Below are positions 1 through 64,000 of a stretch of DNA of 64,000 nucleotides, one piece after another (the stretch's first letter is position 1; each line of letters starts with the position of its first letter). The stretch spans positions 682,001-746,000 of the forward strand of contig NC_022111.1 in NCBI RefSeq assembly GCF_000163055.2. Direction: 5' to 3'. Made by a program: the position numbers and the translations under genes. The notes under the pieces are model-generated. The model searched no databases and had not been told where the DNA came from. It worked only from the letters and a program-made list of their open reading frames with translations. The DNA is from Prevotella sp. oral taxon 299 str. F0039 (GTDB taxonomy: Bacteria; Bacteroidota; Bacteroidia; Bacteroidales; Bacteroidaceae).

Positions 1-68
1 TTTTAAACTTCAAACCATCTGCATCTATTAAGGAAGAATTGAAGAAAGGAGGTTTAGCAGATGTCTAA
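1..68 (+). CDS. HU/IHF-family DNA-binding protein, C-terminal end only
   Basis: The frame that is open from the window edge to the TAA at 66-68 reads LNFKPSASIKEELKKGGLAD-V. This matches the last strand and helix of HU/IHF proteins, where an F-K-P/A-x-x-x-L-K-E pattern is usual. Only about 21 codons are inside the window, so the start and the DNA-binding arm cannot be seen. Its stop overlaps the ATG of the next gene by 8 bases, which suggests translational coupling of two HU-related genes. Assignment rests on this short tail and on the neighbour. Confidence 0.6.
   Translation, partial: LNFKPSASIKEELKKGGLADV
45..53 (+). promoter_or_regulatory. Strong Shine-Dalgarno sequence before the HU/LysM gene
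   Basis: AAAGGAGGT ends 7 bases before the ATG at 61 and lies inside the coding tail of the upstream HU gene. Bacteroidetes seldom use strong Shine-Dalgarno pairing, so a near-perfect one is unusual here. It fixes the start at 61 and suggests independent initiation or reinitiation on the overlapping gene. Confidence 0.6.
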
Positions 69-1437
69 AAACTTGTTTCTTATTGAAATGCTTACTTCTA
101 AAATGGGTTTAGAAGTGGCAGAAGCAGAGACCTTTATCTCCGTCATGTTTAAGGTCGTAAATGAAGGCTTGAGAGAAGATAAGCTGGTAAAGATAAAAGG
201 ATTAGGCACTTTTAAGCTAACAAAGGTGAGTGCAAGAGAAAGTGTTGATGTGAATACAGGTGAGCGTATTGTTCTTGAAGGACGAGATAAAATCTCGTTT
301 ACTCCTGATAATTATATGCGAGACTTGGTAAATAGTCCATTTGCTCAATTCGAAACGGTTGTCCTTAATGATGGAGTTGACTTTTCTGCTATTGATGAAA
401 AATATGTGTTAAATGAATTAGAAGATAATTCTTCACTCCTTTTGTTTAATGAAGATTCACTCGACCCGAGTGCTGATGAATCTAAAAATATTCTGTCTTC
501 TATTGAAGAAGTAAAAGAAACATTGGCTCAATTTAATGAGATAGAAGAAGAAAAGACTGTAGATGATCCTATTTTAAGAACAGAGATAGAGACAAACAAA
601 TTATTAGTTGTGGAGCAAGAAGAAAGTAAGGAAGATGTTAAAGGGCAGGTGTCTGCACCCTTTTCTTTTCAACTTTCTCCGCAGCAGTTATCTGATTTGA
701 ATGCAATAGAAAGCAATTCTGGTAGCGAAGAAAAAGCAGAAGTTTCTGAAAATTCTTATGTTACAATTGAAAAAGACTCTCTTCCGTTTGAAGAAAAATC
801 ACAGCTCATTGTAAAAACAGAAGAAAAAGAAGAGAAGGGAACCAGCGAAGAAGACTCTGAAGAAGTGGAAGATATAGAAGAATCAACTTCTCGAAGTTAT
901 GTAAAGCCTTTGTTATTTTCCTTTCTACTCATTTTATGTTTAGCTGTTGGACTTGGTGTTGGATATTATTCTTTTCAGCATCAATCTAAAGAAATAGCAG
1001 TAACTCCATTGTCACAAACTACCAATAAGGTAGCTGTTCCTGCAAAGAAAACTATCAATCCTACTGAAGTTGTAGATAGCTCGCAAAAGAAACAGGCTGC
1101 AGCAATGGTAGATTCTATCACTAAAAAGAATACTCAAGCAGTGGTTGTTAAGACTGAAAAGCCTAAACTTAAAGAAGAAAAACCAGCTTTCAACTCAAAA
1201 CAATATAACAGAGACCCTCGTGTTCGCACTGGTGCCTATATAATAATAGGTGTAGAAAAAGAGATAGAAGTAAAGTCTGGACAGACCTTATATTCGTTAA
1301 GTCAAAGATATTTGGGTCCAGATATGGAATGTTATGTTGAAGCCATTAATGGTAAAAAGAACTTTGAAGCAGGAGAAAAGATAAAAATTCCTATTTTAAA
1401 ACTAAAGAAAAAGAAACATATAAAAAAGAAAGAATAG
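61..1437 (+). CDS. Membrane-spanning HU-domain protein with LysM domain
   Basis: The 458-residue protein has three parts. Residues 1 to about 95 resemble an HU/IHF domain: two N-terminal helices, then the K-G-L-G-T-F-K-L strand, an arm-like stretch with V-N-T-G-E, and a closing F-T-P strand. Residues about 100-275 form a long Glu/Ser-rich linker. A hydrophobic helix spans about 284-303. The far side holds a Lys-rich linker and a LysM-like repeat at about 401-450 (V-K-S-G-Q-T-L-Y-S-L-S, then a late I-N and K-I-P-I). The expected topology puts the DNA-binding half in the cytoplasm and the LysM half in the periplasm. LysM domains bind peptidoglycan, so a nucleoid-to-wall link is possible; that role is inference. 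Confidence 0.75.
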   Translation: MSKNLFLIEMLTSKMGLEVAEAETFISVMFKVVNEGLREDKLVKIKGLGTFKLTKVSARESVDVNTGERIVLEGRDKISFTPDNYMRDLVNSPFAQFETVVLNDGVDFSAIDEKYVLNELEDNSSLLLFNEDSLDPSADESKNILSSIEEVKETLAQFNEIEEEKTVDDPILRTEIETNKLLVVEQEESKEDVKGQVSAPFSFQLSPQQLSDLNAIESNSGSEEKAEVSENSYVTIEKDSLPFEEKSQLIVKTEEKEEKGTSEEDSEEVEDIEESTSRSYVKPLLFSFLLILCLAVGLGVGYYSFQHQSKEIAVTPLSQTTNKVAVPAKKTINPTEVVDSSQKKQAAAMVDSITKKNTQAVVVKTEKPKLKEEKPAFNSKQYNRDPRVRTGAYIIIGVEKEIEVKSGQTLYSLSQRYLGPDMECYVEAINGKKNFEAGEKIKIPILKLKKKKHIKKKE

Positions 1438-1511
1438 GATGGAATTTATCATTATACTATAGATATAAGAAATATCTTGTTATATAAGCTAATATTCTCA
1501 TTGTAATCTTT

Positions 1512-1530
1512 ACAAGAAGAATTCTTGTTT
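1512..1530 (+). terminator. Short hairpin after the HU/LysM gene
   Basis: ACAAGAA and TTCTTGT form a 7-bp stem around a GAA loop and are followed by a few T residues. It lies 75 bases after the stop. This is a weak candidate terminator. Confidence 0.35.
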
Positions 1531-1710
1531 AGGATTAATATGCTATTTAAATTTTACCGGACAGCAAATAATCAATATATGTTCTGTTTATGGTAAGGAT
1601 CGTATCCTTAGGATAGTACTCTTGGAGGATGTAAAACACATGTTTGTGCAACTGTTTTGCAATAGAAAAATAAAAGCCAAGTATTTAAAAAGAAAAAAGA
1701 TAAAAAAATA

Positions 1711-1741
1711 TTTGGTAGTTGAGAAAAATATTGTAATTTTG
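1711..1741 (+). promoter_or_regulatory. Bacteroidetes-type promoter for the tRNA cluster
   Basis: TTTG at 1711-1714, 19 bases, then TAATTTTG at 1734-1741, which fits the Bacteroidetes primary sigma factor consensus. Transcription would start about 30 bases before the first tRNA-Gly. The 342-base gap from 1438 to 1778 otherwise shows no gene. Confidence 0.6.
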
Positions 1742-1778
1742 CATTTGCATTTGGAGAGATGCCTTTTAGAAGTAAAAA

Positions 1779-1851
1779 GCGGAAATAGCTCAGTTGGTAG
1801 AGCACAACCTTGCCAAGGTTGGGGTCGCGAGTTCGAGTCTCGTTTTCCGCT
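1779..1851 (+). tRNA. tRNA-Gly (anticodon GCC), copy 1
   Basis: The 73-base cloverleaf has acceptor arm GCGGAAA/TTTCCGC, D arm GCTC/GAGC, anticodon stem CAACC/GGTTG with loop TTGCCAA, T arm with TTCGAGT, and discriminator T. The anticodon GCC reads glycine codons. No CCA end is encoded. It is identical to the copy at 2089. Confidence 0.97.
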
Positions 1852-1983
1852 CTTTATTATATAAGAGTTATTTTTTTTGATGTGAAATTTAGAATTTTAT
1901 AGAAAATACTTTTAACCTTTTATAGTATCAAGTGAAGGTATTTATTATAGATAGATTTTTTTGGATACATCAATGAATAAAAT

Positions 1984-2067
1984 GGAGAGGTGGCGGAATT
2001 GGTAGACGCGCTACTTTGAGGGGGTAGTGAAAATTGTTTCGTGGGAGTTCGAGTCTCCTCCTCTTCA
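1984..2067 (+). tRNA. tRNA-Leu (anticodon GAG)
   Basis: The 84-base class II tRNA has acceptor arm GGAGAGG/CCTCTTC with one G-U pair, the leucine-type D-loop TGGCGGAATTGGTAGACG, anticodon stem CTACT/GGTAG with loop TTGAGGG (GAG), a long variable arm, and T arm GGGAG/CTCCT around TTCGAGT. Discriminator is A and no CCA is encoded. It lies between two identical tRNA-Gly genes. Confidence 0.95.
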
Positions 2068-2088
2068 CTTATTATTTTATTATTATTT

Positions 2089-2161
2089 GCGGAAATAGCT
2101 CAGTTGGTAGAGCACAACCTTGCCAAGGTTGGGGTCGCGAGTTCGAGTCTCGTTTTCCGCT
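2089..2161 (+). tRNA. tRNA-Gly (anticodon GCC), copy 2
   Basis: This is a base-for-base copy of the tRNA-Gly at 1779, again with no encoded CCA. The shared downstream bases CTCTTTATT suggest a local duplication rather than independent origin. It is probably cotranscribed with the other two tRNAs. Confidence 0.97.
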
Positions 2162-2199
2162 CTTTATTTCTTAGTTTATTTTAGAGAAACATACATTCA

Positions 2200-2754
2200 A
2201 TGAATTTATATTTGCGTTATTTCGATAATGAAACATTGGCGTACAATATCGAAGAAGCACTAGATTTTCTTTATTCAATACCAGAAATTGGTATGAACCA
2301 AGATATTGAAGCAGACATTCGTGAGTATGCTACAAACGATGTTTTTTACCCTAAACGTTATAAAGTCCGTCAGCGAGTCTATTTTATTGTTATAAAAACT
2401 ACAGCGGCAACAATGATGGATTTTAAACAAAAAAAAGCTTTACACCCAATTCCTATGCCTGCTCCTGTTCAGGAACAGCGTGAAATGATGAATTCCGCAA
2501 CAAGTAGAATAAATGAAATACGCGAAGGATGGTATGAAGGAGTATTAGATTTTAAACGTGTTGTTATGGTTCCTACAACAGGAAAGTTCGAATATAGAGA
2601 TACACATTTTGTTGTTCAATGTAAAGCAATCTCTGGTTTAGATTGTTACAATCGTATTGTTGAGCATTTAAGAACAAGAGTTGATGGGCGTTCACAATTT
2701 CCATCAGCTAAAGGAAAGAATTTTACTTTTTCCTACTTAGGTATGTGGAAATAA
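2200..2754 (+). CDS. Conserved Bacteroidetes protein of unknown function
   Basis: The 184-residue protein has no signal peptide or membrane helix. It begins MNLYLRYFDNETLAYN and carries a run of aromatic and charged residues. I recognise the type as a conserved hypothetical seen near ssb in Prevotella and relatives, but I know of no function. It starts 38 bases after the tRNA-Gly and ends 37 bases before ssb. The context could suggest a DNA-related role, but nothing in the sequence shows one. Confidence 0.7.
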   Translation: MNLYLRYFDNETLAYNIEEALDFLYSIPEIGMNQDIEADIREYATNDVFYPKRYKVRQRVYFIVIKTTAATMMDFKQKKALHPIPMPAPVQEQREMMNSATSRINEIREGWYEGVLDFKRVVMVPTTGKFEYRDTHFVVQCKAISGLDCYNRIVEHLRTRVDGRSQFPSAKGKNFTFSYLGMWK

Positions 2755-2791
2755 CTAATACTTTAATTCTTCATTTCAAAAATTATTACTT

Positions 2792-3211
2792 ATGAATAAG
2801 ATTATGTTAATAGGTAATGTAGGAAAGGAACCGGATGTACGCTATTTTGATGTTGATCAAGCTATTGCACAATTGTCTTTAGCAACGACAGAAAGAGGAT
2901 ATACATTGCCTAATGGAATAAAAGTTCCAGATAGAACCGATTGGCATAATGTAATATTTACCAAAGGTTTAGCTAAAATTGTTGAACGATTTGTTCATAA
3001 AGGTGATAGAATATATGTTGAAGGAAAAATTCGTTATCGTTCTTATGATGATCAACGAGGAGTTAGAAGAACTGTTCCTGAAATATATGTTGATAATATG
3101 GAGCTTTTAACTTCACGTCCACACTCGTCCGAAAGCGAGCTGAATGTGCCTCAAAAAACTGAAGAAACAAATACAATAACAGATACTTCTGATGCCAATA
3201 TGCCCTTTTAG
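2792..3211 (+). CDS. ssb: Single-stranded DNA-binding protein
   Basis: The 139-residue protein has an OB-fold opening typical of SSB (MNKIMLIGNVGKEPDVRY), the conserved W-H-N-V-I-F strand, and Y-V-E-G-K-I-R-Y-R-S-Y. It binds single-stranded DNA in replication, repair and recombination. After the OB fold (about 1-105) comes a short polar tail ending in D-A-N-M-P-F, the usual acidic-aromatic tip that recruits partner proteins. The tip coding sequence is also the 5' arm of a hairpin. It lies in a plus-strand series with the upstream unknown protein and the GldE-like gene. Confidence 0.93.
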   Translation: MNKIMLIGNVGKEPDVRYFDVDQAIAQLSLATTERGYTLPNGIKVPDRTDWHNVIFTKGLAKIVERFVHKGDRIYVEGKIRYRSYDDQRGVRRTVPEIYVDNMELLTSRPHSSESELNVPQKTEETNTITDTSDANMPF

Positions 3212-3226
3212 TGTGTATATTGGCAT
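3192..3226 (+). terminator. Hairpin spanning the ssb stop codon
   Basis: ATGCCAATAT (3192-3201) and ATATTGGCAT (3217-3226) make a perfect 10-bp stem; the 15-base loop holds the ssb TAG stop. The 5' arm encodes the SSB tail. There is no clear T run after it, so it may be an attenuator or an RNA-stabilising hairpin rather than a full terminator. Confidence 0.45.
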
Positions 3227-3255
3227 TTAACTATTAATATTAAAGATACTAAAAC

Positions 3256-4584
3256 GTGGATTTTCTTTCGATAGAACAAGCATTATCAGATATTTCTTTT
3301 AATCCAATTTCTTTAGGAGTTGTCATTGCAATTCTTATCACTATTGTTTTACTTGGCTTGTCGGCATTTGCCAGTGCTTCTGAAATTGCCTATTTCAGCT
3401 TGTCTCCTTCTGACCTTTCTGAATTGTCAGAAGAACGCACAGAGCAAGATAAAGCTATCAATATGCTTCGAGATGATAGTGAAAGAACCCTAGCAACCAT
3501 TCTGATAACCAATAACTTTGTAAATGTAACCATCATTATGTTATGTAATTATATATTCACTTCGTTGGTTTATTTTGGTGAAAAAGCTTATTGGTTACAA
3601 TTCTTAATTGTTACAGTTTTATTGACCTTCTTACTTTTATTATTTGGAGAAATTATTCCAAAGGTATATAGTAGAGAGAATCCTTTAGCTTTTTGTCGTC
3701 GTTCGGTGAATGGCATATTATTCTTTAGACGTCTTTTTTGGGTATTTGAAACAATTCTTTTGCGTAGTGGTTTCTTAGCTTCTAAAGTGATTAAGAACGA
3801 CCAACAAATGCTTAGTGTAGATGAGCTTGAACACGCTTTGGAGCTAACAGACAAGAATGATATAAAAGAAGAGCAGAAAATGCTACAAGGAATTGTGCGT
3901 TTTGGAGATGAAACAGTGCGAGAAGTGATGACCAGTCGTCAAGATATTGTTGCTTTAAATATCAATAGTTCTTTCTCAGATGTGTTGAAAAGCATTGTAG
4001 AGAACAATTATAGTAGAATTCCAGTTTATCAAAATAACGATGATAACATAAAGGGAGTTCTTTATATTAAAGACCTTCTTCCGCATCTTACTAAGCCTAC
4101 AAGCTTTAAATGGCAGACCTTAATGCGCCCTCCTCACTTCGTTCCTGAAACGAAACGACTCGATGATATGATGAAAGATTTTAAAGAGAATAAGGTTCAT
4201 ATCGCCATTGTTGTTGATGAGTTTGGTGGAACAAGTGGTCTTATTACACTAGAAGATATACTTGAAGAAATTGTAGGAGAAATCAATGACGAATACGATG
4301 AAGAAGATACAAGTTATAGCAAGCTTAACTATAATACTTATGTATTTGATGGAAAGACACTTTTAAGTGATGTTACTAGAATTTTAGAGGTAGACGATGA
4401 TTACTTTTCTGAAATTGAAGGAGATGCTGATAGCTTAGCAGGCTTATTGTTAGAGATAAAAGGTGACTTCCCAACTATGCACGAACGCATTGAATATCGT
4501 AACTTTATGTTTGAGATATTAAAGGTTGATGGACGCAGAATTAGTAAGGTGAAGATCACTATTTCTACAAATAATGATGCGTAA
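3256..4584 (+). CDS. gldE: GldE-like CorC/HlyC-family membrane protein with CBS domains
   Basis: The 442-residue protein starts with GTG. It has an N-terminal DUF21/CNNM membrane domain with about three helices (residues about 15-170), a CBS pair starting near 224 (M-T-S-R-Q-D-I-V and a matching D-E-F-G-G-T-S-G-L-I-T-L-E-D-I-L-E-E-I-V-G-E-I segment), and a C-terminal CorC/HlyC transporter-associated domain (about 350-435). GldE is the Bacteroidetes member of this family; in gliding species it supports GldD, while elsewhere CorC-type proteins act in Mg or Co efflux. Gliding cannot be inferred here. It lies 44 bases after ssb and 21 before the phosphopantetheinyl transferase. Confidence 0.85.
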   Translation: MDFLSIEQALSDISFNPISLGVVIAILITIVLLGLSAFASASEIAYFSLSPSDLSELSEERTEQDKAINMLRDDSERTLATILITNNFVNVTIIMLCNYIFTSLVYFGEKAYWLQFLIVTVLLTFLLLLFGEIIPKVYSRENPLAFCRRSVNGILFFRRLFWVFETILLRSGFLASKVIKNDQQMLSVDELEHALELTDKNDIKEEQKMLQGIVRFGDETVREVMTSRQDIVALNINSSFSDVLKSIVENNYSRIPVYQNNDDNIKGVLYIKDLLPHLTKPTSFKWQTLMRPPHFVPETKRLDDMMKDFKENKVHIAIVVDEFGGTSGLITLEDILEEIVGEINDEYDEEDTSYSKLNYNTYVFDGKTLLSDVTRILEVDDDYFSEIEGDADSLAGLLLEIKGDFPTMHERIEYRNFMFEILKVDGRRISKVKITISTNNDA

Positions 4585-4605
4585 TTACGTTATTCTTAAT
4601 CTGTT

Positions 4606-5199
4606 ATGCCATTATTATCTGTAGAAAAGATCAATCCTCATACCACTCTCTTGTTATGGAAAATTACAGAGACAGAGGAACAATTGAAAGGTCAGTTGCC
4701 TGAAAATGTTCTTAAGACAATTGTATATAAGAATTATAAAAGCAGTAGTCGACGCATTGAGGTAATGGCTACTTATGCCTTATTGCTCTCATTTCTTAAA
4801 ATACCTTCTGTCGTAGTCCATCATAAAAGTAATGGCCAACCCTTGTTAGATGGTTTTTATATTAGTATAAGTCACACAAATGGTTATGCATGTGTATTGT
4901 TGAGTACTCAGAATATGGTTGCTATAGATATAGAATATCATAGTGATAGAATCGCAAGAATTCGCTCTAAGTTTCTAAGAAATGATGAACCCTTTAACTC
5001 CATAGATCAACTTCTTGTGATTTGGAGTGCAAAGGAAACTCTTTATAAGTATTTTTCTGCTGATGATTTGATGTTTAATGAGATGAAGGTTGAGAGTATA
5101 TCAAAGTCTTCTTTAAGTATGATTAATCTTAAAACAAATGAGAAAAGAAAGGTATTTTATTCCTTAACATCTGATTATGTGCTAACTTATATCATATAA
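4606..5199 (+). CDS. 4'-phosphopantetheinyl transferase superfamily protein (Sfp type)
   Basis: The 197-residue protein moves phosphopantetheine from CoA to a carrier-protein serine. The family motifs are present: I-S-I-S-H-T-N-G-Y near residue 86, A-I-D-I-E (D108, E110) and W-S-A-K-E-T-L-Y-K (K143, E144), giving the three Mg-binding acidic residues. It is probably cotranscribed with the GldE-like gene. Whether it modifies the fatty-acid carrier protein or another partner is not visible. The overall length is near that of short Sfp-type enzymes. Confidence 0.87.
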   Translation: MPLLSVEKINPHTTLLLWKITETEEQLKGQLPENVLKTIVYKNYKSSSRRIEVMATYALLLSFLKIPSVVVHHKSNGQPLLDGFYISISHTNGYACVLLSTQNMVAIDIEYHSDRIARIRSKFLRNDEPFNSIDQLLVIWSAKETLYKYFSADDLMFNEMKVESISKSSLSMINLKTNEKRKVFYSLTSDYVLTYII

Positions 5200-5216
5200 T
5201 TTTTTTTAGTAACACT

Positions 5217-5240
5217 ACTTCCTGTACAAGTACAGGAAGT
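5217..5240. repeat. Inverted repeat downstream of the phosphopantetheinyl transferase
   Basis: ACTTCCTGTAC and GTACAGGAAGT form a perfect 11-bp inverted repeat separated by AA. No strong T run follows on either strand. It could be an RNA hairpin at the transcript end or a protein-binding palindrome. Confidence 0.4.
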
Positions 5241-5295
5241 GTATATATACCACAATTTGTATTGAAAAACCAATCGAAAATATAAGAGAACATCG

Positions 5296-5417
5296 ATGCT
5301 GTCAAAGAAGTCTGAACTTTTCCTTTTAGCAAGTGTTTTGTGATGGAAGAAACAAAAACAACATGCATAAGGAAAATTCATCAATGGAAATTCTGGAAGG
5401 CAACAAAGAAAAATGAA
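5296..5417 (+). repeat. Degenerate interspersed repeat, copy A
   Basis: This stretch aligns with 24139-24258. The first 39 bases agree at 36 positions, and a second block around GAAACAAAAACAA and AGGAAAATTCATCAAT is also nearly the same. No gene, transposase or clean terminal repeats are visible. Both copies lie in gene-free gaps. It may be the remains of a mobile or duplicated element. The rest of the 313-base gap 5200-5511 shows no gene. Confidence 0.6.
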
Positions 5418-5511
5418 GAAGACTTATATGACAAAAGTGTGCTTAAAATCCTTGTAACTATCTAATGAACATTGACTTTATTCTATTTAACGTAAATCCA
5501 TCGGCCTCATG

Positions 5512-6978
5512 TTATTTAATAATATGCATATGAGCCACAGAAAAAAGAACTAGGTATCCAAGAATCATTGTGATAAAACCCATTACTCCTCCAATCTTCA
5601 TCATTTGCTTTTGATCTACTAGACCCGTAGAATGGGCAATAGCATTTGGAGGAGTACTAATAGGCAAGCACATCGCTGCAGAAGCAGAAATTGCGATACC
5701 AATTAATATTGTAATGCCACCACCTATAGCGTCAAGATTACTTCCCATCCCTTTGCATACAACAGCTAAAATAGGCACAAGAAGAGCAGCTGTGGCTGTA
5801 TTTGAAATAAAATTAGAAAGTATATAGCAAGCAAATCCTGAGATTACAAGAATTACCAAGGGATGCCACTTGTCGAAAGTAATATTCTTAATAACAATCT
5901 CTGCTAATCCCGATTCATTCAATGCAAGGCCTAAAGTAAATCCGCCCGCAACCATCCAGATAACACCCCAATTAATATATTGTAGGTCTTTTGCTGTTAC
6001 TACACCTGTAATTGCAAATACAGTAATAGGCAACATTGCTACAGTATTAGCTCCAATTCCTGTTATCTTATCTAAAAGCCACAATAAGATGGTACAAATA
6101 AAAGTCACAGCCACAACAGCTGATCTCCAATTACGCTGCACCTTTCCATCTATTTGTAAATGAATTACTTTTTGCTTAAAAGGAAAAAAGGTTTTAAGAA
6201 AATACCAACCAATAAGTAACAGCACGATGGTTAAAGGCATCATAAATAGTAACCAGTCTCCAAAACCAATTCCTGCGTTAAGACCATTCACGTCATTTAG
6301 ATATTTTAAGGCAATTGCATTTGGTGGTGTTCCGATTGGAGTACCCATTCCACCGATGTTAGCTGCAACAGGAATACCTAGAGTTAAGGCTATACGTCCT
6401 TTTCCCTCAGGTGGGAGAGCTTTAAAAACAGGAGTTAAGAAGGTAAGCGTCATAATGGCAGTTGCTGTGTTGGACAGAAACATTGAGAATACTCCTGTGA
6501 TCAGAATAAATCCTAATAGCACATTTTCTGATTTTTTTCCAAATGGTTTTAATAAGGTTCTTGCCAGCAAAACATCAAGACCAGCCTTGCTTGCAGCGAT
6601 TGCAAGAATGAAGCCCCCTAAGAAAAGAATAATGATTGGATCAGCAAATGTAGCCATAATATCTTCGTGATTGATGAGTTCTTGCTTATCAAAGCCATCT
6701 CTCATGAAATTAAATGCATTGTCGGAAATTGTAAAAAGCATAATACCAATTACCGAAACAGAGGTTGCCCACGATGGAATTGCTTCAGTAATCCATAGTA
6801 TTGTTGCAAAAGCAAATATGGCAATAACACGTCGTTGAATAACCGTTAGGCCGTCGATGCCATAATAATCTAGTGGAAGATTCCATAAAATTAAAGTAAT
6901 GAGAACTGCAACTGCAAAGAGAATGCATTTCTTTAAGTTGAAACTTTCCGATAAAACGTTTTGTTCTTGGTTTGACAT
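5512..6978 (-). CDS. DASS/SLC13-family sodium:anion symporter
   Basis: The 488-residue integral membrane protein has 10 or more hydrophobic helices. It carries the two S-N-T motifs of the divalent anion:sodium symporter family (residues 169-171 and 392-394), each near a T-P-P-N-A-I-A motif (G-T-P-P-N and S-T-P-P-N), which form the substrate and sodium sites. Members carry di- or tricarboxylates or sulfate; the substrate cannot be told from the sequence. It is alone on its strand, with gene-free gaps on both sides. Confidence 0.9.
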   Translation of the reverse strand: MSNQEQNVLSESFNLKKCILFAVAVLITLILWNLPLDYYGIDGLTVIQRRVIAIFAFATILWITEAIPSWATSVSVIGIMLFTISDNAFNFMRDGFDKQELINHEDIMATFADPIIILFLGGFILAIAASKAGLDVLLARTLLKPFGKKSENVLLGFILITGVFSMFLSNTATAIMTLTFLTPVFKALPPEGKGRIALTLGIPVAANIGGMGTPIGTPPNAIALKYLNDVNGLNAGIGFGDWLLFMMPLTIVLLLIGWYFLKTFFPFKQKVIHLQIDGKVQRNWRSAVVAVTFICTILLWLLDKITGIGANTVAMLPITVFAITGVVTAKDLQYINWGVIWMVAGGFTLGLALNESGLAEIVIKNITFDKWHPLVILVISGFACYILSNFISNTATAALLVPILAVVCKGMGSNLDAIGGGITILIGIAISASAAMCLPISTPPNAIAHSTGLVDQKQMMKIGGVMGFITMILGYLVLFSVAHMHIIK

Positions 6979-7296
6979 ACTTATAGAATTTAAAAGGTTT
7001 GTTTCTTAATTAGAGTTTAGGATGATTATTAATTTATTGCTATAACTCATATTTTATTCTACAATAACTGATAAACAGCTATGCAAAATTTATTGAATAA
7101 TTTTTTATATCTAGATATACACAAAGATAATAGATAATATTATAAAATCCAAAGGAATAAAAAAAAGAATTATATTTTGCATTCTAGTTATTTCTTAAAG
7201 AATACCATACCCACTCCATTTTTTTGCTGATTGTTTTAATAAATTTAAATAATAAAGTAACCAGAAATCTATTTGTTTACTTTTTTTAGATTATTA

Positions 7297-7328
7297 TTTG
7301 GTTTTTAAATTACATTTTTGTATTTTTG
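7297..7328 (+). promoter_or_regulatory. Promoter of the GldB-like lipoprotein gene
   Basis: TTTG at 7297-7300, 20 bases, TATTTTTG at 7321-7328. The predicted start point lies about 25 bases before the GTG at 7359 and supports that start. The remainder of the 380-base gap 6979-7358 is A/T-rich with nothing else recognised. Confidence 0.6.
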
Positions 7329-7358
7329 TATCCCTATTAATTCCTTTATCAATTCATC

Positions 7359-8156
7359 GTGAGACACTTTCTCTATTTACTATTATGTTTCATCTTTTTA
7401 TCTTCTTGCAACCTAAAACTAGGTAACAAAGAACAAAAAGACAAACATTTGTTGGTTGAAGCGAAACGCTATGATCAACTAGAGAGTCGTTATCTCACAA
7501 CTGGAGATTTCTCTGCATTACAGAATATGCAAACAGAATATCCACAAGAGACTCGTGCTTTAATTGAAGATGTATTGAAATTAGGCGATATTGACGAAAT
7601 TGGAATAAATAGTAGACTGCTAAAATTCTATCAAGATACACTTCTTCAACGTGTGATTGCAGATATTGAAGAACAATATAATGATTTTTCTGACATCAAT
7701 AAAGAATTATCTTTTGCTTTTAAAAGAATGCAAAAACTACTCCCGAGCACAACTATCCCAAAAGTTTATACACAAATTGGAGCCTTTGATCAAAGCATTA
7801 TTGTAAACAGAAACACCATTGGGATTTCATTAGATAAATACCTTGGTAGCGAATATCCTTTATATAAGAAATTTTATACTGCAGCACAAAGAGAAACAAT
7901 GAATAGAAGTTATATTGTAGCAGATTGCCTACACTTCTATCTAATGAGTCTTTTCCCATGCTTAAAAGAGCAAAGTGACAATCTAATTGAAACTGGATTG
8001 CATGCAGCAGCAGTGATGTGGGTGACCAATACCATATTGAATAAAGAAATGTTTACTACCAAAAAAGTTCAATTGATTGGTAGTTTTATGGCGAAACACC
8101 CTGAAATGACAATAAAAGAGTTATTACAATGTAAGCATTATAGAACGCTATTATAA
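7359..8156 (+). CDS. GldB-like lipoprotein
   Basis: The 265-residue protein starts with GTG. It has a lipoprotein signal ending in L-S-S-C with the lipid-attachment Cys at residue 17. The middle resembles GldB: I-P-K-V-Y-T-Q-I-G-A-F then I-G-I-S-L-D-K-Y-L-G-S-E-Y-P-L-Y, and a late C-L-H-F-Y. GldB is a membrane lipoprotein needed for gliding in Flavobacterium; homologues also occur in non-gliding Bacteroidetes, where the role is unknown. It has its own promoter and converges on the TIGR01212 gene. Confidence 0.72.
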   Translation: MRHFLYLLLCFIFLSSCNLKLGNKEQKDKHLLVEAKRYDQLESRYLTTGDFSALQNMQTEYPQETRALIEDVLKLGDIDEIGINSRLLKFYQDTLLQRVIADIEEQYNDFSDINKELSFAFKRMQKLLPSTTIPKVYTQIGAFDQSIIVNRNTIGISLDKYLGSEYPLYKKFYTAAQRETMNRSYIVADCLHFYLMSLFPCLKEQSDNLIETGLHAAAVMWVTNTILNKEMFTTKKVQLIGSFMAKHPEMTIKELLQCKHYRTLL

Positions 8157-8180
8157 GCCTCTATAATGCCTTTTATTTTG
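8135..8180 (+). terminator. Terminator that begins inside the GldB-like gene
   Basis: GCATTATAGA (8135-8144) and TCTATAATGC (8160-8169) form a perfect 10-bp stem. The 15-base loop contains the TAA stop of the GldB-like gene. The following bases CTTTTATTTTG are T-rich, as in a factor-independent terminator. Confidence 0.6.
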
Positions 8181-9098
8181 CTATTCAACTAAATCTCCCT
8201 GCTTAATATTGTGTTTTTTCAAGTAGTTTACAAGCTTATTGGTAAACTCATAGTTCTTTATTCCCCATTTAGGACCGACCAAATACTCTGGAGGAGATTG
8301 ACTAACAAATCGCTCTAACACAAGATCTTTTCTTAAATACTGAATATATTGCGCAATGAGTTCAATATATTCATCAAGCGAATAAAGGTGAAAAGGCTCC
8401 TCATTCCATTCCTTTGCCAACTTCGTTCCTCTAATAATTTGCATTTGATGTATTTTAAGTATGTCTAAAGGAAGTAGAGATATGATCTTAGCTTGTTGTA
8501 TGCTCTCTTGTAAATCCTCACCAGGAAGACCTAAAATGATATGCCCTCCTGTTAATATTCCACGTTCTTTCGTTCTTTTTATCGCATCAACACTACACTC
8601 AAATGAATGACCTCGGTTAATTCTTTCTAACGTTTTATTATTCGTTGTCTCTATTCCATACTCTACTAAAACAAATGTTTTCTTATTCAACTCTTGTAAA
8701 TAATCGAGTAATTCGTCTGAAACACAATCGGGACGAGTACCAATTACCAATCCAACAACATCACTAACGGCTAAGGCTTCTTCGTACATTGTTCTCAATT
8801 TAGATGTTGGTGAATAAGTATTTGTATATGCTTGGAAGTATGCAAGATATTTCATATCAGGATATTTCTTTCCAAAAAATCGCTTTCCTGCCTCTAATTG
8901 TTCTGTAACAGAATCTCTTTTATGACAATAAGAAGGGTTAAATGTCCTATTATCACAATATGTACAGCCTCCACGAGCAATGGTTCCATCTCTGTTTGGA
9001 CAAGAAAAACCAGCGTCAATGGATATCTTTTGAACCTTAAAAGGAAACTGTTGCTTCATCCAAGACCCAAAATCGTTATATAAAAAAGATGTATTCAT
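8181..9098 (-). CDS. TIGR01212-family radical SAM protein (YhcC type)
   Basis: The 305-residue protein carries the family's cysteine pattern, with C33, C45 and C48 in F-S-C-P-N-R-D-G-T then G-G-C-T-Y-C. These would bind the 4Fe-4S cluster that cleaves S-adenosylmethionine. Downstream, G-L-P-G-E-D and the E-Y-G-I-E segments fit the radical SAM barrel. The length matches E. coli YhcC. The substrate of this family is not established to my knowledge. It converges with the GldB-like gene. Confidence 0.88.
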   Translation of the reverse strand: MNTSFLYNDFGSWMKQQFPFKVQKISIDAGFSCPNRDGTIARGGCTYCDNRTFNPSYCHKRDSVTEQLEAGKRFFGKKYPDMKYLAYFQAYTNTYSPTSKLRTMYEEALAVSDVVGLVIGTRPDCVSDELLDYLQELNKKTFVLVEYGIETTNNKTLERINRGHSFECSVDAIKRTKERGILTGGHIILGLPGEDLQESIQQAKIISLLPLDILKIHQMQIIRGTKLAKEWNEEPFHLYSLDEYIELIAQYIQYLRKDLVLERFVSQSPPEYLVGPKWGIKNYEFTNKLVNYLKKHNIKQGDLVE

Positions 9099-9230
9099 TT
9101 GAAATTTCCAATCTCATTAAAATAGAAAACTAACTACTCTCAATTAGGTTGACCTGCACTTATAAACAAAGAAAATAACATTATTCCTATCAATTCTATG
9201 ACAGTGCAAGCAAAACCATTAGTAATAGCC

Positions 9231-9262
9231 TTTGCAAAAGTAAACAAATTTACTTAACTTTG
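9231..9262 (+). promoter_or_regulatory. Promoter of the DPP IV gene
   Basis: TTTG at 9231-9234, 20 bases, TAACTTTG at 9255-9262: a full match to the Bacteroidetes consensus. The ATG at 9291 lies about 20 bases after the expected start point. Confidence 0.7.
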
Positions 9263-9290
9263 TGGCAAAGAACATACTAAAAGATACACA

Positions 9291-11507
9291 ATGAGAAAGA
9301 TTTGGACCCTTCTTACTGCATTCACAATGATGTTTAGCGTTGCCAATGCAGGTGATAAAATCACGATAAAGTCAATTACTAATGGTGAATTCTCTGCTGA
9401 AATGATGCAAGGAATGAATCCCATTGCAGGAACAGACCAATTTACTCGCATCAGTAGTGACGGCAAACAAGTTTTACAATGCTCGTTTAAAACAGGACAA
9501 ACAACGGCTGTTTTATTCGATATATCAAAGACTATAGGCGAGAAAATTAATGGTTTTGACGGCTATATCATGTCGCCTGATCGCAAAAGAATGCTCATTC
9601 AAACCAAAACAGAACACATATACCGACGCTCTTTCAAAGCAACTTATTATATATACACCATCGCTTCTACTAAATTAGAAAAGCTTTCAGATGGCGATAA
9701 GCAACAAGTTCCAACCTGGTCTCCCGACGGAAACCTTATAGCTTTCGTGAGAAATAATAACATTTTCTTAGTAAAACTATTATACGATAATGCCGAAAGT
9801 GCTGTAACGGCAGACGGAAAGCCAAATGAAATCATTAATGGTATCCCCGATTGGGTGAATGAAGAAGAGTTTAGTCACAACAAAGCACTTGTATTTAGTG
9901 CAGATGCTTCAATGCTTGTGTGGGTGAAATACGACGAAAAGGCGGTTAAAGAATATTCTATTCAGATGTTTAAAGGCTCTCATCCAACATTCAACTCTTA
10001 TGCTGATTACCCAGGATTAGATTCTTATAAATATCCTAAAGCAGGTTTTGATAATGCTATTGTGTCGCTATGGAGCTTTGATATAAAGTCAAAAAGAACC
10101 CAAAAGATGCAATTACCGTTATCTGCAGACAGCTATATCCCACGTTTAAAGGCAACAAACGATGCCAATCAAGTGATTGCTTTCACCATGAATCGCCATC
10201 AAGATGAATTGTGTTTATATTCTGTCAATCCTCGAAGTACAGTTGCACAGCTACTCATTAAGGAAACATCTCCTAAATATATTAAAGAAGAAGCCATTGG
10301 AAATATATTGATAACTCCTAACAATATATTGATTCCTAATGACAAAGAGGGAGCAATGAACTTGTATCTTTACTCCCGAAATGGTCAACTTATCCGTAAG
10401 ATAGGCAATAATAAAACTATTATTACTGATGTTTACGGAATTAACGACGCAACAGGCGAAGTGTATTATCAAGCAGCTTTGCCCACACCCCACGATAGAA
10501 AGGTTTGCGTTAGCAAGAAGAATGGTTCTGTAGAAGAGCTCACTAAGCAAGAAGGTTGGAATCAAGCACGCTTCTCTGGAGACTTTAAATACTTCTTAAA
10601 TACATGGAGTAACTATAACACTCCTTTTGTTTTCACTATCAGAGACAATCAAGGCAAGGTGCTATCTACACCTATTAATAATGAGAAGTTAAAGAACAAG
10701 ATTTCGAACTATGATTGGGCAAAACGTGAAGCCTTTACGTTTACAACCTCAGAGGGTATTCAATTAGATGGTTGGATGATGAAACCGCTTAACTTTAATC
10801 CTTCAAAACATTACCCTGTTGTGCTTTTTCAATACAGTGGTCCAGGCAGTCAGCAAGTTATTAACTCGTGGAATGCAGGCTCAATGGGTCAAGGTGGAGC
10901 CTTTGATGCATATCTTGCACAAAACGATATCATTGTGGTTTGTGTAGACGGACGTGGTACTGGCGGTAGAGAAGCAGCCTTTGAGAAAGCGACTTATTTG
11001 CAATTAGGAAAATTAGAAGCTAAAGATCAAGTTGAAACTGCATTGTGGTTAGGCAAGCTGTCGTATGTAGATAAAGAAAATATAGGTATTTGGGGCTGGA
11101 GTTTTGGTGGCTTTAATACCTTAATGAGTATGAGTGAAGGTCGCAAAGTGTTTAAAGCAGGTGTTGCGGTTGCTGCTCCTACCGACTGGAAATTCTATGA
11201 TACCATCTACACTGAAAGATACATGAGAACTCCCAAAGAGAATCCTGATGGTTATAAAGACAATCCTATTAGTCGTGTAAATCAGTTAGAAGGATCATTA
11301 TTACTATGCCATGGCACCGCAGATGATAATGTTCATATGCAAAATGCCTATGAATATTCAGAAGCATTGGTGCAAGCAGACAAAGACTTTAGAGAGCTTT
11401 ACTACACCAATAGAAACCATTCTATCTACGGAGGAAACACTCGCAACCACCTACTTAGACAAATATCAAACTTCTTTATCAATGAATTAATAATACAAAC
11501 TAAATAA
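9291..11507 (+). CDS. dpp4: Dipeptidyl peptidase IV, S9 family
   Basis: The 738-residue exported serine peptidase removes X-Pro or X-Ala dipeptides from peptide N-termini. It has a signal peptide (about residues 1-20), a beta-propeller domain with T-W-S-P-D-G and N-E-E-E-F repeats, and a C-terminal alpha/beta-hydrolase domain. The catalytic triad is visible: S604 in G-W-S-F-G-G, D678 in H-G-T-A-D-D-N-V-H and H710 in N-R-N-H-S. The D-W-V-N-E-E-E-F segment provides the Glu pair that holds the peptide N-terminus. Length fits Porphyromonas and Prevotella DPP IV. It is likely periplasmic and involved in peptide nutrition. Confidence 0.95.
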   Translation: MRKIWTLLTAFTMMFSVANAGDKITIKSITNGEFSAEMMQGMNPIAGTDQFTRISSDGKQVLQCSFKTGQTTAVLFDISKTIGEKINGFDGYIMSPDRKRMLIQTKTEHIYRRSFKATYYIYTIASTKLEKLSDGDKQQVPTWSPDGNLIAFVRNNNIFLVKLLYDNAESAVTADGKPNEIINGIPDWVNEEEFSHNKALVFSADASMLVWVKYDEKAVKEYSIQMFKGSHPTFNSYADYPGLDSYKYPKAGFDNAIVSLWSFDIKSKRTQKMQLPLSADSYIPRLKATNDANQVIAFTMNRHQDELCLYSVNPRSTVAQLLIKETSPKYIKEEAIGNILITPNNILIPNDKEGAMNLYLYSRNGQLIRKIGNNKTIITDVYGINDATGEVYYQAALPTPHDRKVCVSKKNGSVEELTKQEGWNQARFSGDFKYFLNTWSNYNTPFVFTIRDNQGKVLSTPINNEKLKNKISNYDWAKREAFTFTTSEGIQLDGWMMKPLNFNPSKHYPVVLFQYSGPGSQQVINSWNAGSMGQGGAFDAYLAQNDIIVVCVDGRGTGGREAAFEKATYLQLGKLEAKDQVETALWLGKLSYVDKENIGIWGWSFGGFNTLMSMSEGRKVFKAGVAVAAPTDWKFYDTIYTERYMRTPKENPDGYKDNPISRVNQLEGSLLLCHGTADDNVHMQNAYEYSEALVQADKDFRELYYTNRNHSIYGGNTRNHLLRQISNFFINELIIQTK

Positions 11508-11602
11508 AGGCATAATCTCGCTTACTGAAACACGAGGGATTTTCACCCTACCAAATATCCCATTAGGCTTGGAAAACAATAAAGAAAAAAGAATAATAAA
11601 CA

Positions 11603-11650
11603 AAGGAGAGAAATTAAATCCTAGACACTTCTAGGATTTAATTTCTCCTT
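11603..11650 (+). terminator. Long hairpin downstream of dpp4
   Basis: Arms from AAGGAGAGAAATTAAATCC to the matching TCTAGGATTTAATTTCTCC pair over about 21 bp with a two-base bulge and loop CACT (11626-11629). It probably ends the dpp4 transcript although no long T run follows. Confidence 0.55.
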
Positions 11651-11758
11651 ATAATAGACGCTATTCTTAATTAACGTGGATGTAAAATAATAGAGTAAAG
11701 ATATGTTAAAGTATTTAGTAAAATAACACTTTTACATACTTTGTGATAAAAAGTTTTT

Positions 11759-12688
11759 TTATCGTAGTTCTTTTACTAATATCTTATATCTTGGCTTTAT
11801 AACGCCTAATGCTCGTAGGAAGCGTACAAACTTTTGTTTTTTTGTTAACGGAACTTTAGCTGCAATCAAAGGCATTCCTTTCCATGGTGTTAGATTCTGA
11901 TACTTGAAAAATTCATTTTTATAAGGGTGATCACATTCTTTTTCCCATGGCTTATTTGCAGTAAAGTGTAAAATCACAGGTGCCGTGAGGGCTTGAGGTA
12001 ATTCTTGAGCATATTTTTTTACATCAAAATAAGCTCTGTTATATCCAAAACCATCTTGGGAATTATAAATAAAAGGTAAATTTACTTTACAATCTCGACA
12101 AGTATAGTTTAAGACATCTTGGTCGTGTTGCTTTAATTTGTCTATATTTTCTTTCATATAGTTCCAAAATACATCTTGCAAATTATGCTCTCTCCAATAT
12201 TCTATGTTTATTAACAGTACTCCTGCATTAAAGTAACCCAAAGATTGTGGATAGTTTAAACGTGAGTAGCGTTCAGTCATAGCTTCTCCCATATCTGTTA
12301 CTGCACCAAGGGCTTTATTGGTTAGATCTGTATTCCAAAGTTTATTAAGTGGATGTCTTACAATTAAATCGCAATCTAAATAAATAATGCGACTTATATT
12401 CTGAGGTAGAAGGTTACAAATAAATAAGCGATAATAAGTAGCAATAGTTAAATGATGCCCTTTTCCAATAGTATATTTTGTTAGTATTGAATCATTAAAA
12501 TGATAGAACTGAATACTTGTATTTCCAACTAAACATTGTTGTAATTTATTTTTACACTTGTCATCAACACTTTTGTCTATAATAAGATGGAATATAATAT
12601 GTTCATTTAGATTGTTTTCACAAACAGATCGCATCATAACACCACATGGCATTATATAGTTTTTATCTGTACAAGCTAGTATATCCAT
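11759..12688 (-). CDS. Glycosyltransferase family 8 protein
   Basis: The 309-residue protein has the GT8 fold signature: M-D-I-L-A-C-T-D-K-N-Y at the start, the metal-binding D-x-D as D105-C-D107 in I-I-Y-L-D-C-D-L-I-V, then F-N-A-G-V-L-L-I-N and D-Q-D-V-L-N. GT8 enzymes transfer glucose or galactose from UDP-sugars with retention, often onto lipopolysaccharide core. A basic C-terminal tail (residues about 280-309) may hold it at the membrane. It is a single gene with a possible TACATTTG minus-10 element at 12762-12769 on its strand. Confidence 0.88.
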   Translation of the reverse strand: MDILACTDKNYIMPCGVMMRSVCENNLNEHIIFHLIIDKSVDDKCKNKLQQCLVGNTSIQFYHFNDSILTKYTIGKGHHLTIATYYRLFICNLLPQNISRIIYLDCDLIVRHPLNKLWNTDLTNKALGAVTDMGEAMTERYSRLNYPQSLGYFNAGVLLINIEYWREHNLQDVFWNYMKENIDKLKQHDQDVLNYTCRDCKVNLPFIYNSQDGFGYNRAYFDVKKYAQELPQALTAPVILHFTANKPWEKECDHPYKNEFFKYQNLTPWKGMPLIAAKVPLTKKQKFVRFLRALGVIKPRYKILVKELR

Positions 12689-12772
12689 AACTTTTTTCTT
12701 TATGATGATTATTTATATTAAAATACTTTCATTTATATTCTAAATAATTATATTAAGACTACAAATGTATAA

Positions 12773-12952
12773 AATTATATACTGTTATTTTATGAAAAGG
12801 TAGTTAAAGAATGTTTGAAACGTGAATTTCAGGTATTAAATGAAGGCGTAATGGAGGATTCTCTTTCAGGTGTTCTACGTATAAATAATATTTCTCAATG
12901 GACAATAAAAGCAGTGGTATGTGATGGGCACGTATTTTTTTACAAGTTATAA
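12773..12952 (+). pseudogene. Unidentified coding-like remnant
   Basis: The frame is open for 59 codons from after the TAA at 12770 to the TAA at 12950-12952. It reads as plausible protein (E-K-V-V-K-E-C-L-K-R-E-F-Q then S-G-V-L-R-I-N-N-I-S-Q-W-T-I-K-A). There is no ATG near its beginning in frame; the ATG at 12792 is in another frame and stops after three codons. This looks like the C-terminal end of a gene that lost its 5' part. I do not recognise the family. It could also be chance. Confidence 0.35.
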
Positions 12953-13187
12953 GTTTCTATCCTGTACAAATATGTAAATTTCACTAACTTCAGATAGTGA
13001 GAAAACTTCTACAAGTAGTCCATATTTACCTGTAGGCGTTGAACTCTCTTGATATTAGTTATAAGGAGTTCTCTTTGGAAAAAGAAGAGTTTGTAACAGC
13101 GTTTGAGAAATGATACGGGTAGTGTACTAAAAAAGAGTGTAAGCCCATATTTTCTTATCTTTGTATAAGAAAAAATAATAAAAATTA

Positions 13188-13328
13188 TTACAGTCTGGTA
13201 AACCTTTTCCATATATAAAAGTTAAGGGATAAAAACCGTATTTGGATTTCAGCCCTTTTGTTACTTTTGTTTTCTTGATCGAAACTTCAATAACATGGGT
13301 AAAAGTACATATTTTACCGGACTGAAAT
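13188..13328. repeat. Possible miniature inverted-repeat element
   Basis: ATTACAGTCTGGTAAA at 13188-13203 and the reverse complement of 13313-13328 (ATTTCAGTCCGGTAAA) agree at 14 of 16 positions. They bracket about 109 bases with no open frame. That layout resembles a small non-autonomous transposable element. The TTTTACCGGAC core also occurs once at 1553-1563. No target-site duplication was confirmed. The 726-base gap 12689-13413 holds this, the coding-like remnant and a terminator. Confidence 0.35.
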
Positions 13329-13367
13329 ATTATTTAATCTAATGTGAATTCGTCGAACTCCCGTTAA

Positions 13368-13407
13368 ATACAATATGGGTAGTTATATATTATTTCCAAT
13401 ATTGTAT
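13368..13407 (-). terminator. Hairpin downstream of feoAB
   Basis: ATACAATATGG and CCAATATTGTAT can pair with one bulged base around a 17-base loop. It lies just after the feoAB stop on the minus strand and is a plausible transcript end. Confidence 0.4.
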
Positions 13408-13413
13408 AGCTTG

Positions 13414-15984
13414 TTATGATATAAAAATTTTACTCATTATCTGATAGAATGCAGCAGATACAATCCAAGCAAGTGCACAGGTATAGAATATTGTGAAAAA
13501 TGCCCATTTCCAAGAGCCTGTCTCATTTTTTATAGCTGCGATTGTTGCAACACAAGGGAAGTAGAGTAGTACGAATAACAAGAAGGCGTATGCAGAAATA
13601 GGTGTTATTCCATCTGATCTCATCTGGGCATACAAACGAGAATATTTAACAGTATCGTTGCTAAAGTTATTGTCGTCGCTAAAACTACTATCCGAAGTGT
13701 ATATCACTCCCATGGTAGAAGCAACAATTTCTTTAGCTCCAGTACCTGCAAGTAGTCCAACATCTAGCTTCCAATCAAAGCCTTGAGCTCTAAATAATGG
13801 TTCTATAGTCTTTCCTAATTTACCTATATAGCTCTGTTCTAGTCGTTCAGCCTCATTTAGTTTTTCTCCGTGTGGGAAATAACCTAATGCCCAAACAATG
13901 ATACTTGCAATAAGAATAATACCTCCCATCTTCTTGAGATATTGTTTTCCTTTTTCCCAAGTGTGTCGTCCAATGGCTTTCCAAGTAGGGAAACGATAGG
14001 GTGGGAGTTCCATAACAAAAGGTGTATCTTCGTTCTTTGCTATTGTTTTCGTAAATATCTTACTCATGATAACGGCAATAAACATTCCTATAATATATAG
14101 AGAAATCATTATCGAAGAACGATATTTTGGGGAAAAGAATGTGGCAATGATCATGATATAGATAGGCAATCGGGCAGAACAGCTCATCAGAGGTAGAATG
14201 AGTGTCGTGACTAAACGACTTTGTCTACTTTCAATTGTACGTGTAGACATAATTGCAGGCACATTACAACCAAATCCCATGATTAGAGGAATAAATGATT
14301 TACCATGCAATCCCATCTTATTCATTAGTCTATCCATGATAAATGCTGCTCTTGCCATGTATCCACTATCTTCCATGAATGAAATAAATGTGTACAAAAT
14401 AAGAATCTGTGGCAAGAAAACAATAACGGCTCCAACACCGCCAATTATTCCATCTACAAGCATGGACTTCAATGGACCGTTGTTCATAGAACTAGTTATA
14501 AATCCGCCTAATAGATTAATTCCTTCTTCTAACCAATCCATTGGATATTGACCAAGCGTGAAGGTGGTTTGGAACATCAGCCAAAGAATAGCAATGAAAA
14601 TAGGAATTCCAAACCATTTATTGGTTATAATGTGGTCAATTTTATGCGTCAAGCTATAGGTATTTTCCTTTTTCCCTATTTTATAGTTCGCTTTTTGCAG
14701 TAGATCATGAATGAAAGTATACTTAGCATCCATAATAGCGGTTTCACTATCTTCATGAAGTTCATTGGCAACATTATTGCTAATCTCATTTCTTAGCTGA
14801 ATAATCTTACTGCTGTTTGTTGCCGTTTTTGTGATATATTCTTCAATCTCTTTGTCTTGTTCTAATAGCTTTATAGCAAGGTATCGAGTTGAATATAAAT
14901 ATCTGATTTTGTCATCTTGTTTTAATTCTTGCTGTATTTTGCTTATGGCTTCTTCGATATTCTGTCCGTAGTTGATGTGAATATGTTTAGAAGTAACATT
15001 CTTTGGAATTTCACCTGATGCAAAATCTTCATCATGTTCGTGATGACTTTCAGATGGATGGTAGGTGTCGTGCCACTCTTTTATTTCCTTTGCAACATCT
15101 TTATTGAGATGTCCTTTGTCGTCTAAATAATCAGCTCCCTCAAAAGTGTTGATGATAATGTGGAACAAATCTTTAACCCCTCTTCCTGTAGTAAATATAG
15201 TAGGAACCATAGGAACACCGAGTAGACTTCCAAGATACTTATAATCTATGTTATCACCTCTCTTTTCTGCTTCATCATACATGTTGAGAGCGCATACCAT
15301 TCTTAGGTTTAAATCAATGAGCTGAGTTGTGAGATATAAATTTCTTTCTAAGTTGCTCGAGTCTAATATATTGATAATAACGTCTGGAGTTTCTTCTATT
15401 AACTGCTTTCTTACATAGAGTTCTTCAGGTGAATAGGCTGATAAACTGTATGTACCAGGTAGGTCTACAATATTAAACTGATAACCTTCGAAAAAGGCTT
15501 TACCTTCTTTTGCATCAACAGTAACACCAGAATAGTTTCCAACTCGTTCGTGAGCACCAGAAGCAAAGTTAAATAATGAAGTCTTACCGCAGTTGGGATT
15601 ACCCACTAAAGCTATGTTTATTTGACGTCGTTCTTGTTTTACTTTAGACGCGAGAGAGTTTTCCTCAGAATGTTCTAAGGGCTTTTGTTGATTAATCTTT
15701 TGTTGGTCTTCTGTTTTTATTTCTTCCTCTTTAGTGTCTAAAAAATTTGTGTTTTGCTCTTCTTCAGTAACAATTTGAATCATCTTAGCTTCATTACGGC
15801 GTAACGAAACCTCATAACCCATGACACGATATTTAACGGGATCTTGGAGAGGAGCATTTAAAAGAACTTCAACTTCCTTTCCTTTGATGAATCCCATTTC
15901 TATTATTCTCTTTCTAAAACTTCCGTGTCCTACGACTTTTATAATGATACCTTTTTCTCCAGTTTTTAAGTCTGCTAATCTCAT
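13414..15984 (-). CDS. feoB: Fused FeoA-FeoB ferrous iron transporter
   Basis: The product is 856 residues from the ATG at 15984; the frame stays open to an ATG at 16023, adding 13 residues that FeoA proteins lack. Residues about 1-75 are a FeoA domain (M-R-L-A-D-L-K-T-G-E-K-G). A charged linker follows, then the FeoB G domain with G1 G-N-P-N-C-G-K-T at 128-135, D-L-P-G and N-M-Y-D. An extended linker has a His/Glu-rich patch (H-H-E-H-D-E-D). The rest is the membrane domain with Nucleos_tra2-like gates. It imports Fe(II) across the inner membrane. FeoA-FeoB fusion is common in Bacteroidetes. Confidence 0.93.
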   Translation of the reverse strand: MRLADLKTGEKGIIIKVVGHGSFRKRIIEMGFIKGKEVEVLLNAPLQDPVKYRVMGYEVSLRRNEAKMIQIVTEEEQNTNFLDTKEEEIKTEDQQKINQQKPLEHSEENSLASKVKQERRQINIALVGNPNCGKTSLFNFASGAHERVGNYSGVTVDAKEGKAFFEGYQFNIVDLPGTYSLSAYSPEELYVRKQLIEETPDVIINILDSSNLERNLYLTTQLIDLNLRMVCALNMYDEAEKRGDNIDYKYLGSLLGVPMVPTIFTTGRGVKDLFHIIINTFEGADYLDDKGHLNKDVAKEIKEWHDTYHPSESHHEHDEDFASGEIPKNVTSKHIHINYGQNIEEAISKIQQELKQDDKIRYLYSTRYLAIKLLEQDKEIEEYITKTATNSSKIIQLRNEISNNVANELHEDSETAIMDAKYTFIHDLLQKANYKIGKKENTYSLTHKIDHIITNKWFGIPIFIAILWLMFQTTFTLGQYPMDWLEEGINLLGGFITSSMNNGPLKSMLVDGIIGGVGAVIVFLPQILILYTFISFMEDSGYMARAAFIMDRLMNKMGLHGKSFIPLIMGFGCNVPAIMSTRTIESRQSRLVTTLILPLMSCSARLPIYIMIIATFFSPKYRSSIMISLYIIGMFIAVIMSKIFTKTIAKNEDTPFVMELPPYRFPTWKAIGRHTWEKGKQYLKKMGGIILIASIIVWALGYFPHGEKLNEAERLEQSYIGKLGKTIEPLFRAQGFDWKLDVGLLAGTGAKEIVASTMGVIYTSDSSFSDDNNFSNDTVKYSRLYAQMRSDGITPISAYAFLLFVLLYFPCVATIAAIKNETGSWKWAFFTIFYTCALAWIVSAAFYQIMSKIFIS

Positions 15985-16083
15985 AATGTAAAAAACTTGG
16001 TCTATTGGCTGTATAACTTCCAATGACTTTTTATCTACTTTCTGTATCTTCTATTTTTCTACATGATAATAAATATACTTATG

Positions 16084-16115
16084 CAAAGATAAGTATTTAT
16101 TATTGTTTTGACTAA
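16084..16115 (-). promoter_or_regulatory. Probable promoter of feoAB
   Basis: On the minus strand TATCTTTG lies at 16091-16084, and a one-mismatch TTAG takes the upstream position 20 bases further back. It leaves a leader of about 60-95 bases depending on the start codon. No Fur-type palindrome was recognised nearby. Confidence 0.4.
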
Positions 16116-16143
16116 AAAATAAAAGAGTAGTATCTCAATATAC

Positions 16144-17355
16144 CTATTTCTTGGTACTCTTTCGAGGTATAAATAGCTGTATGTATATATTTATGATGAA
16201 GTATACCACTACTTGAGTCCATAAAGCAATGAGTTCTAGATGGATATCATTGAGGTTTGCCCCTAAAGAATTAATCTTTACAAACCCATTAATACCAAAT
16301 GTAGATGGGATACACCATGAAACAACTTTCCAAAAAACAGGCAGTGCATTTGTAGGCCATGATATTCCAGATAGTAATAAGAATGGCATAGAAGTAAATA
16401 CCATTAAAAGTATAATACTTTCCCTTTCTTTTACGAATCTAGATATTAACATTGAGAAGAATGTTACAGACAAAAGATAGGGCAAAAGGAAGGGTATAAG
16501 GGTTGAACTATCTGCAAGTTGTACTAATTTAAATATATGTGGAATGAGTAAAAGGGTGTATGCTGTGGTAGCAATGTAGATAAAGAAATAAGAGAAAGAT
16601 CTACCTAACGTGTTAGCAAAACCACCTATAATAGTTCTTTGAGTGATAATTCTTCCTGTATATACTCTTCTTTCATGTCTTGTACCCGACAACATTCCAA
16701 CTCCAAGAATCATAGTTTGTTGAATGATAAGAATTAATACCGCTGGTAAAATAAATGTTCCATATCCATTTTGTGGGTTGAATAGTGAAACAGACTCATA
16801 CTCTAAAGGAGATGAAGCTATGCTTTCGTCTTTATCTGTATAGGTCTTCATTCTCGCAATCTTAATGTCTTTACTTATTTCTAATGATACATCAGTAAGA
16901 GCAGAGTACACTCCTTTGTAGTAAAACATACCACTTAAATCAGCATAAAACAATACAGTTCCTTGCTCTCCACGGTTAATTTGTTGAGCAAAGCTTTCTG
17001 GAAGCAGAACAATAGCATGACATTCTTGTTGTCTTTGTAGCTCTTGTGCATCGTTTAAGGAGCTAACAACCTTTGCAACCTTAATACCATCGGTAGCATC
17101 GCAATTACGAATAAAGGTTCTACTAAGAAAACTATGAGATTGATCTACAAAGACAGTAGAAACTTCTTTAACTCCTTCATTGTTATACATCCACGAGTAT
17201 AAAATGGGATACGCAATAGGAACGATGATAAAGAACATGACCACTCCACCATCTTTCATTATTGTTCGTATTTCATGCTTTATACATTCAAATAGGAAAT
17301 GTATAAAAGTACGCAAGTCGCTCTTATGCTTTTTTCTACTCATTGTCCTACGCAA
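16144..17355 (-). CDS. ABC-2 type transporter permease (second of pair)
   Basis: The 403-residue protein has one N-terminal membrane helix (F-I-I-V-P-I-A-Y-P-I-L-Y-S), a periplasmic domain to about residue 200, and five more helices, as in the YhhJ/YbhR class of ABC-2 permeases. Such proteins work with an HlyD-type adaptor and an ATPase to export drugs or other substrates. Its start overlaps the preceding permease by 8 bases, so the two are coupled. No ATPase gene is present in the cluster. Confidence 0.85.
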   Translation of the reverse strand: MRRTMSRKKHKSDLRTFIHFLFECIKHEIRTIMKDGGVVMFFIIVPIAYPILYSWMYNNEGVKEVSTVFVDQSHSFLSRTFIRNCDATDGIKVAKVVSSLNDAQELQRQQECHAIVLLPESFAQQINRGEQGTVLFYADLSGMFYYKGVYSALTDVSLEISKDIKIARMKTYTDKDESIASSPLEYESVSLFNPQNGYGTFILPAVLILIIQQTMILGVGMLSGTRHERRVYTGRIITQRTIIGGFANTLGRSFSYFFIYIATTAYTLLLIPHIFKLVQLADSSTLIPFLLPYLLSVTFFSMLISRFVKERESIILLMVFTSMPFLLLSGISWPTNALPVFWKVVSWCIPSTFGINGFVKINSLGANLNDIHLELIALWTQVVVYFIINIYIQLFIPRKSTKK

Positions 17356-18526
17356 TATATTTATAAGTAAGTAAAATGTTCTTTAATTTGGGAAGAATAC
17401 TAATTGGTAAAAGCGTAAATATGATGAGAGCTAAATAATGACTCCATGCATAATGAATGGGATATCCATTCAAAACAACCATCTGATATATACTGAAATG
17501 ATGTCTAACGGGGAATAACCAAGCAAAAGCTTGGAATGGAGCGTCCATTGCTTCTATTGGAAAAGTAAAGCCACTGATAGAAAAACTAAGCATAGCCCAT
17601 AGAGAACACATACTCATTGACATGCGAAGGGTGGGGAATAGGAAGAAGAAAAAGAGTCCTAATCCCTGCGAAGCCAATACAAATAAAATGGCATTAGCAT
17701 ATAATGTGAATGTATTACAAGCGTATGGGAAATCTAGATAAGCATATAATACGGTGGTATAAATGATGGCTATTCCGCAAAACAAAATGGTTTGAGGGAT
17801 CATCTTACCTAATAATGCAATTCTAAAGTTATCTCCAGCCAGTCTATACCATCTCTTTGTGGTTCTGTCTTTGATTTCTTTACCGAGCGAGAATACGGTT
17901 AATAATAGAATAAAGATACCAATACAAGCAGGAATAAATGTGGTGTTGAGGTACACACTATAGTCCATTGTAGGGTTATTGATGATGTGTGTGTCGATAA
18001 CTATGGGTTGTAAAACAGCCTTTATCTGTTTTTGTGTGTATCCTAAAGCCGTTAATTTAGCCGAACCAACAGAGGCATTAGCCAATACAGACATTGTTCT
18101 CATTGCTTTAAAAGAGAATGAGCCAGCAAGATAGTAACTCGAATTATAATAAAACGACACTTTAGGTTGCTTGGCAGCCACTAGTGATTGTGTTGTTTTA
18201 GGTGGGAAATAGAAATATCCATAGATAGTTCCTTCTTGCATTGCCTTGCGTGCTTCTAGAGGGGTTGCATAGTGATTAACTACTTCCACCTCTTGAATAG
18301 TATTTAGAGTACGTGCAAGCTTGCGTGTTGTTGCTGAGTTATCTTTATCAACAACAGCAATAGGAAGCTTCGAAGGAAGTCCTTTTTGCATCACACTCGT
18401 AAAGAAAACGATTACAAATAAAGGGAAGACAATAGTGCACAATAAATACATCTTATTGTGAATCATCTTATCTATTTGATATAAAATGACTCTTTGAAGA
18501 GCTTTAAAGCAATTATCTGATTTCAC
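17348..18526 (-). CDS. ABC-2 type transporter permease (first of pair)
   Basis: The 392-residue protein has the same layout as its downstream partner: an N-terminal helix (M-Y-L-L-C-T-I-V-F-P-L-F-V), a periplasmic part and five C-terminal helices. Two different permeases in a row suggest a heterodimeric membrane channel. It follows the HlyD-like gene by 36 bases. The cluster order on the minus strand is coiled-coil protein, TolC, HlyD, permease, permease. Confidence 0.85.
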   Translation of the reverse strand: MKSDNCFKALQRVILYQIDKMIHNKMYLLCTIVFPLFVIVFFTSVMQKGLPSKLPIAVVDKDNSATTRKLARTLNTIQEVEVVNHYATPLEARKAMQEGTIYGYFYFPPKTTQSLVAAKQPKVSFYYNSSYYLAGSFSFKAMRTMSVLANASVGSAKLTALGYTQKQIKAVLQPIVIDTHIINNPTMDYSVYLNTTFIPACIGIFILLLTVFSLGKEIKDRTTKRWYRLAGDNFRIALLGKMIPQTILFCGIAIIYTTVLYAYLDFPYACNTFTLYANAILFVLASQGLGLFFFFLFPTLRMSMSMCSLWAMLSFSISGFTFPIEAMDAPFQAFAWLFPVRHHFSIYQMVVLNGYPIHYAWSHYLALIIFTLLPISILPKLKNILLTYKYIA

Positions 18527-18562
18527 ACTAATGTAACATTAATTCAACAGAAATACTGCCGT

Positions 18563-19543
18563 TTATCGCTTAATAACGAGTGACATGCCTGGACGAACAC
18601 CCGAAATGTTATCAACGAAACGTGCTTTTACTTCGAAAGTCTTTAAATCATATTGGCCAGAAGCTTTGGTTGCACGCCATGCTGCATAGCTTCCTTGATC
18701 TTTTAAGTAATAGGTTTGCATAGTAACCTCTTTGTTGAAGGCTGGAATAAAGACCTTAAATTTAGAATTCATTGAGAGATCTTGGAGTTGGTCTTCTCTG
18801 ACATTGAATGTACCCCACATCTCTTTTAAGATAGCAATACTCATAATAGGAGAGCCAGTTCCAACTAATTCGCCTACTTTAGGATAGATTTCGCTAATCT
18901 CTCCGTCGTATTGTGCAATTTGAACAGTCTCCTTTTGAAGTGAATGAGCAGCCTCAGCAGAGCTTTGAGCGATTTTTACTTTCTCTCTTGTTATTTCCTT
19001 TTCTTCCGTTCTTGCACCGTTCTTTGCTAGGTCATATTGGCTTTTAGCAGCAAGAACAGCAGCTTCTGCAGCCTTATAAGCAGCATAAGCCTCATCTCTC
19101 TTTTGAGCAGTTATAACACCTTCGTCAAACAAGTTCTGAGCTCTTGTATAGGACTTCTTTGTAATTTCTTGTGCAGCTTGAGCCTGTTGCCATAATTGGT
19201 AAGCTCCTTGTATTTGTTCCTTACGTGCTCCTTTGTCTGTTATTGTATTGAAAGCAGCAGACGCAGCAACACCTGCATCAGCGGCTTTACGTTGTGCTTC
19301 AATTTCAGGTACTTCTAAAATTGCAAGGGTATCTCCCTTACGAACAAAGTCTCCTTCTTTAACTCTCAATTCAACTATACGTCCAGGGAGCTTAGATGAA
19401 ACACGATATTCAGAAACTTCGATTTGACCTTGAATGACTTCGGGTTCTTTTCCAAATGCAATAAACCCAATCACTGCAGTTAAAACAACCACAACTATAA
19501 AGGTTAGCAAGGATACGAACATATATTTTTTTTGACCTTTCAT
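18563..19543 (-). CDS. HlyD-family membrane fusion (periplasmic adaptor) protein
   Basis: The 326-residue protein has an N-terminal membrane anchor (about residues 9-28), a biotinyl-lipoyl half-motif (G-R-I-V-E-L-R-V-K-E-G-D-F-V-R-K-G-D-T-L), an alanine-rich coiled-coil hairpin (about 85-190) and a beta-barrel region ending G-V-R-P-G-M-S-L-V-I-K-R. It would bridge the inner-membrane permeases to the outer-membrane channel. It lies 15 bases after the TolC-type gene and before the permeases. Confidence 0.9.
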   Translation of the reverse strand: MKGQKKYMFVSLLTFIVVVVLTAVIGFIAFGKEPEVIQGQIEVSEYRVSSKLPGRIVELRVKEGDFVRKGDTLAILEVPEIEAQRKAADAGVAASAAFNTITDKGARKEQIQGAYQLWQQAQAAQEITKKSYTRAQNLFDEGVITAQKRDEAYAAYKAAEAAVLAAKSQYDLAKNGARTEEKEITREKVKIAQSSAEAAHSLQKETVQIAQYDGEISEIYPKVGELVGTGSPIMSIAILKEMWGTFNVREDQLQDLSMNSKFKVFIPAFNKEVTMQTYYLKDQGSYAAWRATKASGQYDLKTFEVKARFVDNISGVRPGMSLVIKR

Positions 19544-19558
19544 TGCTTTTTTCTTTAT

Positions 19559-21052
19559 TTATTTTAATAAACCAAGTACCTTTTGTAGGTTTACCTGGGC
19601 TAATTTTACTTCAATTTCTGCTTCAATTTTCATTGTTTGTGCTTGTTGCCATGCTGTTTGTGCAGCCATAACATCGGTAGTTTCCATCACTCCTTCTTTG
19701 AAACCAAGGTTGGCACAACGAAGGTTTTCATCGGCATTGGTGATGTTTTTTAAAGCAACAGCAAGTCTTTTGTTTGCTTCATTCAGTTTATATCTGCTTT
19801 GAGTTATTTGAAGACTAATCTTTTCTTTTGCTTCTTTTAACTCAAGAGCTGCGACTCTACTTGCTGCTTCACTTGCTCTTGTTTTATAAACACCTTCCGA
19901 CCAACTCCAAACAGGAACCTTTACAAGTACTCCTACATTCCAAACGCCACTAAATTTCTTTTGAAATCCGTTGAAAACACTAGGGTTAGAGATGAGATAA
20001 CCACCCGTTAAAGCAACTTGAGGGAGGTAAGCAGACTTCGTAATTTTTGTTTTTTGTACTGAAATATCAAAGTTGTTTTGTAGCATTCTCAACTCAGGAC
20101 GATGATAAAAGGCCTCTTCTATTGAAATATCTTCAGATACAGTTGAAGAAGAAAGGTTCTCTTTACTTTCGTCTTCGAGTGTTATTGGAGTATCAACAGG
20201 TAAGCCACAGAGCTGACATAAAAGCATTTTTGCAAGTGAAAGACCATTTTCTACTTCTAGAACTTGCATCTCTGCCTCGTTCACTTTCACGTCAACTTTT
20301 AGTCCATTAGCCCTTGTTGCAACGCCTTCTTTAATCATTTTGTGTACATCTTCATTTAGTTTCTCTACTAAATGAAGATAACTTTTAGCAAGATTCTGCT
20401 TTTGTTTGAGCGAAACAACCAACCAATAGGTTTTATCTACCTCATAAATAGTGTTTTGAACAGTAGCATCTATATTGTTACTGGCTAGCTCTTCGCTTAT
20501 TTTTCCTAACTTATTAGCTGCAGTTATGGCTCCTCCCATATATATAGGTTGCTTAATTACAACAGCACCAGTCCATAAGTTTCTTGTATCAGTACGAAAA
20601 GCGTCAACAAAATGAGCTCCTGCTTGATTGCCAAACTGTGTAAGTGATTGTCCAACTTGTTGTGATAAACCTCCTAATTGTTGAGCTATTTGTGGTGTGA
20701 TAGCTCCACTTTGGGCTAAACCAGTTAGTAAAGAGGTAAGATTTGAATTAAGACTTCCACTTATAGTAGAACCTAAATTCTGTAACAAAGCCTTTTGATC
20801 ATTATTTAATAACGATACTTCTTTACTCGTTAAAGTATAGCCTCCAACAACATCTACATGTGGTAGATACTTTGTTTGGGCTGTTTTCCGCATATTGGTT
20901 GCAATCTCTTGCTTTGTCTTCGCTATCTGAAGTTGATGGTTATTCTTAATAGCTAAATCCCTACAAGATGCTAAAGACAGAGTTTCTTGTGCTGATATTG
21001 CGATTGAGACGAATGTTATTGCAACCAAACTAATGGTTCTTCTTAATTTCAT
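19559..21052 (-). CDS. TolC-family outer membrane efflux protein
   Basis: The 497-residue protein has a signal peptide (residues about 1-21, ending A-I-S-A-Q) and two OEP repeats of long helices and strands, with A-N-N-M-R-K-like and Y-L-P-H-V-D-V-V-G-G-Y motifs in the first and Y-L-P-Q-V-A-L-T-G-G-Y in the second. An inserted Gln/Ser-rich stretch (about 88-145) in the first repeat is longer than in E. coli TolC. It forms the outer-membrane exit duct of the exporter. It starts 8 bases after the coiled-coil gene. Confidence 0.9.
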   Translation of the reverse strand: MKLRRTISLVAITFVSIAISAQETLSLASCRDLAIKNNHQLQIAKTKQEIATNMRKTAQTKYLPHVDVVGGYTLTSKEVSLLNNDQKALLQNLGSTISGSLNSNLTSLLTGLAQSGAITPQIAQQLGGLSQQVGQSLTQFGNQAGAHFVDAFRTDTRNLWTGAVVIKQPIYMGGAITAANKLGKISEELASNNIDATVQNTIYEVDKTYWLVVSLKQKQNLAKSYLHLVEKLNEDVHKMIKEGVATRANGLKVDVKVNEAEMQVLEVENGLSLAKMLLCQLCGLPVDTPITLEDESKENLSSSTVSEDISIEEAFYHRPELRMLQNNFDISVQKTKITKSAYLPQVALTGGYLISNPSVFNGFQKKFSGVWNVGVLVKVPVWSWSEGVYKTRASEAASRVAALELKEAKEKISLQITQSRYKLNEANKRLAVALKNITNADENLRCANLGFKEGVMETTDVMAAQTAWQQAQTMKIEAEIEVKLAQVNLQKVLGLLK

Positions 21053-21060
21053 CTTGAATT

Positions 21061-21936
21061 TTATTCATTTAATGTGAAGCTTCTAGAGCCTATCATATTG
21101 CCATCTGCAAAGATACTAACTTGATATGTTCCTGCTGTAAGGGTTTGATTTACGTTCCAGTACATTGTGATTGGAGTCTCTAAACCATTATATTCAATTG
21201 TTTTCTTCATTGAGCATTGAATATTTCTGTTTTCATAAGAGAATGTACCTTCATTGCCAATGACGCTACCTATCGGAGATATGATTCTAACATAAATGTT
21301 TTTGGTTCCTCCAGATGCTGTTACATTTTTTGCAATGCTAAAATTTACTTGCAAAGTTTTGCACTTATTTATTTTGTTTGTTGGCTTTCCGTGTTTGTTT
21401 AAACCTGCTGCAGAAATACCAATAGCATCTAGTTGAGCTGCAATAGCAACCTTTTGAGAAAGTGAAGCCTTTTCGGTATTCAGACCTTCAATCTGCTTTG
21501 TTGCCTCTTCATATTGTCCCTTAACACGAACATTTTCTGCAGTTAGGTTTTGGTTGAGTCTATTTAAAGAGTCAATTTCCATAACATAACTACGAAGAAC
21601 GGCACGAACAGTAGCAAGTTCTTTCTTTAATCTGGTAATTTCTTTTATATCATTGTTTTTTAATTGTTTTAGTTCAGCAAGTAGCCGTTGTGTCTTTTCT
21701 TGTTCGGTTGTTAATTGAGCTATGATAGAGTCATTTGTAATTTGAGTACGCATCTCACCATATTGGTTCGCAAATTGTTGATACTCATTTTCCATTTCCT
21801 TTTTATCTAGTTCTGCCAATTCTTGCATGTTCTGATTTTGTTTTTCTTGTTTTTCTAATGATGTGTATAAGTATATCACTCCACCTAAAAGAATGCAGAC
21901 CAATAGAACTAATGGAATAATAATTTTTTTATTCAT
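21061..21936 (-). CDS. Membrane-anchored coiled-coil protein of unknown function
   Basis: The 291-residue protein has one N-terminal membrane helix (about residues 5-25), a long charged coiled coil (about 27-160), then a C-terminal beta-rich domain (about 190-290) that may be immunoglobulin-like, with several F-S/Y-V-R-I strands and an ending G-T-Y-Q-V-S-I-F-A-D-G. The coiled coil would lie in the periplasm. It is the first gene of the exporter operon and has its own promoter. I know no function; a role in assembling or regulating the exporter is inference from position. Confidence 0.75.
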   Translation of the reverse strand: MNKKIIIPLVLLVCILLGGVIYLYTSLEKQEKQNQNMQELAELDKKEMENEYQQFANQYGEMRTQITNDSIIAQLTTEQEKTQRLLAELKQLKNNDIKEITRLKKELATVRAVLRSYVMEIDSLNRLNQNLTAENVRVKGQYEEATKQIEGLNTEKASLSQKVAIAAQLDAIGISAAGLNKHGKPTNKINKCKTLQVNFSIAKNVTASGGTKNIYVRIISPIGSVIGNEGTFSYENRNIQCSMKKTIEYNGLETPITMYWNVNQTLTAGTYQVSIFADGNMIGSRSFTLNE

Positions 21937-21993
21937 ATCTAAAATTGTTTTGAAGTATTTAATGTTATATTATTTGGCACAAAGCAGTGCTCG

Positions 21994-22025
21994 CAAAAGT
22001 ATATATTTATTTTTATTCGCCCAAA
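21994..22025 (-). promoter_or_regulatory. Promoter of the exporter operon
   Basis: On the minus strand TTTG lies at 22025-22022, then 20 bases, then TACTTTTG at 22001-21994. It sits in the gap between the PepSY gene and the coiled-coil gene, so the coiled-coil, TolC, HlyD and permease genes can be transcribed independently of PepSY. Confidence 0.65.
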
Positions 22026-22088
22026 ATATAAAGCATGAAATAGCCTTTATGTATTGGTTTTGGCGTTTTATTTATTCTATATTTCTTT

Positions 22089-23642
22089 TCAATTTGACTT
22101 TTTCTTGTGAATCTTTCTGTAAACGACATATCCTGAGATGAGAACAGATATTAAGAACATGCCCGACAAGAAGATGAATAACATCACTATAATTTGCGGT
22201 AAGAAGGTGTATATTCTACCTACGTGTGTCTCTAAAGCAACGTTCCATAACGATATTCTTGCTTGATGAAAACTTTTTGGCATTCGTATAAATGTAGGCT
22301 CCATATTGGTATTCTCTGCACCTCTTCTATAATCAAATACTATTGCTTCTTTATCTTTAGGCTTATAATAGCCTGCTACAGAGTTGGTGAATGTAGGGAT
22401 ACCATTTACTGAAACACTATGAAGAGGTTCTCCTGTGTAAAGGTCTTGTATTGCGCCTGTTTGGGTATTCCATTCAAATAAACCACTAAATGAGCCTATA
22501 ATCCATTTATTTGTATCTTGTTGTTCAAGTACAGTTACTCCCATAAAGCTTACAGGTGGAGCGGAACCGAGGCGCTTAGGACTTTCATTAAGGCTCTTCA
22601 ACTGAAAGAATCCTTCGGAAGTGTAAATCAACCATTGTTTATTGACGTTGTCATAGCGAATGGTTCTTAGTTTATCGTTCCATGTATTAGATGTGTATTG
22701 GGTTGTAAAGGGAATGGGAGAGTGTTTAACTCTTACTATAGGAATGAGTAAAGGAGGACGAAGGAAGGTTCCAGTTATAGCAAGAATGAGTAAGAACACC
22801 AACATCGTAACACCAATTTTGTTGTGCCATCTCATTGCTAATTTGAAACCTGTTCTGCATTTTTGAACTCTATTAGGTTTCTTTCTATTAAGTGATATCA
22901 GTTTAGGATAAAATGTAATGATAAGTCCTGTGATACAAAGAATAATGACTAAGACCCCTAAAAGGTCTACAAATAATTTTCCGATCAATCCAAATAACTC
23001 ACCACTATGTAGCGTCCATATTGTTCTAAATAAACTATTTTCTATTTTTTCATCGTTAGGAGCCTTTATCGTTACTTGTTTAAATCTTGTAAATGGATAG
23101 GAAGCAACGTATAAATGCGAGCGAGTTTGAACAATAAGATTATTTCCTTCATTTGCAATATCGGTTAGTCGCTCATCTGTTGGAAGATGTTTTGATAGTG
23201 AGACCCACTGATTTTTCTTAACATCTAGCTGATAAATATCGAAGTTGGCGCATGCTATAACAGCATTATTGCCTGCCTTTATAATATTGATAATGATTCT
23301 GTTATCGGCTCCTGTCTTTAATCCTCTATTAAAAGGAATATAGCTTTCTGTCTTTGAAGAATAAAGACCTATGCCATTGGAGCCAAAGAATAAAACAGAA
23401 TCGTTGTTGAGTTGAAAGCCTCCTTTTATTGCACCTAAATTCCAGTGATCGTAGTGATAGGCTTTAGGAAGAATACTTCGAGGGATATCGACTGATGAAA
23501 ATGCTTTACGATGGTTGAGTATAATACCACTAATACAGAACATTAGTAGAAAGAAGGTAAAGAATAGTCCACCCCATTTATGCCACCAAAGCATTTTCTG
23601 ATTCTTTTTTTTATTGATCATTTTTTTTACTTGTTCCGTCAT
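22089..23642 (-). CDS. PepSY-associated membrane protein
   Basis: The 517-residue inner-membrane protein begins with a helix in L-W-W-H-K-W-G-G-L-F-F-T-F-F-L-L-M-F-C-I-S-G-I-I, the usual PepSY-TM opening. More helices follow near residues 225-245 and 275-295, and one near the C-terminus (about 480-505). The large soluble parts between them are beta-rich and may be propeller-like. Conserved His residues (W-H-K-W and R-W-H-N-K) hint at metal or heme contacts. Relatives are often near iron or siderophore genes, which fits feoAB nearby, but no function is shown. Confidence 0.75.
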   Translation of the reverse strand: MTEQVKKMINKKKNQKMLWWHKWGGLFFTFFLLMFCISGIILNHRKAFSSVDIPRSILPKAYHYDHWNLGAIKGGFQLNNDSVLFFGSNGIGLYSSKTESYIPFNRGLKTGADNRIIINIIKAGNNAVIACANFDIYQLDVKKNQWVSLSKHLPTDERLTDIANEGNNLIVQTRSHLYVASYPFTRFKQVTIKAPNDEKIENSLFRTIWTLHSGELFGLIGKLFVDLLGVLVIILCITGLIITFYPKLISLNRKKPNRVQKCRTGFKLAMRWHNKIGVTMLVFLLILAITGTFLRPPLLIPIVRVKHSPIPFTTQYTSNTWNDKLRTIRYDNVNKQWLIYTSEGFFQLKSLNESPKRLGSAPPVSFMGVTVLEQQDTNKWIIGSFSGLFEWNTQTGAIQDLYTGEPLHSVSVNGIPTFTNSVAGYYKPKDKEAIVFDYRRGAENTNMEPTFIRMPKSFHQARISLWNVALETHVGRIYTFLPQIIVMLFIFLSGMFLISVLISGYVVYRKIHKKKSN

Positions 23643-24138
23643 ATTATGTATAAATATTGTATATTAAAGTAAGATGTTGACAAAATTAAATAATTTATGT
23701 GTATTTCAACGAATTATGTTTATGGAAATTTATTAATAAACGAAATTTATTATACTGATCATGCCAAATTAGTTTAAAACTAAGTTCTTTTATGATTATT
23801 CACGTTTACATAATGTTGTAAAAGCTTTGTTTTTGTGTTATAAAAACGATGTAATTAGAAGGTAATATCAATGCTATTATGAGGTAAAAGTTATCCTTTT
23901 AATTGAATAGAAAGGACAAGAGAAAAGAGCTTTATAAAGAATAAGAGAGAGATAGCAATATTTATCACATTTTGAACAATGCCTTTCTTATTGATAGTAA
24001 TAGAGTTATCCTATAATAACTTTAATTTACGCTATCTAGAGGATGGTACAAAGGTGCATAATCACGATATTTTGGATTGAAAGACTCTTATGTCCAGATA
24101 TAAGAAAATACATGAGAATGATAAAAATAATGACATTA

Positions 24139-24258
24139 ATGCCGTCAAAGAAGTCTGTACTTTTCCTATTAGCAAGTTTCACTATGAAAGAAACAAAAAC
24201 AATATATACAAGGAAAATTCATCAATAGAAATTTAGGAAAACAAAAAAAGAAAAGAAA
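24139..24258 (+). repeat. Degenerate interspersed repeat, copy B
   Basis: This aligns with 5296-5417. The first 39 bases match at 36 positions and the block with GAAACAAAAACAA matches too; between them is a short gap. A short open frame starts at the shared ATG (24139) but is broken in copy A, so it is unlikely to be a gene. The 940-base gap 23643-24583 holds nothing else I recognise apart from the promoter element before dapA. Confidence 0.6.
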
Positions 24259-24440
24259 TTTTTAATCTAACACACTTCTTAGGATAGTAGCATGGATCTT
24301 TTATATAATATAAATAGCTTACATAACTAGAGGACTTTGCAATAAAAAGTAAAAATAAGAGAAATGTTACTGCTTATCTATTAACGAGATTGTAGCTATT
24401 TATTTTATTCTTTTATAATTAGTTCTTGAAATAAATTTAT

Positions 24441-24448
24441 TAACTTTG
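24441..24448 (+). promoter_or_regulatory. Minus-10 element upstream of dapA
   Basis: TAACTTTG at 24441-24448 is a full match to the downstream element, but no good TTTG is placed 19-21 bases before it. It would give a leader of about 130 bases for dapA. No lysine riboswitch fold was recognised in that leader. Confidence 0.4.
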
Positions 24449-24583
24449 CATATAGAATCATATGGATTATATTCATTGAAATAAAGAAAACAAACTGTAT
24501 TGAGGTGTTTGGGTGCTGAAATATAGTGTCTTTTATTAATGAAAGATAATCCTATGATGGCATTACTTTATCTCAAAAGAATT

Positions 24584-25471
24584 ATGACTTGTAATATATT
24601 TAAAGGTCTAGGGACAGCTCTTGTAACTCCATTTAATTTAGATGGAAGTGTTGATTATAATGCCTTGCAGCGTATTATTGATTATCAATTGCAAAATGGT
24701 GCTGATTTTCTGTGTATATTAGCAACAACAGGAGAGACCCCTTGTTTATCTGCTGAAGAAAAGCAGGCTATAAAAAAGATTGTTGTAGACCAATGTAGAG
24801 GTAAGGTTCCTATCTTACTTGGCTGTGGTGGCAATAATACACAAGCTATTGTTCAAGAGTTAAAGACTACAGACTTTAAAGGAATTGATGCAATCTTAAG
24901 TGTTTGCCCATATTATAACAAACCTTCTCAAGAAGGATTATATCAGCATTTTAAACTTCTTGCTAAAGAAAGTCCATTACCAGTGGTACTTTATAATGTT
25001 CCTGGAAGGACAGGGGTAAACCTGCAGTGGAATACAACTGTTCGTCTTGCAAATGATTGTAAAAATATTATTGCAATTAAAGAGGCTAGCGGAAACTTAG
25101 AGCAAGTAGATAAAATAATTCAAAATAAGCCAAGTCATTTTGATGTGTTAAGTGGTGATGATGCCCTAACCTTTTCAATGGTAGCTAGTGGGGCAGCAGG
25201 TGCTATATCTGTAATAGGTAATGCTTTACCACGAGAATTCTCAAAGATGATACGTCTTGAGTTTAAGGGGGAATACGAACCTGCTAGAATTATTCATCAT
25301 CGTTTTGCAGAATTGTATGATTTATTATTTGTAGATGGTAATCCTGCTGGAGTAAAAGCATTGTTAAGCGAAATGGGCTTCATTGAGAATATACTTCGTT
25401 TGCCACTGGTTCCAACTCGTATTACAACAAAACAAAAAATAGCAAGTATATTAAAAGGCCTTCAGATATAA
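24584..25471 (+). CDS. dapA: 4-hydroxy-tetrahydrodipicolinate synthase
   Basis: The 295-residue enzyme condenses pyruvate with aspartate semialdehyde, the first step of diaminopimelate and lysine synthesis. The Schiff-base lysine is K166 in I-I-A-I-K-E-A-S-G. The catalytic Tyr lies in L-Y-N-V-P-G-R-T-G, and T-T-G-E-T-P is the active-site Thr loop. The frame is open back to an ATG at 24539, which would add 15 residues (MKDNPMMALLYLKRI); relatives begin just before K-G-L-G-T-A-L-V-T-P-F, so the ATG at 24584 is preferred. Confidence 0.95.
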   Translation: MTCNIFKGLGTALVTPFNLDGSVDYNALQRIIDYQLQNGADFLCILATTGETPCLSAEEKQAIKKIVVDQCRGKVPILLGCGGNNTQAIVQELKTTDFKGIDAILSVCPYYNKPSQEGLYQHFKLLAKESPLPVVLYNVPGRTGVNLQWNTTVRLANDCKNIIAIKEASGNLEQVDKIIQNKPSHFDVLSGDDALTFSMVASGAAGAISVIGNALPREFSKMIRLEFKGEYEPARIIHHRFAELYDLLFVDGNPAGVKALLSEMGFIENILRLPLVPTRITTKQKIASILKGLQI

Positions 25472-25665
25472 ACAAAATATCCTCTCTTTTTCGTTAATAA
25501 AGAAAAATAGAAGTAGTAAGAATAATGGCTCCTCAAATGATTTATAAAAAAAGTAGGTATGTAATGAAACTAAAAGAATATTTACAAGCAATATTTTTAT
25601 AAAATATAATGGACTATTATATTTACTATTTTATTTTATGTTAAGCCAATAAAGAGTAGTAAGTT

Positions 25666-26643
25666 ATGGAAAAAGAAGATTTAAGAATTGTATTTATGGG
25701 TACACCAGAGTTTGCTGTGGCCACATTAGACAACCTAATTAAAGAGGATTTTAATGTTGTTGCAGTCGTAACACAACCCGATAAGCCTGTAGGAAGGCAT
25801 GGAAGCGTGTTACAACCCTCACCTGTAAAGACTTATGCATGTAGTAAAAATATTCCTGTTTTACAGCCAATGAAAATGAAAGACGAAGCTTTTCAAGAAG
25901 AATTGCGTTCGTATAATGCCGATATTCAAGTGGTTGTAGCTTTTAGAATGTTACCTGAAAGCGTTTGGAATATGCCTTCTTATGGTACATTTAATGTGCA
26001 TGCATCACTTCTTCCGCAGTATAGAGGAGCTGCACCAATAAACTGGGCAATTATAAATGGAGAGAAAAAAACAGGGGTTACTACTTTCTTCTTGGATCAT
26101 AAGATTGATACAGGTAGGATGATTCTACAGAAAGAGTTTGATATTCCTGTAACTGCTGATGTAGAATATGTGTATGATGGGTTGATGAATTTAGGGGCAC
26201 AAGCTGCAGTAGAGACTCTAAATGCTGTGATAGAACATGGAAAAAATATTCCAACAACGGTACAAAAAGAAGAGGAGGTTCTACATTCTGCTCCTAAAAT
26301 ATTTAAAGATACATGCAAAATTAATTGGTATCAATCTGATGAAAAGCTATATAATTTTGTAAGAGGATTGTCTCCTTATCCTGGTGTTTGGACTCTGTTA
26401 TGTAGTAAAGAGCAAGCAGATGGAGAAAAAGAAGAGACCTTGAAGATTTTTAAAACAACAAGAACATCTGAAAGTTCTAAAGAAACTGTAGGAACAATTG
26501 TGGTAGATGAAGGTAGAATTCTTATAGCTACAACAGATAATTATTTATCTATTGAAGAATTACAGCTTCCTGGTAAGCGTAGAATGAATGCAAGAGACTT
26601 TTTAAATGGATTTAAAAATCTAGAGCAATATATTCTTAAATGA
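25666..26643 (+). CDS. fmt: Methionyl-tRNA formyltransferase
   Basis: The 325-residue enzyme formylates initiator Met-tRNA using 10-formyl-tetrahydrofolate. It opens with L-R-I-V-F-M-G-T-P-E-F-A-V, has the catalytic block F-N-V-H-A-S-L-L-P-Q-Y-R-G-A-A-P-I-N-W with the Asn/His pair, and D-T-G for the Asp. The C-terminal tRNA-binding OB domain (about 215-325) ends with L-P-G-K-R-R-M. It lies 62 bases before the tsaC-like gene. Confidence 0.95.
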   Translation: MEKEDLRIVFMGTPEFAVATLDNLIKEDFNVVAVVTQPDKPVGRHGSVLQPSPVKTYACSKNIPVLQPMKMKDEAFQEELRSYNADIQVVVAFRMLPESVWNMPSYGTFNVHASLLPQYRGAAPINWAIINGEKKTGVTTFFLDHKIDTGRMILQKEFDIPVTADVEYVYDGLMNLGAQAAVETLNAVIEHGKNIPTTVQKEEEVLHSAPKIFKDTCKINWYQSDEKLYNFVRGLSPYPGVWTLLCSKEQADGEKEETLKIFKTTRTSESSKETVGTIVVDEGRILIATTDNYLSIEELQLPGKRRMNARDFLNGFKNLEQYILK

Positions 26644-26705
26644 TTTGCAATTTATTCATAATTGCTTTAATAAAAATTACCTTTACTAGATTAAATATAT
26701 AAGAA

Positions 26706-27275
26706 ATGACTCAAAGTGAAGATATCAAAAATGCAGTAGAAGTATTAAAACGAGGTGGTTTAATTCTTTATCCAACAGATACTGTATGGGGTATTGGTTG
26801 TGATGCAACTAATGAATCTGCTGTTGCCAGAGTTTATGAATTGAAGAAACGTGCAGATTCTAAGGCAATGATTTGTTTAGTAGATTCTGATTCACGTGTT
26901 CAACGCTATGTAAAGAATGTTCCTAATGTTGCGTGGGACTTGATGGAACTAGCAGATAAGCCAACAACTATTATTTTGGATGATGCTGTTAATCTTGCTC
27001 CTAACTTGATTGCGGAAGACGGAAGTATTGCAATAAGAATAACAAGAGAGGCTTTCTCAAAAGAACTATGCTATCGTTTTCAAAAGCCATTGGTAAGTAC
27101 CAGTGCCAATATTAGCGGTGAACCAACAGCTTCAAACTATCGAGATATTGTTCAAGAGATAATAGATGGAGTTGATTATGTTTGTTGGACACGTCGTCAA
27201 GAGCATAAACCTCATGCTCCATCTTCTATTATTAAGCTAACAAAAACAGGTGAAGTGACAATTATCCGTAAGTAA
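26706..27275 (+). CDS. L-threonylcarbamoyladenylate synthase (TsaC/Sua5/YrdC family)
   Basis: The 189-residue protein makes threonylcarbamoyl-AMP for the t6A modification of tRNAs reading ANN codons. YrdC signatures are present: G-G-L-I-L-Y-P-T-D-T-V-W-G-I-G-C-D, K-R-A-D-S-K-A-M, and S-T-S-A-N-I-S-G-E-P-T. The length matches single-domain TsaC rather than Sua5, which has an extra C-terminal domain. It follows fmt. Confidence 0.92.
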   Translation: MTQSEDIKNAVEVLKRGGLILYPTDTVWGIGCDATNESAVARVYELKKRADSKAMICLVDSDSRVQRYVKNVPNVAWDLMELADKPTTIILDDAVNLAPNLIAEDGSIAIRITREAFSKELCYRFQKPLVSTSANISGEPTASNYRDIVQEIIDGVDYVCWTRRQEHKPHAPSSIIKLTKTGEVTIIRK

Positions 27276-27449
27276 TTTGCAGATGAATATGCTCTTTTAA
27301 TAGGGATAATATCTATCTTATTAGGACGTAATAGCAGTCCTTTTGAGTTGTAATTGCATAACTATTATAGGCTAAAAGCAATCCTTTTAAAAGATAACAT
27401 CAATCGCTTGAAAACGTATTATCCTAAATACAAACTCTAAGATATGAAG

Positions 27450-27480
27450 TTGGAATAAGAGAGTTTTATTCCAATTTCTT
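27450..27480 (+). terminator. Terminator between tsaC-like and ClC genes
   Basis: TTGGAATAA and TTATTCCAA form a perfect 9-bp stem with loop GAGAGTT, followed by TTTCTT. It probably ends the tsaC-like transcript, 175 bases after its stop. It lies only 14 bases before the first start codon of the ClC gene. Confidence 0.6.
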
Positions 27481-27493
27481 CTTAACTTTTTTG

Positions 27494-29305
27494 ATGGCAT
27501 CAATGAAACAGTCTACAAAAGATTATAGAATAAACACAAAAGAAATCATAATGTGGGTGCATCGTCATGTGCCCCAACGTCAGCTTATCCTCATAGTTGC
27601 ATTTCTTATAGGATTATGTGCATCGTTTGCAGGCTTAGTTCTTCATTGGTTGATAGCAGAGGTGCAGTATATATTAACTTCAGGTTTTACGCCTGAATCT
27701 TATAACCTGTTATATCTTGTTTTCCCTATAGTAGGTGTTTTTTTTACAACATTATTCATAAAGTATGTTGTAAAAGATGATATTTCTCATGGAATAACTC
27801 GTGTTTTATATGCAATATCAGCCAAACAATCTCGTCTAAAAGGGCATCATTGCTGGTCGTCAGTACTTGCTTCTGCTATAACTATTGGCTTTGGAGGGTC
27901 TGTTGGAGCGGAAGCACCTATTGTTTTAACAGGTTCTGCTATAGGTTCTAATCTTGGTAGACTCTTTTATATGGATAAGAAAACACTTATGTTACTTGTC
28001 GGTTGTGGTGCTTCTGCTGCAATTGGAGGTATTTTTAAGGCACCTATTGCGGGTTTGGTTTTTACTCTAGAGGTCTTAATGGTAGATCTTTCGATGGCAT
28101 CTATTATGCCAATACTTGTATCTTGTGTAACTGCTACATGCTTTACTTATATCTTTCGTGGTGGAGAATCAATGTTTTCTTTTACGTTAGATAGTGCTTG
28201 GAATGTAGATAGAATACCTGCAGGTGTCTTACTTGGTTTATTCTGTGGAATTATAAGTTTGTATTTTATTCGTTTAATGGCTTCATGTGAGGGAATTTTT
28301 GGAGAACTAAAAAAATATCGTTATACTCGTCTTTTGCTCGGAGGAATCATTTTAAGTTCATTGATCTTCTTTTTCCCTGTTCTTTATGGAGAAGGTTACA
28401 GCGCAATTAATATATTGTTAGGTGGTAGGACGGAAGCTGATTGGAATGTGATAATGAATAATTCTTTGTTCTATGGACATGGTGATTTACTCATAATTTA
28501 TGTAGCCTTAACTGTTTTAACTAAAGTCTTTGCAACCTCAGCAACAAATGGAAGTGGTGGTTGTGGAGGAACTTTTGCACCTTCTTTGTTTATCGGTGCC
28601 TTTGGAGGTTTCCTCTTTTCACGTTTTTGGAATACCAATCAAATAGGTTTATATCTTCCTGAAAAGAACTTCACCTTATTGGGAATGGCAGGCGTTATTG
28701 CTGGAGTTATGCATGCACCACTAACTGGAATCTTCCTAATTGCAGAGATAACAGGTGGCTATCAGTTATTTATGCCCTTGATAATAGTTTCGTTAGTGTC
28801 CGTAATGTTTATCAGTATCTTCGAACCCCATAGTATTTATGCAATACGTTTGGCACATCAAGGTAAGTTAATTACACACCATACAGACCGCTCTGTCTTA
28901 ACTTTAATGAATCTAAATTCATTGATTATTAAAGACTTTGTAAAGGTTTATCCTGATATGACATTAGGGGATTTGGTGAAAGAGATAAGTAAGAGTGACA
29001 CAAGTTTTATGCCTGTTACGGACCATTCGGGTGTCTTATTGGGCGAAATCGATATAACCAAGATTAGACACCTTATGTTTAGAACTGAATTATATCAGCG
29101 TTTTACGGTAGGAAAGATTATGACTTCACTTACAACAAGTGTGAGGATAGATGATCCTATGGAGGAGATTATGGCAAAGTTCGATAACTCTTCGTTGAAC
29201 TTTATACCTGTTGTGACACTGGATAATATAATGATTGGATATATTTCACGTACAACAGTTTATTCAATGTACCGCAAAATAGTTTCCGATTATTCTTCGG
29301 ATTAA
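27494..29305 (+). CDS. ClC-family chloride channel or transporter with CBS domains
   Basis: The 603-residue membrane protein has ClC signatures: G-G-S-V-G-A-E-A-P with the gating glutamate at E140, a G-G-I-F-K-A-P-I-A-G-L-V-F segment, and N-G-S-G-G-C-G-G-T-F-A-P-S-L-F-I-G. About 12 helices run to about residue 450. Two CBS domains follow (about 475-595), which in other ClC proteins sense nucleotides. The start at 27494 is the first ATG; a second at 27503 is also possible. Bacterial ClC proteins are often Cl/H exchangers, and the class here cannot be told. Confidence 0.9.
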   Translation: MASMKQSTKDYRINTKEIIMWVHRHVPQRQLILIVAFLIGLCASFAGLVLHWLIAEVQYILTSGFTPESYNLLYLVFPIVGVFFTTLFIKYVVKDDISHGITRVLYAISAKQSRLKGHHCWSSVLASAITIGFGGSVGAEAPIVLTGSAIGSNLGRLFYMDKKTLMLLVGCGASAAIGGIFKAPIAGLVFTLEVLMVDLSMASIMPILVSCVTATCFTYIFRGGESMFSFTLDSAWNVDRIPAGVLLGLFCGIISLYFIRLMASCEGIFGELKKYRYTRLLLGGIILSSLIFFFPVLYGEGYSAINILLGGRTEADWNVIMNNSLFYGHGDLLIIYVALTVLTKVFATSATNGSGGCGGTFAPSLFIGAFGGFLFSRFWNTNQIGLYLPEKNFTLLGMAGVIAGVMHAPLTGIFLIAEITGGYQLFMPLIIVSLVSVMFISIFEPHSIYAIRLAHQGKLITHHTDRSVLTLMNLNSLIIKDFVKVYPDMTLGDLVKEISKSDTSFMPVTDHSGVLLGEIDITKIRHLMFRTELYQRFTVGKIMTSLTTSVRIDDPMEEIMAKFDNSSLNFIPVVTLDNIMIGYISRTTVYSMYRKIVSDYSSD

Positions 29306-29340
29306 TTCAGTCTATAATAAAAACTTACTGAAAAAGAAAT

Positions 29341-29811
29341 TTATTCATGATGATAAGGCTCACCTTTAATGATCGTACAAGCTCTGTATATCTGTTCAAT
29401 AAAGATGAGTCTTATCATTTGATGTGAGAAAGTCATCTTAGAAAGAGATAACTTTTCATTTGCCCTTTCATATACTTTGGGTGAGAATCCATAAGGACCT
29501 CCAATAACAAAGATAAGTTTTCGAGCATGAATTTGTTTTTGTTCTATCCATTCTGCGAACTCAATACTGCGGAAACTCTTGCCGTGTTCATCTAATAATA
29601 CAACATGGTCGGAAGGCTGAATCATTTTTAATATCATCTCACCTTCTTTCTCTTTTTGTACATCTTCACTCATATTCTTTGTGTCTTTGATGTTAGGTAT
29701 TGTTGTAATACCAAACGACACATAGTGAGATATACGTTTGTTGTAATCTTCTATGCAAGCTATAATGTGCTTATCTACGGTTTTCCCGATAACAATAAGT
29801 TCGCTTTTCAT
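29341..29811 (-). CDS. rlmH: 23S rRNA (pseudouridine-1915) N3-methyltransferase
   Basis: The 156-residue SPOUT methyltransferase modifies pseudouridine 1915 of 23S rRNA helix 69. It shows the family's K-S-E-L-I-V-I-G-K-T start, L-L-D-E-H-G-K-x-F-S/R-S-x-E-F-A, the knot motif F-V-I-G-G-P-Y-G-F, and L-S-L-S-K-M-T-F-S-H-Q-M-I-R-L-I-F-I-E-Q-I-Y-R-A. Length fits the family. It follows the DUF4491 gene by 25 bases on the same strand. Confidence 0.95.
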   Translation of the reverse strand: MKSELIVIGKTVDKHIIACIEDYNKRISHYVSFGITTIPNIKDTKNMSEDVQKEKEGEMILKMIQPSDHVVLLDEHGKSFRSIEFAEWIEQKQIHARKLIFVIGGPYGFSPKVYERANEKLSLSKMTFSHQMIRLIFIEQIYRACTIIKGEPYHHE

Positions 29812-29836
29812 TTATAAAATGATATAATTACTCTTG

Positions 29837-30169
29837 TTATTGATACTCTTTTTTGTCCTTTTTATTAATTGAATACTCGTCTTTTCTTTTAGGATTCATA
29901 GGAAACCACCCTTTTTCAACACGCTTTTTTTGATCAAAGATTTCTCCAATGGACCATAATAATGAGGCTCCAAGTACGCCAAATAGAGAAGATATAAAAA
30001 CATCTTCAATAAAAAGAGCTGCACATATAGATAATATTCCAGTTACTAAAAACAACCACCAAAGTCTTGTTCCAAAATAATATTCAACTTTAATGACAAT
30101 GGGATGGAATACTCCTATAATAATAAACGTACTAATTGCGATGAGAACACCTTTATAATAAAATTCCAT
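29837..30169 (-). CDS. DUF4491-family membrane protein
   Basis: The 110-residue protein has three membrane helices (about 6-25, 35-53, 57-75) and a charged C-terminal tail. It resembles DUF4491 proteins of Bacteroidetes: F-H-P-I-V-I-K-x-E-Y-Y-F-G-x-x-x-W-W-L-F then S-L-L-W-S-I-G-E-I-F-x-Q. No function is known to me. It is probably cotranscribed with rlmH. A TATTTTTG element on its strand lies at 30210-30203. Confidence 0.8.
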   Translation of the reverse strand: MEFYYKGVLIAISTFIIIGVFHPIVIKVEYYFGTRLWWLFLVTGILSICAALFIEDVFISSLFGVLGASLLWSIGEIFDQKKRVEKGWFPMNPKRKDEYSINKKDKKEYQ

Positions 30170-30292
30170 TTCTTTCTGTTACCTTTATTCTTTAATATGC
30201 TACAAAAATACAAAAAGACTTACAATAATACGATAAGTACCGATAAAAAATATTATCTTTACATTAAAATTATAATTAAATATTAATCATTT

Positions 30293-30805
30293 ATGAGATC
30301 TAGAATTACATCTTGGTTTGAAACAAAGGTTCGTTACGAGAAAGATATGGAGAATGGAATGCAGAAATTCGTAACAGAACAATATGTAGTTGAGGCTTTG
30401 AGTTTCACAGAAGCAGAAGCTTCGATAACTAAAGAAATGAGCCTTTACATACGAGGAGAATTTAAAATAACAGATATAAAGCCCGCAACATACTCTGAAG
30501 TGGTTTACAGTGATGCTGAATCTGATGATAAATGGTATAAAGCAAAATTGCAATTTATTACTTTAGATCAAAAAACTGAAAAAGAAAAGCTCACTACTAC
30601 ACTCTTTCTTGTGCAGGCTGGAAGCGTAAGTAGAGCAGTGAATAACATCACAGAGATGATGTCTAAGACCGCAACCGACTACACAATAACAAGCGTTGTT
30701 GAAACAAAAATAATGGATGTGTACGAACATACGTTCACAACAACAAAGGAAGTTGACGATAAACCCGAATACGAAGAAGGGGAAAATATTGAAAATGCAG
30801 AGTAA
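30293..30805 (+). CDS. DUF4494-family protein
   Basis: The 170-residue soluble protein matches the Bacteroidetes DUF4494 type in its opening (S-W-F-E-T-K-V-R-Y-E-K) and its A-E-A-x-I-T-K-E-M and W-Y-K-A-K-L-Q-F-I-T-L-D blocks. It has no signal peptide, membrane helix or catalytic motif that I can see. Its stop lies one base before the preferred start of the YggS gene, so the two are coupled. Function unknown. Confidence 0.8.
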   Translation: MRSRITSWFETKVRYEKDMENGMQKFVTEQYVVEALSFTEAEASITKEMSLYIRGEFKITDIKPATYSEVVYSDAESDDKWYKAKLQFITLDQKTEKEKLTTTLFLVQAGSVSRAVNNITEMMSKTATDYTITSVVETKIMDVYEHTFTTTKEVDDKPEYEEGENIENAE

Positions 30806-30806
30806 A

Positions 30807-31484
30807 ATGAATAAAGAGCAGGTCGTAAATCAATTGCATCAAATAAAAGACTCCTTACCTTTAGGAGTCCATTTGGTGGCAGTTAGCAAGTTTAGGCCTG
30901 CTGAGTTTATTCGTGCAGCCTATGATGCTGGGCAACGAATATTTGGAGAAAGCCAAGAAAAGGAACTTTCTTTAAAGGTCGAAGAGTTGCCAGTTGATAT
31001 TCAATGGCATTTTATTGGGCATCTACAAACAAACAAAGTGAAATATATTGCTCGATACATTTCATTGATAGAGTCGGTAGATAGCCTTAAACTTCTGAAG
31101 GAAATAAACAAACAAGCCATAAAAAATAACAGAGTAATAGATATCCTTTTAGAGCTTCGTGTTGCTCAAGAAGATACCAAATCGGGGTTAACTCCCGATG
31201 AATGTTTGGCTTTGTTAGAAGAAGGTAAATGGAAATCACTCTCAAATGTGCGCATTTGTGGATTGATGACGATGGCTAGTTATTGTCCTGATGAACAGCA
31301 AATTGCAAGCGAATTTACCATAGCTCATCAGCTATTCAATAAGATTAAAGGGGAATATTTTAGCGATAAAGAATACTTTAAATATCGAAGTTGGGGCATG
31401 AGTGGTGACTATAAGATTGCAATAGAGCATGGAGCAAATCTCGTTAGAATAGGAACAACCATCTTTGGAGAACGAGAATATTAA
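30807..31484 (+). CDS. YggS-family pyridoxal phosphate homeostasis protein
   Basis: The 225-residue protein binds PLP: the lysine lies in L-V-A-V-S-K-F, followed by F-G-E-S-Q-E-K-E and W-H-F-I-G-H-L-Q-T-N-K. The C-terminal S-W-G-M-S-G-D-Y-x-x-A-I-E-H-G and V-R-I-G-T-x-I-F-G fit the family. It buffers PLP and keeps amino and keto acid pools balanced. The frame extends back into DUF4494, with another ATG at 30795; the ATG at 30807, one base after the upstream stop, fits the family's start best. Confidence 0.9.
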   Translation: MNKEQVVNQLHQIKDSLPLGVHLVAVSKFRPAEFIRAAYDAGQRIFGESQEKELSLKVEELPVDIQWHFIGHLQTNKVKYIARYISLIESVDSLKLLKEINKQAIKNNRVIDILLELRVAQEDTKSGLTPDECLALLEEGKWKSLSNVRICGLMTMASYCPDEQQIASEFTIAHQLFNKIKGEYFSDKEYFKYRSWGMSGDYKIAIEHGANLVRIGTTIFGEREY

Positions 31485-31554
31485 ATAATAGCAAGTTATT
31501 CTGTATTCAAATATAAAGTAAGATTCTTTTATAAATCTACCTTTAGATTTTATG

Positions 31555-31606
31555 ATAAGTTTATTTTTCGTGATGTTGTGTCGGAAAGATAAACTTATTT
31601 TTATTG
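31555..31606 (+). terminator. Terminator after the YggS gene
   Basis: ATAAGTTTAT (31555-31564) and ATAAACTTAT (31589-31598) pair, and inner TTTTTCG with CGGAAAG extend the stem. The 3' arm runs into TTTTTATT. The gap 31485-31783 holds this and the kdsA promoter. Confidence 0.55.
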
Positions 31607-31698
31607 TGTTCGGTAGCAAATCTCAATTCTATTATATATAATAAGATGTGTAAATAACAATAAAATTGAACTCTTTCCATTCTAAAAGGAGTGTGTAA

Positions 31699-31730
31699 GT
31701 TGTTCTTTTGCGCATTTTTTGTTAACTTTG
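31699..31730 (+). promoter_or_regulatory. Promoter of kdsA
   Basis: GTTG at 31699-31702, 20 bases, TAACTTTG at 31723-31730. The ATG at 31784 lies about 45 bases after the expected start point. Confidence 0.6.
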
Positions 31731-31783
31731 CAATGATAAAAACTAGGAAAAATATAGCCATTTGATTATAAAAAGGTAATGTC

Positions 31784-32545
31784 ATGATAAAGAATACCCC
31801 CATATTTATAGCTGGTCCTTGTGTAATTGAGTCGCAAGAACTTTTGAATGTTGTTGCAGAAGAATTGAAAGCAATTAATAACGACTTAGGTATAGATATC
31901 ATTTTTAAGGCTTCTTTTGATAAAGCAAATCGCACTTCTATTCGTTCTTTTCGTGGTCCAGGATTAGAAAAAGGACTTGAAATGCTTGCAAATGTAAAAG
32001 AACGCTACGGTCTTCGCATCTTAACTGATATTCATGAGAGTTGCCAAGCGGAGGCAGTGGGGCAAGTTTGTGATGTTATTCAGATTCCTGCCTTCTTGTG
32101 TCGACAAACTGATTTGTTGGTAGCTGCAGCTAAAACGGGTCGTATTGTGAATATAAAGAAAGCCCAATTCTTAAGTGGTTTAGATATGAAATATCCTTTG
32201 GAAAAAGCCAAAGAGGCTGGAGCTAAAGATGTTTGGTTAACAGAAAGAGGCAATTCATTTGGCTATAACAACTTAGTTGTTGACTTTAGAAACATTCCCG
32301 ACATGCTTAATTACACTCCAAATGTTATTATGGACTGCACACATAGCGTGCAACGACCAGGTGCAGGCGATGGAAAAACGGGCGGAGATCGACGCTTTGT
32401 ACCTTCAATGGCTATGGCTGCAAAGGCATTTGGGGCTACAGGTTATTTTTTTGAAGTGCATCCTGATCCCGATGAAGGATTGAGTGATGCTGCCAACATG
32501 TTAGAACTTAATAAATTAAAAGGACTTATAAAGAACTTACTATGA
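31784..32545 (+). CDS. kdsA: 3-deoxy-8-phosphooctulonate synthase
   Basis: The 253-residue TIM-barrel enzyme joins phosphoenolpyruvate and arabinose 5-phosphate to form Kdo 8-phosphate, a lipopolysaccharide precursor. Family blocks are clear: F-I-A-G-P-C-V-I-E-S, F-K-A-S-F-D-K-A-N-R-T-S, Q-I-P-A-F-L-C-R-Q-T-D-L, and D-C-T-H-S-V-Q-R-P-G. It is a little shorter than E. coli KdsA. Its stop overlaps the kdsD start by 4 bases (ATGA), so the two enzymes that make and use arabinose 5-phosphate are coupled. Confidence 0.95.
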   Translation: MIKNTPIFIAGPCVIESQELLNVVAEELKAINNDLGIDIIFKASFDKANRTSIRSFRGPGLEKGLEMLANVKERYGLRILTDIHESCQAEAVGQVCDVIQIPAFLCRQTDLLVAAAKTGRIVNIKKAQFLSGLDMKYPLEKAKEAGAKDVWLTERGNSFGYNNLVVDFRNIPDMLNYTPNVIMDCTHSVQRPGAGDGKTGGDRRFVPSMAMAAKAFGATGYFFEVHPDPDEGLSDAANMLELNKLKGLIKNLL

Positions 32546-33516
32546 CTACATCTGAATCCATCAATATAACAAGTATTCGAGAAAATGCCATTCAATGCCT
32601 AAAAGATGAGGCTGAAGCTCTATTGCAATTGATACCTCAGCTAAATGAGAATTTTGATAAAGCAATTCAAATGATGTATCATTGTAAGGGCAAAGTGATT
32701 GTTACTGGTGTAGGAAAGAGTGGTAATATAGGAGCAAAAATCGCTGCAACTCTTTCATCAACAGGCACTCCTTCGTTCTTTATTAACCCCTTAGATGTAT
32801 TTCATGGCGACCTTGGTGTGATGACACCAGATGATGTTGTGCTTGCGTTAAGCAACAGTGGACAAACTGATGAACTGCTAAGATTCTTACCAATGGTGTT
32901 GCAAATGAATGTACCTATTATCTCAATGAGTAGCAATCCACAATCACTTTTAGCAAAATATTCAACAGCTCACATTCAAGTGAAGGTTGAAAAAGAAGCA
33001 TGTCCTTTGAATCTAGCTCCAACAAGTAGTACTACAGCGGCTTTAGCGATGGGAGATGCCATTGCTGTTGCATTGATGAAGGTGCGTGATTTCAAACCAA
33101 AAGACTTTGCACAGTTCCACCCTGGAGGTGAATTAGGAAAGCGTTTGCTTACCACAGCCGCTGATGTTATGCGAAAAAACGACCTTCCTGTCATTCCAAA
33201 GGAAATGAATTTGGGAGAGGCTATCATTCATGTTAGCAAAGGAAAGCTAGGTTTAGGAGTTTCAATAGAGGACGAACAAGTTATTGGTTTGATAACCGAT
33301 GGAGATATTCGACGTGCTATGGAGACTTGGAAAGCTCAGTTCTTCGATAAGAAAGTAGCTGATATTATGACTACAACTCCTAAGAGTGTAGCACCAGAAA
33401 CAAAGCTTTCTGAGATCTTACGAATAATGAATAAGTATAAAATTCATACCGTGTTAGTTGTTGATAGTTCTAACCATTTGCTTGGAATTGTCGATCATTA
33501 TTCGTGTATGATTTAG
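32542..33516 (+). CDS. kdsD: Arabinose-5-phosphate isomerase (KpsF/GutQ family)
   Basis: The 324-residue protein has an N-terminal SIS sugar-isomerase domain (about 35-175; G-V-G-K-S-G-N-I-G, S-S-T-G-T-P-S, A-L-S-N-S-G-Q-T-D-E) and two CBS domains (about 205-320). It turns ribulose 5-phosphate into arabinose 5-phosphate, which the upstream kdsA enzyme uses. The P-T-S-S-T-T-A and F-H-P-G-G blocks are also conserved. The 4-base overlap with kdsA supports a two-gene operon, and the next gene starts 27 bases after its stop. Confidence 0.93.
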   Translation: MTTSESINITSIRENAIQCLKDEAEALLQLIPQLNENFDKAIQMMYHCKGKVIVTGVGKSGNIGAKIAATLSSTGTPSFFINPLDVFHGDLGVMTPDDVVLALSNSGQTDELLRFLPMVLQMNVPIISMSSNPQSLLAKYSTAHIQVKVEKEACPLNLAPTSSTTAALAMGDAIAVALMKVRDFKPKDFAQFHPGGELGKRLLTTAADVMRKNDLPVIPKEMNLGEAIIHVSKGKLGLGVSIEDEQVIGLITDGDIRRAMETWKAQFFDKKVADIMTTTPKSVAPETKLSEILRIMNKYKIHTVLVVDSSNHLLGIVDHYSCMI

Positions 33517-33543
33517 ATAATTGAGAGAAAGAGAATATAAAGA

Positions 33544-34809
33544 ATGAGCTTAAGAAATATCTTTTTTCTATTCTTATTAATGTTTTTGGGAAAAGGATAT
33601 GCGCAAACCTCGGATTCATTGATTGTAAAAGAACTCCGAAGTGAAGGTGTATCGTTTTCGAGAAATAACACAGTTACCTTGTTATTAACAGGACAAGAGA
33701 AGTTCGACGATCTCTTTACGGCTATCAAACAAGCCAAATCGAGTATTCATCTCGAATATTTTAATTTTCGAAATGATTCTATTGCCAACCAATTATTCAA
33801 TCTTTTAGCAGATAAAGTAAAAGAAGGGGTTGAAGTTAGGGCGTTATTCGATGCTTTTGGAAACATGTCTAACAACAAACCTTTGCGCAAAAAAGAGCTC
33901 AAAGACTTACGAGAAAAAGGTATAGAGATATACGAATTCGACCCAATTAGATTCCCCTGGATTAATCATGTCTTTGCTAGAGATCATCGAAAGATTGTTG
34001 TTATCGATGGTTCTGTGGCCTATACTGGTGGTATGAATGTTGCCGATTATTATATAAATGGCACAAAGGTAGTGGGAGAGTGGCACGATATGCATTGCAG
34101 AATTGAAGGTGATGAGGTGAACACGCTACAAAATATTTTTATAAAGATATGGAATAAGGTTACCAAGCAGCATCTTTCTGGAGCTAAATATTATAGAACT
34201 GATCGTCCACATACCACTTTTGTAGATTTGAAACGTCCTACCGTTAATTCATTAAATAATATGATGGTGGGCATAATTAATCGTGAGCCACGAACATCTA
34301 ATGCAATTATTCGTAAGTTTTATACCACTGCAATAGATGTTGCAAAGGATAGTATTCAAATCATTAATCCTTATTTTACGCTGAATAGAGCAATTAAAAA
34401 GGCGATAAAGCGTGCCATTAAACGAGGTGTAAAGGTTGATATTATGTTGTCAGTACGCAGTGACATCCCCTTAACTCCCGATTGTGGCTTCTATAATGCT
34501 CACCAATTAATGAAACGTGGTTGTAATATTTGGATGTATATGCCTGGTTTTCATCATACAAAAGTAATAATGGTAGATGGATTATTTTGCACTGTTGGTA
34601 GCGCAAATCTTAACTCTCGAAGTTTAAATTTCGACTATGAGGCAAATGCTGTTATTGTGAATAAAGAGGTTACCCAAGAGCTTTGTAACTTGTTTAATGC
34701 CGAAAAGAAAGAGAGTTTCTTATTAACTCCGAAGAAGTGGAATGATATGCGCACGCCATGGAAAAAGTTTGTAGGTTGGTTTGCTCATCTTCTTGCACCA
34801 GTGTTATAA
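33544..34809 (+). CDS. Cardiolipin synthase-like phospholipase D protein
   Basis: The 421-residue protein has two phospholipase D H-K-D motifs: H148-R-K150 with D155 and H338-T-K340 with D345. Bacterial cardiolipin synthases with this layout join phosphatidylglycerol to another lipid. Instead of the usual two N-terminal helices it begins with a signal peptide (about residues 1-20, ending G-Y-A-Q-T), so the catalytic part would be periplasmic. It follows kdsD by 27 bases, another envelope gene in the same direction. Specificity is inferred. Confidence 0.85.
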   Translation: MSLRNIFFLFLLMFLGKGYAQTSDSLIVKELRSEGVSFSRNNTVTLLLTGQEKFDDLFTAIKQAKSSIHLEYFNFRNDSIANQLFNLLADKVKEGVEVRALFDAFGNMSNNKPLRKKELKDLREKGIEIYEFDPIRFPWINHVFARDHRKIVVIDGSVAYTGGMNVADYYINGTKVVGEWHDMHCRIEGDEVNTLQNIFIKIWNKVTKQHLSGAKYYRTDRPHTTFVDLKRPTVNSLNNMMVGIINREPRTSNAIIRKFYTTAIDVAKDSIQIINPYFTLNRAIKKAIKRAIKRGVKVDIMLSVRSDIPLTPDCGFYNAHQLMKRGCNIWMYMPGFHHTKVIMVDGLFCTVGSANLNSRSLNFDYEANAVIVNKEVTQELCNLFNAEKKESFLLTPKKWNDMRTPWKKFVGWFAHLLAPVL

Positions 34810-34844
34810 TGTGCTTGTGAAATAATAACAATGAAAATATATTG

Positions 34845-34911
34845 GAATAGCATTGCTTTTATATTGTAAAGGCAATGTTTTTTATGGAATAAAAGTGCTT
34901 TTATAATGAAT
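34845..34911 (+). repeat. 22-bp-period intergenic array, copy 1 (about 3 units)
   Basis: Units begin at 34845, 34867 and 34889. The second unit (TAAAGGCAATGTTTTTTATG) is close to the consensus TAAAARCAWTGTTATT; the outer two are worn. The array lies between two convergent genes. It belongs to the same family as the arrays at 38973 and 46407. Confidence 0.5.
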
Positions 34912-34955
34912 TTAGAATGTATTTGCTAACTATCTATAATGCAATGGGTTAGCAA

Positions 34956-35537
34956 TTATATCTTATTGATGTCTACATAGCCGTGTGTTACAGCATAAAT
35001 AGTTAAAGCCGAAACACTTTTCATGCCTAGTTTTTCAACAATATTCTTGCGGTGTGTAATTACAGTTGTTAAACTGATATGTAGGATAGTGGCAATTTCT
35101 TTATTGATATGTCCTTGTACTAAGAGTGAAAGTACCTCAATTTCTCTGTCTGTAAGAATCTTCTTTGTAAGGCTTTCGGGCATCTTTAGTGGTGGAAGAT
35201 TCTTGCCACCACCATGTGCATATTGTTCTAATACAAGGAAAGATCTAATGAGTTCTTCTTCAGGAGTGTTGATATAGATGCAATTAAAATCGCTAAATTG
35301 CTTTGTTTGCTCGGTCATTGTAGTTAAAACAATGGTCTTAACGGATCTTGAAAAAAAGTAATCTCGATGCTCAATAATGATTGAATCTGCCACAAAATAA
35401 TGAAAGAAACTATCTGGATTATTTCTTTCAAACTCGTTGAAGCTACGAAATGCCTTTATTTCCATTATGGGCATAATATTATGAAGCAATTGTCTTAGCC
35501 CCATAATTGCAAGGGAATTCGGGTAAATAATTGCCAT
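34956..35537 (-). CDS. LuxR-type response regulator with atypical receiver
   Basis: The C-terminal 65 residues form a LuxR/FixJ helix-turn-helix (L-T-D-R-E-I-E-V-L-S-L-L-V-Q-G, N-K-E-I-A, S-L-T-T-V-I-T-H-R-K-N-I). The N-terminal half has a receiver-like pattern, but the usual acidic pair is replaced by Y-P; an Asp in F-V-A-D-S lies near where the phosphate acceptor would be. No histidine kinase is adjacent. The frame is open to an ATG at 35573, but a TACTTTTG promoter element at 35586-35579 would place the transcript start there, so the ATG at 35537 (193 residues) is preferred. Confidence 0.8.
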   Translation of the reverse strand: MAIIYPNSLAIMGLRQLLHNIMPIMEIKAFRSFNEFERNNPDSFFHYFVADSIIIEHRDYFFSRSVKTIVLTTMTEQTKQFSDFNCIYINTPEEELIRSFLVLEQYAHGGGKNLPPLKMPESLTKKILTDREIEVLSLLVQGHINKEIATILHISLTTVITHRKNIVEKLGMKSVSALTIYAVTHGYVDINKI

Positions 35538-35578
35538 TTTGGGGCGTCCATTGTTCATCATTTCGTGCATCATGAATA

Positions 35579-35586
35579 CAAAAGTA
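35579..35586 (-). promoter_or_regulatory. Minus-10 element of the LuxR-type gene
   Basis: On the minus strand TACTTTTG lies at 35586-35579. No clear TTTG was found at the usual distance. The position implies transcription starts near 35572, after the most upstream ATG, and so argues for a downstream start codon. Confidence 0.4.
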
Positions 35587-35640
35587 ATAAAATCTGTTTA
35601 AAAAATAATTGCAATCACGTATTTTTTGCAATAAGACAAT

Positions 35641-35692
35641 AAAAAAACTACATAAAATAAGAGCTTTAAAAATCACTCTTTTTATGTAGTTA
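35641..35692 (-). terminator. Terminator after the DUF1573 gene
   Basis: Read on the minus strand, AACTACATAAAA pairs with TTTTATGTAGTT, and inner AGAG with CTCT. The 3' arm is followed by a run of seven T. A second smaller hairpin (about 35701-35728) lies between this and the DUF1573 stop. Confidence 0.65.
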
Positions 35693-35736
35693 TTTCTATT
35701 TATGTGGTCCACAAAAGGTGGATCATATTGCACTAA

Positions 35737-36135
35737 TTAGTTTTTAGCTTCTTCCATATCGCCTTCAACTTGTAGGCGAGTCATTTCTGTAGTTGCGTTC
35801 GAACGTACTGTAATTGTCTTTTTGAAATGTCCAGGAAACTTTCCTGTACCATTATAAGTAATAGTTATTTCACCTTTTTTACCTGGTAGTATAGGAGTTT
35901 TTGTGTAGGAAGGAACTGTGCAACCACAACTAGCTATTGCTTGATTAATAACTAATGGAGCTGTACCTGTATTGGTAAAAGTAAACGTACACTTTTGAAC
36001 AGGCTGATTCTCACTAAACTTTCCAAAGTTATAACTTGTTGTATCGAATTTAATTTCTGCTTTTCCTGCTTGTGCAAATATTGCAATTGAAATTACAAAT
36101 AAAAGACATAATGTCCCCAATAAACGTTTTAGCAT
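35737..36135 (-). CDS. DUF1573-family secreted protein
   Basis: The 132-residue protein has a signal peptide (about 1-22, ending A-I-F-A-Q-A) and one DUF1573 domain: F-D-T-T-S-Y-N-F-G-K-F, C-T-F-T-F-T-N-T-G-T-A-P-L-V-I, and A-S-C-G-C-T-V-P. This is an immunoglobulin-like ASH/MSP-type fold common in Bacteroidetes secreted proteins. The C-x-C may be disulfide-bonded. Function unknown; a periplasmic or surface location is likely. It diverges from aspS. Confidence 0.87.
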   Translation of the reverse strand: MLKRLLGTLCLLFVISIAIFAQAGKAEIKFDTTSYNFGKFSENQPVQKCTFTFTNTGTAPLVINQAIASCGCTVPSYTKTPILPGKKGEITITYNGTGKFPGHFKKTITVRSNATTEMTRLQVEGDMEEAKN

Positions 36136-36250
36136 AATAAAAATCCTTTCTTTTTTGTTATTGCTATATTAAAAAATCTTCTTATAAAATATCGCATTTT
36201 ACAAGCTAAAGCTATGTTCGTTAATGCGATTTTCTCTTAAGAGCGTTGTG

Positions 36251-36258
36251 CAAAGTTA
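36251..36258 (-). promoter_or_regulatory. Minus-10 element of the DUF1573 gene
   Basis: On the minus strand TAACTTTG lies at 36258-36251, and a TTTG is 23 bases further upstream (36285-36282), a slightly long spacing. It would give a leader of about 110 bases. Confidence 0.45.
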
Positions 36259-36321
36259 GTAAAAGAAATGTGTAAAGCTAACAAAACGTATATTTTTTTT
36301 TATTCTTTCATAATTTTATTG

Positions 36322-36329
36322 TACTTTTG
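36322..36329 (+). promoter_or_regulatory. Minus-10 element of aspS
   Basis: TACTTTTG at 36322-36329 is followed about 25 bases later by the ATG at 36355. The upstream position holds only a T run. It shows that the longer open frame starting at 36268 is not all translated. Confidence 0.45.
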
Positions 36330-36354
36330 TCTCATAAAAATATATTATTTTACT

Positions 36355-38121
36355 ATGTATAGAACAAATTCATGTGGTGAATTACGCTTGAAAGATGCGG
36401 GTAAAGAAGTAACTTTAGCAGGCTGGGTTCAGCGTGTTCGTAAAATGGGTGGAATGACTTTCGTTGACTTGAGAGACAGATATGGTATCACCCAGTTAGT
36501 CTTTAATGAATCATCAAGCAAAGAACTAACAGAAAAAGCAAATAAACTTGGTAGAGAATTTTGTATCCAAATTGTTGGAGAAGTTAGTGAACGCCAAAGT
36601 AAAAACAATAATATTCCAACAGGAGAGATTGAAATTCTTGTTTCAACATTAAACATTTTGTCAGAGAGTGTCACTCCTCCTTTTACAATAGAAGACAATA
36701 CCGATGGTGGTGATGACTTGAGAATGAAGTATCGTTATCTTGATTTACGACGCAATACTGTGCGTAAAAATCTTGAATTACGTCACAAAATGACCATCTT
36801 AATACGTAACTTCTTGGATAATCTTCAATTCATCGAGGTTGAAACTCCATTGTTAATTGGTTCTACTCCTGAAGGAGCTAGAGACTTTGTTGTACCTTCT
36901 CGTATGAATCCAGGACAGTTCTACGCCCTTCCACAAAGCCCTCAAACATTGAAACAATTATTGATGGTGAGTGGATTCGACCGCTATTTCCAAATTGCTA
37001 AGTGCTTTAGAGATGAGGATTTGCGTGCAGATCGTCAGCCAGAGTTTACACAGATTGACTGCGAAATGTCATTTGTAGACCAAGAAGATGTACTTGAAGT
37101 ATTCGAATCTATGACTCGTCACCTTTTCAAAGAGGTGCTAAATGTAGAGCTCCCAGCTAAACTTCGTCAAATGACTTGGCACGAAGCAATGAGCAAGTAT
37201 GGTAGCGATAAGCCAGACTTACGCTTTGGTATGGAGTTTGTTGAATTGCATGATCTACTTAAAGGCACTGGAGAATTCAGCATTTTCAATAACGCTGAGT
37301 ACATTGGAGGTATCTGTGCAACTGGTTGTTCCTCATATAGTAGAAAGCAAATCAATGAATTAACTGACTTTGTTAAGCGTCCACAAGTAGGTGCTTCGGG
37401 ACTTATTTGGTTGAAAATTGAAGAAGATGGCTCAATAAAGAGTAGCATCGACAAGTTCTATAGCGCAGACATTCTAGAGCAACTATGCGAAAGAATGGAT
37501 GCAAAGAAAGGTGACCTTGTTCTTATTATGTGTGGTGAAAAGCCAAATAAAACACGTACCCAGCTCTGTGCATTACGCTTAGAAATGGCTGAAAGACTAG
37601 GTTTAAGAGATAAGAACAAATACGAATGTTTGTGGATTGTTGACTTCCCACTATTTGAATGGAGTGATGAAGAGCAACGATTGATGGCAACTCACCATCC
37701 ATTTACATTGCCTAATCCAGACGATATTCCTCTTCTTGATGAACATCCAGAGCAAGTTCGTGCTAAAGCTTACGACTTTGTATGTAATGGTATTGAAGTC
37801 GGTGGAGGTAGTATGCGTATACATGATGGAGCACTTCAAGAAAAAATGTTCCAGATATTGGGCTTTTCTAAAGAAGAAGCACTTGCTCAATTTGGCTTTT
37901 TAATTAACGCTTTCAAATACGGAGCACCTCCTCATGCTGGTATTGCATTTGGTTTAGACCGATTTGTTTCAATCTTTGCACAGCTTGATTCTATTAGAGA
38001 TTGCATCGCATTCCCTAAGAATAATAGTGGACGAGACGTGATGTTAGACGCTCCTTCTGCTTTGGCTGATAAGCAATTGACTGAATTACAGATTAAAGTT
38101 GACGTTCGTCAAGAAAAGTAA
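36355..38121 (+). CDS. aspS: Aspartyl-tRNA synthetase
   Basis: The 588-residue class II synthetase charges tRNA-Asp. It has an N-terminal OB anticodon-binding domain ([19 protein letters not shown]), motif 2 ([19 protein letters not shown]), a bacterial GAD insertion (about 290-420), and motif 3 (G-I-A-F-G-L-D-R). The frame extends 29 codons upstream to 36268, but those are hydrophobic and precede the promoter, while M-Y-R-T-N is the usual bacterial start. Confidence 0.96.
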
Positions 38122-38171
38122 AAATAAATAGTAAGTATCCGAAAAATACTCGTTTTTTTTATAAGAGAGCA

Positions 38172-38201
38172 GTTGTTAGTGAAAATAAAACACTAATTTT
38201 G
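38172..38201 (+). promoter_or_regulatory. Promoter of the small winged-helix gene
   Basis: GTTG at 38172-38175, 18 bases, TAATTTTG at 38194-38201. The ATG at 38249 lies about 40 bases after the expected start point. Confidence 0.5.
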
Positions 38202-38248
38202 TTGCGTATTTACAAATTGTTATAATTATTACTATTTCATTTTAAATT

Positions 38249-38509
38249 ATGGCAGAAAAGAAGACAGCGAAAAAAGTAGCAACTTCAAAGAAGACTGTAA
38301 CAAAGATTGGTATCATGATCAACGCAGAAAATGTAGGCTTTAAGGCAGGTGATGTGTATCAAACTCTTGCTTCTGCAAACAAAGCTTTAAGTGTTGAGGA
38401 GATCGCTAAACTTGCTAATATCACAGTAGAGGAAACCTATTTGGGTATTGGATGGTTATTTAAAGAGGGTAAAGTGAAAGATCAAGACAACTTGATTACA
38501 CTTGCTTAA
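38249..38509 (+). CDS. Small winged-helix protein (DUF2582-like)
   Basis: The 86-residue protein has a Lys/Ala-rich N-terminal tail (about 1-22) that could contact DNA, then a winged-helix-like region: G-D-V-Y-Q-T-L, A-L-S-V-E-E-I-A-K-L, V-E-E-T-Y-L-G-I-G-W-L-F-K-E-G-K-V. Such small basic-tailed proteins are abundant in Bacteroidetes and are predicted DNA-binding proteins; no target is known to me. It has its own promoter and a strong terminator. Confidence 0.75.
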   Translation: MAEKKTAKKVATSKKTVTKIGIMINAENVGFKAGDVYQTLASANKALSVEEIAKLANITVEETYLGIGWLFKEGKVKDQDNLITLA

Positions 38510-38530
38510 TTTTAAAAGTATAAGGAATTA

Positions 38531-38567
38531 AAAGAGAATTACAACTTAAGTTGTAGTTCTCTTTTTT
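38531..38567 (+). terminator. Strong terminator after the small winged-helix gene
   Basis: AAAGAGAATTACAAC pairs with GTTGTAGTTCTCTTT (one G-T pair) around a TTAA loop, followed by T residues to 38567. It stops transcription only 5 bases before the next ATG at 38572. Confidence 0.8.
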
Positions 38568-38571
38568 ACGT

Positions 38572-38904
38572 ATGAATTGCGAAAATATAATTCTTGAGGT
38601 CTTAAAAGAGGCTGGGGATAATGGACTTTCTGTCTCAAAGATTACTCATCACGTGTATAATGAGTTAAATTCATTGTTTCATGATCTCGATTGGAACGAT
38701 GTAAAGAATTATGTTTCTACTTTTTTATTGAAGCAATCTCATAACCCTAATTCGTTGATAGAGAAAACAGGAAAGAGGGGATACTATGCTTTGAAGATTA
38801 AAGATACCGATGATTCTCAGTTACTTTTCCGGTTTTCTAATCACGAAGAACCTAAAGATAAAGAGGAAAGCAATTGTTCTTCATCTCTTTTTCTTGAAAT
38901 GTAA
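38572..38904 (+). CDS. Small HARE-HTH-like protein
   Basis: The 110-residue protein begins with I-I-L-E-V-L-K-E-A-G-D-N-G-L-S-V-S-K-I-T-H-H-V-Y, which resembles HARE-HTH or other winged-helix modules, then a wing-like K-R-G-Y-Y-A-L and a charged tail. I cannot name the family with certainty. Its start is 5 bases after the terminator of the previous gene, so its own transcription or read-through must be assumed. It ends 147 bases before the convergent FdtB-like gene. Confidence 0.6.
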   Translation: MNCENIILEVLKEAGDNGLSVSKITHHVYNELNSLFHDLDWNDVKNYVSTFLLKQSHNPNSLIEKTGKRGYYALKIKDTDDSQLLFRFSNHEEPKDKEESNCSSSLFLEM

Positions 38905-38972
38905 AAACTTTTACATTTGTTATAGAAAAGACCTTCTTACTCTTTTCAATCAATACTTATTGACTTTCCGAT

Positions 38973-39060
38973 AAAAAGCATTGAGTTTGTGATGTAAAGT
39001 CAATGCAAATATACTCTAAAAACAATGTTATTGCGGTGTAAAAACATAGCTTTATTCAAT
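38973..39060 (+). repeat. 22-bp-period intergenic array, copy 2 (4 units)
   Basis: Units start at 38973, 38995, 39017 and 39039, exactly 22 bases apart. The third reads TAAAAACAATGTTATTGCGG, close to units at 46407; the fourth begins TAAAAACATAGCTTTAT, the same as the last unit there. It lies between two convergent genes and its last unit touches the FdtB-like stop codon. Confidence 0.75.
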
Positions 39061-40158
39061 AGAGAATTTGTTTATCAAGTCTGAAATGATCCTAACATCA
39101 TCAATTGTCATAGTTTGATTTAAAGGAAGACTTAGTTCTTGTGAATGAATCTGTTCTGTTATAGGGAATGAAAGACCGTTCCATTCGCTATAAGCACGTT
39201 GCAAGTGCGGTGGGATGGGGTAGTGAATGAGGGTTTGTACGCCATTCTCAAGAAGATATTTCTGCAACTTTTCTCTATGAATAGTTAATATAGGAAAGAT
39301 GTGAAACACATTGTCTGAGTCTGCATCTTGAAGTGGAAGGGTGATAAAAGAATGGTTGATTTGTTGTTGATATTGTTTAGCCAACAAACGTCTGTATTGA
39401 TTTTCTTCGTCGAGGTATCTCAGTTTAACTCGAAGAACCGCCGCTTGTAACTCGTCTAATCGTGAGTTTCTGCCTTTAACATCAAATACATATTTCTGTG
39501 TAGAGCCATAATTTGCAATGATTCTAATCATCTTCTCAAGTTCAGTATCGTTGGTTGTAATAGCTCCACCATCGCCTAATGCTCCCAGATTCTTACCAGG
39601 ATAAAAGCTATGTGCAGCCGCATCGCCTAGCGAGCCTGTTCGTTTTGTATCGAAAAGACAACCATGTGCCTGTGCATTGTCTTCGATTAATAAAAGATGC
39701 TGTTGCTTGCAAAGGTGATAAATACGTTTCGTGAAGGCACATTTGCCATATAAGTGAACAATAACAACAGCTTTAGTATTTTCAGTTATTTGTGTTTCTA
39801 TCAACTCATCATCAATCTGTAAGGTGTTGATATGAGGCTCAATCAGTTTTATTTTCAATCCTAACGAGGTGAGAGGGAGTATCGTTCCGATGTAAGTATT
39901 AGCAGGAACAAGAACCTCATCACCTGCTTTTAACCTGCCAAGTTCAAAGTATCCTTGTATAATAAGAGCGATAGCATCAGATCCATTGCCACAACCTATG
40001 CAATAGTTGGTGCCAATATATTGAGCATACTCATTTTCAAAAGCACGCACCTCGTTACCAAGAATAAACCAACCACTATCAACCACCCGTTGAATAGTAG
40101 TATTGATTTCTTCAGAATGTCTATTGGTTATCTCTTTAAGATTTAAATATTCAATCAT
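39052..40158 (-). CDS. FdtB-like dTDP-3-keto-sugar aminotransferase (DegT/DnrJ/EryC1)
   Basis: The 368-residue PLP aminotransferase adds the 3-amino group to a dTDP-3-keto-6-deoxyhexose. It shows the family's C-G-N-G-S-D-A-I, E-D-N-A-Q-A-H-G-C and F-Y-P-G-K-N-L-G-A-L-G-D-G-G-A-I, with the PLP lysine in P-G-K-N. The preferred ATG at 40158 overlaps the upstream TGA by four bases (ATGA); the frame also opens nine residues earlier. It follows the FemAB-like and FdtA-like genes, which gives the predicted substrate. Confidence 0.85.
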   Translation of the reverse strand: MIEYLNLKEITNRHSEEINTTIQRVVDSGWFILGNEVRAFENEYAQYIGTNYCIGCGNGSDAIALIIQGYFELGRLKAGDEVLVPANTYIGTILPLTSLGLKIKLIEPHINTLQIDDELIETQITENTKAVVIVHLYGKCAFTKRIYHLCKQQHLLLIEDNAQAHGCLFDTKRTGSLGDAAAHSFYPGKNLGALGDGGAITTNDTELEKMIRIIANYGSTQKYVFDVKGRNSRLDELQAAVLRVKLRYLDEENQYRRLLAKQYQQQINHSFITLPLQDADSDNVFHIFPILTIHREKLQKYLLENGVQTLIHYPIPPHLQRAYSEWNGLSFPITEQIHSQELSLPLNQTMTIDDVRIISDLINKFSIE

Positions 40159-41093
40159 AATGTCCATTCGTATTTGTCCCAACACATAGCTCTTCCACCA
40201 AAACCTTCTTTCTGATACATAAGCGGTTCGTTAAGAAATAATCCATTATTTTCAGTCGAACGCCCGAAATCAAAATAGGTATAATCTTTTAACTTGTGAT
40301 GAATCACCTCGTGAAATAGTAGGTCTAATGCCCCAATAGCTTTCCCTTCATTACTTGCAGAGATGTATTGAACATGTGCAACCTCATTAATTAGGTATAA
40401 AACAATGCCTGCAAGCTCTTTGTTTTGTTGTTTGGCAACATACAATGCGATGTTGTTTGGAAAACGACTGTGTAGAAGTTCTATTTCAGAAAGACTATGA
40501 ACTGGTTGAACTCCATATTTTTGTTGGAGGTTTTGGGTGAGAATTTCCCAAAAACTATTAAATTGTTGCGATTCTTCTACGTAGAGGTTGTTTTGCAAAG
40601 CCCTTTTAATTCCTCGTTCTCTAATACGATACCAAGGGTAGGGAGCATGCAAATTGATAACTGTTCCCACATCTCTTCCCACTAACTGAGATTGAGTTAT
40701 TCTGAAAATGGCATAGAGATCCTCTTCTGCTGGCACCTTATTATAGATGTAAGGAATGGGTTTATAGATTACTTTTGTAAAGCCTTGAGATTTCAAAAAC
40801 TCATTCAATTCTTTAAAAAGTGTAAGTGTTCGAGCTACAGTTACATGCTCGTCGACAATAAGTCCGCCATAAGTTAAACCTTGATGAGAGTGCAATTCGT
40901 TGTTAACACGATTGGCAGGAAGAATGGCATACAGCTTATTTTCTATGTAAAACATCAGCGAATAGTCTTCAAAACTGTCAGAATGATAGTCCATATATTC
41001 CCTGTAGAACAAGAAACTACTGTTTTTTGCTCTTGAAACATAATTATTCCATTCTGTTGTTACCTCGCTATTGAATTGCTTAATGTTAAACAT
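40155..41093 (-). CDS. FemAB-like GNAT-fold acyltransferase
   Basis: The 312-residue protein resembles FemAB/GNAT-type transferases: N-terminal W-N-x-Y-V-S-R-A-K-N-S-S-F-L, G-L-T-Y-G-G-L, Y-K-P-I-P-Y, L-Y-V-A-K, and a late D-F-G-R-S-T-E-N-N-G-L-F-x-x-E. FemAB-like sugar N-acyltransferases occur in 3-amino-sugar clusters. It overlaps the FdtA-like gene by 8 bases and the aminotransferase by 4, so all three are coupled. Acyl donor unknown. Confidence 0.72.
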   Translation of the reverse strand: MFNIKQFNSEVTTEWNNYVSRAKNSSFLFYREYMDYHSDSFEDYSLMFYIENKLYAILPANRVNNELHSHQGLTYGGLIVDEHVTVARTLTLFKELNEFLKSQGFTKVIYKPIPYIYNKVPAEEDLYAIFRITQSQLVGRDVGTVINLHAPYPWYRIRERGIKRALQNNLYVEESQQFNSFWEILTQNLQQKYGVQPVHSLSEIELLHSRFPNNIALYVAKQQNKELAGIVLYLINEVAHVQYISASNEGKAIGALDLLFHEVIHHKLKDYTYFDFGRSTENNGLFLNEPLMYQKEGFGGRAMCWDKYEWTL

Positions 41094-41487
41094 TTATGTA
41101 TTGAAGAAAGTCGTTATAGTCGTAAATATAATCATTTTCATCGTAAAAGTCTGATGCAAGCACCACACAAACAGCACCTGAAGAGAAGTCATCTAATGTT
41201 CTCCAGGTCTTAGTATCAATCAATAGGCCTTGATAAGGGTGGTTTAAAAGAAATGTTTGCTTTTCTTTTCCGTTGTCTAAGGTAACATGAAAGCTACCAC
41301 TTACAGCAATAAGTATTTGTTGTAAATGCTTATGTGCATGTCCACCTCTACACTCTCCGCCCGGAACATCATATAACCAATAAACTCTTTTGATGTCAAA
41401 TGGTATGTTTTTGTTTGCTTCTGCAACTGTAAGATTGCCTCTTGGGTCGGTTATTCTAGGTAGTTCTATTATCTTTGCAAGGCTCAT
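41086..41487 (-). CDS. FdtA-like dTDP-6-deoxy-hexose 3,4-ketoisomerase
   Basis: The 133-residue cupin protein (WxcM/FdtA type) moves the keto group of dTDP-4-keto-6-deoxyglucose from C4 to C3. Motifs: L-P-R-I-T-D-P-R-G-N-L-T-V, I-K-R-V-Y-W-L-Y-D-V-P-G-G, R-G-G-H-A-H-K, and Q-x-x-x-A-V-S-G-S-F. The frame is open 21 residues further upstream to 41550, but family members start near M-S-L-A-K-I-I, hence 41487. First gene of the three-gene amino-sugar operon. Confidence 0.85.
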   Translation of the reverse strand: MSLAKIIELPRITDPRGNLTVAEANKNIPFDIKRVYWLYDVPGGECRGGHAHKHLQQILIAVSGSFHVTLDNGKEKQTFLLNHPYQGLLIDTKTWRTLDDFSSGAVCVVLASDFYDENDYIYDYNDFLQYINV

Positions 41488-41542
41488 AAGTATATAGATT
41501 TGATGAAAATAAAAATAAGTACTTTTGCTTTTACTTAGCAAA

Positions 41543-41571
41543 TTATTCACTATTTCAAAAATAGTGAATAA
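41543..41571 (-). terminator. Hairpin between purT and the FdtA-like gene
   Basis: TTATTCACTATTT and AAATAGTGAATAA pair over 13 bases with a three-base loop. It lies beside a second hairpin (41569-41603). Together they separate purT from the FdtA-like gene. Confidence 0.45.
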
Positions 41572-41603
41572 CGAGTAAAGACGCAGTTGTTCTTTACTCG
41601 TTA
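41569..41603 (-). terminator. Terminator-like hairpin after purT
   Basis: TAACGAGTAAAG and CTTTACTCGTTA form a perfect 12-bp stem around an 11-base loop, 17 bases after the purT stop on the minus strand. It abuts the hairpin at 41543-41571, with which it shares three bases, so only one of the two may form at a time. Confidence 0.55.
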
Positions 41604-41619
41604 TCGATATTGAAAGTTA

Positions 41620-42780
41620 TTATTGAATAATAGTGTCCGACAAGCATTTCGCTTTGTTGCGTAGTTCGTCCATATCACAGCCAATTTCGCCATAACATAG
41701 CACCACACCCATGCGTCGATGCAGATGTTGTTCTGGCTTTCCGAATATTCTTACGATAGTAAAGTCTTCGCTTAACGCTTGTGATAAATCATAGTTTGGA
41801 AGTTCTTTTTTATCCTCTTTTGCCAAAACAACTGCGCTACAGCCATAACGTTCCAATCTAATTGCAGGAATTGGAAGTCCTAATGCAGCGTAAAGATGTA
41901 GCTCAAACTCGTTAAGATTAAGTGAACCAGAAAGTGTTACCATACCTGTATCGTGTGGACGAGGTGATAATTCAGAGAAGATAACTTCGTTTTTTGTTGT
42001 TAAGAAGAATTCAACTCCCCATAATCCTGCTCCAGTTAGAGCGTTAGTAACCTTCTTTGCCATCTCTTGAGCTTGCTTTAAAGCTTCTTCTGGCAAAGCA
42101 AATGGCTGCCAACTTTCACGATAGTCGCCATCCTTTTGTATGTGTCCAATAGGTGGACAATAAAGAGTTTCACCATTCTTTTGTGTTACTGTTAACAAAG
42201 TAAACTCCGAATCGAATTCAATAAACTCTTCAACAATAATCTCTTTTACATCCCCTCGGCTTCCTTCAATTGCCTCTTTGAAAGCAACTTGCAACCCCTC
42301 TTTACTACGAACGACACTTTGTCCGTGTCCAGAAGATGACATTAAAGGCTTAACAACGCATGGAAAACCAATCTTTTCGGCTGCAGTTTCAAGTTCAGAA
42401 AGTGTTGTTGCATAGTAATAATGAGCGGTTCTAATTCCTAATTCCTTTGCCGCCAAATCACGAATAGCCTTTCTATTCATTGTAAAGTTAACGGCTTTAG
42501 CACTTGGAACAACTTGAATTCCGTCTTTTTCGTATTGAATGAGACGCTCTGTGCGTATCGCTTCAATCTCAGCAATAATGATATCGGGTTTATGTTTGTA
42601 TACAACTGCATCAAGAGCATTAGCATCTAACATGTTAAACACTTCTCTTTCGTCTGCTACTTGCATAGCTGGTGCGTTGTCATAACGATCGCATGCAACA
42701 ACATATTGACCAATTCTTTTAGCCGCAATCACAAATTCTTTACCCAATTCACCTGCGCCTAGCAACATTATTTTTTTCAT
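41620..42780 (-). CDS. purT: Formate-dependent phosphoribosylglycinamide formyltransferase
   Basis: The 386-residue ATP-grasp enzyme forms formyl-GAR from formate, ATP and GAR in purine synthesis. It has the N-terminal [22 protein letters not shown], the glycine-rich S-S-G-H-G-Q-S loop, E-E-F-I-E-F-D-S-E and L-S-P-R-P-H-D-T-G. Length is near that of E. coli PurT. It starts 13 bases after rmlB and may be on the same transcript. Confidence 0.95.
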
Positions 42781-42793
42781 ATTAGAATGCTCT

Positions 42794-43942
42794 TTATCTG
42801 TTTTTATACATTTGTTCGTAATATCTTTGATAATCTCCGCTTGTTACTTCGTTTATCCAAGCTTGATTTTCTAAATTCCATTTAATTGTTTTTACAATTC
42901 CTTCTGCAAACATTGTCTCAGGATACCAACCTAATTCATTCTTAATCTTTGTGGGATCAATTGCATAACGTAGGTCGTGTCCGAGGCGATCTTCAACAAA
43001 TTTGATAAGACTTTCATTGATCCAGTCAATTGAAATCTCGCCAGTTGTATCTAGTTCTTGTTTTTTTAGAACCTTACGAAGCTCTTTATTCTCTTCCATC
43101 ATGGTTCTAATGGTTTGTATTGTTAATTTAACAATATCAATATTGGTCATTTCATTGTGTCCACCAACATTGTAAATAGAGCCCGATTTACCTTCTCTTA
43201 CCACCAAGTCAATAGCTTTACAATGGTCTTCTACATACAACCAGTCTCTAACATTCTCGCCTTTACCATACACGGGCAATGCTTTTCCCTCTAATATGTT
43301 CTTAATAATAAGTGGAATAAGCTTTTCTGGGAAGTGATAAGGACCATAATTATTAGAACAACGTGTAATAGAACAAGGAGTATGATAGGTGTCATGATAT
43401 GCCATTACAATGAAATCGGCACTTGCTTTCGATGCAGAATAAGGGCTGTGAGGGCATAAAGGGGTCTCTTCTGTAAAGAAACCATCGGATCCAAGACTTC
43501 CATATACCTCGTCAGTAGATACTTGATGGTATCTTTTTCCATCTTTCCAAATAGGATAACCATCATTGCCTTTACCTAAAGTCCAATTCTTTCGGGCTGC
43601 ATCAAGAAGATTTTGAGTTCCTAAAATATTGGTTTCTAAAAATAATTGTGGGTTTTCTATACTGCGGTCTACGTGGCTTTCAGCTGCAAAGTTAACGATA
43701 TAATCAATATCATGTTCATCAAATATCTTTTGAACGAGTTCTTTATCAACAATATTTCCTTTAATAAAGAAACAGCGCTTATTATCAATATCTTCTTTAA
43801 TTGTACCTAGATTACCTGCATAAGTAAGATCATCGAGGATCAATACCTTTATATCTTGATTCTGATACTTTTTGTTTAGTAAGTATTTTATGAAGTTTGC
43901 GCCAATGAAGCCTGCTGCTCCTGTAACTAAATATGTCTTCAT
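42794..43942 (-). CDS. rmlB: dTDP-glucose 4,6-dehydratase
   Basis: The 382-residue short-chain dehydrogenase makes dTDP-4-keto-6-deoxyglucose. The N-terminal NAD motif is T-G-A-A-G-F-I-G (7-14), with Y-S-A-S-K-A-S for the Tyr/Lys pair and S-T-D-E-V-Y-G-S and [11 protein letters not shown] for the dehydratase class. Its product is the substrate for the FdtA-like isomerase encoded downstream. No rmlA, C or D gene is in the window. It lies 55 bases after the cytidylate-kinase-like gene. Confidence 0.94.
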
Positions 43943-43997
43943 CTATATGTGTGTTTTTTATTATTATAACGGATTGTTCCTGTATATTATTGTGTCA

Positions 43998-44627
43998 TTA
44001 TTTATTAATTTCGAGCACTTTGCAAACAAAGTCTGCAATGAAATCAGTGGTCTTGTCGAGTCCTAGTATTGAACTTGATACACAAAGGTCATAAGATGTA
44101 CTATGTCCCCACTTCTTTCCTGTGTAAAAAGTATAGAAAGAAGCACGCTTTTCTTCCTTTTTTTCAATTATCTTTTCAGCTGTTTCTGCATCGCAGTTAT
44201 TACGTTTCATAATGCTTTGAATGCGATCTTTTATATTTGCAGTGATGAAAATGTTTACCATATTATCGTAATCTCTTAGCACATAGTCGGCTGCTCGTCC
44301 TACAAAAACACCGCCAACGGATTCTGCAGTCTTGCGAATTGCATCGCTTTGGAATTGAAATAAACTCTCTTGAGTTAGTCCATTGTTATAGAAACCGCCA
44401 GAGTTAAGGCTAAAACCCCTAAAGTTTGTGATGGATTTAAAGAAGCCTTTATCTTCATCATTCTCTTCAAATAGCTCCTCACTAAAGCCATTTTCCTTGG
44501 CTGCAAGATTAAGAATCTCTCTGTCGTGCAATGGAATATTGAAGCGTTCGGCTAGCTTTTGCCCAATGATATGGCCACCGCTACCCACTTCTCTACCTAT
44601 ATTTATTATTATTTTCTTATTGTTCAT
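43998..44627 (-). CDS. Cytidylate kinase-like family protein
   Basis: The 209-residue P-loop protein begins I-I-I-N-I-G-R-E-V-G-S-G-G-H-I-I-G, an unusual P-loop lacking the G-K-S/T lysine of normal kinases, then A-E-R-F-N-I-P-L-H-D-R-E-I-L. It has V-F-V-G-R-A-A-D-Y-V-L-R and a D-L-C-V-S-S motif. This family (cytidylate kinase-like 2) is common in Bacteroidetes and gut bacteria and lacks a clear function. Its start overlaps the MATE gene by 11 bases. Confidence 0.8.
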   Translation of the reverse strand: MNNKKIIINIGREVGSGGHIIGQKLAERFNIPLHDREILNLAAKENGFSEELFEENDEDKGFFKSITNFRGFSLNSGGFYNNGLTQESLFQFQSDAIRKTAESVGGVFVGRAADYVLRDYDNMVNIFITANIKDRIQSIMKRNNCDAETAEKIIEKKEEKRASFYTFYTGKKWGHSTSYDLCVSSSILGLDKTTDFIADFVCKVLEINK

Positions 44628-45990
44628 AGGACTGAGATTGTTTATTTTGTTTTTTGAATCTTTTCATAAATACAACCATAATCACTGCTGTTACAATTGC
44701 AGCTAAAAGGTCTGATGCAGGAAGAGCTGCCCAAACTCCGTCCGATTCAAGGTATTTGGGTAGTATAATAAGTAGAGGAAGTAAGAATGTTAGCTGTCTA
44801 GATAAAGACAAGAACATACTTATTTTTGCTTTTCCAATACTCATAAAGAACATAGTGATAACCATTTGATAGCCAATAACGGGAAATACACACATATTGA
44901 TGCGTATTCCTCGAATAGACATAGCTATTAATTCAGGGTCAGAAGTAAACAAACGAGCACATTCATAAGGGAAAAACATACCCACAATGAAGCCTACTGT
45001 CATTACAACAGTAGCTGCATAGATAGAGAGTTTTACCACTTTAGAAAGACGATCGTATTGCTTAGAGCCATAGTTATAGCCCGCAATAGGTTGCATTCCT
45101 TGGTTTATACCCATAGAAATCATAAGGAATATGAATTCTATTTTGTTGGCAATGCCATACGAACCCACTGCAAGATCACCACCATATTTTAACAATCCAT
45201 TATTAATAAAGATAACAATGATACATGCACACACGTTCATTGCAAATGGAGCACTACCAATACTGATGATGTTCTTCACCAAACTATATTGCAATTTATA
45301 TGTATTTGATTTGAAGTGGATTAGTTCTTTTTTATTAGAGAATTGCTTTATCTGCCAAGTTAGAGCCACAACCTGAGATAAAATGGTTGCATAAGCAGCA
45401 CCTTTAATACCCTTTTCGAAGTAGAAGATAAACAATGGGTCGAGAATAGCGTTGAGAATTACTGTGAAAATAGTTGCATACATGGCTTGTTTGGGCTTTC
45501 CTGTTGCTCTTAAAAGGGCATTAAAGCCATAATACATGTGCGAAAATACGTTTGCAACGAGTATAATTTCCATGTAATCTCGTGCATAAGAAATGGTATT
45601 TTCACTAGCTCCGAAGAACAAAAGAATAGGGTCTAGGAATAAAAGACATAATCCTCCTACCAAAACTCCAATGATTATGTTAAGAGTTATTGTGTTACCA
45701 AGAATGCGTTGAGCATATTGGTAGTCTTTCTGACCTAATTTCACCGAAATAAGTGTTGATGAACCAATGCCAACAGCAGCACCGAAGGCAGCTGTAAGGT
45801 TGATAAATGGGAATGTAATTGCAAGACCTGAGATAGCAAGAGGACCCACTCCTTGTCCGATAAAGATACTATCTACCATATTATAGAGTGATGCTGCCGT
45901 CATAGCAATTATTGCTGGAATGGCATATTGCATTAATAATGGCCACACAGGTTTCGTTCCTAATTCTAATGTTGACTTTTGGTTATCCAT
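44617..45990 (-). CDS. MATE-family efflux transporter
   Basis: The 457-residue membrane protein has about 12 helices in two halves. The first half includes P-A-I-I-A-M-T-A-A-S-L-Y-N-M-V-D-S-I-F-I-G-Q and A-I-S-G-L-A-I-T-F-P-F; the second G-I-N-Q-G-M-Q-P-I-A-G-Y-N-Y-G-S. MATE proteins export cationic drugs in exchange for Na or H; the substrate is unknown. It heads a minus-strand series with the cytidylate-kinase-like gene, rmlB and purT, and has its own promoter. Confidence 0.92.
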   Translation of the reverse strand: MDNQKSTLELGTKPVWPLLMQYAIPAIIAMTAASLYNMVDSIFIGQGVGPLAISGLAITFPFINLTAAFGAAVGIGSSTLISVKLGQKDYQYAQRILGNTITLNIIIGVLVGGLCLLFLDPILLFFGASENTISYARDYMEIILVANVFSHMYYGFNALLRATGKPKQAMYATIFTVILNAILDPLFIFYFEKGIKGAAYATILSQVVALTWQIKQFSNKKELIHFKSNTYKLQYSLVKNIISIGSAPFAMNVCACIIVIFINNGLLKYGGDLAVGSYGIANKIEFIFLMISMGINQGMQPIAGYNYGSKQYDRLSKVVKLSIYAATVVMTVGFIVGMFFPYECARLFTSDPELIAMSIRGIRINMCVFPVIGYQMVITMFFMSIGKAKISMFLSLSRQLTFLLPLLIILPKYLESDGVWAALPASDLLAAIVTAVIMVVFMKRFKKQNKQSQSYEQ

Positions 45991-46161
45991 AAATATTTTG
46001 CCTTTTGTTCTTTCAACTCTAATTAATTTCTTTGCTTTTATGTGTCTATAAAGGCATTTTAGTTCAACTTTAATAGAATGATTGTTTAAAATTAGTGCTT
46101 GTTAAGAATGCATTTAAATGCAAAATGCACCTTAATTGCTTATAATGCAATATCAATGATG

Positions 46162-46192
46162 CAAATTTAGCAATTTAATTTCATTTATCCAA
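46162..46192 (-). promoter_or_regulatory. Promoter of the MATE gene
   Basis: On the minus strand TTG lies at 46192-46190, then 20 bases, then TAAATTTG at 46169-46162. The leader to the ATG at 45990 is about 165 bases. The 622-base divergent gap 45991-46612 holds this, a 22-bp array and the xseA promoter. Confidence 0.5.
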
Positions 46193-46406
46193 GTATATAA
46201 ACGTGCTTATTAACAGCAATAACATGTCTTTTCTTCACTTCTTTGTGCTAATTGATAGATTATGAATCTAACTTGCTAAAAAGAAGAATTCTAAAGGAGA
46301 TAGAAAGATAATATATTTTAAAGAGAGTGATGGGGTAAATAATGCGCAATGGGAATCCTTTTAAGATGAAAAAGAGGTGAGTTTATTTCGTCTAATAGTT
46401 GCTTTC

Positions 46407-46494
46407 TAAAAGCATTGATTTTAGCTTGTAAAAGCATTGTTATTGAGGCGTAAAAGCATTGTTATTAGATGGTAAAAACATAGCTTTTATTTTG
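46407..46494 (+). repeat. 22-bp-period intergenic array, copy 3 (4 units)
   Basis: Units begin at 46407, 46429, 46451 and 46473, exactly 22 bases apart. The first three start TAAAAGCATTG and the last TAAAAACATAG. It is the best-kept of three arrays of this family in the window and lies 72 bases upstream of the xseA promoter. There are no spacers, so it is not a CRISPR array. Confidence 0.85.
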
Positions 46495-46565
46495 TATAGA
46501 GAATTAAACGAGTTAAAAAGGGGAGCGTAAATACAATTAAATAAATGTAAATATATGTCGTGATT

Positions 46566-46597
46566 GTTGTGGAAAATGATAAAAGAAAGTAAATTTG
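46566..46597 (+). promoter_or_regulatory. Promoter of xseA
   Basis: GTTG at 46566-46569, 20 bases, TAAATTTG at 46590-46597. Transcription would start about 46604, just before the ATG at 46613, which rules out the TTG at 46595 as start. Confidence 0.6.
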
Positions 46598-46612
46598 TAT
46601 TACATAAAAGAA

Positions 46613-47926
46613 ATGATGGAAAACAATAATTCACAAACACATTTAAGTCTATATCAGCTGAATAATCTTGTTTCAGAAGTGATTTCGCTTTCTTTTAACC
46701 AAGATTTTTGGGTAGAAGCAGAGATCTCTGAGATTAGAGAAGTGCGTGGACATTGCTATATTGAGCTGATAGAAAAAGACGAAAAGATGAACACACCCAT
46801 TGCAAAAGCATCGGCAAAGTGTTGGAGTAATAAGTGGATGTTTATCAAACCTCATTTCGAACGGGTTACAAGACAATGTCTTAAAGCAGGGATGAAAGTG
46901 CTCCTTAAGGTTGAAGCTCAATTTCATGAGGCTTTTGGATTTGCGTGGATTATCAATTATATCGATCCAACTTTCACCTTAGGAAGCATGGCTAAAAAGC
47001 GAAAGGATATCATTGACGCTCTAAAAGCACAGGGAGTGTATGATCTGCAGAAAGAACTTTACATGCCTTTGTTTGCAAAACGCATTGCTGTTATATCGAG
47101 TGAAGGTGCTGCAGGCTATGGAGATTTTATGCAACACCTTGTTCATAACGAGTATGGTTTTGTATTTGAAGTAGCTCTTTTCAATGCAGTTATGCAAGGA
47201 GAGGGCATAGAACAAAGCGTTATTTCGGCTTTAAACGCTATAAATGATAAGCTTTCGCAGTTCGATGTTGTTGTAATGATTAGAGGAGGTGGTGGAACTA
47301 GCGATTTAAGCGGATTTGATTCGCTTGCATTAGCAGAGAATATTGCTAACTTTCCCATTCCTGTTATAAATGGAATAGGGCACGATAGAGATGAGAGCGT
47401 GCTCGACTTGATTTCTTTTGAACAAGTGAAAACACCTACAGCAGCTGCTGATTACTTCATTAATCACGCTCTTCGAGTGTATAGTAGAATAGATACGCTT
47501 CAGCAGTATGTGGTGACTTATGCTCAAAACAGAATTGAATTAGAACGCAATAAGTTGCAACGCTTGGCAGAAAAAGTGCCTATTGTGTTCTCGGTAGTAA
47601 AGACAAAGCAAGAAGGATATATACAACAACTGTTGCAACGACTTCTAATTGGAATGCAATCTACCATTACTCATCAACAAAGAACGGTAGATATGCTGGA
47701 TCAGCGACTAAATAATGCACCAAAATATATCTTGAATAGTAAACAACATCGTCTTACTCTTTTAAATGAAAAGATAAGAAGTTTGGATCCACAGCGTATT
47801 CTTGAGCGGGGATATTCAATTACTTTGCATAATGGAAAGAGTGTTCTAAATGCAAAAGAGCTTAAAAAAGGTGACGAGATAACAACAAAATTCAAAGATG
47901 GTATCATAACATCTATTATAAAATAA
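46613..47926 (+). CDS. xseA: Exodeoxyribonuclease VII large subunit
   Basis: The 437-residue catalytic subunit of exonuclease VII degrades single-stranded DNA. It has the N-terminal OB domain (F-W-V-E-A-E-I-S-E-I-R, G-H-C-Y-I-E-L), then the catalytic region with A-V-I-S-S-E-G-A-A-G-Y-G-D-F, I-R-G-G-G-G-T-S-D-L-S-G-F-D and G-I-G-H-D-R-D-E-S-V-L-D, followed by a coiled-coil C-terminal part ending R-G-Y-S-I-T. Another ATG follows at 46616. It is 3 bases upstream of xseB. Confidence 0.95.
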   Translation: MMENNNSQTHLSLYQLNNLVSEVISLSFNQDFWVEAEISEIREVRGHCYIELIEKDEKMNTPIAKASAKCWSNKWMFIKPHFERVTRQCLKAGMKVLLKVEAQFHEAFGFAWIINYIDPTFTLGSMAKKRKDIIDALKAQGVYDLQKELYMPLFAKRIAVISSEGAAGYGDFMQHLVHNEYGFVFEVALFNAVMQGEGIEQSVISALNAINDKLSQFDVVVMIRGGGGTSDLSGFDSLALAENIANFPIPVINGIGHDRDESVLDLISFEQVKTPTAAADYFINHALRVYSRIDTLQQYVVTYAQNRIELERNKLQRLAEKVPIVFSVVKTKQEGYIQQLLQRLLIGMQSTITHQQRTVDMLDQRLNNAPKYILNSKQHRLTLLNEKIRSLDPQRILERGYSITLHNGKSVLNAKELKKGDEITTKFKDGIITSIIK

Positions 47927-47929
47927 GAT

Positions 47930-48124
47930 ATGGCAAAAGAGATAAAATACGAAGAGGCATTGAGCCAACTCGAAGATATTGTTAGTAAAATGGAAAATGA
48001 AGAGCTTGATATTGATGAACTTACAACAGAATTAAAACAAGCTCAAAAGTTGGTAAAGTTATGTAAAGACAAGCTAACCAAAACCGATAAAGAGATAAAA
48101 ACAATATTGAAAGAGAACAAATAA
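47930..48124 (+). CDS. xseB: Exodeoxyribonuclease VII small subunit
   Basis: The 64-residue protein is mostly helical and fits XseB: Y-E-E-A-L-S-Q-L-E-D-I-V-S-K-M-E-N-E-E-L-D-I-D-E-L. It binds the coiled-coil arms of the large subunit. It lies three bases after xseA. Confidence 0.93.
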   Translation: MAKEIKYEEALSQLEDIVSKMENEELDIDELTTELKQAQKLVKLCKDKLTKTDKEIKTILKENK

Positions 48125-48225
48125 AATTGTTCTTGATAGCTACTTAATGGGCTATTTAAAGGTAAAAAGAAGGTATCTGCAATACGACACGCTTGAAAGC
48201 TTAATGCATTAAAACTATATAAAGA

Positions 48226-48257
48226 GTTGTGTATGACCGCTATTCTTTGTACTTTTG
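48226..48257 (+). promoter_or_regulatory. Promoter of ilvE
   Basis: GTTG at 48226-48229, 20 bases, TACTTTTG at 48250-48257. The ATG at 48294 lies about 30 bases after the expected start point. Confidence 0.6.
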
Positions 48258-48293
48258 TGCATTAATCAGAAAGAATAAACAGTAAAATAGATT

Positions 48294-49310
48294 ATGAAAG
48301 AATTAGATTGGGCTAATCTTTCCTTTGGATATATGCCCACAGATTATAATGTTCGCTGCTATTATCGTAATGGTTCATGGGGCGAAATAGAAGCTTGTAG
48401 CGACGAATATCTAAAGATGCACATGGCAGCAACATGTCTTCATTATGGTCAAGAGGCTTTTGAAGGATTGAAAGCGTATAGAGGTGCCGATGGAAAAGTG
48501 CGCGTTTTTAGAATGAAAGACAATGCAGAACGCTTACAAAGAACATGTCGAGGAATATTAATGCCAGAGTTTCCAGTAGAGAAATTCGAAGAGATGGTGA
48601 AGAAAGTCGTTCGTCTTAATCAAGAATATATCCCTACTTATGAAAGTGGAGCAACACTTTACATTCGTCCTTTGCTAATTGGTACAGGTCCACAAGTCGG
48701 AGTTCGTCCTGCAACAGAATATGCTTTCATTATCTTTGTCACTCCTGTTGGACCTTATTTTAAGGGTGGTTTCCACTCAAATCCTTATATCATCATGCGT
48801 GAATATGACAGAAGTGCCCCATTAGGTACAGGTACTTACAAGGTAGGAGGAAACTATGCTGCAAGCTTAAAGGCTAATTCTATTGCTCATGAACGTGGTT
48901 ATGCAAGTGAATTTTATCTCGATGCAAAAGAAAAGAAATATATAGATGAGTGTGGAGCTGCCAACTTCTTCGGTATAAAAGATAATACTTATATCACTCC
49001 AAAGTCTACTTCTATCTTGCCAAGTATAACCAACAAGAGCTTAATGCAATTGGCAGAAGATCTCGGAATGACTGTAGAACAACGCCCAGTAGGTGAAGAA
49101 GAGCTTGCAACTTTTGAAGAAGCGGGAGCTTGTGGCACAGCTGCTGTAATTAGTCCGATATCCTATATAGATGATAGTGAAACAGGAAAGCGATACAGCT
49201 TTGGTGATACTCCAGGACCATGGTCTACAAAATTATATAACAAACTACGTGGTATACAATATGGAACCGAGCCAGATATACACGGATGGACCACAGTTGT
49301 TATAGAATAA
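48294..49310 (+). CDS. ilvE: Branched-chain amino acid aminotransferase
   Basis: The 338-residue class IV PLP aminotransferase makes or breaks down Leu, Ile and Val. The PLP lysine is K183 in G-T-Y-K-V-G-G-N-Y-A. Other marks are H-Y-G-Q-E-A-F-E-G-L-K-A-Y-R, Y-I-R-P-L-L-I-G-T, and E-E-A-G-A-C-G-T-A-A-V-I-S-P-I. The length fits the longer BCAT group. It has its own promoter and is followed by trmB. Confidence 0.94.
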   Translation: MKELDWANLSFGYMPTDYNVRCYYRNGSWGEIEACSDEYLKMHMAATCLHYGQEAFEGLKAYRGADGKVRVFRMKDNAERLQRTCRGILMPEFPVEKFEEMVKKVVRLNQEYIPTYESGATLYIRPLLIGTGPQVGVRPATEYAFIIFVTPVGPYFKGGFHSNPYIIMREYDRSAPLGTGTYKVGGNYAASLKANSIAHERGYASEFYLDAKEKKYIDECGAANFFGIKDNTYITPKSTSILPSITNKSLMQLAEDLGMTVEQRPVGEEELATFEEAGACGTAAVISPISYIDDSETGKRYSFGDTPGPWSTKLYNKLRGIQYGTEPDIHGWTTVVIE

Positions 49311-49427
49311 AGATTGAAATTGAAAATAAAATAGATAACAACAAGAATGTACTTAAAATGTAACCCACTTTTAACTACATTCTTTGTTTTGTTTAATTAT
49401 TATACAATAACACAGAAATACTCACAG

Positions 49428-50198
49428 ATGGGCAAAGGAAAATTAGCCAAATTTGCAGAGATGGAAACCTTCTCTAACGTCTTTCAATATCCTTTTTCAG
49501 TGATAGATAATGTGCCTTTTGAACAAAAGGGAAGATGGAGAGAAGCCTATTTCCATAACGATAATCCTATAGTTCTTGAGCTTGGATGCGGTAGAGGCGA
49601 ATATACAGTAGAGCTTGCAAAGCTCTTTCCAAACAAGAACTTTATAGGAATAGATATTAAAGGCGCACGAATGTGGGCAGGAGCAAAGCTTGCTTTACAA
49701 GAAAACTTGAGCAATGTAGCTTTCTTAAGAACCAATATTGAGTTTATAGATCGCTTCTTTGATAAAGATGAAGTGCAAGAAATATGGCTCACTTTCAGTG
49801 ATCCACAGATGAAAAATGTAAGAAAACGTCTTACTGGAACGGCTTTTATGGATCGTTATAAGCGTTTCTTAGTGGATAACGGAATTATTCATTTAAAGAC
49901 AGACTCAAACTTCTTGTTTACTTATACGCAAGCAATGGTCAAACATAATCAATTGCCTGTGAAGATAGAAACAACTGACTTATATCACGATAGCAATATA
50001 GATGATAGCACAAAGCAACTTTTGTCTATTCAAACTTACTATGAAAAGATGTGGTTAGAGCGTGGGTTGAACATTAAATATATGCGCTTTTTGTTGCCAC
50101 AAGAAGGTGAATTGACTGAGCCTGATGTTGAGATTCCACTTGATGAGTATAGAAGTTATCATCGTTCAAAACGCAGTGAACTTGAAACAAGCAAGTAA
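49428..50198 (+). CDS. trmB: tRNA (guanine-46-N7)-methyltransferase
   Basis: The 256-residue enzyme methylates G46 in the tRNA variable loop. The SAM site is [12 protein letters not shown], followed by [20 protein letters not shown], and K-N-V-R-K-R-L-T. The frame opens 27 residues upstream at 49347, but those are hydrophobic and unlike TrmB, whose Bacteroidetes members start M-G-K-G-K-L-x-K-F-x-E-M; so 49428 is preferred. Confidence 0.93.
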
Positions 50199-50280
50199 AT
50201 ATAAAACATTATGAATATCAGTAGAATATAACTTTTGATGAGATATATTCTATAAGTAATAATAAAATAAGCAAATTAAT

Positions 50281-51378
50281 ATGACATTATATCCAAATTT
50301 GATAAGAGAGGTCTTGCAAACAGTTATTTATGCAGGAACCAAAAAGAATCTTATAGAGAGCGAAATGGTTGGAGAAGATATCGTGATCAATGGTAATAAG
50401 GTGACCTTCACTTTGATTTTCCCTCGTGAAACCGACCCTTTCCTCAAGTCAACCCTAAAGGCTACTGAGGCAGCCATTCACTATTCAATAAGCAAAGAGA
50501 TTGAGGTGAACATCTTAACCGAATTCAAATCGGCTCCAAGACCAACAGTTGACAAGCTACTTCCACAAGTAAAGAATATCATTGCCGTAAGTTCTGGTAA
50601 AGGAGGAGTAGGTAAAAGCACTGTATCAGTTAACCTTGCGATAGCTTTAGCCATGTTAGGTTATAAGGTAGGATTATTAGATACCGACATATTTGGTCCG
50701 TCGATTCCTAAGATGTTCGATGTAGAAGGAGAGCGACCATATGGAGTTCATAAGGACGGAAGAGATCTTGTAGAGCCTATAAAGAAGTATGGTGTGAAGC
50801 TATTGAGCATCGGTTTCTTTGTAGACCCTGATACTGCAACAGTTTGGCGTGGTGGAATGGCAACACAAGCTCTTAAACAATTGATTGCAGATGCAGACTG
50901 GGGAGAACTTGATTACTTTATTCTCGACACACCGCCAGGAACAAGCGATATTCATTTAACATTGCTTCAAACCCTTGCTATCACTGGAGCTGTGATTGTA
51001 AGTACACCTCAAAGCGTTGCACTTGCAGACGCAAGAAAGGGTATAGATATGTATATGAATGAGAAAATAAATGTTCCTATTCTTGGAATGGTTGAGAATA
51101 TGGCATGGTTTACACCTGCAGAATTGCCAGAAAATAAATATTATATCTTTGGAAAAGATGGTTGTAAAGAACTTGCAAAAGAAAAAGGTTTCCCCTTATT
51201 AGCGCAAATTCCCCTTGTACAAAGCATTAGAGAGAATGGTGACAAGGGTACTCCTGCGGCATTACATACCGATACAGTAACAGGACAAGCATTCATAAGT
51301 CTAGCCCAAGCCGTTGTTACGATGACTAATAAGCGTAACAAAGAACACGCACCAACCAAGATTGTAAAGGTTGATTAA
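50281..51378 (+). CDS. Mrp/NBP35-family ATP-binding Fe-S carrier protein
   Basis: The 365-residue protein has an N-terminal DUF59 region (about 1-85) and a Mrp ATPase with a deviant Walker A, G-K-G-G-V-G-K-S at 106-113, then D-T-D-I-F-G-P-S-I-P and D-T-P-P-G-T-S-D. It is expected to bind and pass on iron-sulfur clusters. The C-P-x-C motif that bridges the cluster in E. coli Mrp is replaced by W-F-T-P-A-E-L-P-E-N. This seems typical of Bacteroidetes, so cluster binding may differ. Confidence 0.9.
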   Translation: MTLYPNLIREVLQTVIYAGTKKNLIESEMVGEDIVINGNKVTFTLIFPRETDPFLKSTLKATEAAIHYSISKEIEVNILTEFKSAPRPTVDKLLPQVKNIIAVSSGKGGVGKSTVSVNLAIALAMLGYKVGLLDTDIFGPSIPKMFDVEGERPYGVHKDGRDLVEPIKKYGVKLLSIGFFVDPDTATVWRGGMATQALKQLIADADWGELDYFILDTPPGTSDIHLTLLQTLAITGAVIVSTPQSVALADARKGIDMYMNEKINVPILGMVENMAWFTPAELPENKYYIFGKDGCKELAKEKGFPLLAQIPLVQSIRENGDKGTPAALHTDTVTGQAFISLAQAVVTMTNKRNKEHAPTKIVKVD

Positions 51379-51385
51379 TTCATAA

Positions 51386-51422
51386 AATATGTCCAATAAG
51401 ATTGTTCCTTATTGGGCATATT
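51386..51422 (+). terminator. Terminator after the Mrp gene
   Basis: AATATGTCCAATAAG and CTTATTGGGCATATT form a 15-bp stem with one G-T pair and loop ATTGTTC, eight bases after the mrp stop. No T run follows. Confidence 0.55.
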
Positions 51423-51561
51423 GCCTTCATATATGTTTAGGAATTCTGTTATGATATATCGTTATTGGCAGTAAAATATCAATATTTTATTTACTTTTAT
51501 AAACTACAATAACATATTATTTCGTTAATAATAATAAAAAATAGAAAGGTTGTTGTTCTAT

Positions 51562-51595
51562 TTTGTTATTTGTATTACAAAAAACGCTAACTTTG
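51562..51595 (+). promoter_or_regulatory. Promoter of a candidate small RNA
   Basis: TTTG at 51562-51565, 22 bases, TAACTTTG at 51588-51595. The spacing is two bases longer than usual. It points into a gap with no open frame. Confidence 0.5.
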
Positions 51596-51601
51596 TAACG
51601 T

Positions 51602-51666
51602 GTTTTTCATGGTATTAGATTATTAAGGTTAAGAAAGATTGATTGTCGTGAGACAATCAATCTTTT
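51602..51666 (+). ncRNA. Candidate small RNA of about 65 bases
   Basis: A promoter at 51562-51595 is followed after about 40 bases by a long perfect hairpin (51634-51666) and then a short T run. No convincing open frame lies between them. The pair of signals defines a short stand-alone transcript. The 489-base gap 51379-51867 also holds the mrp terminator and a palindrome. No known RNA family was recognised. Confidence 0.4.
51634..51666 (+). terminator. Strong terminator of the candidate small RNA
   Basis: AAGATTGATTGTC pairs perfectly with GACAATCAATCTT around a GTGA loop (51648-51651) and runs on into TTTT. It is the strongest hairpin of this gap and lies too far from mrp (256 bases) to be its obvious end. 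Confidence 0.75.
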
Positions 51667-51821
51667 GCTTTTAATAAAAATCTCTCGGTCTTTTCCCCTC
51701 AATCATATATAAAATACGCCAGTTCGAGCTAATTTTAGTATTCAAATAAATTTTAATCGCCTCGATTTTAATCGTGTCGTATATATTCTTAAACAATATC
51801 AGGAAAAAGAGGATTTTACGA

Positions 51822-51859
51822 AAAATAGATGTATAACAAATTTGTTATACATCTATTTT
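51822..51859 (-). terminator. 38-bp perfect palindrome ending the EF-G-like gene
   Basis: AAAATAGATGTATAACAAA and its exact reverse complement meet without a spacer, so the arms are 19 bases each. It lies 9 bases after the stop of the minus-strand EF-G-like gene and should act as a terminator. The T tract is built into the arm. Confidence 0.7.
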
Positions 51860-51867
51860 ATACTTTA

Positions 51868-54030
51868 TTAGTTATCTGTACTTTCTTGTTCTACTAAATG
51901 GTTTTCAATTAATTTTCTTTGAATGTCATTTGGAACTAGTTCATAGCTAGAGAATTTAGTTGTAAAGGATGCTCTTCCGCCAGTAATAGAACTTAATGCA
52001 ATAGAATAGTCGCTTAATTCTTTTAATGGAATCTTAGCTTGTAGCTTTTGATACCCTGCTTCTGTGTCCATTCCCATAATCATAGCACGGCGTCCTTGTA
52101 GGTCACTCATAACATCACCCATGAACTCCGAGGGAACATAAACTTCTAGATTGTAGATTGGTTCAAGTATTTTTGGACCTGCATTTTTAAAGGCATCTGA
52201 GAAAGCATGACGTGCTGCAAGCATGAAGGATAATTCGTTTGAATCAACAGGGTGCATCTTTCCATCGTACACAACCACACGAACATCTCGTGCATAGCTA
52301 CCTGTTAATGGTCCATGCTCAATACAATCCATAATTCCTTTTAATATAGCTGGCATGAAACGGCTATCAATTGCACCTCCAACAACACTATTAATGAATA
52401 GTAATTTTCCACCCCATTCTAGGCTAATTTCTTCGCGCCCTTTGATGTTAACTTTAAATTCCTGACCGTTAAACTTATACGAAGTAGGATCTGGCATGCC
52501 TTCAGCATAAGGTTCAATGATAAGATGTACTTCTCCAAATTGTCCTGCTCCACCAGATTGTTTCTTATGTCTATATTCAGCAAAGGAGGTCTTTGTGATA
52601 GTTTCTCTATAAGGAATGCGTGGCTCTCCATAGATAACCTCAAGCTTCTCATTGTTCTCTAGTCGCCATTTCAAGGTACGAAGATGGAACTCTCCTTGCC
52701 CATGGATGATGATTTGTCGAAGCTCTTTGCTTTGATCTATGACCCAAGTTGGATCTTCTTGGCGCATCTTTGTGATCGCAGCCATTAGTTTTTCTGTATC
52801 TTGACTCTTTGCTGCTTTAATCGATCTAGAATATTTTGAATTTGGATATTTAATGAAATCGAATCGTTGATCTAAATCTTTTTCATTTAATGTGTTGCCT
52901 GTTTTGACATCTTTTAGTTTGACAGTACAACCAATATCGCCTGCATTTAATTGGTCAATAGGAATTCTATTTGCACCTGCGCATACATATAGTTGACCAA
53001 TTCTTTCTTTAGAACCTCTATCAGAATTGGTTAAATCGTCTCCTACTTTTATAGACCCACTCATTACCTTAAAGTAAGAAACTTCACCAATATGAGGTTC
53101 CAAACCAGTCTTAAAGAAATATATTGATTTTGGATGGTCTACATTTGGGCACACTTCTTCACCTCTTGTGTTATGTATTTTAGGCATATCACTAACAAAA
53201 GGAACGACGTTTCCAAGGAATTCCATAAGTCTTCTTACACACATATCTTTTTCTGCAGAAACGCAGAAAATAGGAAATATAGCTCTGTTTATTAATCCTT
53301 TTCGGATACCATGGCGAAGCTCATCTTCTGTAAGAGTTTCTGTCTCAAAGAATTTTTCCATAAGAGTTTCATCGTTTTCTGCAGCTGTTTCAACTAATAT
53401 CTTATGTAATTCTAAGGCTTTATCCATTTCTTCTGCAGGAATTTCTTCAATGGTTGGGATTCCTCCTTCTGGTTGCCATTTAAACATTTTCATTAGTAAA
53501 ACGTCGATAACGGCATTAAATTGACTTCCTGTTTGTAAAGGATATTGAATCTGAACGCATTTACTTCCATACACATCTTTCATACTATTGATGATGGAAT
53601 CGAAGTCACATTTTTCAGAATCAAGTTGGTTAATTAAAAAAATAACAGGTTTCTTGAGTTTCTCAGTGTATCTGAATACATTTTGAGTGCCTACCTCTGG
53701 ACCATATTGACCATTGATTAAAAGAAGTGCTTGGTCTGTAACATTGAGAGCAGTGATGGTTCCTCCAATGAAATCATCAGCACCTGGGCAGTCTATTATG
53801 TTTAGTTTTTTATTGTTCCATTCAACATGAAAGACTGTAGGAAATACAGAATAGCCATATTCATGTTCAACAGGGAAGTAGTCACTAACAGTGTTTCGAG
53901 CTTCAATCGTACCTCTTCTTTTAATTAGTCCTGCTTCATATAACATACTTTCGGCAAGAGTCGTCTTGCCACTTCCCGAACTGCCAATAAGTGCAATGTT
54001 CTTAATTTCTTTAGTTTCATATACCTTCAT
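51868..54030 (-). CDS. EF-G-like translation factor paralogue with altered GTPase site
   Basis: The 720-residue protein has the five-domain EF-G layout, but its G domain is divergent. The P-loop is G-S-S-G-S-G-K-T (16-23) rather than A-H-I-D-A-G-K-T. G3 reads D80-C-P-G-A84-D-D-F where canonical EF-G has D-T-P-G-H-V-D-F, so the catalytic His is Ala. G4 is N134-Q-L-D137, not N-K-M-D. Domain IV and V look intact (G-G-A-G-Q-F-G-E-V-H-L-I). A Bacteroides paralogue, EF-G2, is reported to work without GTP hydrolysis and this may be its orthologue. The strand has no clear neighbours in operon. Confidence 0.85.
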   Translation of the reverse strand: MKVYETKEIKNIALIGSSGSGKTTLAESMLYEAGLIKRRGTIEARNTVSDYFPVEHEYGYSVFPTVFHVEWNNKKLNIIDCPGADDFIGGTITALNVTDQALLLINGQYGPEVGTQNVFRYTEKLKKPVIFLINQLDSEKCDFDSIINSMKDVYGSKCVQIQYPLQTGSQFNAVIDVLLMKMFKWQPEGGIPTIEEIPAEEMDKALELHKILVETAAENDETLMEKFFETETLTEDELRHGIRKGLINRAIFPIFCVSAEKDMCVRRLMEFLGNVVPFVSDMPKIHNTRGEEVCPNVDHPKSIYFFKTGLEPHIGEVSYFKVMSGSIKVGDDLTNSDRGSKERIGQLYVCAGANRIPIDQLNAGDIGCTVKLKDVKTGNTLNEKDLDQRFDFIKYPNSKYSRSIKAAKSQDTEKLMAAITKMRQEDPTWVIDQSKELRQIIIHGQGEFHLRTLKWRLENNEKLEVIYGEPRIPYRETITKTSFAEYRHKKQSGGAGQFGEVHLIIEPYAEGMPDPTSYKFNGQEFKVNIKGREEISLEWGGKLLFINSVVGGAIDSRFMPAILKGIMDCIEHGPLTGSYARDVRVVVYDGKMHPVDSNELSFMLAARHAFSDAFKNAGPKILEPIYNLEVYVPSEFMGDVMSDLQGRRAMIMGMDTEAGYQKLQAKIPLKELSDYSIALSSITGGRASFTTKFSSYELVPNDIQRKLIENHLVEQESTDN

Positions 54031-54148
54031 AATTATTAGGTTTAAAGTGTTAGTACGTAAGTTATCAAAAGATGGAATATAATTCCTGATTAGTGTTACT
54101 AAGATACTTGTTTTTATTTAAATAACAATGATATTCATTTAAAAAGTA

Positions 54149-54178
54149 TTTGATATTTAAAATATATTAGTATTTTTG
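54149..54178 (+). promoter_or_regulatory. Promoter of hemW
   Basis: TTTG at 54149-54152, 18 bases, TATTTTTG at 54171-54178. The ATG at 54190 follows within a few bases of the expected start point, so the leader would be very short. Confidence 0.5.
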
Positions 54179-54189
54179 TTATTAATATT

Positions 54190-55329
54190 ATGGCAGGATT
54201 ATATTTACATGTTCCTTTTTGTTCTTCGAAATGTTCTTATTGTGCATTTTATAGCGTAACAAATAATCAATTAAAGCAAGATTATATTGAAGCTATTTGT
54301 AAAGAGTTGTATTTACGCAAGCAATTCTTTAAAGATATTCATTTTAAAAATAATCAGTTTAAGCCTCTTGTCAATACGGTTTATTTCGGTGGAGGCACTC
54401 CTAGTTGTTTAGATGAGTATGCTTTTGAGAAGATATTCAATGCTATTTACGATTGTTTTGGTAACTCTTTTGAAGAAGTTACAATCGAATGTAATCCTGA
54501 TGATATAACTCTTTCCTATGCAAAGATCTTAAAGAAATATGCCAATAGAATAAGTTTAGGTATTCAAACCTTTAATAATGATCAGTTGAAACTCATTAAT
54601 CGCCGACATAATGCAGAAGAAGCGATTCGTGCAGTGGATATTATTAAAGAGGTCGGAATATCGAATATAAGTATAGATCTTATCTTTGGATTTCCTAAAG
54701 AGACATTAACTGATTGGCTGTTTGATATTGATCAAGCTATAAAGCTTAATGTTCAGCATGTCTCAGCTTATAGCTTAATGTTCGAAGAGGGCACAAAACT
54801 CTATCATCTTCTAAAAAAAAAGAAGATCGAACAGATATCAGAAGAATTGAGTGTAGAGATGTATGATGTTTTAATTGATAAGCTTTCTGAAGCTGGTTTA
54901 GCGCAATATGAGATTAGTAATTTTGCAAAGCCAGGTTTTGAATCACGTCATAATAGTAGCTATTGGAATGAAACACCTTATTTAGGAGTTGGACCTTCAG
55001 CACATTCTTATAATCTACTCACTCGCAGTTGGAATGTCTCAAATGTGTCTCAGTATATAAAAAGTATTTCTAAAGATATTCTTCCTTTTGAAGAAGAATT
55101 AATAGATGATATTACAAGGTATAATGATTTGGTGACTACTGCTTTAAGGACGAAAAAAGGAATACTTTTAAATAGTTTGCAAGGAGACTTTTCCCGATAT
55201 ATATTAGAGCAGAGTTCTGGCTTTATAAAAGAAGGAATGATCATGAAAACTACAGATAATCGCCTTGTTTTAACACGGAAAGGGTATTATATCAGTGATG
55301 CTATTATGGCTGAACTCATCAAAGTTTAG
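54190..55329 (+). CDS. hemW: HemW-like radical SAM heme chaperone
   Basis: The 379-residue protein has the radical SAM motif C11-x3-C15-x2-C18 in V-P-F-C-S-S-K-C-S-Y-C-A-F, then V-Y-F-G-G-G-T-P-S and I-E-C-N-P-D-D. HemW binds heme and delivers it to respiratory enzymes; it was once annotated as oxygen-independent coproporphyrinogen oxidase. The C-terminal domain (about 300-379) is the HemW type. It stands alone between the EF-G-like gene and panB. Confidence 0.92.
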   Translation: MAGLYLHVPFCSSKCSYCAFYSVTNNQLKQDYIEAICKELYLRKQFFKDIHFKNNQFKPLVNTVYFGGGTPSCLDEYAFEKIFNAIYDCFGNSFEEVTIECNPDDITLSYAKILKKYANRISLGIQTFNNDQLKLINRRHNAEEAIRAVDIIKEVGISNISIDLIFGFPKETLTDWLFDIDQAIKLNVQHVSAYSLMFEEGTKLYHLLKKKKIEQISEELSVEMYDVLIDKLSEAGLAQYEISNFAKPGFESRHNSSYWNETPYLGVGPSAHSYNLLTRSWNVSNVSQYIKSISKDILPFEEELIDDITRYNDLVTTALRTKKGILLNSLQGDFSRYILEQSSGFIKEGMIMKTTDNRLVLTRKGYYISDAIMAELIKV

Positions 55330-55416
55330 ATCTTACCTCGTTCTTATTTTACATGAGTTCTACAAATTTACAAGTACTTATAATCCATGGAACTTACGTT
55401 ATTTATATAAAGAGAT

Positions 55417-55451
55417 GTTGACGCTTTATTCATTTATTATTTGTAATTTTG
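55417..55451 (+). promoter_or_regulatory. Possible promoter of panB
   Basis: GTTG at 55417-55420, 23 bases, TAATTTTG at 55444-55451; the spacing is long. The ATG at 55482 is about 25 bases after the expected start point. Confidence 0.4.
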
Positions 55452-55481
55452 CACCTCAATAAAAATAATTAATAACAAGTT

Positions 55482-56303
55482 ATGTCTAAATATTTATTTA
55501 CAGATACAAAGAAGATAACTACTCAGAAGTTTATAGAGTTGAAAAAGCAGGGTGAAAAAATTACAATGCTAACAGCTTATGACTATACAATAGCTTCAAT
55601 TATCGATCAAGCAGGAATAGAAGGAATTTTAGTTGGAGATTCTGCATCAAATGTTGTGGCAGGTAACTCAACAACATTGCCTATAACTCTAGATGAAATA
55701 ATTTATCATGCACGCTGCGTTGTGAATGGAGTAAAACGTGCGTTAGTTGTCTGTGACATGCCTTTTGGTTCTTATCAAATAAGTAAAGAAGATGCTTTGA
55801 GAAATGCTATTAGAATTATGAAAGAGACTGGAGCAGATGCTTTAAAGCTCGAAGGGGGAGAAGAAATACTACCAACTATAAAAGGATTGATAGCTGCAGG
55901 TATTCCTGTTATGGGACATTTAGGCTTAACTCCACAAAGTGTTCATCAGTTTGGAGGATATGGTTTGCGAGCAAAACAAGAAGAAGAAGCAAATAAGTTG
56001 ATTCAAGATGCTAAATTATTGACTGATGCTGGTTGCTTTGCGATAGTACTTGAGAAGATACCAGCAGAACTAGCAAAACGTGTTTCTAAGTCTATCGATT
56101 GCCCAACAATAGGTATTGGTGCAGGAAATGCAACAGATGGACAAATATTAGTGTCTGCAGATATGCTTGGATTAACACAAGGTTTCCGTCCAAAGTTTTT
56201 ACGCCAATATGCTAATCTTTCAGAGATTATGACAGATGCAATTGGTAGTTATATCCAAGATATAAAGGAAGGAGCATTCCCTAGCGCAGCAGAATCCTAT
56301 TAA
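55482..56303 (+). CDS. panB: 3-methyl-2-oxobutanoate hydroxymethyltransferase
   Basis: The 273-residue TIM-barrel enzyme makes ketopantoate, the first step to pantothenate and CoA. Clear blocks are M-L-T-A-Y-D-Y-T-I-A, I-L-V-G-D-S-A-S-N-V, A-L-V-V-C-D-M-P-F-G-S-Y, K-L-E-G-G, and I-G-I-G-A-G. D-S and D-M provide the Mg-binding acids. Length is near E. coli PanB (264). The next gene begins 82 bases later. Confidence 0.95.
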   Translation: MSKYLFTDTKKITTQKFIELKKQGEKITMLTAYDYTIASIIDQAGIEGILVGDSASNVVAGNSTTLPITLDEIIYHARCVVNGVKRALVVCDMPFGSYQISKEDALRNAIRIMKETGADALKLEGGEEILPTIKGLIAAGIPVMGHLGLTPQSVHQFGGYGLRAKQEEEANKLIQDAKLLTDAGCFAIVLEKIPAELAKRVSKSIDCPTIGIGAGNATDGQILVSADMLGLTQGFRPKFLRQYANLSEIMTDAIGSYIQDIKEGAFPSAAESY

Positions 56304-56385
56304 TATATAATAAGGTGGAACAAGATATTTGAATAAGCTATATCTGAAGTAATAAATTTTAATTTTCATCGTTATTATATTAATT

Positions 56386-57825
56386 ATGAGAAATCCTTTT
56401 CAATATCTTGTATTAATATTTATATTGTTGGGAATTATCGCTTGTAGTGATAGCGACAGTTTTCCCAGTTTGCCAAGTTCTCGGTTGATCTTTTCTAGTG
56501 ATACCCTTCGTCTTGACACTGTTTTTTCAACTACTCAGAGTTCAACTAAAACACTATGGGTATATAATAGAGGTAATAGTAATATTCATTGTAATACCAT
56601 TCGTTTAGAAAATGGTAATCAAGCAGGCTTCCAAGTCAATGTTGATGGAATCTCTATAGGTAAGAATGTAGGCTATCAAACATCTGAAATAGATGTAAGA
56701 GCAAAAGATAGTATTCGCATCTTTGTAAAGTTTCTTGGAGAAAAAGTGTCGGGTGACTCGCCTCAAAAAGTGAAAGATAACTTGATTTTCGTTTTAGATA
56801 ATGGACGAGAAGAACGTTTGAAACTTGAAACCTATGTTTGGAATGCTAATATTATTCGTAATCTTAGTGTTAAGAATGATACCACAATTTCGTCAATAAA
56901 ACCTACAATTATTTATGGAGGAATAGATGTTGCAGAGGGAAGTACATTGACTATAGCAGCAGGAACAACTTTATATTTTCATGGAGATGCTGGAATAAAT
57001 GTAAATGGACGTATTATCTGTAATGGAACGGCAAACAATAACGTGGTGTTACGTGGTGATAGATTAGACAAATTGTTTGATAATTTACCTTATGATAGGG
57101 TGAGTGGGCAATGGAAAGGGATCAATATAAATTCTTCTTCTTATGGTAATGTAATGAATTATACTGATGTTCATAGTGCTTTTGATGGAATAAAAATTGA
57201 TTCTTCTAATGTTGCTACAGAAAAACTGTTCCTTAATTCATGTAGAATTCACAACAATTTAGGTTACGGCTTGTATGTGAATCATAGTAAGGTGCGTATC
57301 CAAAATACAGAAATAACCAATTCTGAAGCTGATTGTTTGTATCTTAAAGATGGTGATGTAGACATATTAGCTTCTACAATAGCTCAGTTCTATCCGTTTA
57401 ATTCACGTCGAGGTTATGCGATTAATTTATTATATCGCAAAGTCAATCCTTTGACTTTCAAATGTGATAATAGCATCATAACGGGTTTTTCTGATGATGT
57501 TTTTAATATTTTAACAGATCATAAAGACTTAAATCTAGATAATATTAGTATTCGTAATACGCTTTTAAGAACGGCAACAATAGATAAACCTAGAGGAATG
57601 ACTCTTGAAAATATAATGTATGAGGATGTCAAGGATACTATTTCTTATGGTGAAAAGAATTTCAAGACGATTGATTTAAAAACAATGTTCTTCGATTTTC
57701 GCTTGAAAGAAAAAGCAAAAGCACGAAACAATGCCTTTGTAACAACTCTTCCAGGTAATGATAGAAGAGGAGAAAGTAGAGTAGGACACCCTGACTTAGG
57801 AGCATTCATTTATAAAGAAGATTAA
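56386..57825 (+). CDS. Lipoprotein with right-handed beta-helix repeats
   Basis: The 479-residue protein has a lipoprotein signal with Cys at about residue 20 (G-I-I-A-C-S-D). An N-terminal Ig-like part (about 30-165) has L-D-T-V-F-S-T-T and R-I-F-V-K-F. The rest (about 175-440) shows parallel beta-helix repeats such as Y-G-G-I-D-V-A-E-G-S-T-L-T-I-A-A-G-T-T-L-Y-F and many N/D turns. It ends H-P-D-L-G-A-F. I recognise the Bacteroidetes type but no function. Its stop lies 4 bases before cdd, which suggests cotranscription. Confidence 0.78.
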   Translation: MRNPFQYLVLIFILLGIIACSDSDSFPSLPSSRLIFSSDTLRLDTVFSTTQSSTKTLWVYNRGNSNIHCNTIRLENGNQAGFQVNVDGISIGKNVGYQTSEIDVRAKDSIRIFVKFLGEKVSGDSPQKVKDNLIFVLDNGREERLKLETYVWNANIIRNLSVKNDTTISSIKPTIIYGGIDVAEGSTLTIAAGTTLYFHGDAGINVNGRIICNGTANNNVVLRGDRLDKLFDNLPYDRVSGQWKGININSSSYGNVMNYTDVHSAFDGIKIDSSNVATEKLFLNSCRIHNNLGYGLYVNHSKVRIQNTEITNSEADCLYLKDGDVDILASTIAQFYPFNSRRGYAINLLYRKVNPLTFKCDNSIITGFSDDVFNILTDHKDLNLDNISIRNTLLRTATIDKPRGMTLENIMYEDVKDTISYGEKNFKTIDLKTMFFDFRLKEKAKARNNAFVTTLPGNDRRGESRVGHPDLGAFIYKED

Positions 57826-57829
57826 TATT

Positions 57830-58312
57830 ATGGAATATAAAAAGATAGAGATTAATTATCAATTATGTCAGCTTGAAGAGCTCTCTGAGGTAGAACAAAT
57901 GGTAGTAAAGAAATCCATTGAAGCTACTAATACAGCCTATGCCAAATATAGTCACTTCTATGTTGGAGCAGCTGCGTTATTGAATAATGGAATAGTAGTG
58001 ATGGGATCAAATCAAGAGAATGCAGCTTTTCCATCTTCTTTGTGTGCCGAACGTACTGCAGTGTTTGCCGCTCAGGCAACTTATCCTAATGAACCTATCA
58101 AAGTATTGGCTATTGCTGCAAAAACAGATAAAGGTATTTTGAAAGATCCAATAACTCCTTGTGGAGCTTGCAGACAGGTTCTTTTGGAAGTGGAGGATAG
58201 ATATTCACAACCCATAAAAATTCTACTTTATGGACAGAATGGTATCTATTGTTTGACCTCTGTTAAAGACTTATTGCCATTTTCTTTTGTAGAAAGTAAT
58301 ATGCAAGATTGA
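57830..58312 (+). CDS. cdd: Cytidine deaminase
   Basis: The 160-residue homotetrameric-type enzyme turns cytidine into uridine. The Zn ligands and proton-shuttle Glu are in C-A-E-R-T-A and P-C-G-A-C-R-Q-V; substrate contacts are in V-G-A-A-A-L and N-Q-E-N-A-A-F-P. It is longer at the N-terminus (about 20 residues) than B. subtilis Cdd, as in many Bacteroidetes. It is close to a nucleoside permease two genes away, which fits nucleoside salvage. Confidence 0.94.
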   Translation: MEYKKIEINYQLCQLEELSEVEQMVVKKSIEATNTAYAKYSHFYVGAAALLNNGIVVMGSNQENAAFPSSLCAERTAVFAAQATYPNEPIKVLAIAAKTDKGILKDPITPCGACRQVLLEVEDRYSQPIKILLYGQNGIYCLTSVKDLLPFSFVESNMQD

Positions 58313-58340
58313 TCTTATTTGATAATTTCTATATAAAAGA

Positions 58341-58372
58341 TTTGGCAGAATAAAAATAAAGCATTACCTTTG
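58341..58372 (+). promoter_or_regulatory. Promoter of tRNA-Ser
   Basis: TTTG at 58341-58344, 20 bases, TACCTTTG at 58365-58372. The tRNA begins 23 bases later. It is one of the clearest promoters in the window. Confidence 0.7.
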
Positions 58373-58395
58373 CACTGCATTAAAGAATAATGTAA

Positions 58396-58482
58396 GGAAG
58401 TTTGGGTGAGTGGCTGAAACCACCAGTTTGCTAAACTGACGTGCGGGTTACCGTACCGGGGGTTCGAATCCCCCAGCTTCCG
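58396..58482 (+). tRNA. tRNA-Ser (anticodon GCT)
   Basis: The 87-base class II tRNA has acceptor arm GGAAGTT/AGCTTCC, D-loop with GGGTGAGTGGCTGAAA, anticodon loop TTGCTAA (GCT), a long variable arm, and T arm GGGGG/CCCCC around TTCGAAT. Discriminator is G, as for serine tRNAs. No CCA is encoded. It reads AGC and AGT. Confidence 0.95.
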
Positions 58483-58493
58483 CAAATCATTTG

Positions 58494-58527
58494 AAAAGGA
58501 ATAGAATATTTTCTATTCCTTTTTTTG
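58494..58527 (+). terminator. Terminator of tRNA-Ser
   Basis: AAAAGGAATAGAA and TTCTATTCCTTTT form a 13-bp stem around TATT, followed by further T residues. It is a textbook factor-independent terminator 12 bases after the tRNA. Confidence 0.85.
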
Positions 58528-58536
58528 TTTTTCTTC

Positions 58537-58565
58537 TTTGTTTTATAATAAAATCTGTATCTTTG
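58537..58565 (+). promoter_or_regulatory. Promoter of the DUF4301 gene
   Basis: TTTG at 58537-58540, 17 bases, TATCTTTG at 58558-58565. The transcript would start near 58572, giving a proper leader only for the ATG at 58637, not for the one at 58577. Confidence 0.45.
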
Positions 58566-58636
58566 TTTAATATGTAATGTCGGAAAATACATTATATCTT
58601 GACTTGACAGTATTATTAAACCTAAAAGAATTGATT

Positions 58637-60148
58637 ATGTTATCAAAGAAGAATCTAAACCAAATTACAAAGCAGGGGCTAACAGAGCAAATCATAGAAC
58701 AGCAGTTGTCTCAGTTCAAGAATGGTTTTCCTTTTCTGAAATTAAAGGCTGCAGCTTCAGTAGAAGAGGGAATTGTGAAGACAAATGATGAACAAAGAGA
58801 ATATTATATCAATCTTTGGAATTCATATAAACAAGGAAATAAAAAGATTGTTAAATTTGTTCCTGCAAGTGGAGCGGCAAGTAGAATGTTTAAAGATCTG
58901 TTTGAATATTTAGATGCAGACTACAAAGAACCACGAACTTCTTTTGAAAAAACATTCTGTGATAACATAAAGCTTTTTGCTTTTAGAGAGGAATTATGTG
59001 ACAAGTGTAATCAGAATGATAAGAAAAACATCAAGGGTCTTATTGAAGTAGGGGATTATAAGACAATTGTAAGAAATCTTTTAGATGAAAAGGGATTGAA
59101 CTATTCGAATTTACCCAAAGGACTTTTATTATTCTATAATTATGAAGATGGACCACGTACAGCGATGGAAGAGCATCTTGCAGAAGGTGCCTTATATGCA
59201 TCTTCTCAAGGAAAAGTATTCTTGCATTTTACTGTTTCGCACAATCATCTTGATTTATTCAAAAAGAAAGTGAAAGAGAAGACTCCTTATTTTGAGAATA
59301 AGTTTGGTGTAACTTATGATATTTCTTTCTCTGAACAAAAGGCCACTACAGATACAATTGCTGTAAATCTGGATAATACTCCATTCTTAGATGAAGATGA
59401 TAATCTTGTATTTAGACCTGGAGGTCATGGAGCATTGATCGAAAATCTAAATGATATTGATGGTGATGTTATCTTTATAAAGAATATAGATAATGTGGTT
59501 CCAGATAGTTATAAAGAAGATACAGTAGTGTATAAGCAAGTGCTTGCAGGTCTTCTTATTGAGCTTCAAACTAAGATTTTCAATTATCTTGAGGTGCTCG
59601 AGGCTAAAACTTACACTTCAGAAACACTTCAAGAGATTCGTCTTTTCTTAGAAAAAGAACTTTGTTGTGTGAAAAATGGCGTAGAAACTCTGTTGGAAGA
59701 AGAACTTGCCAACTATTTATTTACAAAGTTAAATCGCCCCATTCGCATTTGTGGGGTAGTGCGAAATCAAGGAGAAGCAGGCGGAGGCCCATTCTTAGTT
59801 TATAATAATGACAATACAATAAGTCTTCAAATTCTAGAATCAAGTCAAATTGATAAAGATAATAAAGCTTATCTTTCAATGTTTAGAAATGGTACTCATT
59901 TTAATCCTGTAGATTTAGTTTGTGGCACAAAAGACTTCAAAGGAAAACCTTTCAACCTTACTAATTATGTAGATAAGAATACAGGTTTCATTTCATTAAA
60001 GAGTAAGAATGGAAAGGAATTAAAAGCTTTAGAGTTGCCAGGACTATGGAATGGAGCAATGAGCGATTGGAATACGGTTTGCGTTGAGGTTCCTCTTTCA
60101 ACATTTAATCCAGTAAAAACTGTTAATGATCTATTAAAGAAGTCGTAA
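58637..60148 (+). CDS. DUF4301-family protein
   Basis: The 503-residue soluble protein resembles DUF4301: G-F-P-F-L-K-L-K-A-A-A, K-F-V-P-A-S-G-A-A-S-R-M-F-K-D-L-F, L-P-K-G-L-L-L-F-Y-N-Y, F-R-P-G-G-H-G-A-L-I-E-N-L-N, and R-N-Q-G-E-A-G-G-G-P-F. The P-A-S-G-A-A-S-R-M-F-K and F-R-P-G-G-H-G-A blocks look like a nucleotidyltransferase-type active site, but this is inference. The frame is also open 20 residues upstream to 58577; the promoter position and the usual start M-L-S-K favour 58637. Confidence 0.8.
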   Translation: MLSKKNLNQITKQGLTEQIIEQQLSQFKNGFPFLKLKAAASVEEGIVKTNDEQREYYINLWNSYKQGNKKIVKFVPASGAASRMFKDLFEYLDADYKEPRTSFEKTFCDNIKLFAFREELCDKCNQNDKKNIKGLIEVGDYKTIVRNLLDEKGLNYSNLPKGLLLFYNYEDGPRTAMEEHLAEGALYASSQGKVFLHFTVSHNHLDLFKKKVKEKTPYFENKFGVTYDISFSEQKATTDTIAVNLDNTPFLDEDDNLVFRPGGHGALIENLNDIDGDVIFIKNIDNVVPDSYKEDTVVYKQVLAGLLIELQTKIFNYLEVLEAKTYTSETLQEIRLFLEKELCCVKNGVETLLEEELANYLFTKLNRPIRICGVVRNQGEAGGGPFLVYNNDNTISLQILESSQIDKDNKAYLSMFRNGTHFNPVDLVCGTKDFKGKPFNLTNYVDKNTGFISLKSKNGKELKALELPGLWNGAMSDWNTVCVEVPLSTFNPVKTVNDLLKKS

Positions 60149-60178
60149 TATACGATATCTCTTAGAACACATTTATAG

Positions 60179-60218
60179 AAGAATAATTCTCTTATTTATT
60201 TTGAGAATTATTCTTTTT
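60179..60218 (+). terminator. Terminator after DUF4301 overlapping the next promoter
   Basis: AAGAATAATTCTC and GAGAATTATTCTT form a perfect 13-bp stem around TTATTTATTTT, followed by TTT. Its 3' half overlaps the upstream element of the nucleoside permease promoter (60200-60203). Confidence 0.75.
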
Positions 60219-60230
60219 AGTATACCTTTG
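60200..60230 (+). promoter_or_regulatory. Promoter of the nucleoside permease gene
   Basis: TTTG at 60200-60203, 19 bases, TACCTTTG at 60223-60230. The ATG at 60294 lies about 55 bases after the expected start point. Confidence 0.65.
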
Positions 60231-60293
60231 TGCAACAGAAAATAGAGATTTATAGTATAAAAACAAGAAATCAGAATATAAAATAATAGCAGT

Positions 60294-61562
60294 ATGATGT
60301 TAAAAGTACGCTTAGCTCTAATGAACTTCTTGCAGTTTGCAATATGGGGAGCTTATCTAATATCTATGGGAACCTATTTATCGACAATTGAATTAGGTTC
60401 AAAGATTGGTGTTTTTTATTCAATGCAGGGAATTGTTTCGATCTTTATGCCTGCCATTATGGGAATAGTGGCAGATAGATGGGTGCCTGCTCAGAAACTA
60501 ATGGGCTTCTGTCATCTTATAGCTGCAACATTTATGCTTGCTACAGGTTATTGTGGTATGGTGTTATCTAATAGCGGTGGGATAGAAGTTGCGTCGTCTT
60601 TGATGGAAGCAAAACTACTATTCCCTTTCTATTCTCTAAGCGTTGCATTTTATATGCCAACCCTTGCATTAAGTAATTCTGTTGCTTATACTGCATTATC
60701 AAATGCAAATATGGATACAGTAAAGAGCTTTCCACCAATTAGAGTCTTTGGAACTATCGGCTTTATCTTTACAATGTGGGTGGTAGATTTGTTTGGTTTT
60801 CAAGCAAATCACAATCAGTTCTTTGTTTCAGCATTCTGTGGATTATTGCTATTTGTTTATTCTTTTAGTTTACCTAAGTGTAATATTTCAAAGGCAACAC
60901 ATAATCAAACTTTTGTAGAAGCTCTTGGTTTTAAATCTTTTGCATTGTTTAAAGATAAAAGAATGGCTATTTTCTTCATCTTTTCAATGTTGCTTGGCGT
61001 GAGTCTTCAGATAACCAATAGCTTTGCCAATCCATTTATTACAAGTTTTAAAAATATAGCAGAATATTCAGACTCTTTTGGAGTTAATCATGCAAACATT
61101 CTTATTTCATTGTCTCAAATTAGTGAAACTTGTTGTATCTTACTTATTCCTTTCTTTATGAAGCGATATGGAATTAAAACCATTATGACTATGGCAATGA
61201 TTGCATGGGTATTAAGATTTAATTTATTAGGATTAGGAAATCCTGGTGATAGAGTATGGATATTTGCTGCTTCTATGATTATTTATGGTTTGGCATTCGA
61301 CCTATTTAATATCTCAGGTTCTTTATTTGTTGACAATTCTGTAGACTATGAGATGCGTTCAAGTGCGCAAGGACTATTTATGCTTATGACAAATGGAATT
61401 GGCGCAACCGTTGGAACACTTGCAGCACAAGCAGTTGTGAATAGTCATACCATAGATGGTGTTACTGATTGGGTGTCTTGCTGGATGATTTTTGCATGTT
61501 ATGCCGCAGTCGTTGCCATTGGCTTTGTGTTGATGTTTCGTTCAAGAACAGAGAAACTATAA
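60294..61562 (+). CDS. Nucleoside permease, NHS-family MFS transporter
   Basis: The 422-residue membrane protein has 12 helices and begins R-L-A-L-M-N-F-L-Q-F-A-I-W-G-A-Y-L-I-S-M-G, as in NupG/XapB nucleoside:proton symporters. The middle cytoplasmic loop (about 195-220) is short. Near the end, F-D-L-F-N-I-S-G-S-L-F-V-D fits the family. A second ATG follows directly at 60297. Together with cdd two genes away, it suggests uptake and use of nucleosides. The next start lies two bases after its stop. Confidence 0.9.
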   Translation: MMLKVRLALMNFLQFAIWGAYLISMGTYLSTIELGSKIGVFYSMQGIVSIFMPAIMGIVADRWVPAQKLMGFCHLIAATFMLATGYCGMVLSNSGGIEVASSLMEAKLLFPFYSLSVAFYMPTLALSNSVAYTALSNANMDTVKSFPPIRVFGTIGFIFTMWVVDLFGFQANHNQFFVSAFCGLLLFVYSFSLPKCNISKATHNQTFVEALGFKSFALFKDKRMAIFFIFSMLLGVSLQITNSFANPFITSFKNIAEYSDSFGVNHANILISLSQISETCCILLIPFFMKRYGIKTIMTMAMIAWVLRFNLLGLGNPGDRVWIFAASMIIYGLAFDLFNISGSLFVDNSVDYEMRSSAQGLFMLMTNGIGATVGTLAAQAVVNSHTIDGVTDWVSCWMIFACYAAVVAIGFVLMFRSRTEKL

Positions 61563-61564
61563 AT

Positions 61565-62122
61565 ATGAGTAACATTCAATTAACATTTCATGGAATCTCA
61601 ACAATTCTAGAAGGACAGGACGTTGGGTTATTACTTTTGGTAGATGAACAATCTAACCAACAAATAAGTGTAATCTGTACTACTGAGAAACTGAAGGAAT
61701 TTAGATTTTATCTTTCTGCAAAGAAAACTCCTAATACATTGTTAAACGTGTTGTGGAGTGTCATTCGTAGTTATGAAGAATCGAATTTTGAGGTTGTCAT
61801 TAATACGTTAATTGATGGAGAGTATAAAGCATATTTATACAATTCTACGACGCTTGATTTATATCCTATATCTGCAGTTGATGGAGTTTTATTGAGTATT
61901 ATTGCAAAGATTCCGATCTTTATCGACGAGTATTTGATGAAAAGGCAAAGTATTCCGTTTAATAAAGACTCAAAAACAATGTCACTTCCTGTTAATACAC
62001 TATCTGAAGAGATGCTAGGCGAGGCTTTAACAAAAGCTGTAGATAATGAGAATTATGAGTTAGCAGCGGCATTAAATCAAGAAATTGAACGGAGAAAGAA
62101 ACTAAAGAACAATAAAGGATAA
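61565..62122 (+). CDS. Bifunctional nuclease-family protein with UvrB/C motif
   Basis: The 185-residue protein resembles the bifunctional nuclease (DUF151/BFN) family over residues 1-135: E-G-Q-D-V-G-L-L-L-L-V-D-E and P-N-T-L-L-N-V-L-W-S-V-I. The C-terminal part (about 145-185) has a UvrB/UvrC-type helix pair (L-G-E-A-L-T-K-A-V-D-N-E-N-Y-E-L-A-A-A-L). The frame opens 32 codons upstream inside the permease gene, but M-S-N-I-Q-L at 61565, two bases after its stop, is the start. Its nuclease activity is a family inference. Confidence 0.85.
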   Translation: MSNIQLTFHGISTILEGQDVGLLLLVDEQSNQQISVICTTEKLKEFRFYLSAKKTPNTLLNVLWSVIRSYEESNFEVVINTLIDGEYKAYLYNSTTLDLYPISAVDGVLLSIIAKIPIFIDEYLMKRQSIPFNKDSKTMSLPVNTLSEEMLGEALTKAVDNENYELAAALNQEIERRKKLKNNKG

Positions 62123-62132
62123 TATAATAAGA

Positions 62133-62861
62133 ATGAAAGAAGTTCGATATTTTTATGCTCCTTCTGCTTTAGCAACAAACGAATTGCCAAGTGAAGAAGC
62201 TATCCATGCATCAAAAGTATTACGCTTGCAATCTGGAGATGAAATGGTGTTAATAGATGGGAAAGGTTCTTTTCATCAAGCAGAGATTGTAAATATAACA
62301 AAGAGTAGATGTGAATATCAAATTACTCATTCTCAAGAATTTCCTAAAACTTGGAATAATAATATTCATTTAGCAATTGCTCCTACAAAAAATATTGATA
62401 GGATAGAGTGGCTAACAGAAAAGATTACAGAAATAGGTTTCGATGAATTGTCTTTTCTAAATTGTAGATTTTCAGAGCGTAGGGTTGTAAAGAACGAACG
62501 ACTAGAGCGTATTATCGTATCTGCAGCCAAGCAAAGTCGAAAGTCGTGGATGCCACAATTAAACGAAATGGTTTCGTTTAAAGAGTTCGTTTCGATACCG
62601 CATAAGGGATTAAAGTTTATTGCTCATTGTTATAACCAATTCCCAAAGATCGACTTATGTTCAACTCTTAATAAAGAAGAGATAAAAGAAGATGTTTTAA
62701 TTCTTGTTGGTCCTGAAGGAGATTTCTCAGTAGATGAAGTTGAAATGGCTTTGAAAAATGGCTTTCAATCGATTTCTTTAGGGGAAAATAGATTAAGAAC
62801 AGAAACGGCAGGACTTGTTGCTGTAACAATTGCACAATTTGCTTTAAGGAAAAATAAATAA
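62133..62861 (+). CDS. rsmE: 16S rRNA (uracil-1498-N3)-methyltransferase
   Basis: The 242-residue SPOUT enzyme methylates U1498 of 16S rRNA. It has an N-terminal PUA-like region (H-A-S-K-V-L-R-L-Q-S-G-D), K-N-I-D-R-I-E-W-L-T-E-K, A-A-K-Q-S-R-K-S-W-M-P, and the knot blocks L-V-G-P-E-G-D-F-S and L-G-E-N-R-L-R-T-E-T-A. It is 10 bases after the BFN-family gene, so both are likely cotranscribed with the nucleoside permease. Confidence 0.94.
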   Translation: MKEVRYFYAPSALATNELPSEEAIHASKVLRLQSGDEMVLIDGKGSFHQAEIVNITKSRCEYQITHSQEFPKTWNNNIHLAIAPTKNIDRIEWLTEKITEIGFDELSFLNCRFSERRVVKNERLERIIVSAAKQSRKSWMPQLNEMVSFKEFVSIPHKGLKFIAHCYNQFPKIDLCSTLNKEEIKEDVLILVGPEGDFSVDEVEMALKNGFQSISLGENRLRTETAGLVAVTIAQFALRKNK

Positions 62862-62872
62862 AAGAGAGAAAT

Positions 62873-62905
62873 CAAGAGTTATTAATTAATAACTCTTGTT
62901 TTTTT
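62873..62905 (+). terminator. Palindromic terminator shared by convergent genes
   Basis: CAAGAGTTATTAA and its reverse complement form a perfect 26-bp palindrome (62873-62898), followed by T7 (62899-62905). It should end the rsmE transcript. The TAA stop of the minus-strand gene (62884-62882) and its last codons lie within the same palindrome. Confidence 0.8.
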
Positions 62906-63424
62906 CTTATGATGGTGTTTCCTATGTTTCTTTTTAGAACTCGACTTCTTTATATTTATATGGTGTCGGTGTTTGGGAGAAGTTTTTATTTTACTTATCT
63001 TATTTAAGTCAAGCTCTCCGGGTATAGTACTTTCTGTTTTTGCGATTGTAATTTCTCCTGTAAATGAATTAATATCTAATTCTTCAACTTTAGAAATGTT
63101 ATTAATATGTTTCTTTATGATTTTTATAGTGATAGTATTTCCATCTTTTGAAACTCTACTATCAATAATTTTATTTCTATTTTCTAGATTAATTTCATCT
63201 TGACTATTATTAAGAACATCATATTTATATAGTCGGTTATTTGATATATAATATAAAGCATGGCGTTTCATGTCTGTATATTTTGCAATAATATGGCTTC
63301 CTTTTGGTAGAGTTGTGCTTAATATTTTTATTCTGTTTGCAATAGGGGTTTGTGCTAATATACTTGAATTAAGAATTAAAAAGAAAGGAAGAATTGAAAT
63401 TCTTATTTGTTTGTTTATTGTCAT
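62882..63424 (-). CDS. Small secreted protein with basic tail
   Basis: The 180-residue protein has a signal peptide (about residues 1-24, ending I-L-A-Q-T). A middle beta-rich part carries D-G-N-T-I-T-I-K-I-I and Y-Y-I-S-N-N-R-L-Y-K-Y, perhaps propeller-like. The C-terminal 35 residues are very rich in Lys and His (K-K-K-H-R-K-H-H-H-K-K-K). I do not recognise a family. A basic His-rich tail could bind metal, nucleic acid or acidic envelope polymers; that is speculation. Confidence 0.65.
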   Translation of the reverse strand: MTINKQIRISILPFFLILNSSILAQTPIANRIKILSTTLPKGSHIIAKYTDMKRHALYYISNNRLYKYDVLNNSQDEINLENRNKIIDSRVSKDGNTITIKIIKKHINNISKVEELDINSFTGEITIAKTESTIPGELDLNKISKIKTSPKHRHHINIKKSSSKKKHRKHHHKKKTRVIN

Positions 63425-63464
63425 TATAATATAAGTTAATTGTGATGTTCCACGAATTTGACTT

Positions 63465-63495
63465 CAAAGTTAGCATATCTTCTTCTTCCTTCAAA
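63465..63495 (-). promoter_or_regulatory. Promoter of the small secreted protein gene
   Basis: On the minus strand TTTG lies at 63495-63492, 19 bases, TAACTTTG at 63472-63465. The ATG at 63424 lies about 35 bases after the expected start point. The 412-base divergent gap 63425-63836 holds this and the ppdK promoter; nothing else is recognised. Confidence 0.6.
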
Positions 63496-63764
63496 ACTAT
63501 TCAACTTTTATTTGTATAATAAGACCATTGTAAACTTATAACTTTTACTTTATAAAAACACTATAATTACTTGATAATACGATAGATATTTGGAGGCAAA
63601 AATAGTCATTTTGTTTTTGAAAGAAAAGTGTATGATATAGTATGGTACATCATATTGAGTAATTATACATTCTTAAATATGCTCTTTGCAATCTTTTTGA
63701 ATTATTCTGTCAAATGATTTTAGGTAAAAATGTAAAATAGACTTTGCATTTTGGTGTAAAATGT

Positions 63765-63795
63765 TTTGTTTATTGCTCTTTTTATTTTATCTTTG
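63765..63795 (+). promoter_or_regulatory. Promoter of ppdK
   Basis: TTTG at 63765-63768, 19 bases, TATCTTTG at 63788-63795. The ATG at 63837 lies about 35 bases after the expected start point. Confidence 0.65.
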
Positions 63796-63836
63796 CAGTA
63801 ATAAGAAACATTAAATAATAATTAAAAAATAAATCT

Positions 63837-64000
63837 ATGAACGAAAAGAGAGTTTATACTTTTGGCAATGGCAAGGCCGAAGGAAAAGCCGATATGAAAA
63901 ATCTATTGGGTGGAAAAGGTGCCAATCTTGCTGAAATGAACCTAATAGGAGTGCCTGTTCCTCCTGGATTTACAATTACAACTGATGTATGTAATGAATA
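63837..64000 (+). CDS. ppdK: Pyruvate, phosphate dikinase, N-terminal part
   Basis: Only the first 54 codons lie inside the window. They read [12 protein letters not shown] then [12 protein letters not shown] and V-P-V-P-P-G-F-T-I, the standard opening of pyruvate phosphate dikinase, which interconverts pyruvate and phosphoenolpyruvate using ATP/AMP and PPi. The [10 protein letters not shown] nucleotide loop is intact. The start at 63837 is supported by a promoter 40 bases upstream. Confidence 0.92.

Follow-up and report, generated by a model that had tools for sequence, protein, structure and literature searches.

The gene pair and the large protein

The window, which is the whole analysed stretch of 64,000 nucleotides from Prevotella sp. 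oral taxon 299 str. F0039, begins with two overlapping genes on the plus strand. The first encodes a small HU protein of 97 amino acids (PF00216, 84.3 bits); its 3' end occupies positions 1–68, and its start lies 226 bases before the window (5775–6068 in the stretch L002). The second gene, at 61–1437 on the plus strand, overlaps the first by 8 bases and encodes a protein of 458 amino acids (HU-TM-LysM). Upstream, the order is ftsY and then rimO, both named from Pfam matches, and rimO ends 4 bases before the small HU gene. The sequence AAAGGAGG is found at positions 45–52, within the end of the small HU gene and 8 bases upstream of the start codon (ATG) of HU-TM-LysM.

The large protein, encoded throughout on the plus strand, starts with an HU domain (residues 7–91, positions 79–333), followed by a conserved post-HU segment (residues 88–112, positions 322–396), for which the genus-level alignment gives the consensus ELVNKPFSQFETVVLNDGVDF. 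An acidic and, judged by composition and low pLDDT, mostly unstructured linker of predicted cytoplasmic location comes next (residues 113–280, positions 397–900) and leads to the core of a membrane helix (residues 284–302, positions 910–966). Beyond the helix, a predicted periplasmic linker (residues 303–390, positions 967–1230) connects to a LysM domain with a beta-alpha-alpha-beta order (residues 391–450, positions 1231–1410).

The AlphaFold2 model reached block pLDDT values of 89–94 for residues 11–90 (HU) and 391–450 (LysM). In this model, residues 1–94 adopt an HU fold with two N-terminal helices, a beta saddle with an arm and a C-terminal helix. Block pLDDT fell to 30–55 for residues 121–280, and the stretch 113–275 consists of 29% aspartate and glutamate with a net charge of −34. 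The membrane helix was modelled from 281 to 311 (block pLDDT 79, 82 and 65). A sequence-only reading had proposed an N-terminal HU-like domain, a long acidic linker, one membrane helix at about 284–303 and a LysM-like C-terminus, and had called for structure prediction of both ends against the HU and LysM folds. Both folds were obtained, the LysM assignment is joined by a family profile match, and all four elements were recovered.

Conservation of the pair

In all 41 loci of a first set, the small HU gene directly precedes the large one on the same strand; these loci were chosen for having the large gene, come from Bacteroidales and Balneolaceae, and comprise 40 stretches around large genes plus L003. 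The distance between the two genes ranges from −50 to +14 bases, with overlaps of 4, 8 or 11 bases in 32 of the 41. A second scan covered 34 loci (11 genomes from the first set and 23 new ones) and found the small HU before the large gene in every one, in 33 of them inside the set distance limit; the remaining locus is at −86 because its large open reading frame was called from an early start codon. The small-HU model was matched with at least 93.5 bits in 22 of 148 genomes of the order, each match adjoining a large gene; 20 of these genomes were themselves rows of the model, and G093 and G119 were not. Two further pairs scored 87 bits (G169), which touches the range of ordinary HU, and 80 bits (G164), which falls within it. 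The two genes form a real, conserved module whose anatomy is clear and whose function is proposed below.

Both protein ends were matched in all 21 other genomes of the same genus with a completeness of at least 90%. With our own models, the pair together with a long open reading frame was found in 24 of the 148 genomes of the order, G169 being counted without assigning its C-terminus to LysM, so that the pair is no general need of the order. In a phylum sample, a long open reading frame matching the HU part was present in 16 of 18 genomes of a Balneolaceae-like family, and among the matches listed none was a long open reading frame from other orders of the same class; the search model leans toward Prevotella-like rows, and divergent cases may therefore be missed. 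The sequence-only reading had suggested looking for the architecture in Bacteroidetes genomes, and the layout does occur across Bacteroidales and Balneolaceae.

The closest named genome is Hoylesella nanceiensis, with 75% identity, which places the window in the order Bacteroidales. Public protein sets already hold records with precomputed Pfam LysM and Bac_DNA_binding matches; the entries with both domains have no protein name, and named relatives are labelled after the HU domain or with a generic DNA-binding term, with neither function nor partner given in the rows examined. Two variants were seen beside the typical cases. G169 (L070, 1495–2646) has both genes, overlapping by 8 bases, and the C-terminus after the helix is not obviously LysM. 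G140 (L067, 1195–1746) encodes an HU-type protein of 183 amino acids that has no membrane helix and ends in a post-HU-like segment, MKELVNAPFNCFEPV.

Two HU subfamilies

In a tree of 93 HU domains (42 small, 42 large and 9 ordinary chains), built by a quick method on 95 columns and with many inner forks unresolved, the small, the large and the ordinary HU each fall on one side of a branch, with SH-aLRT values of 94, 97 and 88. The 8-base overlap with a normal HU gene that had been read from the sequence is partly supported: the overlap stands, as does the layout, and the topology considered in the same reading is likely, but the partner belongs to a separate HU subfamily and is not a normal HU.

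Within this genome the small and the large chain share 18.5% identity, and the families differ at several positions in a reciprocal manner. Position 55 is arginine or lysine in 38 of 42 small chains, valine in 34 of 42 large chains and arginine in all nine ordinary chains; position 51 is glutamate in 26 of 42 small and lysine in 25 of 42 large chains; and position 76 is valine in 34 of 42 small and lysine or arginine in 40 of 42 large chains. At the tip of the arm, the small chains carry P63 (40 of 42) and the large chains V, P or I (40 of 42); the row alignment of the 42 large proteins shows valine in 24, proline in 13, isoleucine in two, glutamate in one and a gap in two. The window protein has V64 there, which agrees with the earlier remark that its arm lacks the usual proline tip. 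The HU/IHF family is defined by its fold, and other members also lack this proline. R58 and T65 are kept in 38 and 40 of the 42 large chains, respectively.

Separate clades with reciprocal residues suggest a heterodimer, in which the two subunits would have an IHF-type division of labour. As in the IHF alpha/beta and HU alpha/beta heterodimers, there is an HU fold with beta arms and two diverged subunits. In contrast to these, one of the subunits carries a membrane anchor and a LysM domain, the genes overlap, charge is reduced and fewer of the key basic residues are present; that the two chains pair, and form a DNA-bending dimer of the HU/IHF kind, is predicted from the pairing of their genes.

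Net charge over the HU part is 0 in both pair chains of this genome and +7 in its ordinary HU. The group means are +2.8 for small, +0.2 for large and +5.4 for ordinary chains, the last calculated from eight rows leaving out the divergent C_L034, and in 12 Balneolaceae pairs both chains average −1. Two basic residues of ordinary HU, R55 and K80, are missing from the large chain, and the small chain of Balneolaceae has changed arms. Given the low charge and these two missing residues, the pair may bind DNA weakly, specifically or no longer at all.

Membrane topology and the LysM domain

One central helix is found in all 42 aligned relatives of the large protein. Counted over the eight residues flanking the helix, lysines and arginines are more frequent on the N-terminal side in 29 rows, equal in 11 and less frequent in two. 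Together with the single helix, these counts support the proposed topology with the N-terminus inside and the C-terminus outside, which is likely by the charge rule. The linker on the presumed cytoplasmic side is net negative in 41 of 42 rows, and the presumed periplasmic linker measures 48–155 residues. The HU domain is thus probably cytoplasmic and the LysM domain probably located outside the inner membrane.

The family profile matched the LysM domain of Kbp with an E value of 5.2e-13, and the model built from the 56-row alignment aligns here with 4uz2 and 7vcm. As a single sequence, the window protein's own LysM match falls under the Pfam cut-off, five of the 42 full-length rows taken singly matched PF01476 at E values of 0.01 or below, and prediction of the C-terminal piece by itself, with no alignment, yielded a poor model. 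All 42 rows keep N430 and P444, and LysM-type sequence is present in two distant lineages, more clearly outside the genus of the window (e.g., L092). Not every protein with a LysM domain acts on peptidoglycan: Kbp, the best profile match, is named a potassium-binding protein. Binding to peptidoglycan or a chitin-type glycan would here be a predicted property.

Downstream neighbours

Seventeen of the 42 loci (17 of 30 in Bacteroidales and none of 12 in Balneolaceae) continue downstream with same-strand genes for MoxR, a DUF58 protein, a BatD-like protein and BatA, and 16 of these 17 also encode a second BatA-like protein. The number of independent cases is smaller than 17, as several loci belong to close relatives. 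The MoxR gene starts 119–243 bases away in 16 loci and 1652 bases away in one. No bat genes were found downstream in 13 Bacteroidales loci, the window included, or in the 12 Balneolaceae loci, within stretches of about 5–7 kb for most loci, 1.5 kb for L121 and 18.6 kb for the window, in whose first 20 kb no bat gene was found. The best MoxR match of the window's genome is at position 883715 of its contig, about 200 kb away.

In the window, the large gene is followed by three tRNA genes, tRNA-Gly (gcc) at 1779–1852, tRNA-Leu (gag) at 1984–2068 and tRNA-Gly (gcc) at 2089–2162. They lie where many other Bacteroidales loci carry bat, which may reflect a rearrangement. The link to bat suggests work at the envelope and would fit a tether or a regulator alike. 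As summarised in PMC3557215, deletion of all bat genes in Leptospira biflexa left growth, morphology and resistance to oxidative stress unchanged.

Comparison with known systems

The same genome encodes a second protein with HU domains and a membrane helix. It has 363 amino acids (107363–108454 of the contig; 2364–3455 in L132, minus strand), tandem HU-CCDC81_bac_1 and HU-CCDC81_bac_2 domains, a membrane helix at 204–222 and a C-terminal SPOR domain (PF18174, PF18175 and PF05036); a weak hydrophobic stretch at 10–28 lies inside its HU domain. Both proteins thus have an N-terminal HU, one strong membrane helix and a C-terminal wall-associated domain. They differ in that the HU-CCDC81/SPOR protein has two HU domains per chain, belongs to other HU families and carries SPOR where ours has LysM, and among the listed open reading frames of at least 100 amino acids in L132, no HU gene lies beside it. 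The window protein scored 15.5 bits against PF18175 (cut-off 35), PF18174 was not listed, so that it is no tandem HU-CCDC81 protein, and the Pfam search gave no SPOR match up to an E value of 10, with LysM in that place instead.

Of the 148 genomes of the order, 126 have a PF18174 match above the cut-off, compared with 24 that carry the HU-TM-LysM pair; the presence of SPOR alongside it was checked in the window's genome. Four genomes with the LysM design (G063, G119, G166 and G175) are among the 17 genomes of the order without a PF18174 match, and there a replacement of the HU-CCDC81 design is possible. Burroughs et al. reportedly described the bacterial HU-CCDC81 clade in 2017 and predicted a role in chromosome partition, so that the general notion of an HU that spans the membrane and carries a wall domain would already be in print as a prediction. 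The LysM design with an HU partner was recognised in no paper found by literature searches.

A functional analogue may be RocS of Streptococcus, which acts in chromosome segregation and has an N-terminal DNA-binding domain tied to the membrane (PMC11500499, PMC13042908). RocS differs in that a coiled coil precedes an amphipathic membrane-targeting helix at its C-terminus (PMC11500499), and the two abstracts mention neither a wall domain nor an HU fold (PMC11500499, PMC13042908). The window protein does not have such an end, but a mid-chain hydrophobic helix of at least 19 residues and a folded C-terminal domain. As far as these abstracts describe it, RocS would be the nearest studied functional analogue found.

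Possible function

We propose that the small HU, made from a gene overlapping that of the large protein, would pair with the latter's HU domain on the cytoplasmic side as an asymmetric HU/IHF-like heterodimer. The acidic linker would hold this head off the membrane surface, the single helix would cross the inner membrane with its N-terminus inside, and the periplasmic linker would bring LysM to the peptidoglycan. Such a complex might hold chromosomal DNA loosely by the envelope and couple the position or spread of the nucleoid to the wall. Heterodimerisation, binding to DNA and to peptidoglycan, and the tethering itself are inferred. That a two-subunit HU is anchored in inner membrane and wall and keeps DNA near the envelope, with pairing and both kinds of binding predicted, has in our judgement an even chance of being right. 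The fuller account, a dedicated two-subunit HU that mechanically couples nucleoid and peptidoglycan apart from the housekeeping HU, runs parallel to HU-CCDC81/SPOR and works with the Bat complex in many Bacteroidales, is put forward tentatively and is somewhat more likely to be wrong than right.

The anatomy might also serve a transmembrane one-component regulator, with LysM sensing the state of the wall and an IHF-like, specific HU pair controlling envelope genes such as bat. The bat operon downstream in 17 of 42 loci would agree with this, and IHF-alpha scores best among the NCBIfam HU/IHF models, though at 43.7 bits it is far below the cut-off of 111. We nevertheless regard a regulator as unlikely, given the 13 Bacteroidales and 12 Balneolaceae loci without bat downstream and the distant MoxR match in the window's genome; long flexible linkers also seem ill-suited to signalling through one helix.

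Somewhat less probable again is a scaffold, that is, an HU pair that has given up DNA binding and works, at the envelope or divisome, as a protein-protein dimer. For the HU domains of eukaryotic CCDC81, a protein-protein scaffold role has been proposed, and net charges near 0, the absence of R55 and K80 from the large chain, the altered arms of the Balneolaceae small chains and weak cross-matches to CCDC81-type HU models are all consistent with it. However, the large chains mostly keep R58, T65 and a V, P or I arm tip, and the small chains keep R/K55 and P63. An ordinary HU that acquired a membrane anchor and whose LysM is a remnant without function, giving membrane proximity but no wall binding, is improbable: the window's LysM match below the Pfam cut-off would fit this, but the LysM-type sequence in two distant lineages, the invariant N430 and P444 and the position of the large HU domain outside the ordinary HU clade argue against it.

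To our knowledge, chromosome positioning and segregation in Bacteroidota are poorly understood. Should the pair bind DNA as well as the wall, as the tethering proposal holds, it would link the nucleoid directly, through protein, to the peptidoglycan on the other side of the inner membrane. In that case it would also point to a function for HU paralogues whose only annotation is 'HU family DNA-binding protein', and would be a neighbour worth studying alongside the bat (aerotolerance) operon.
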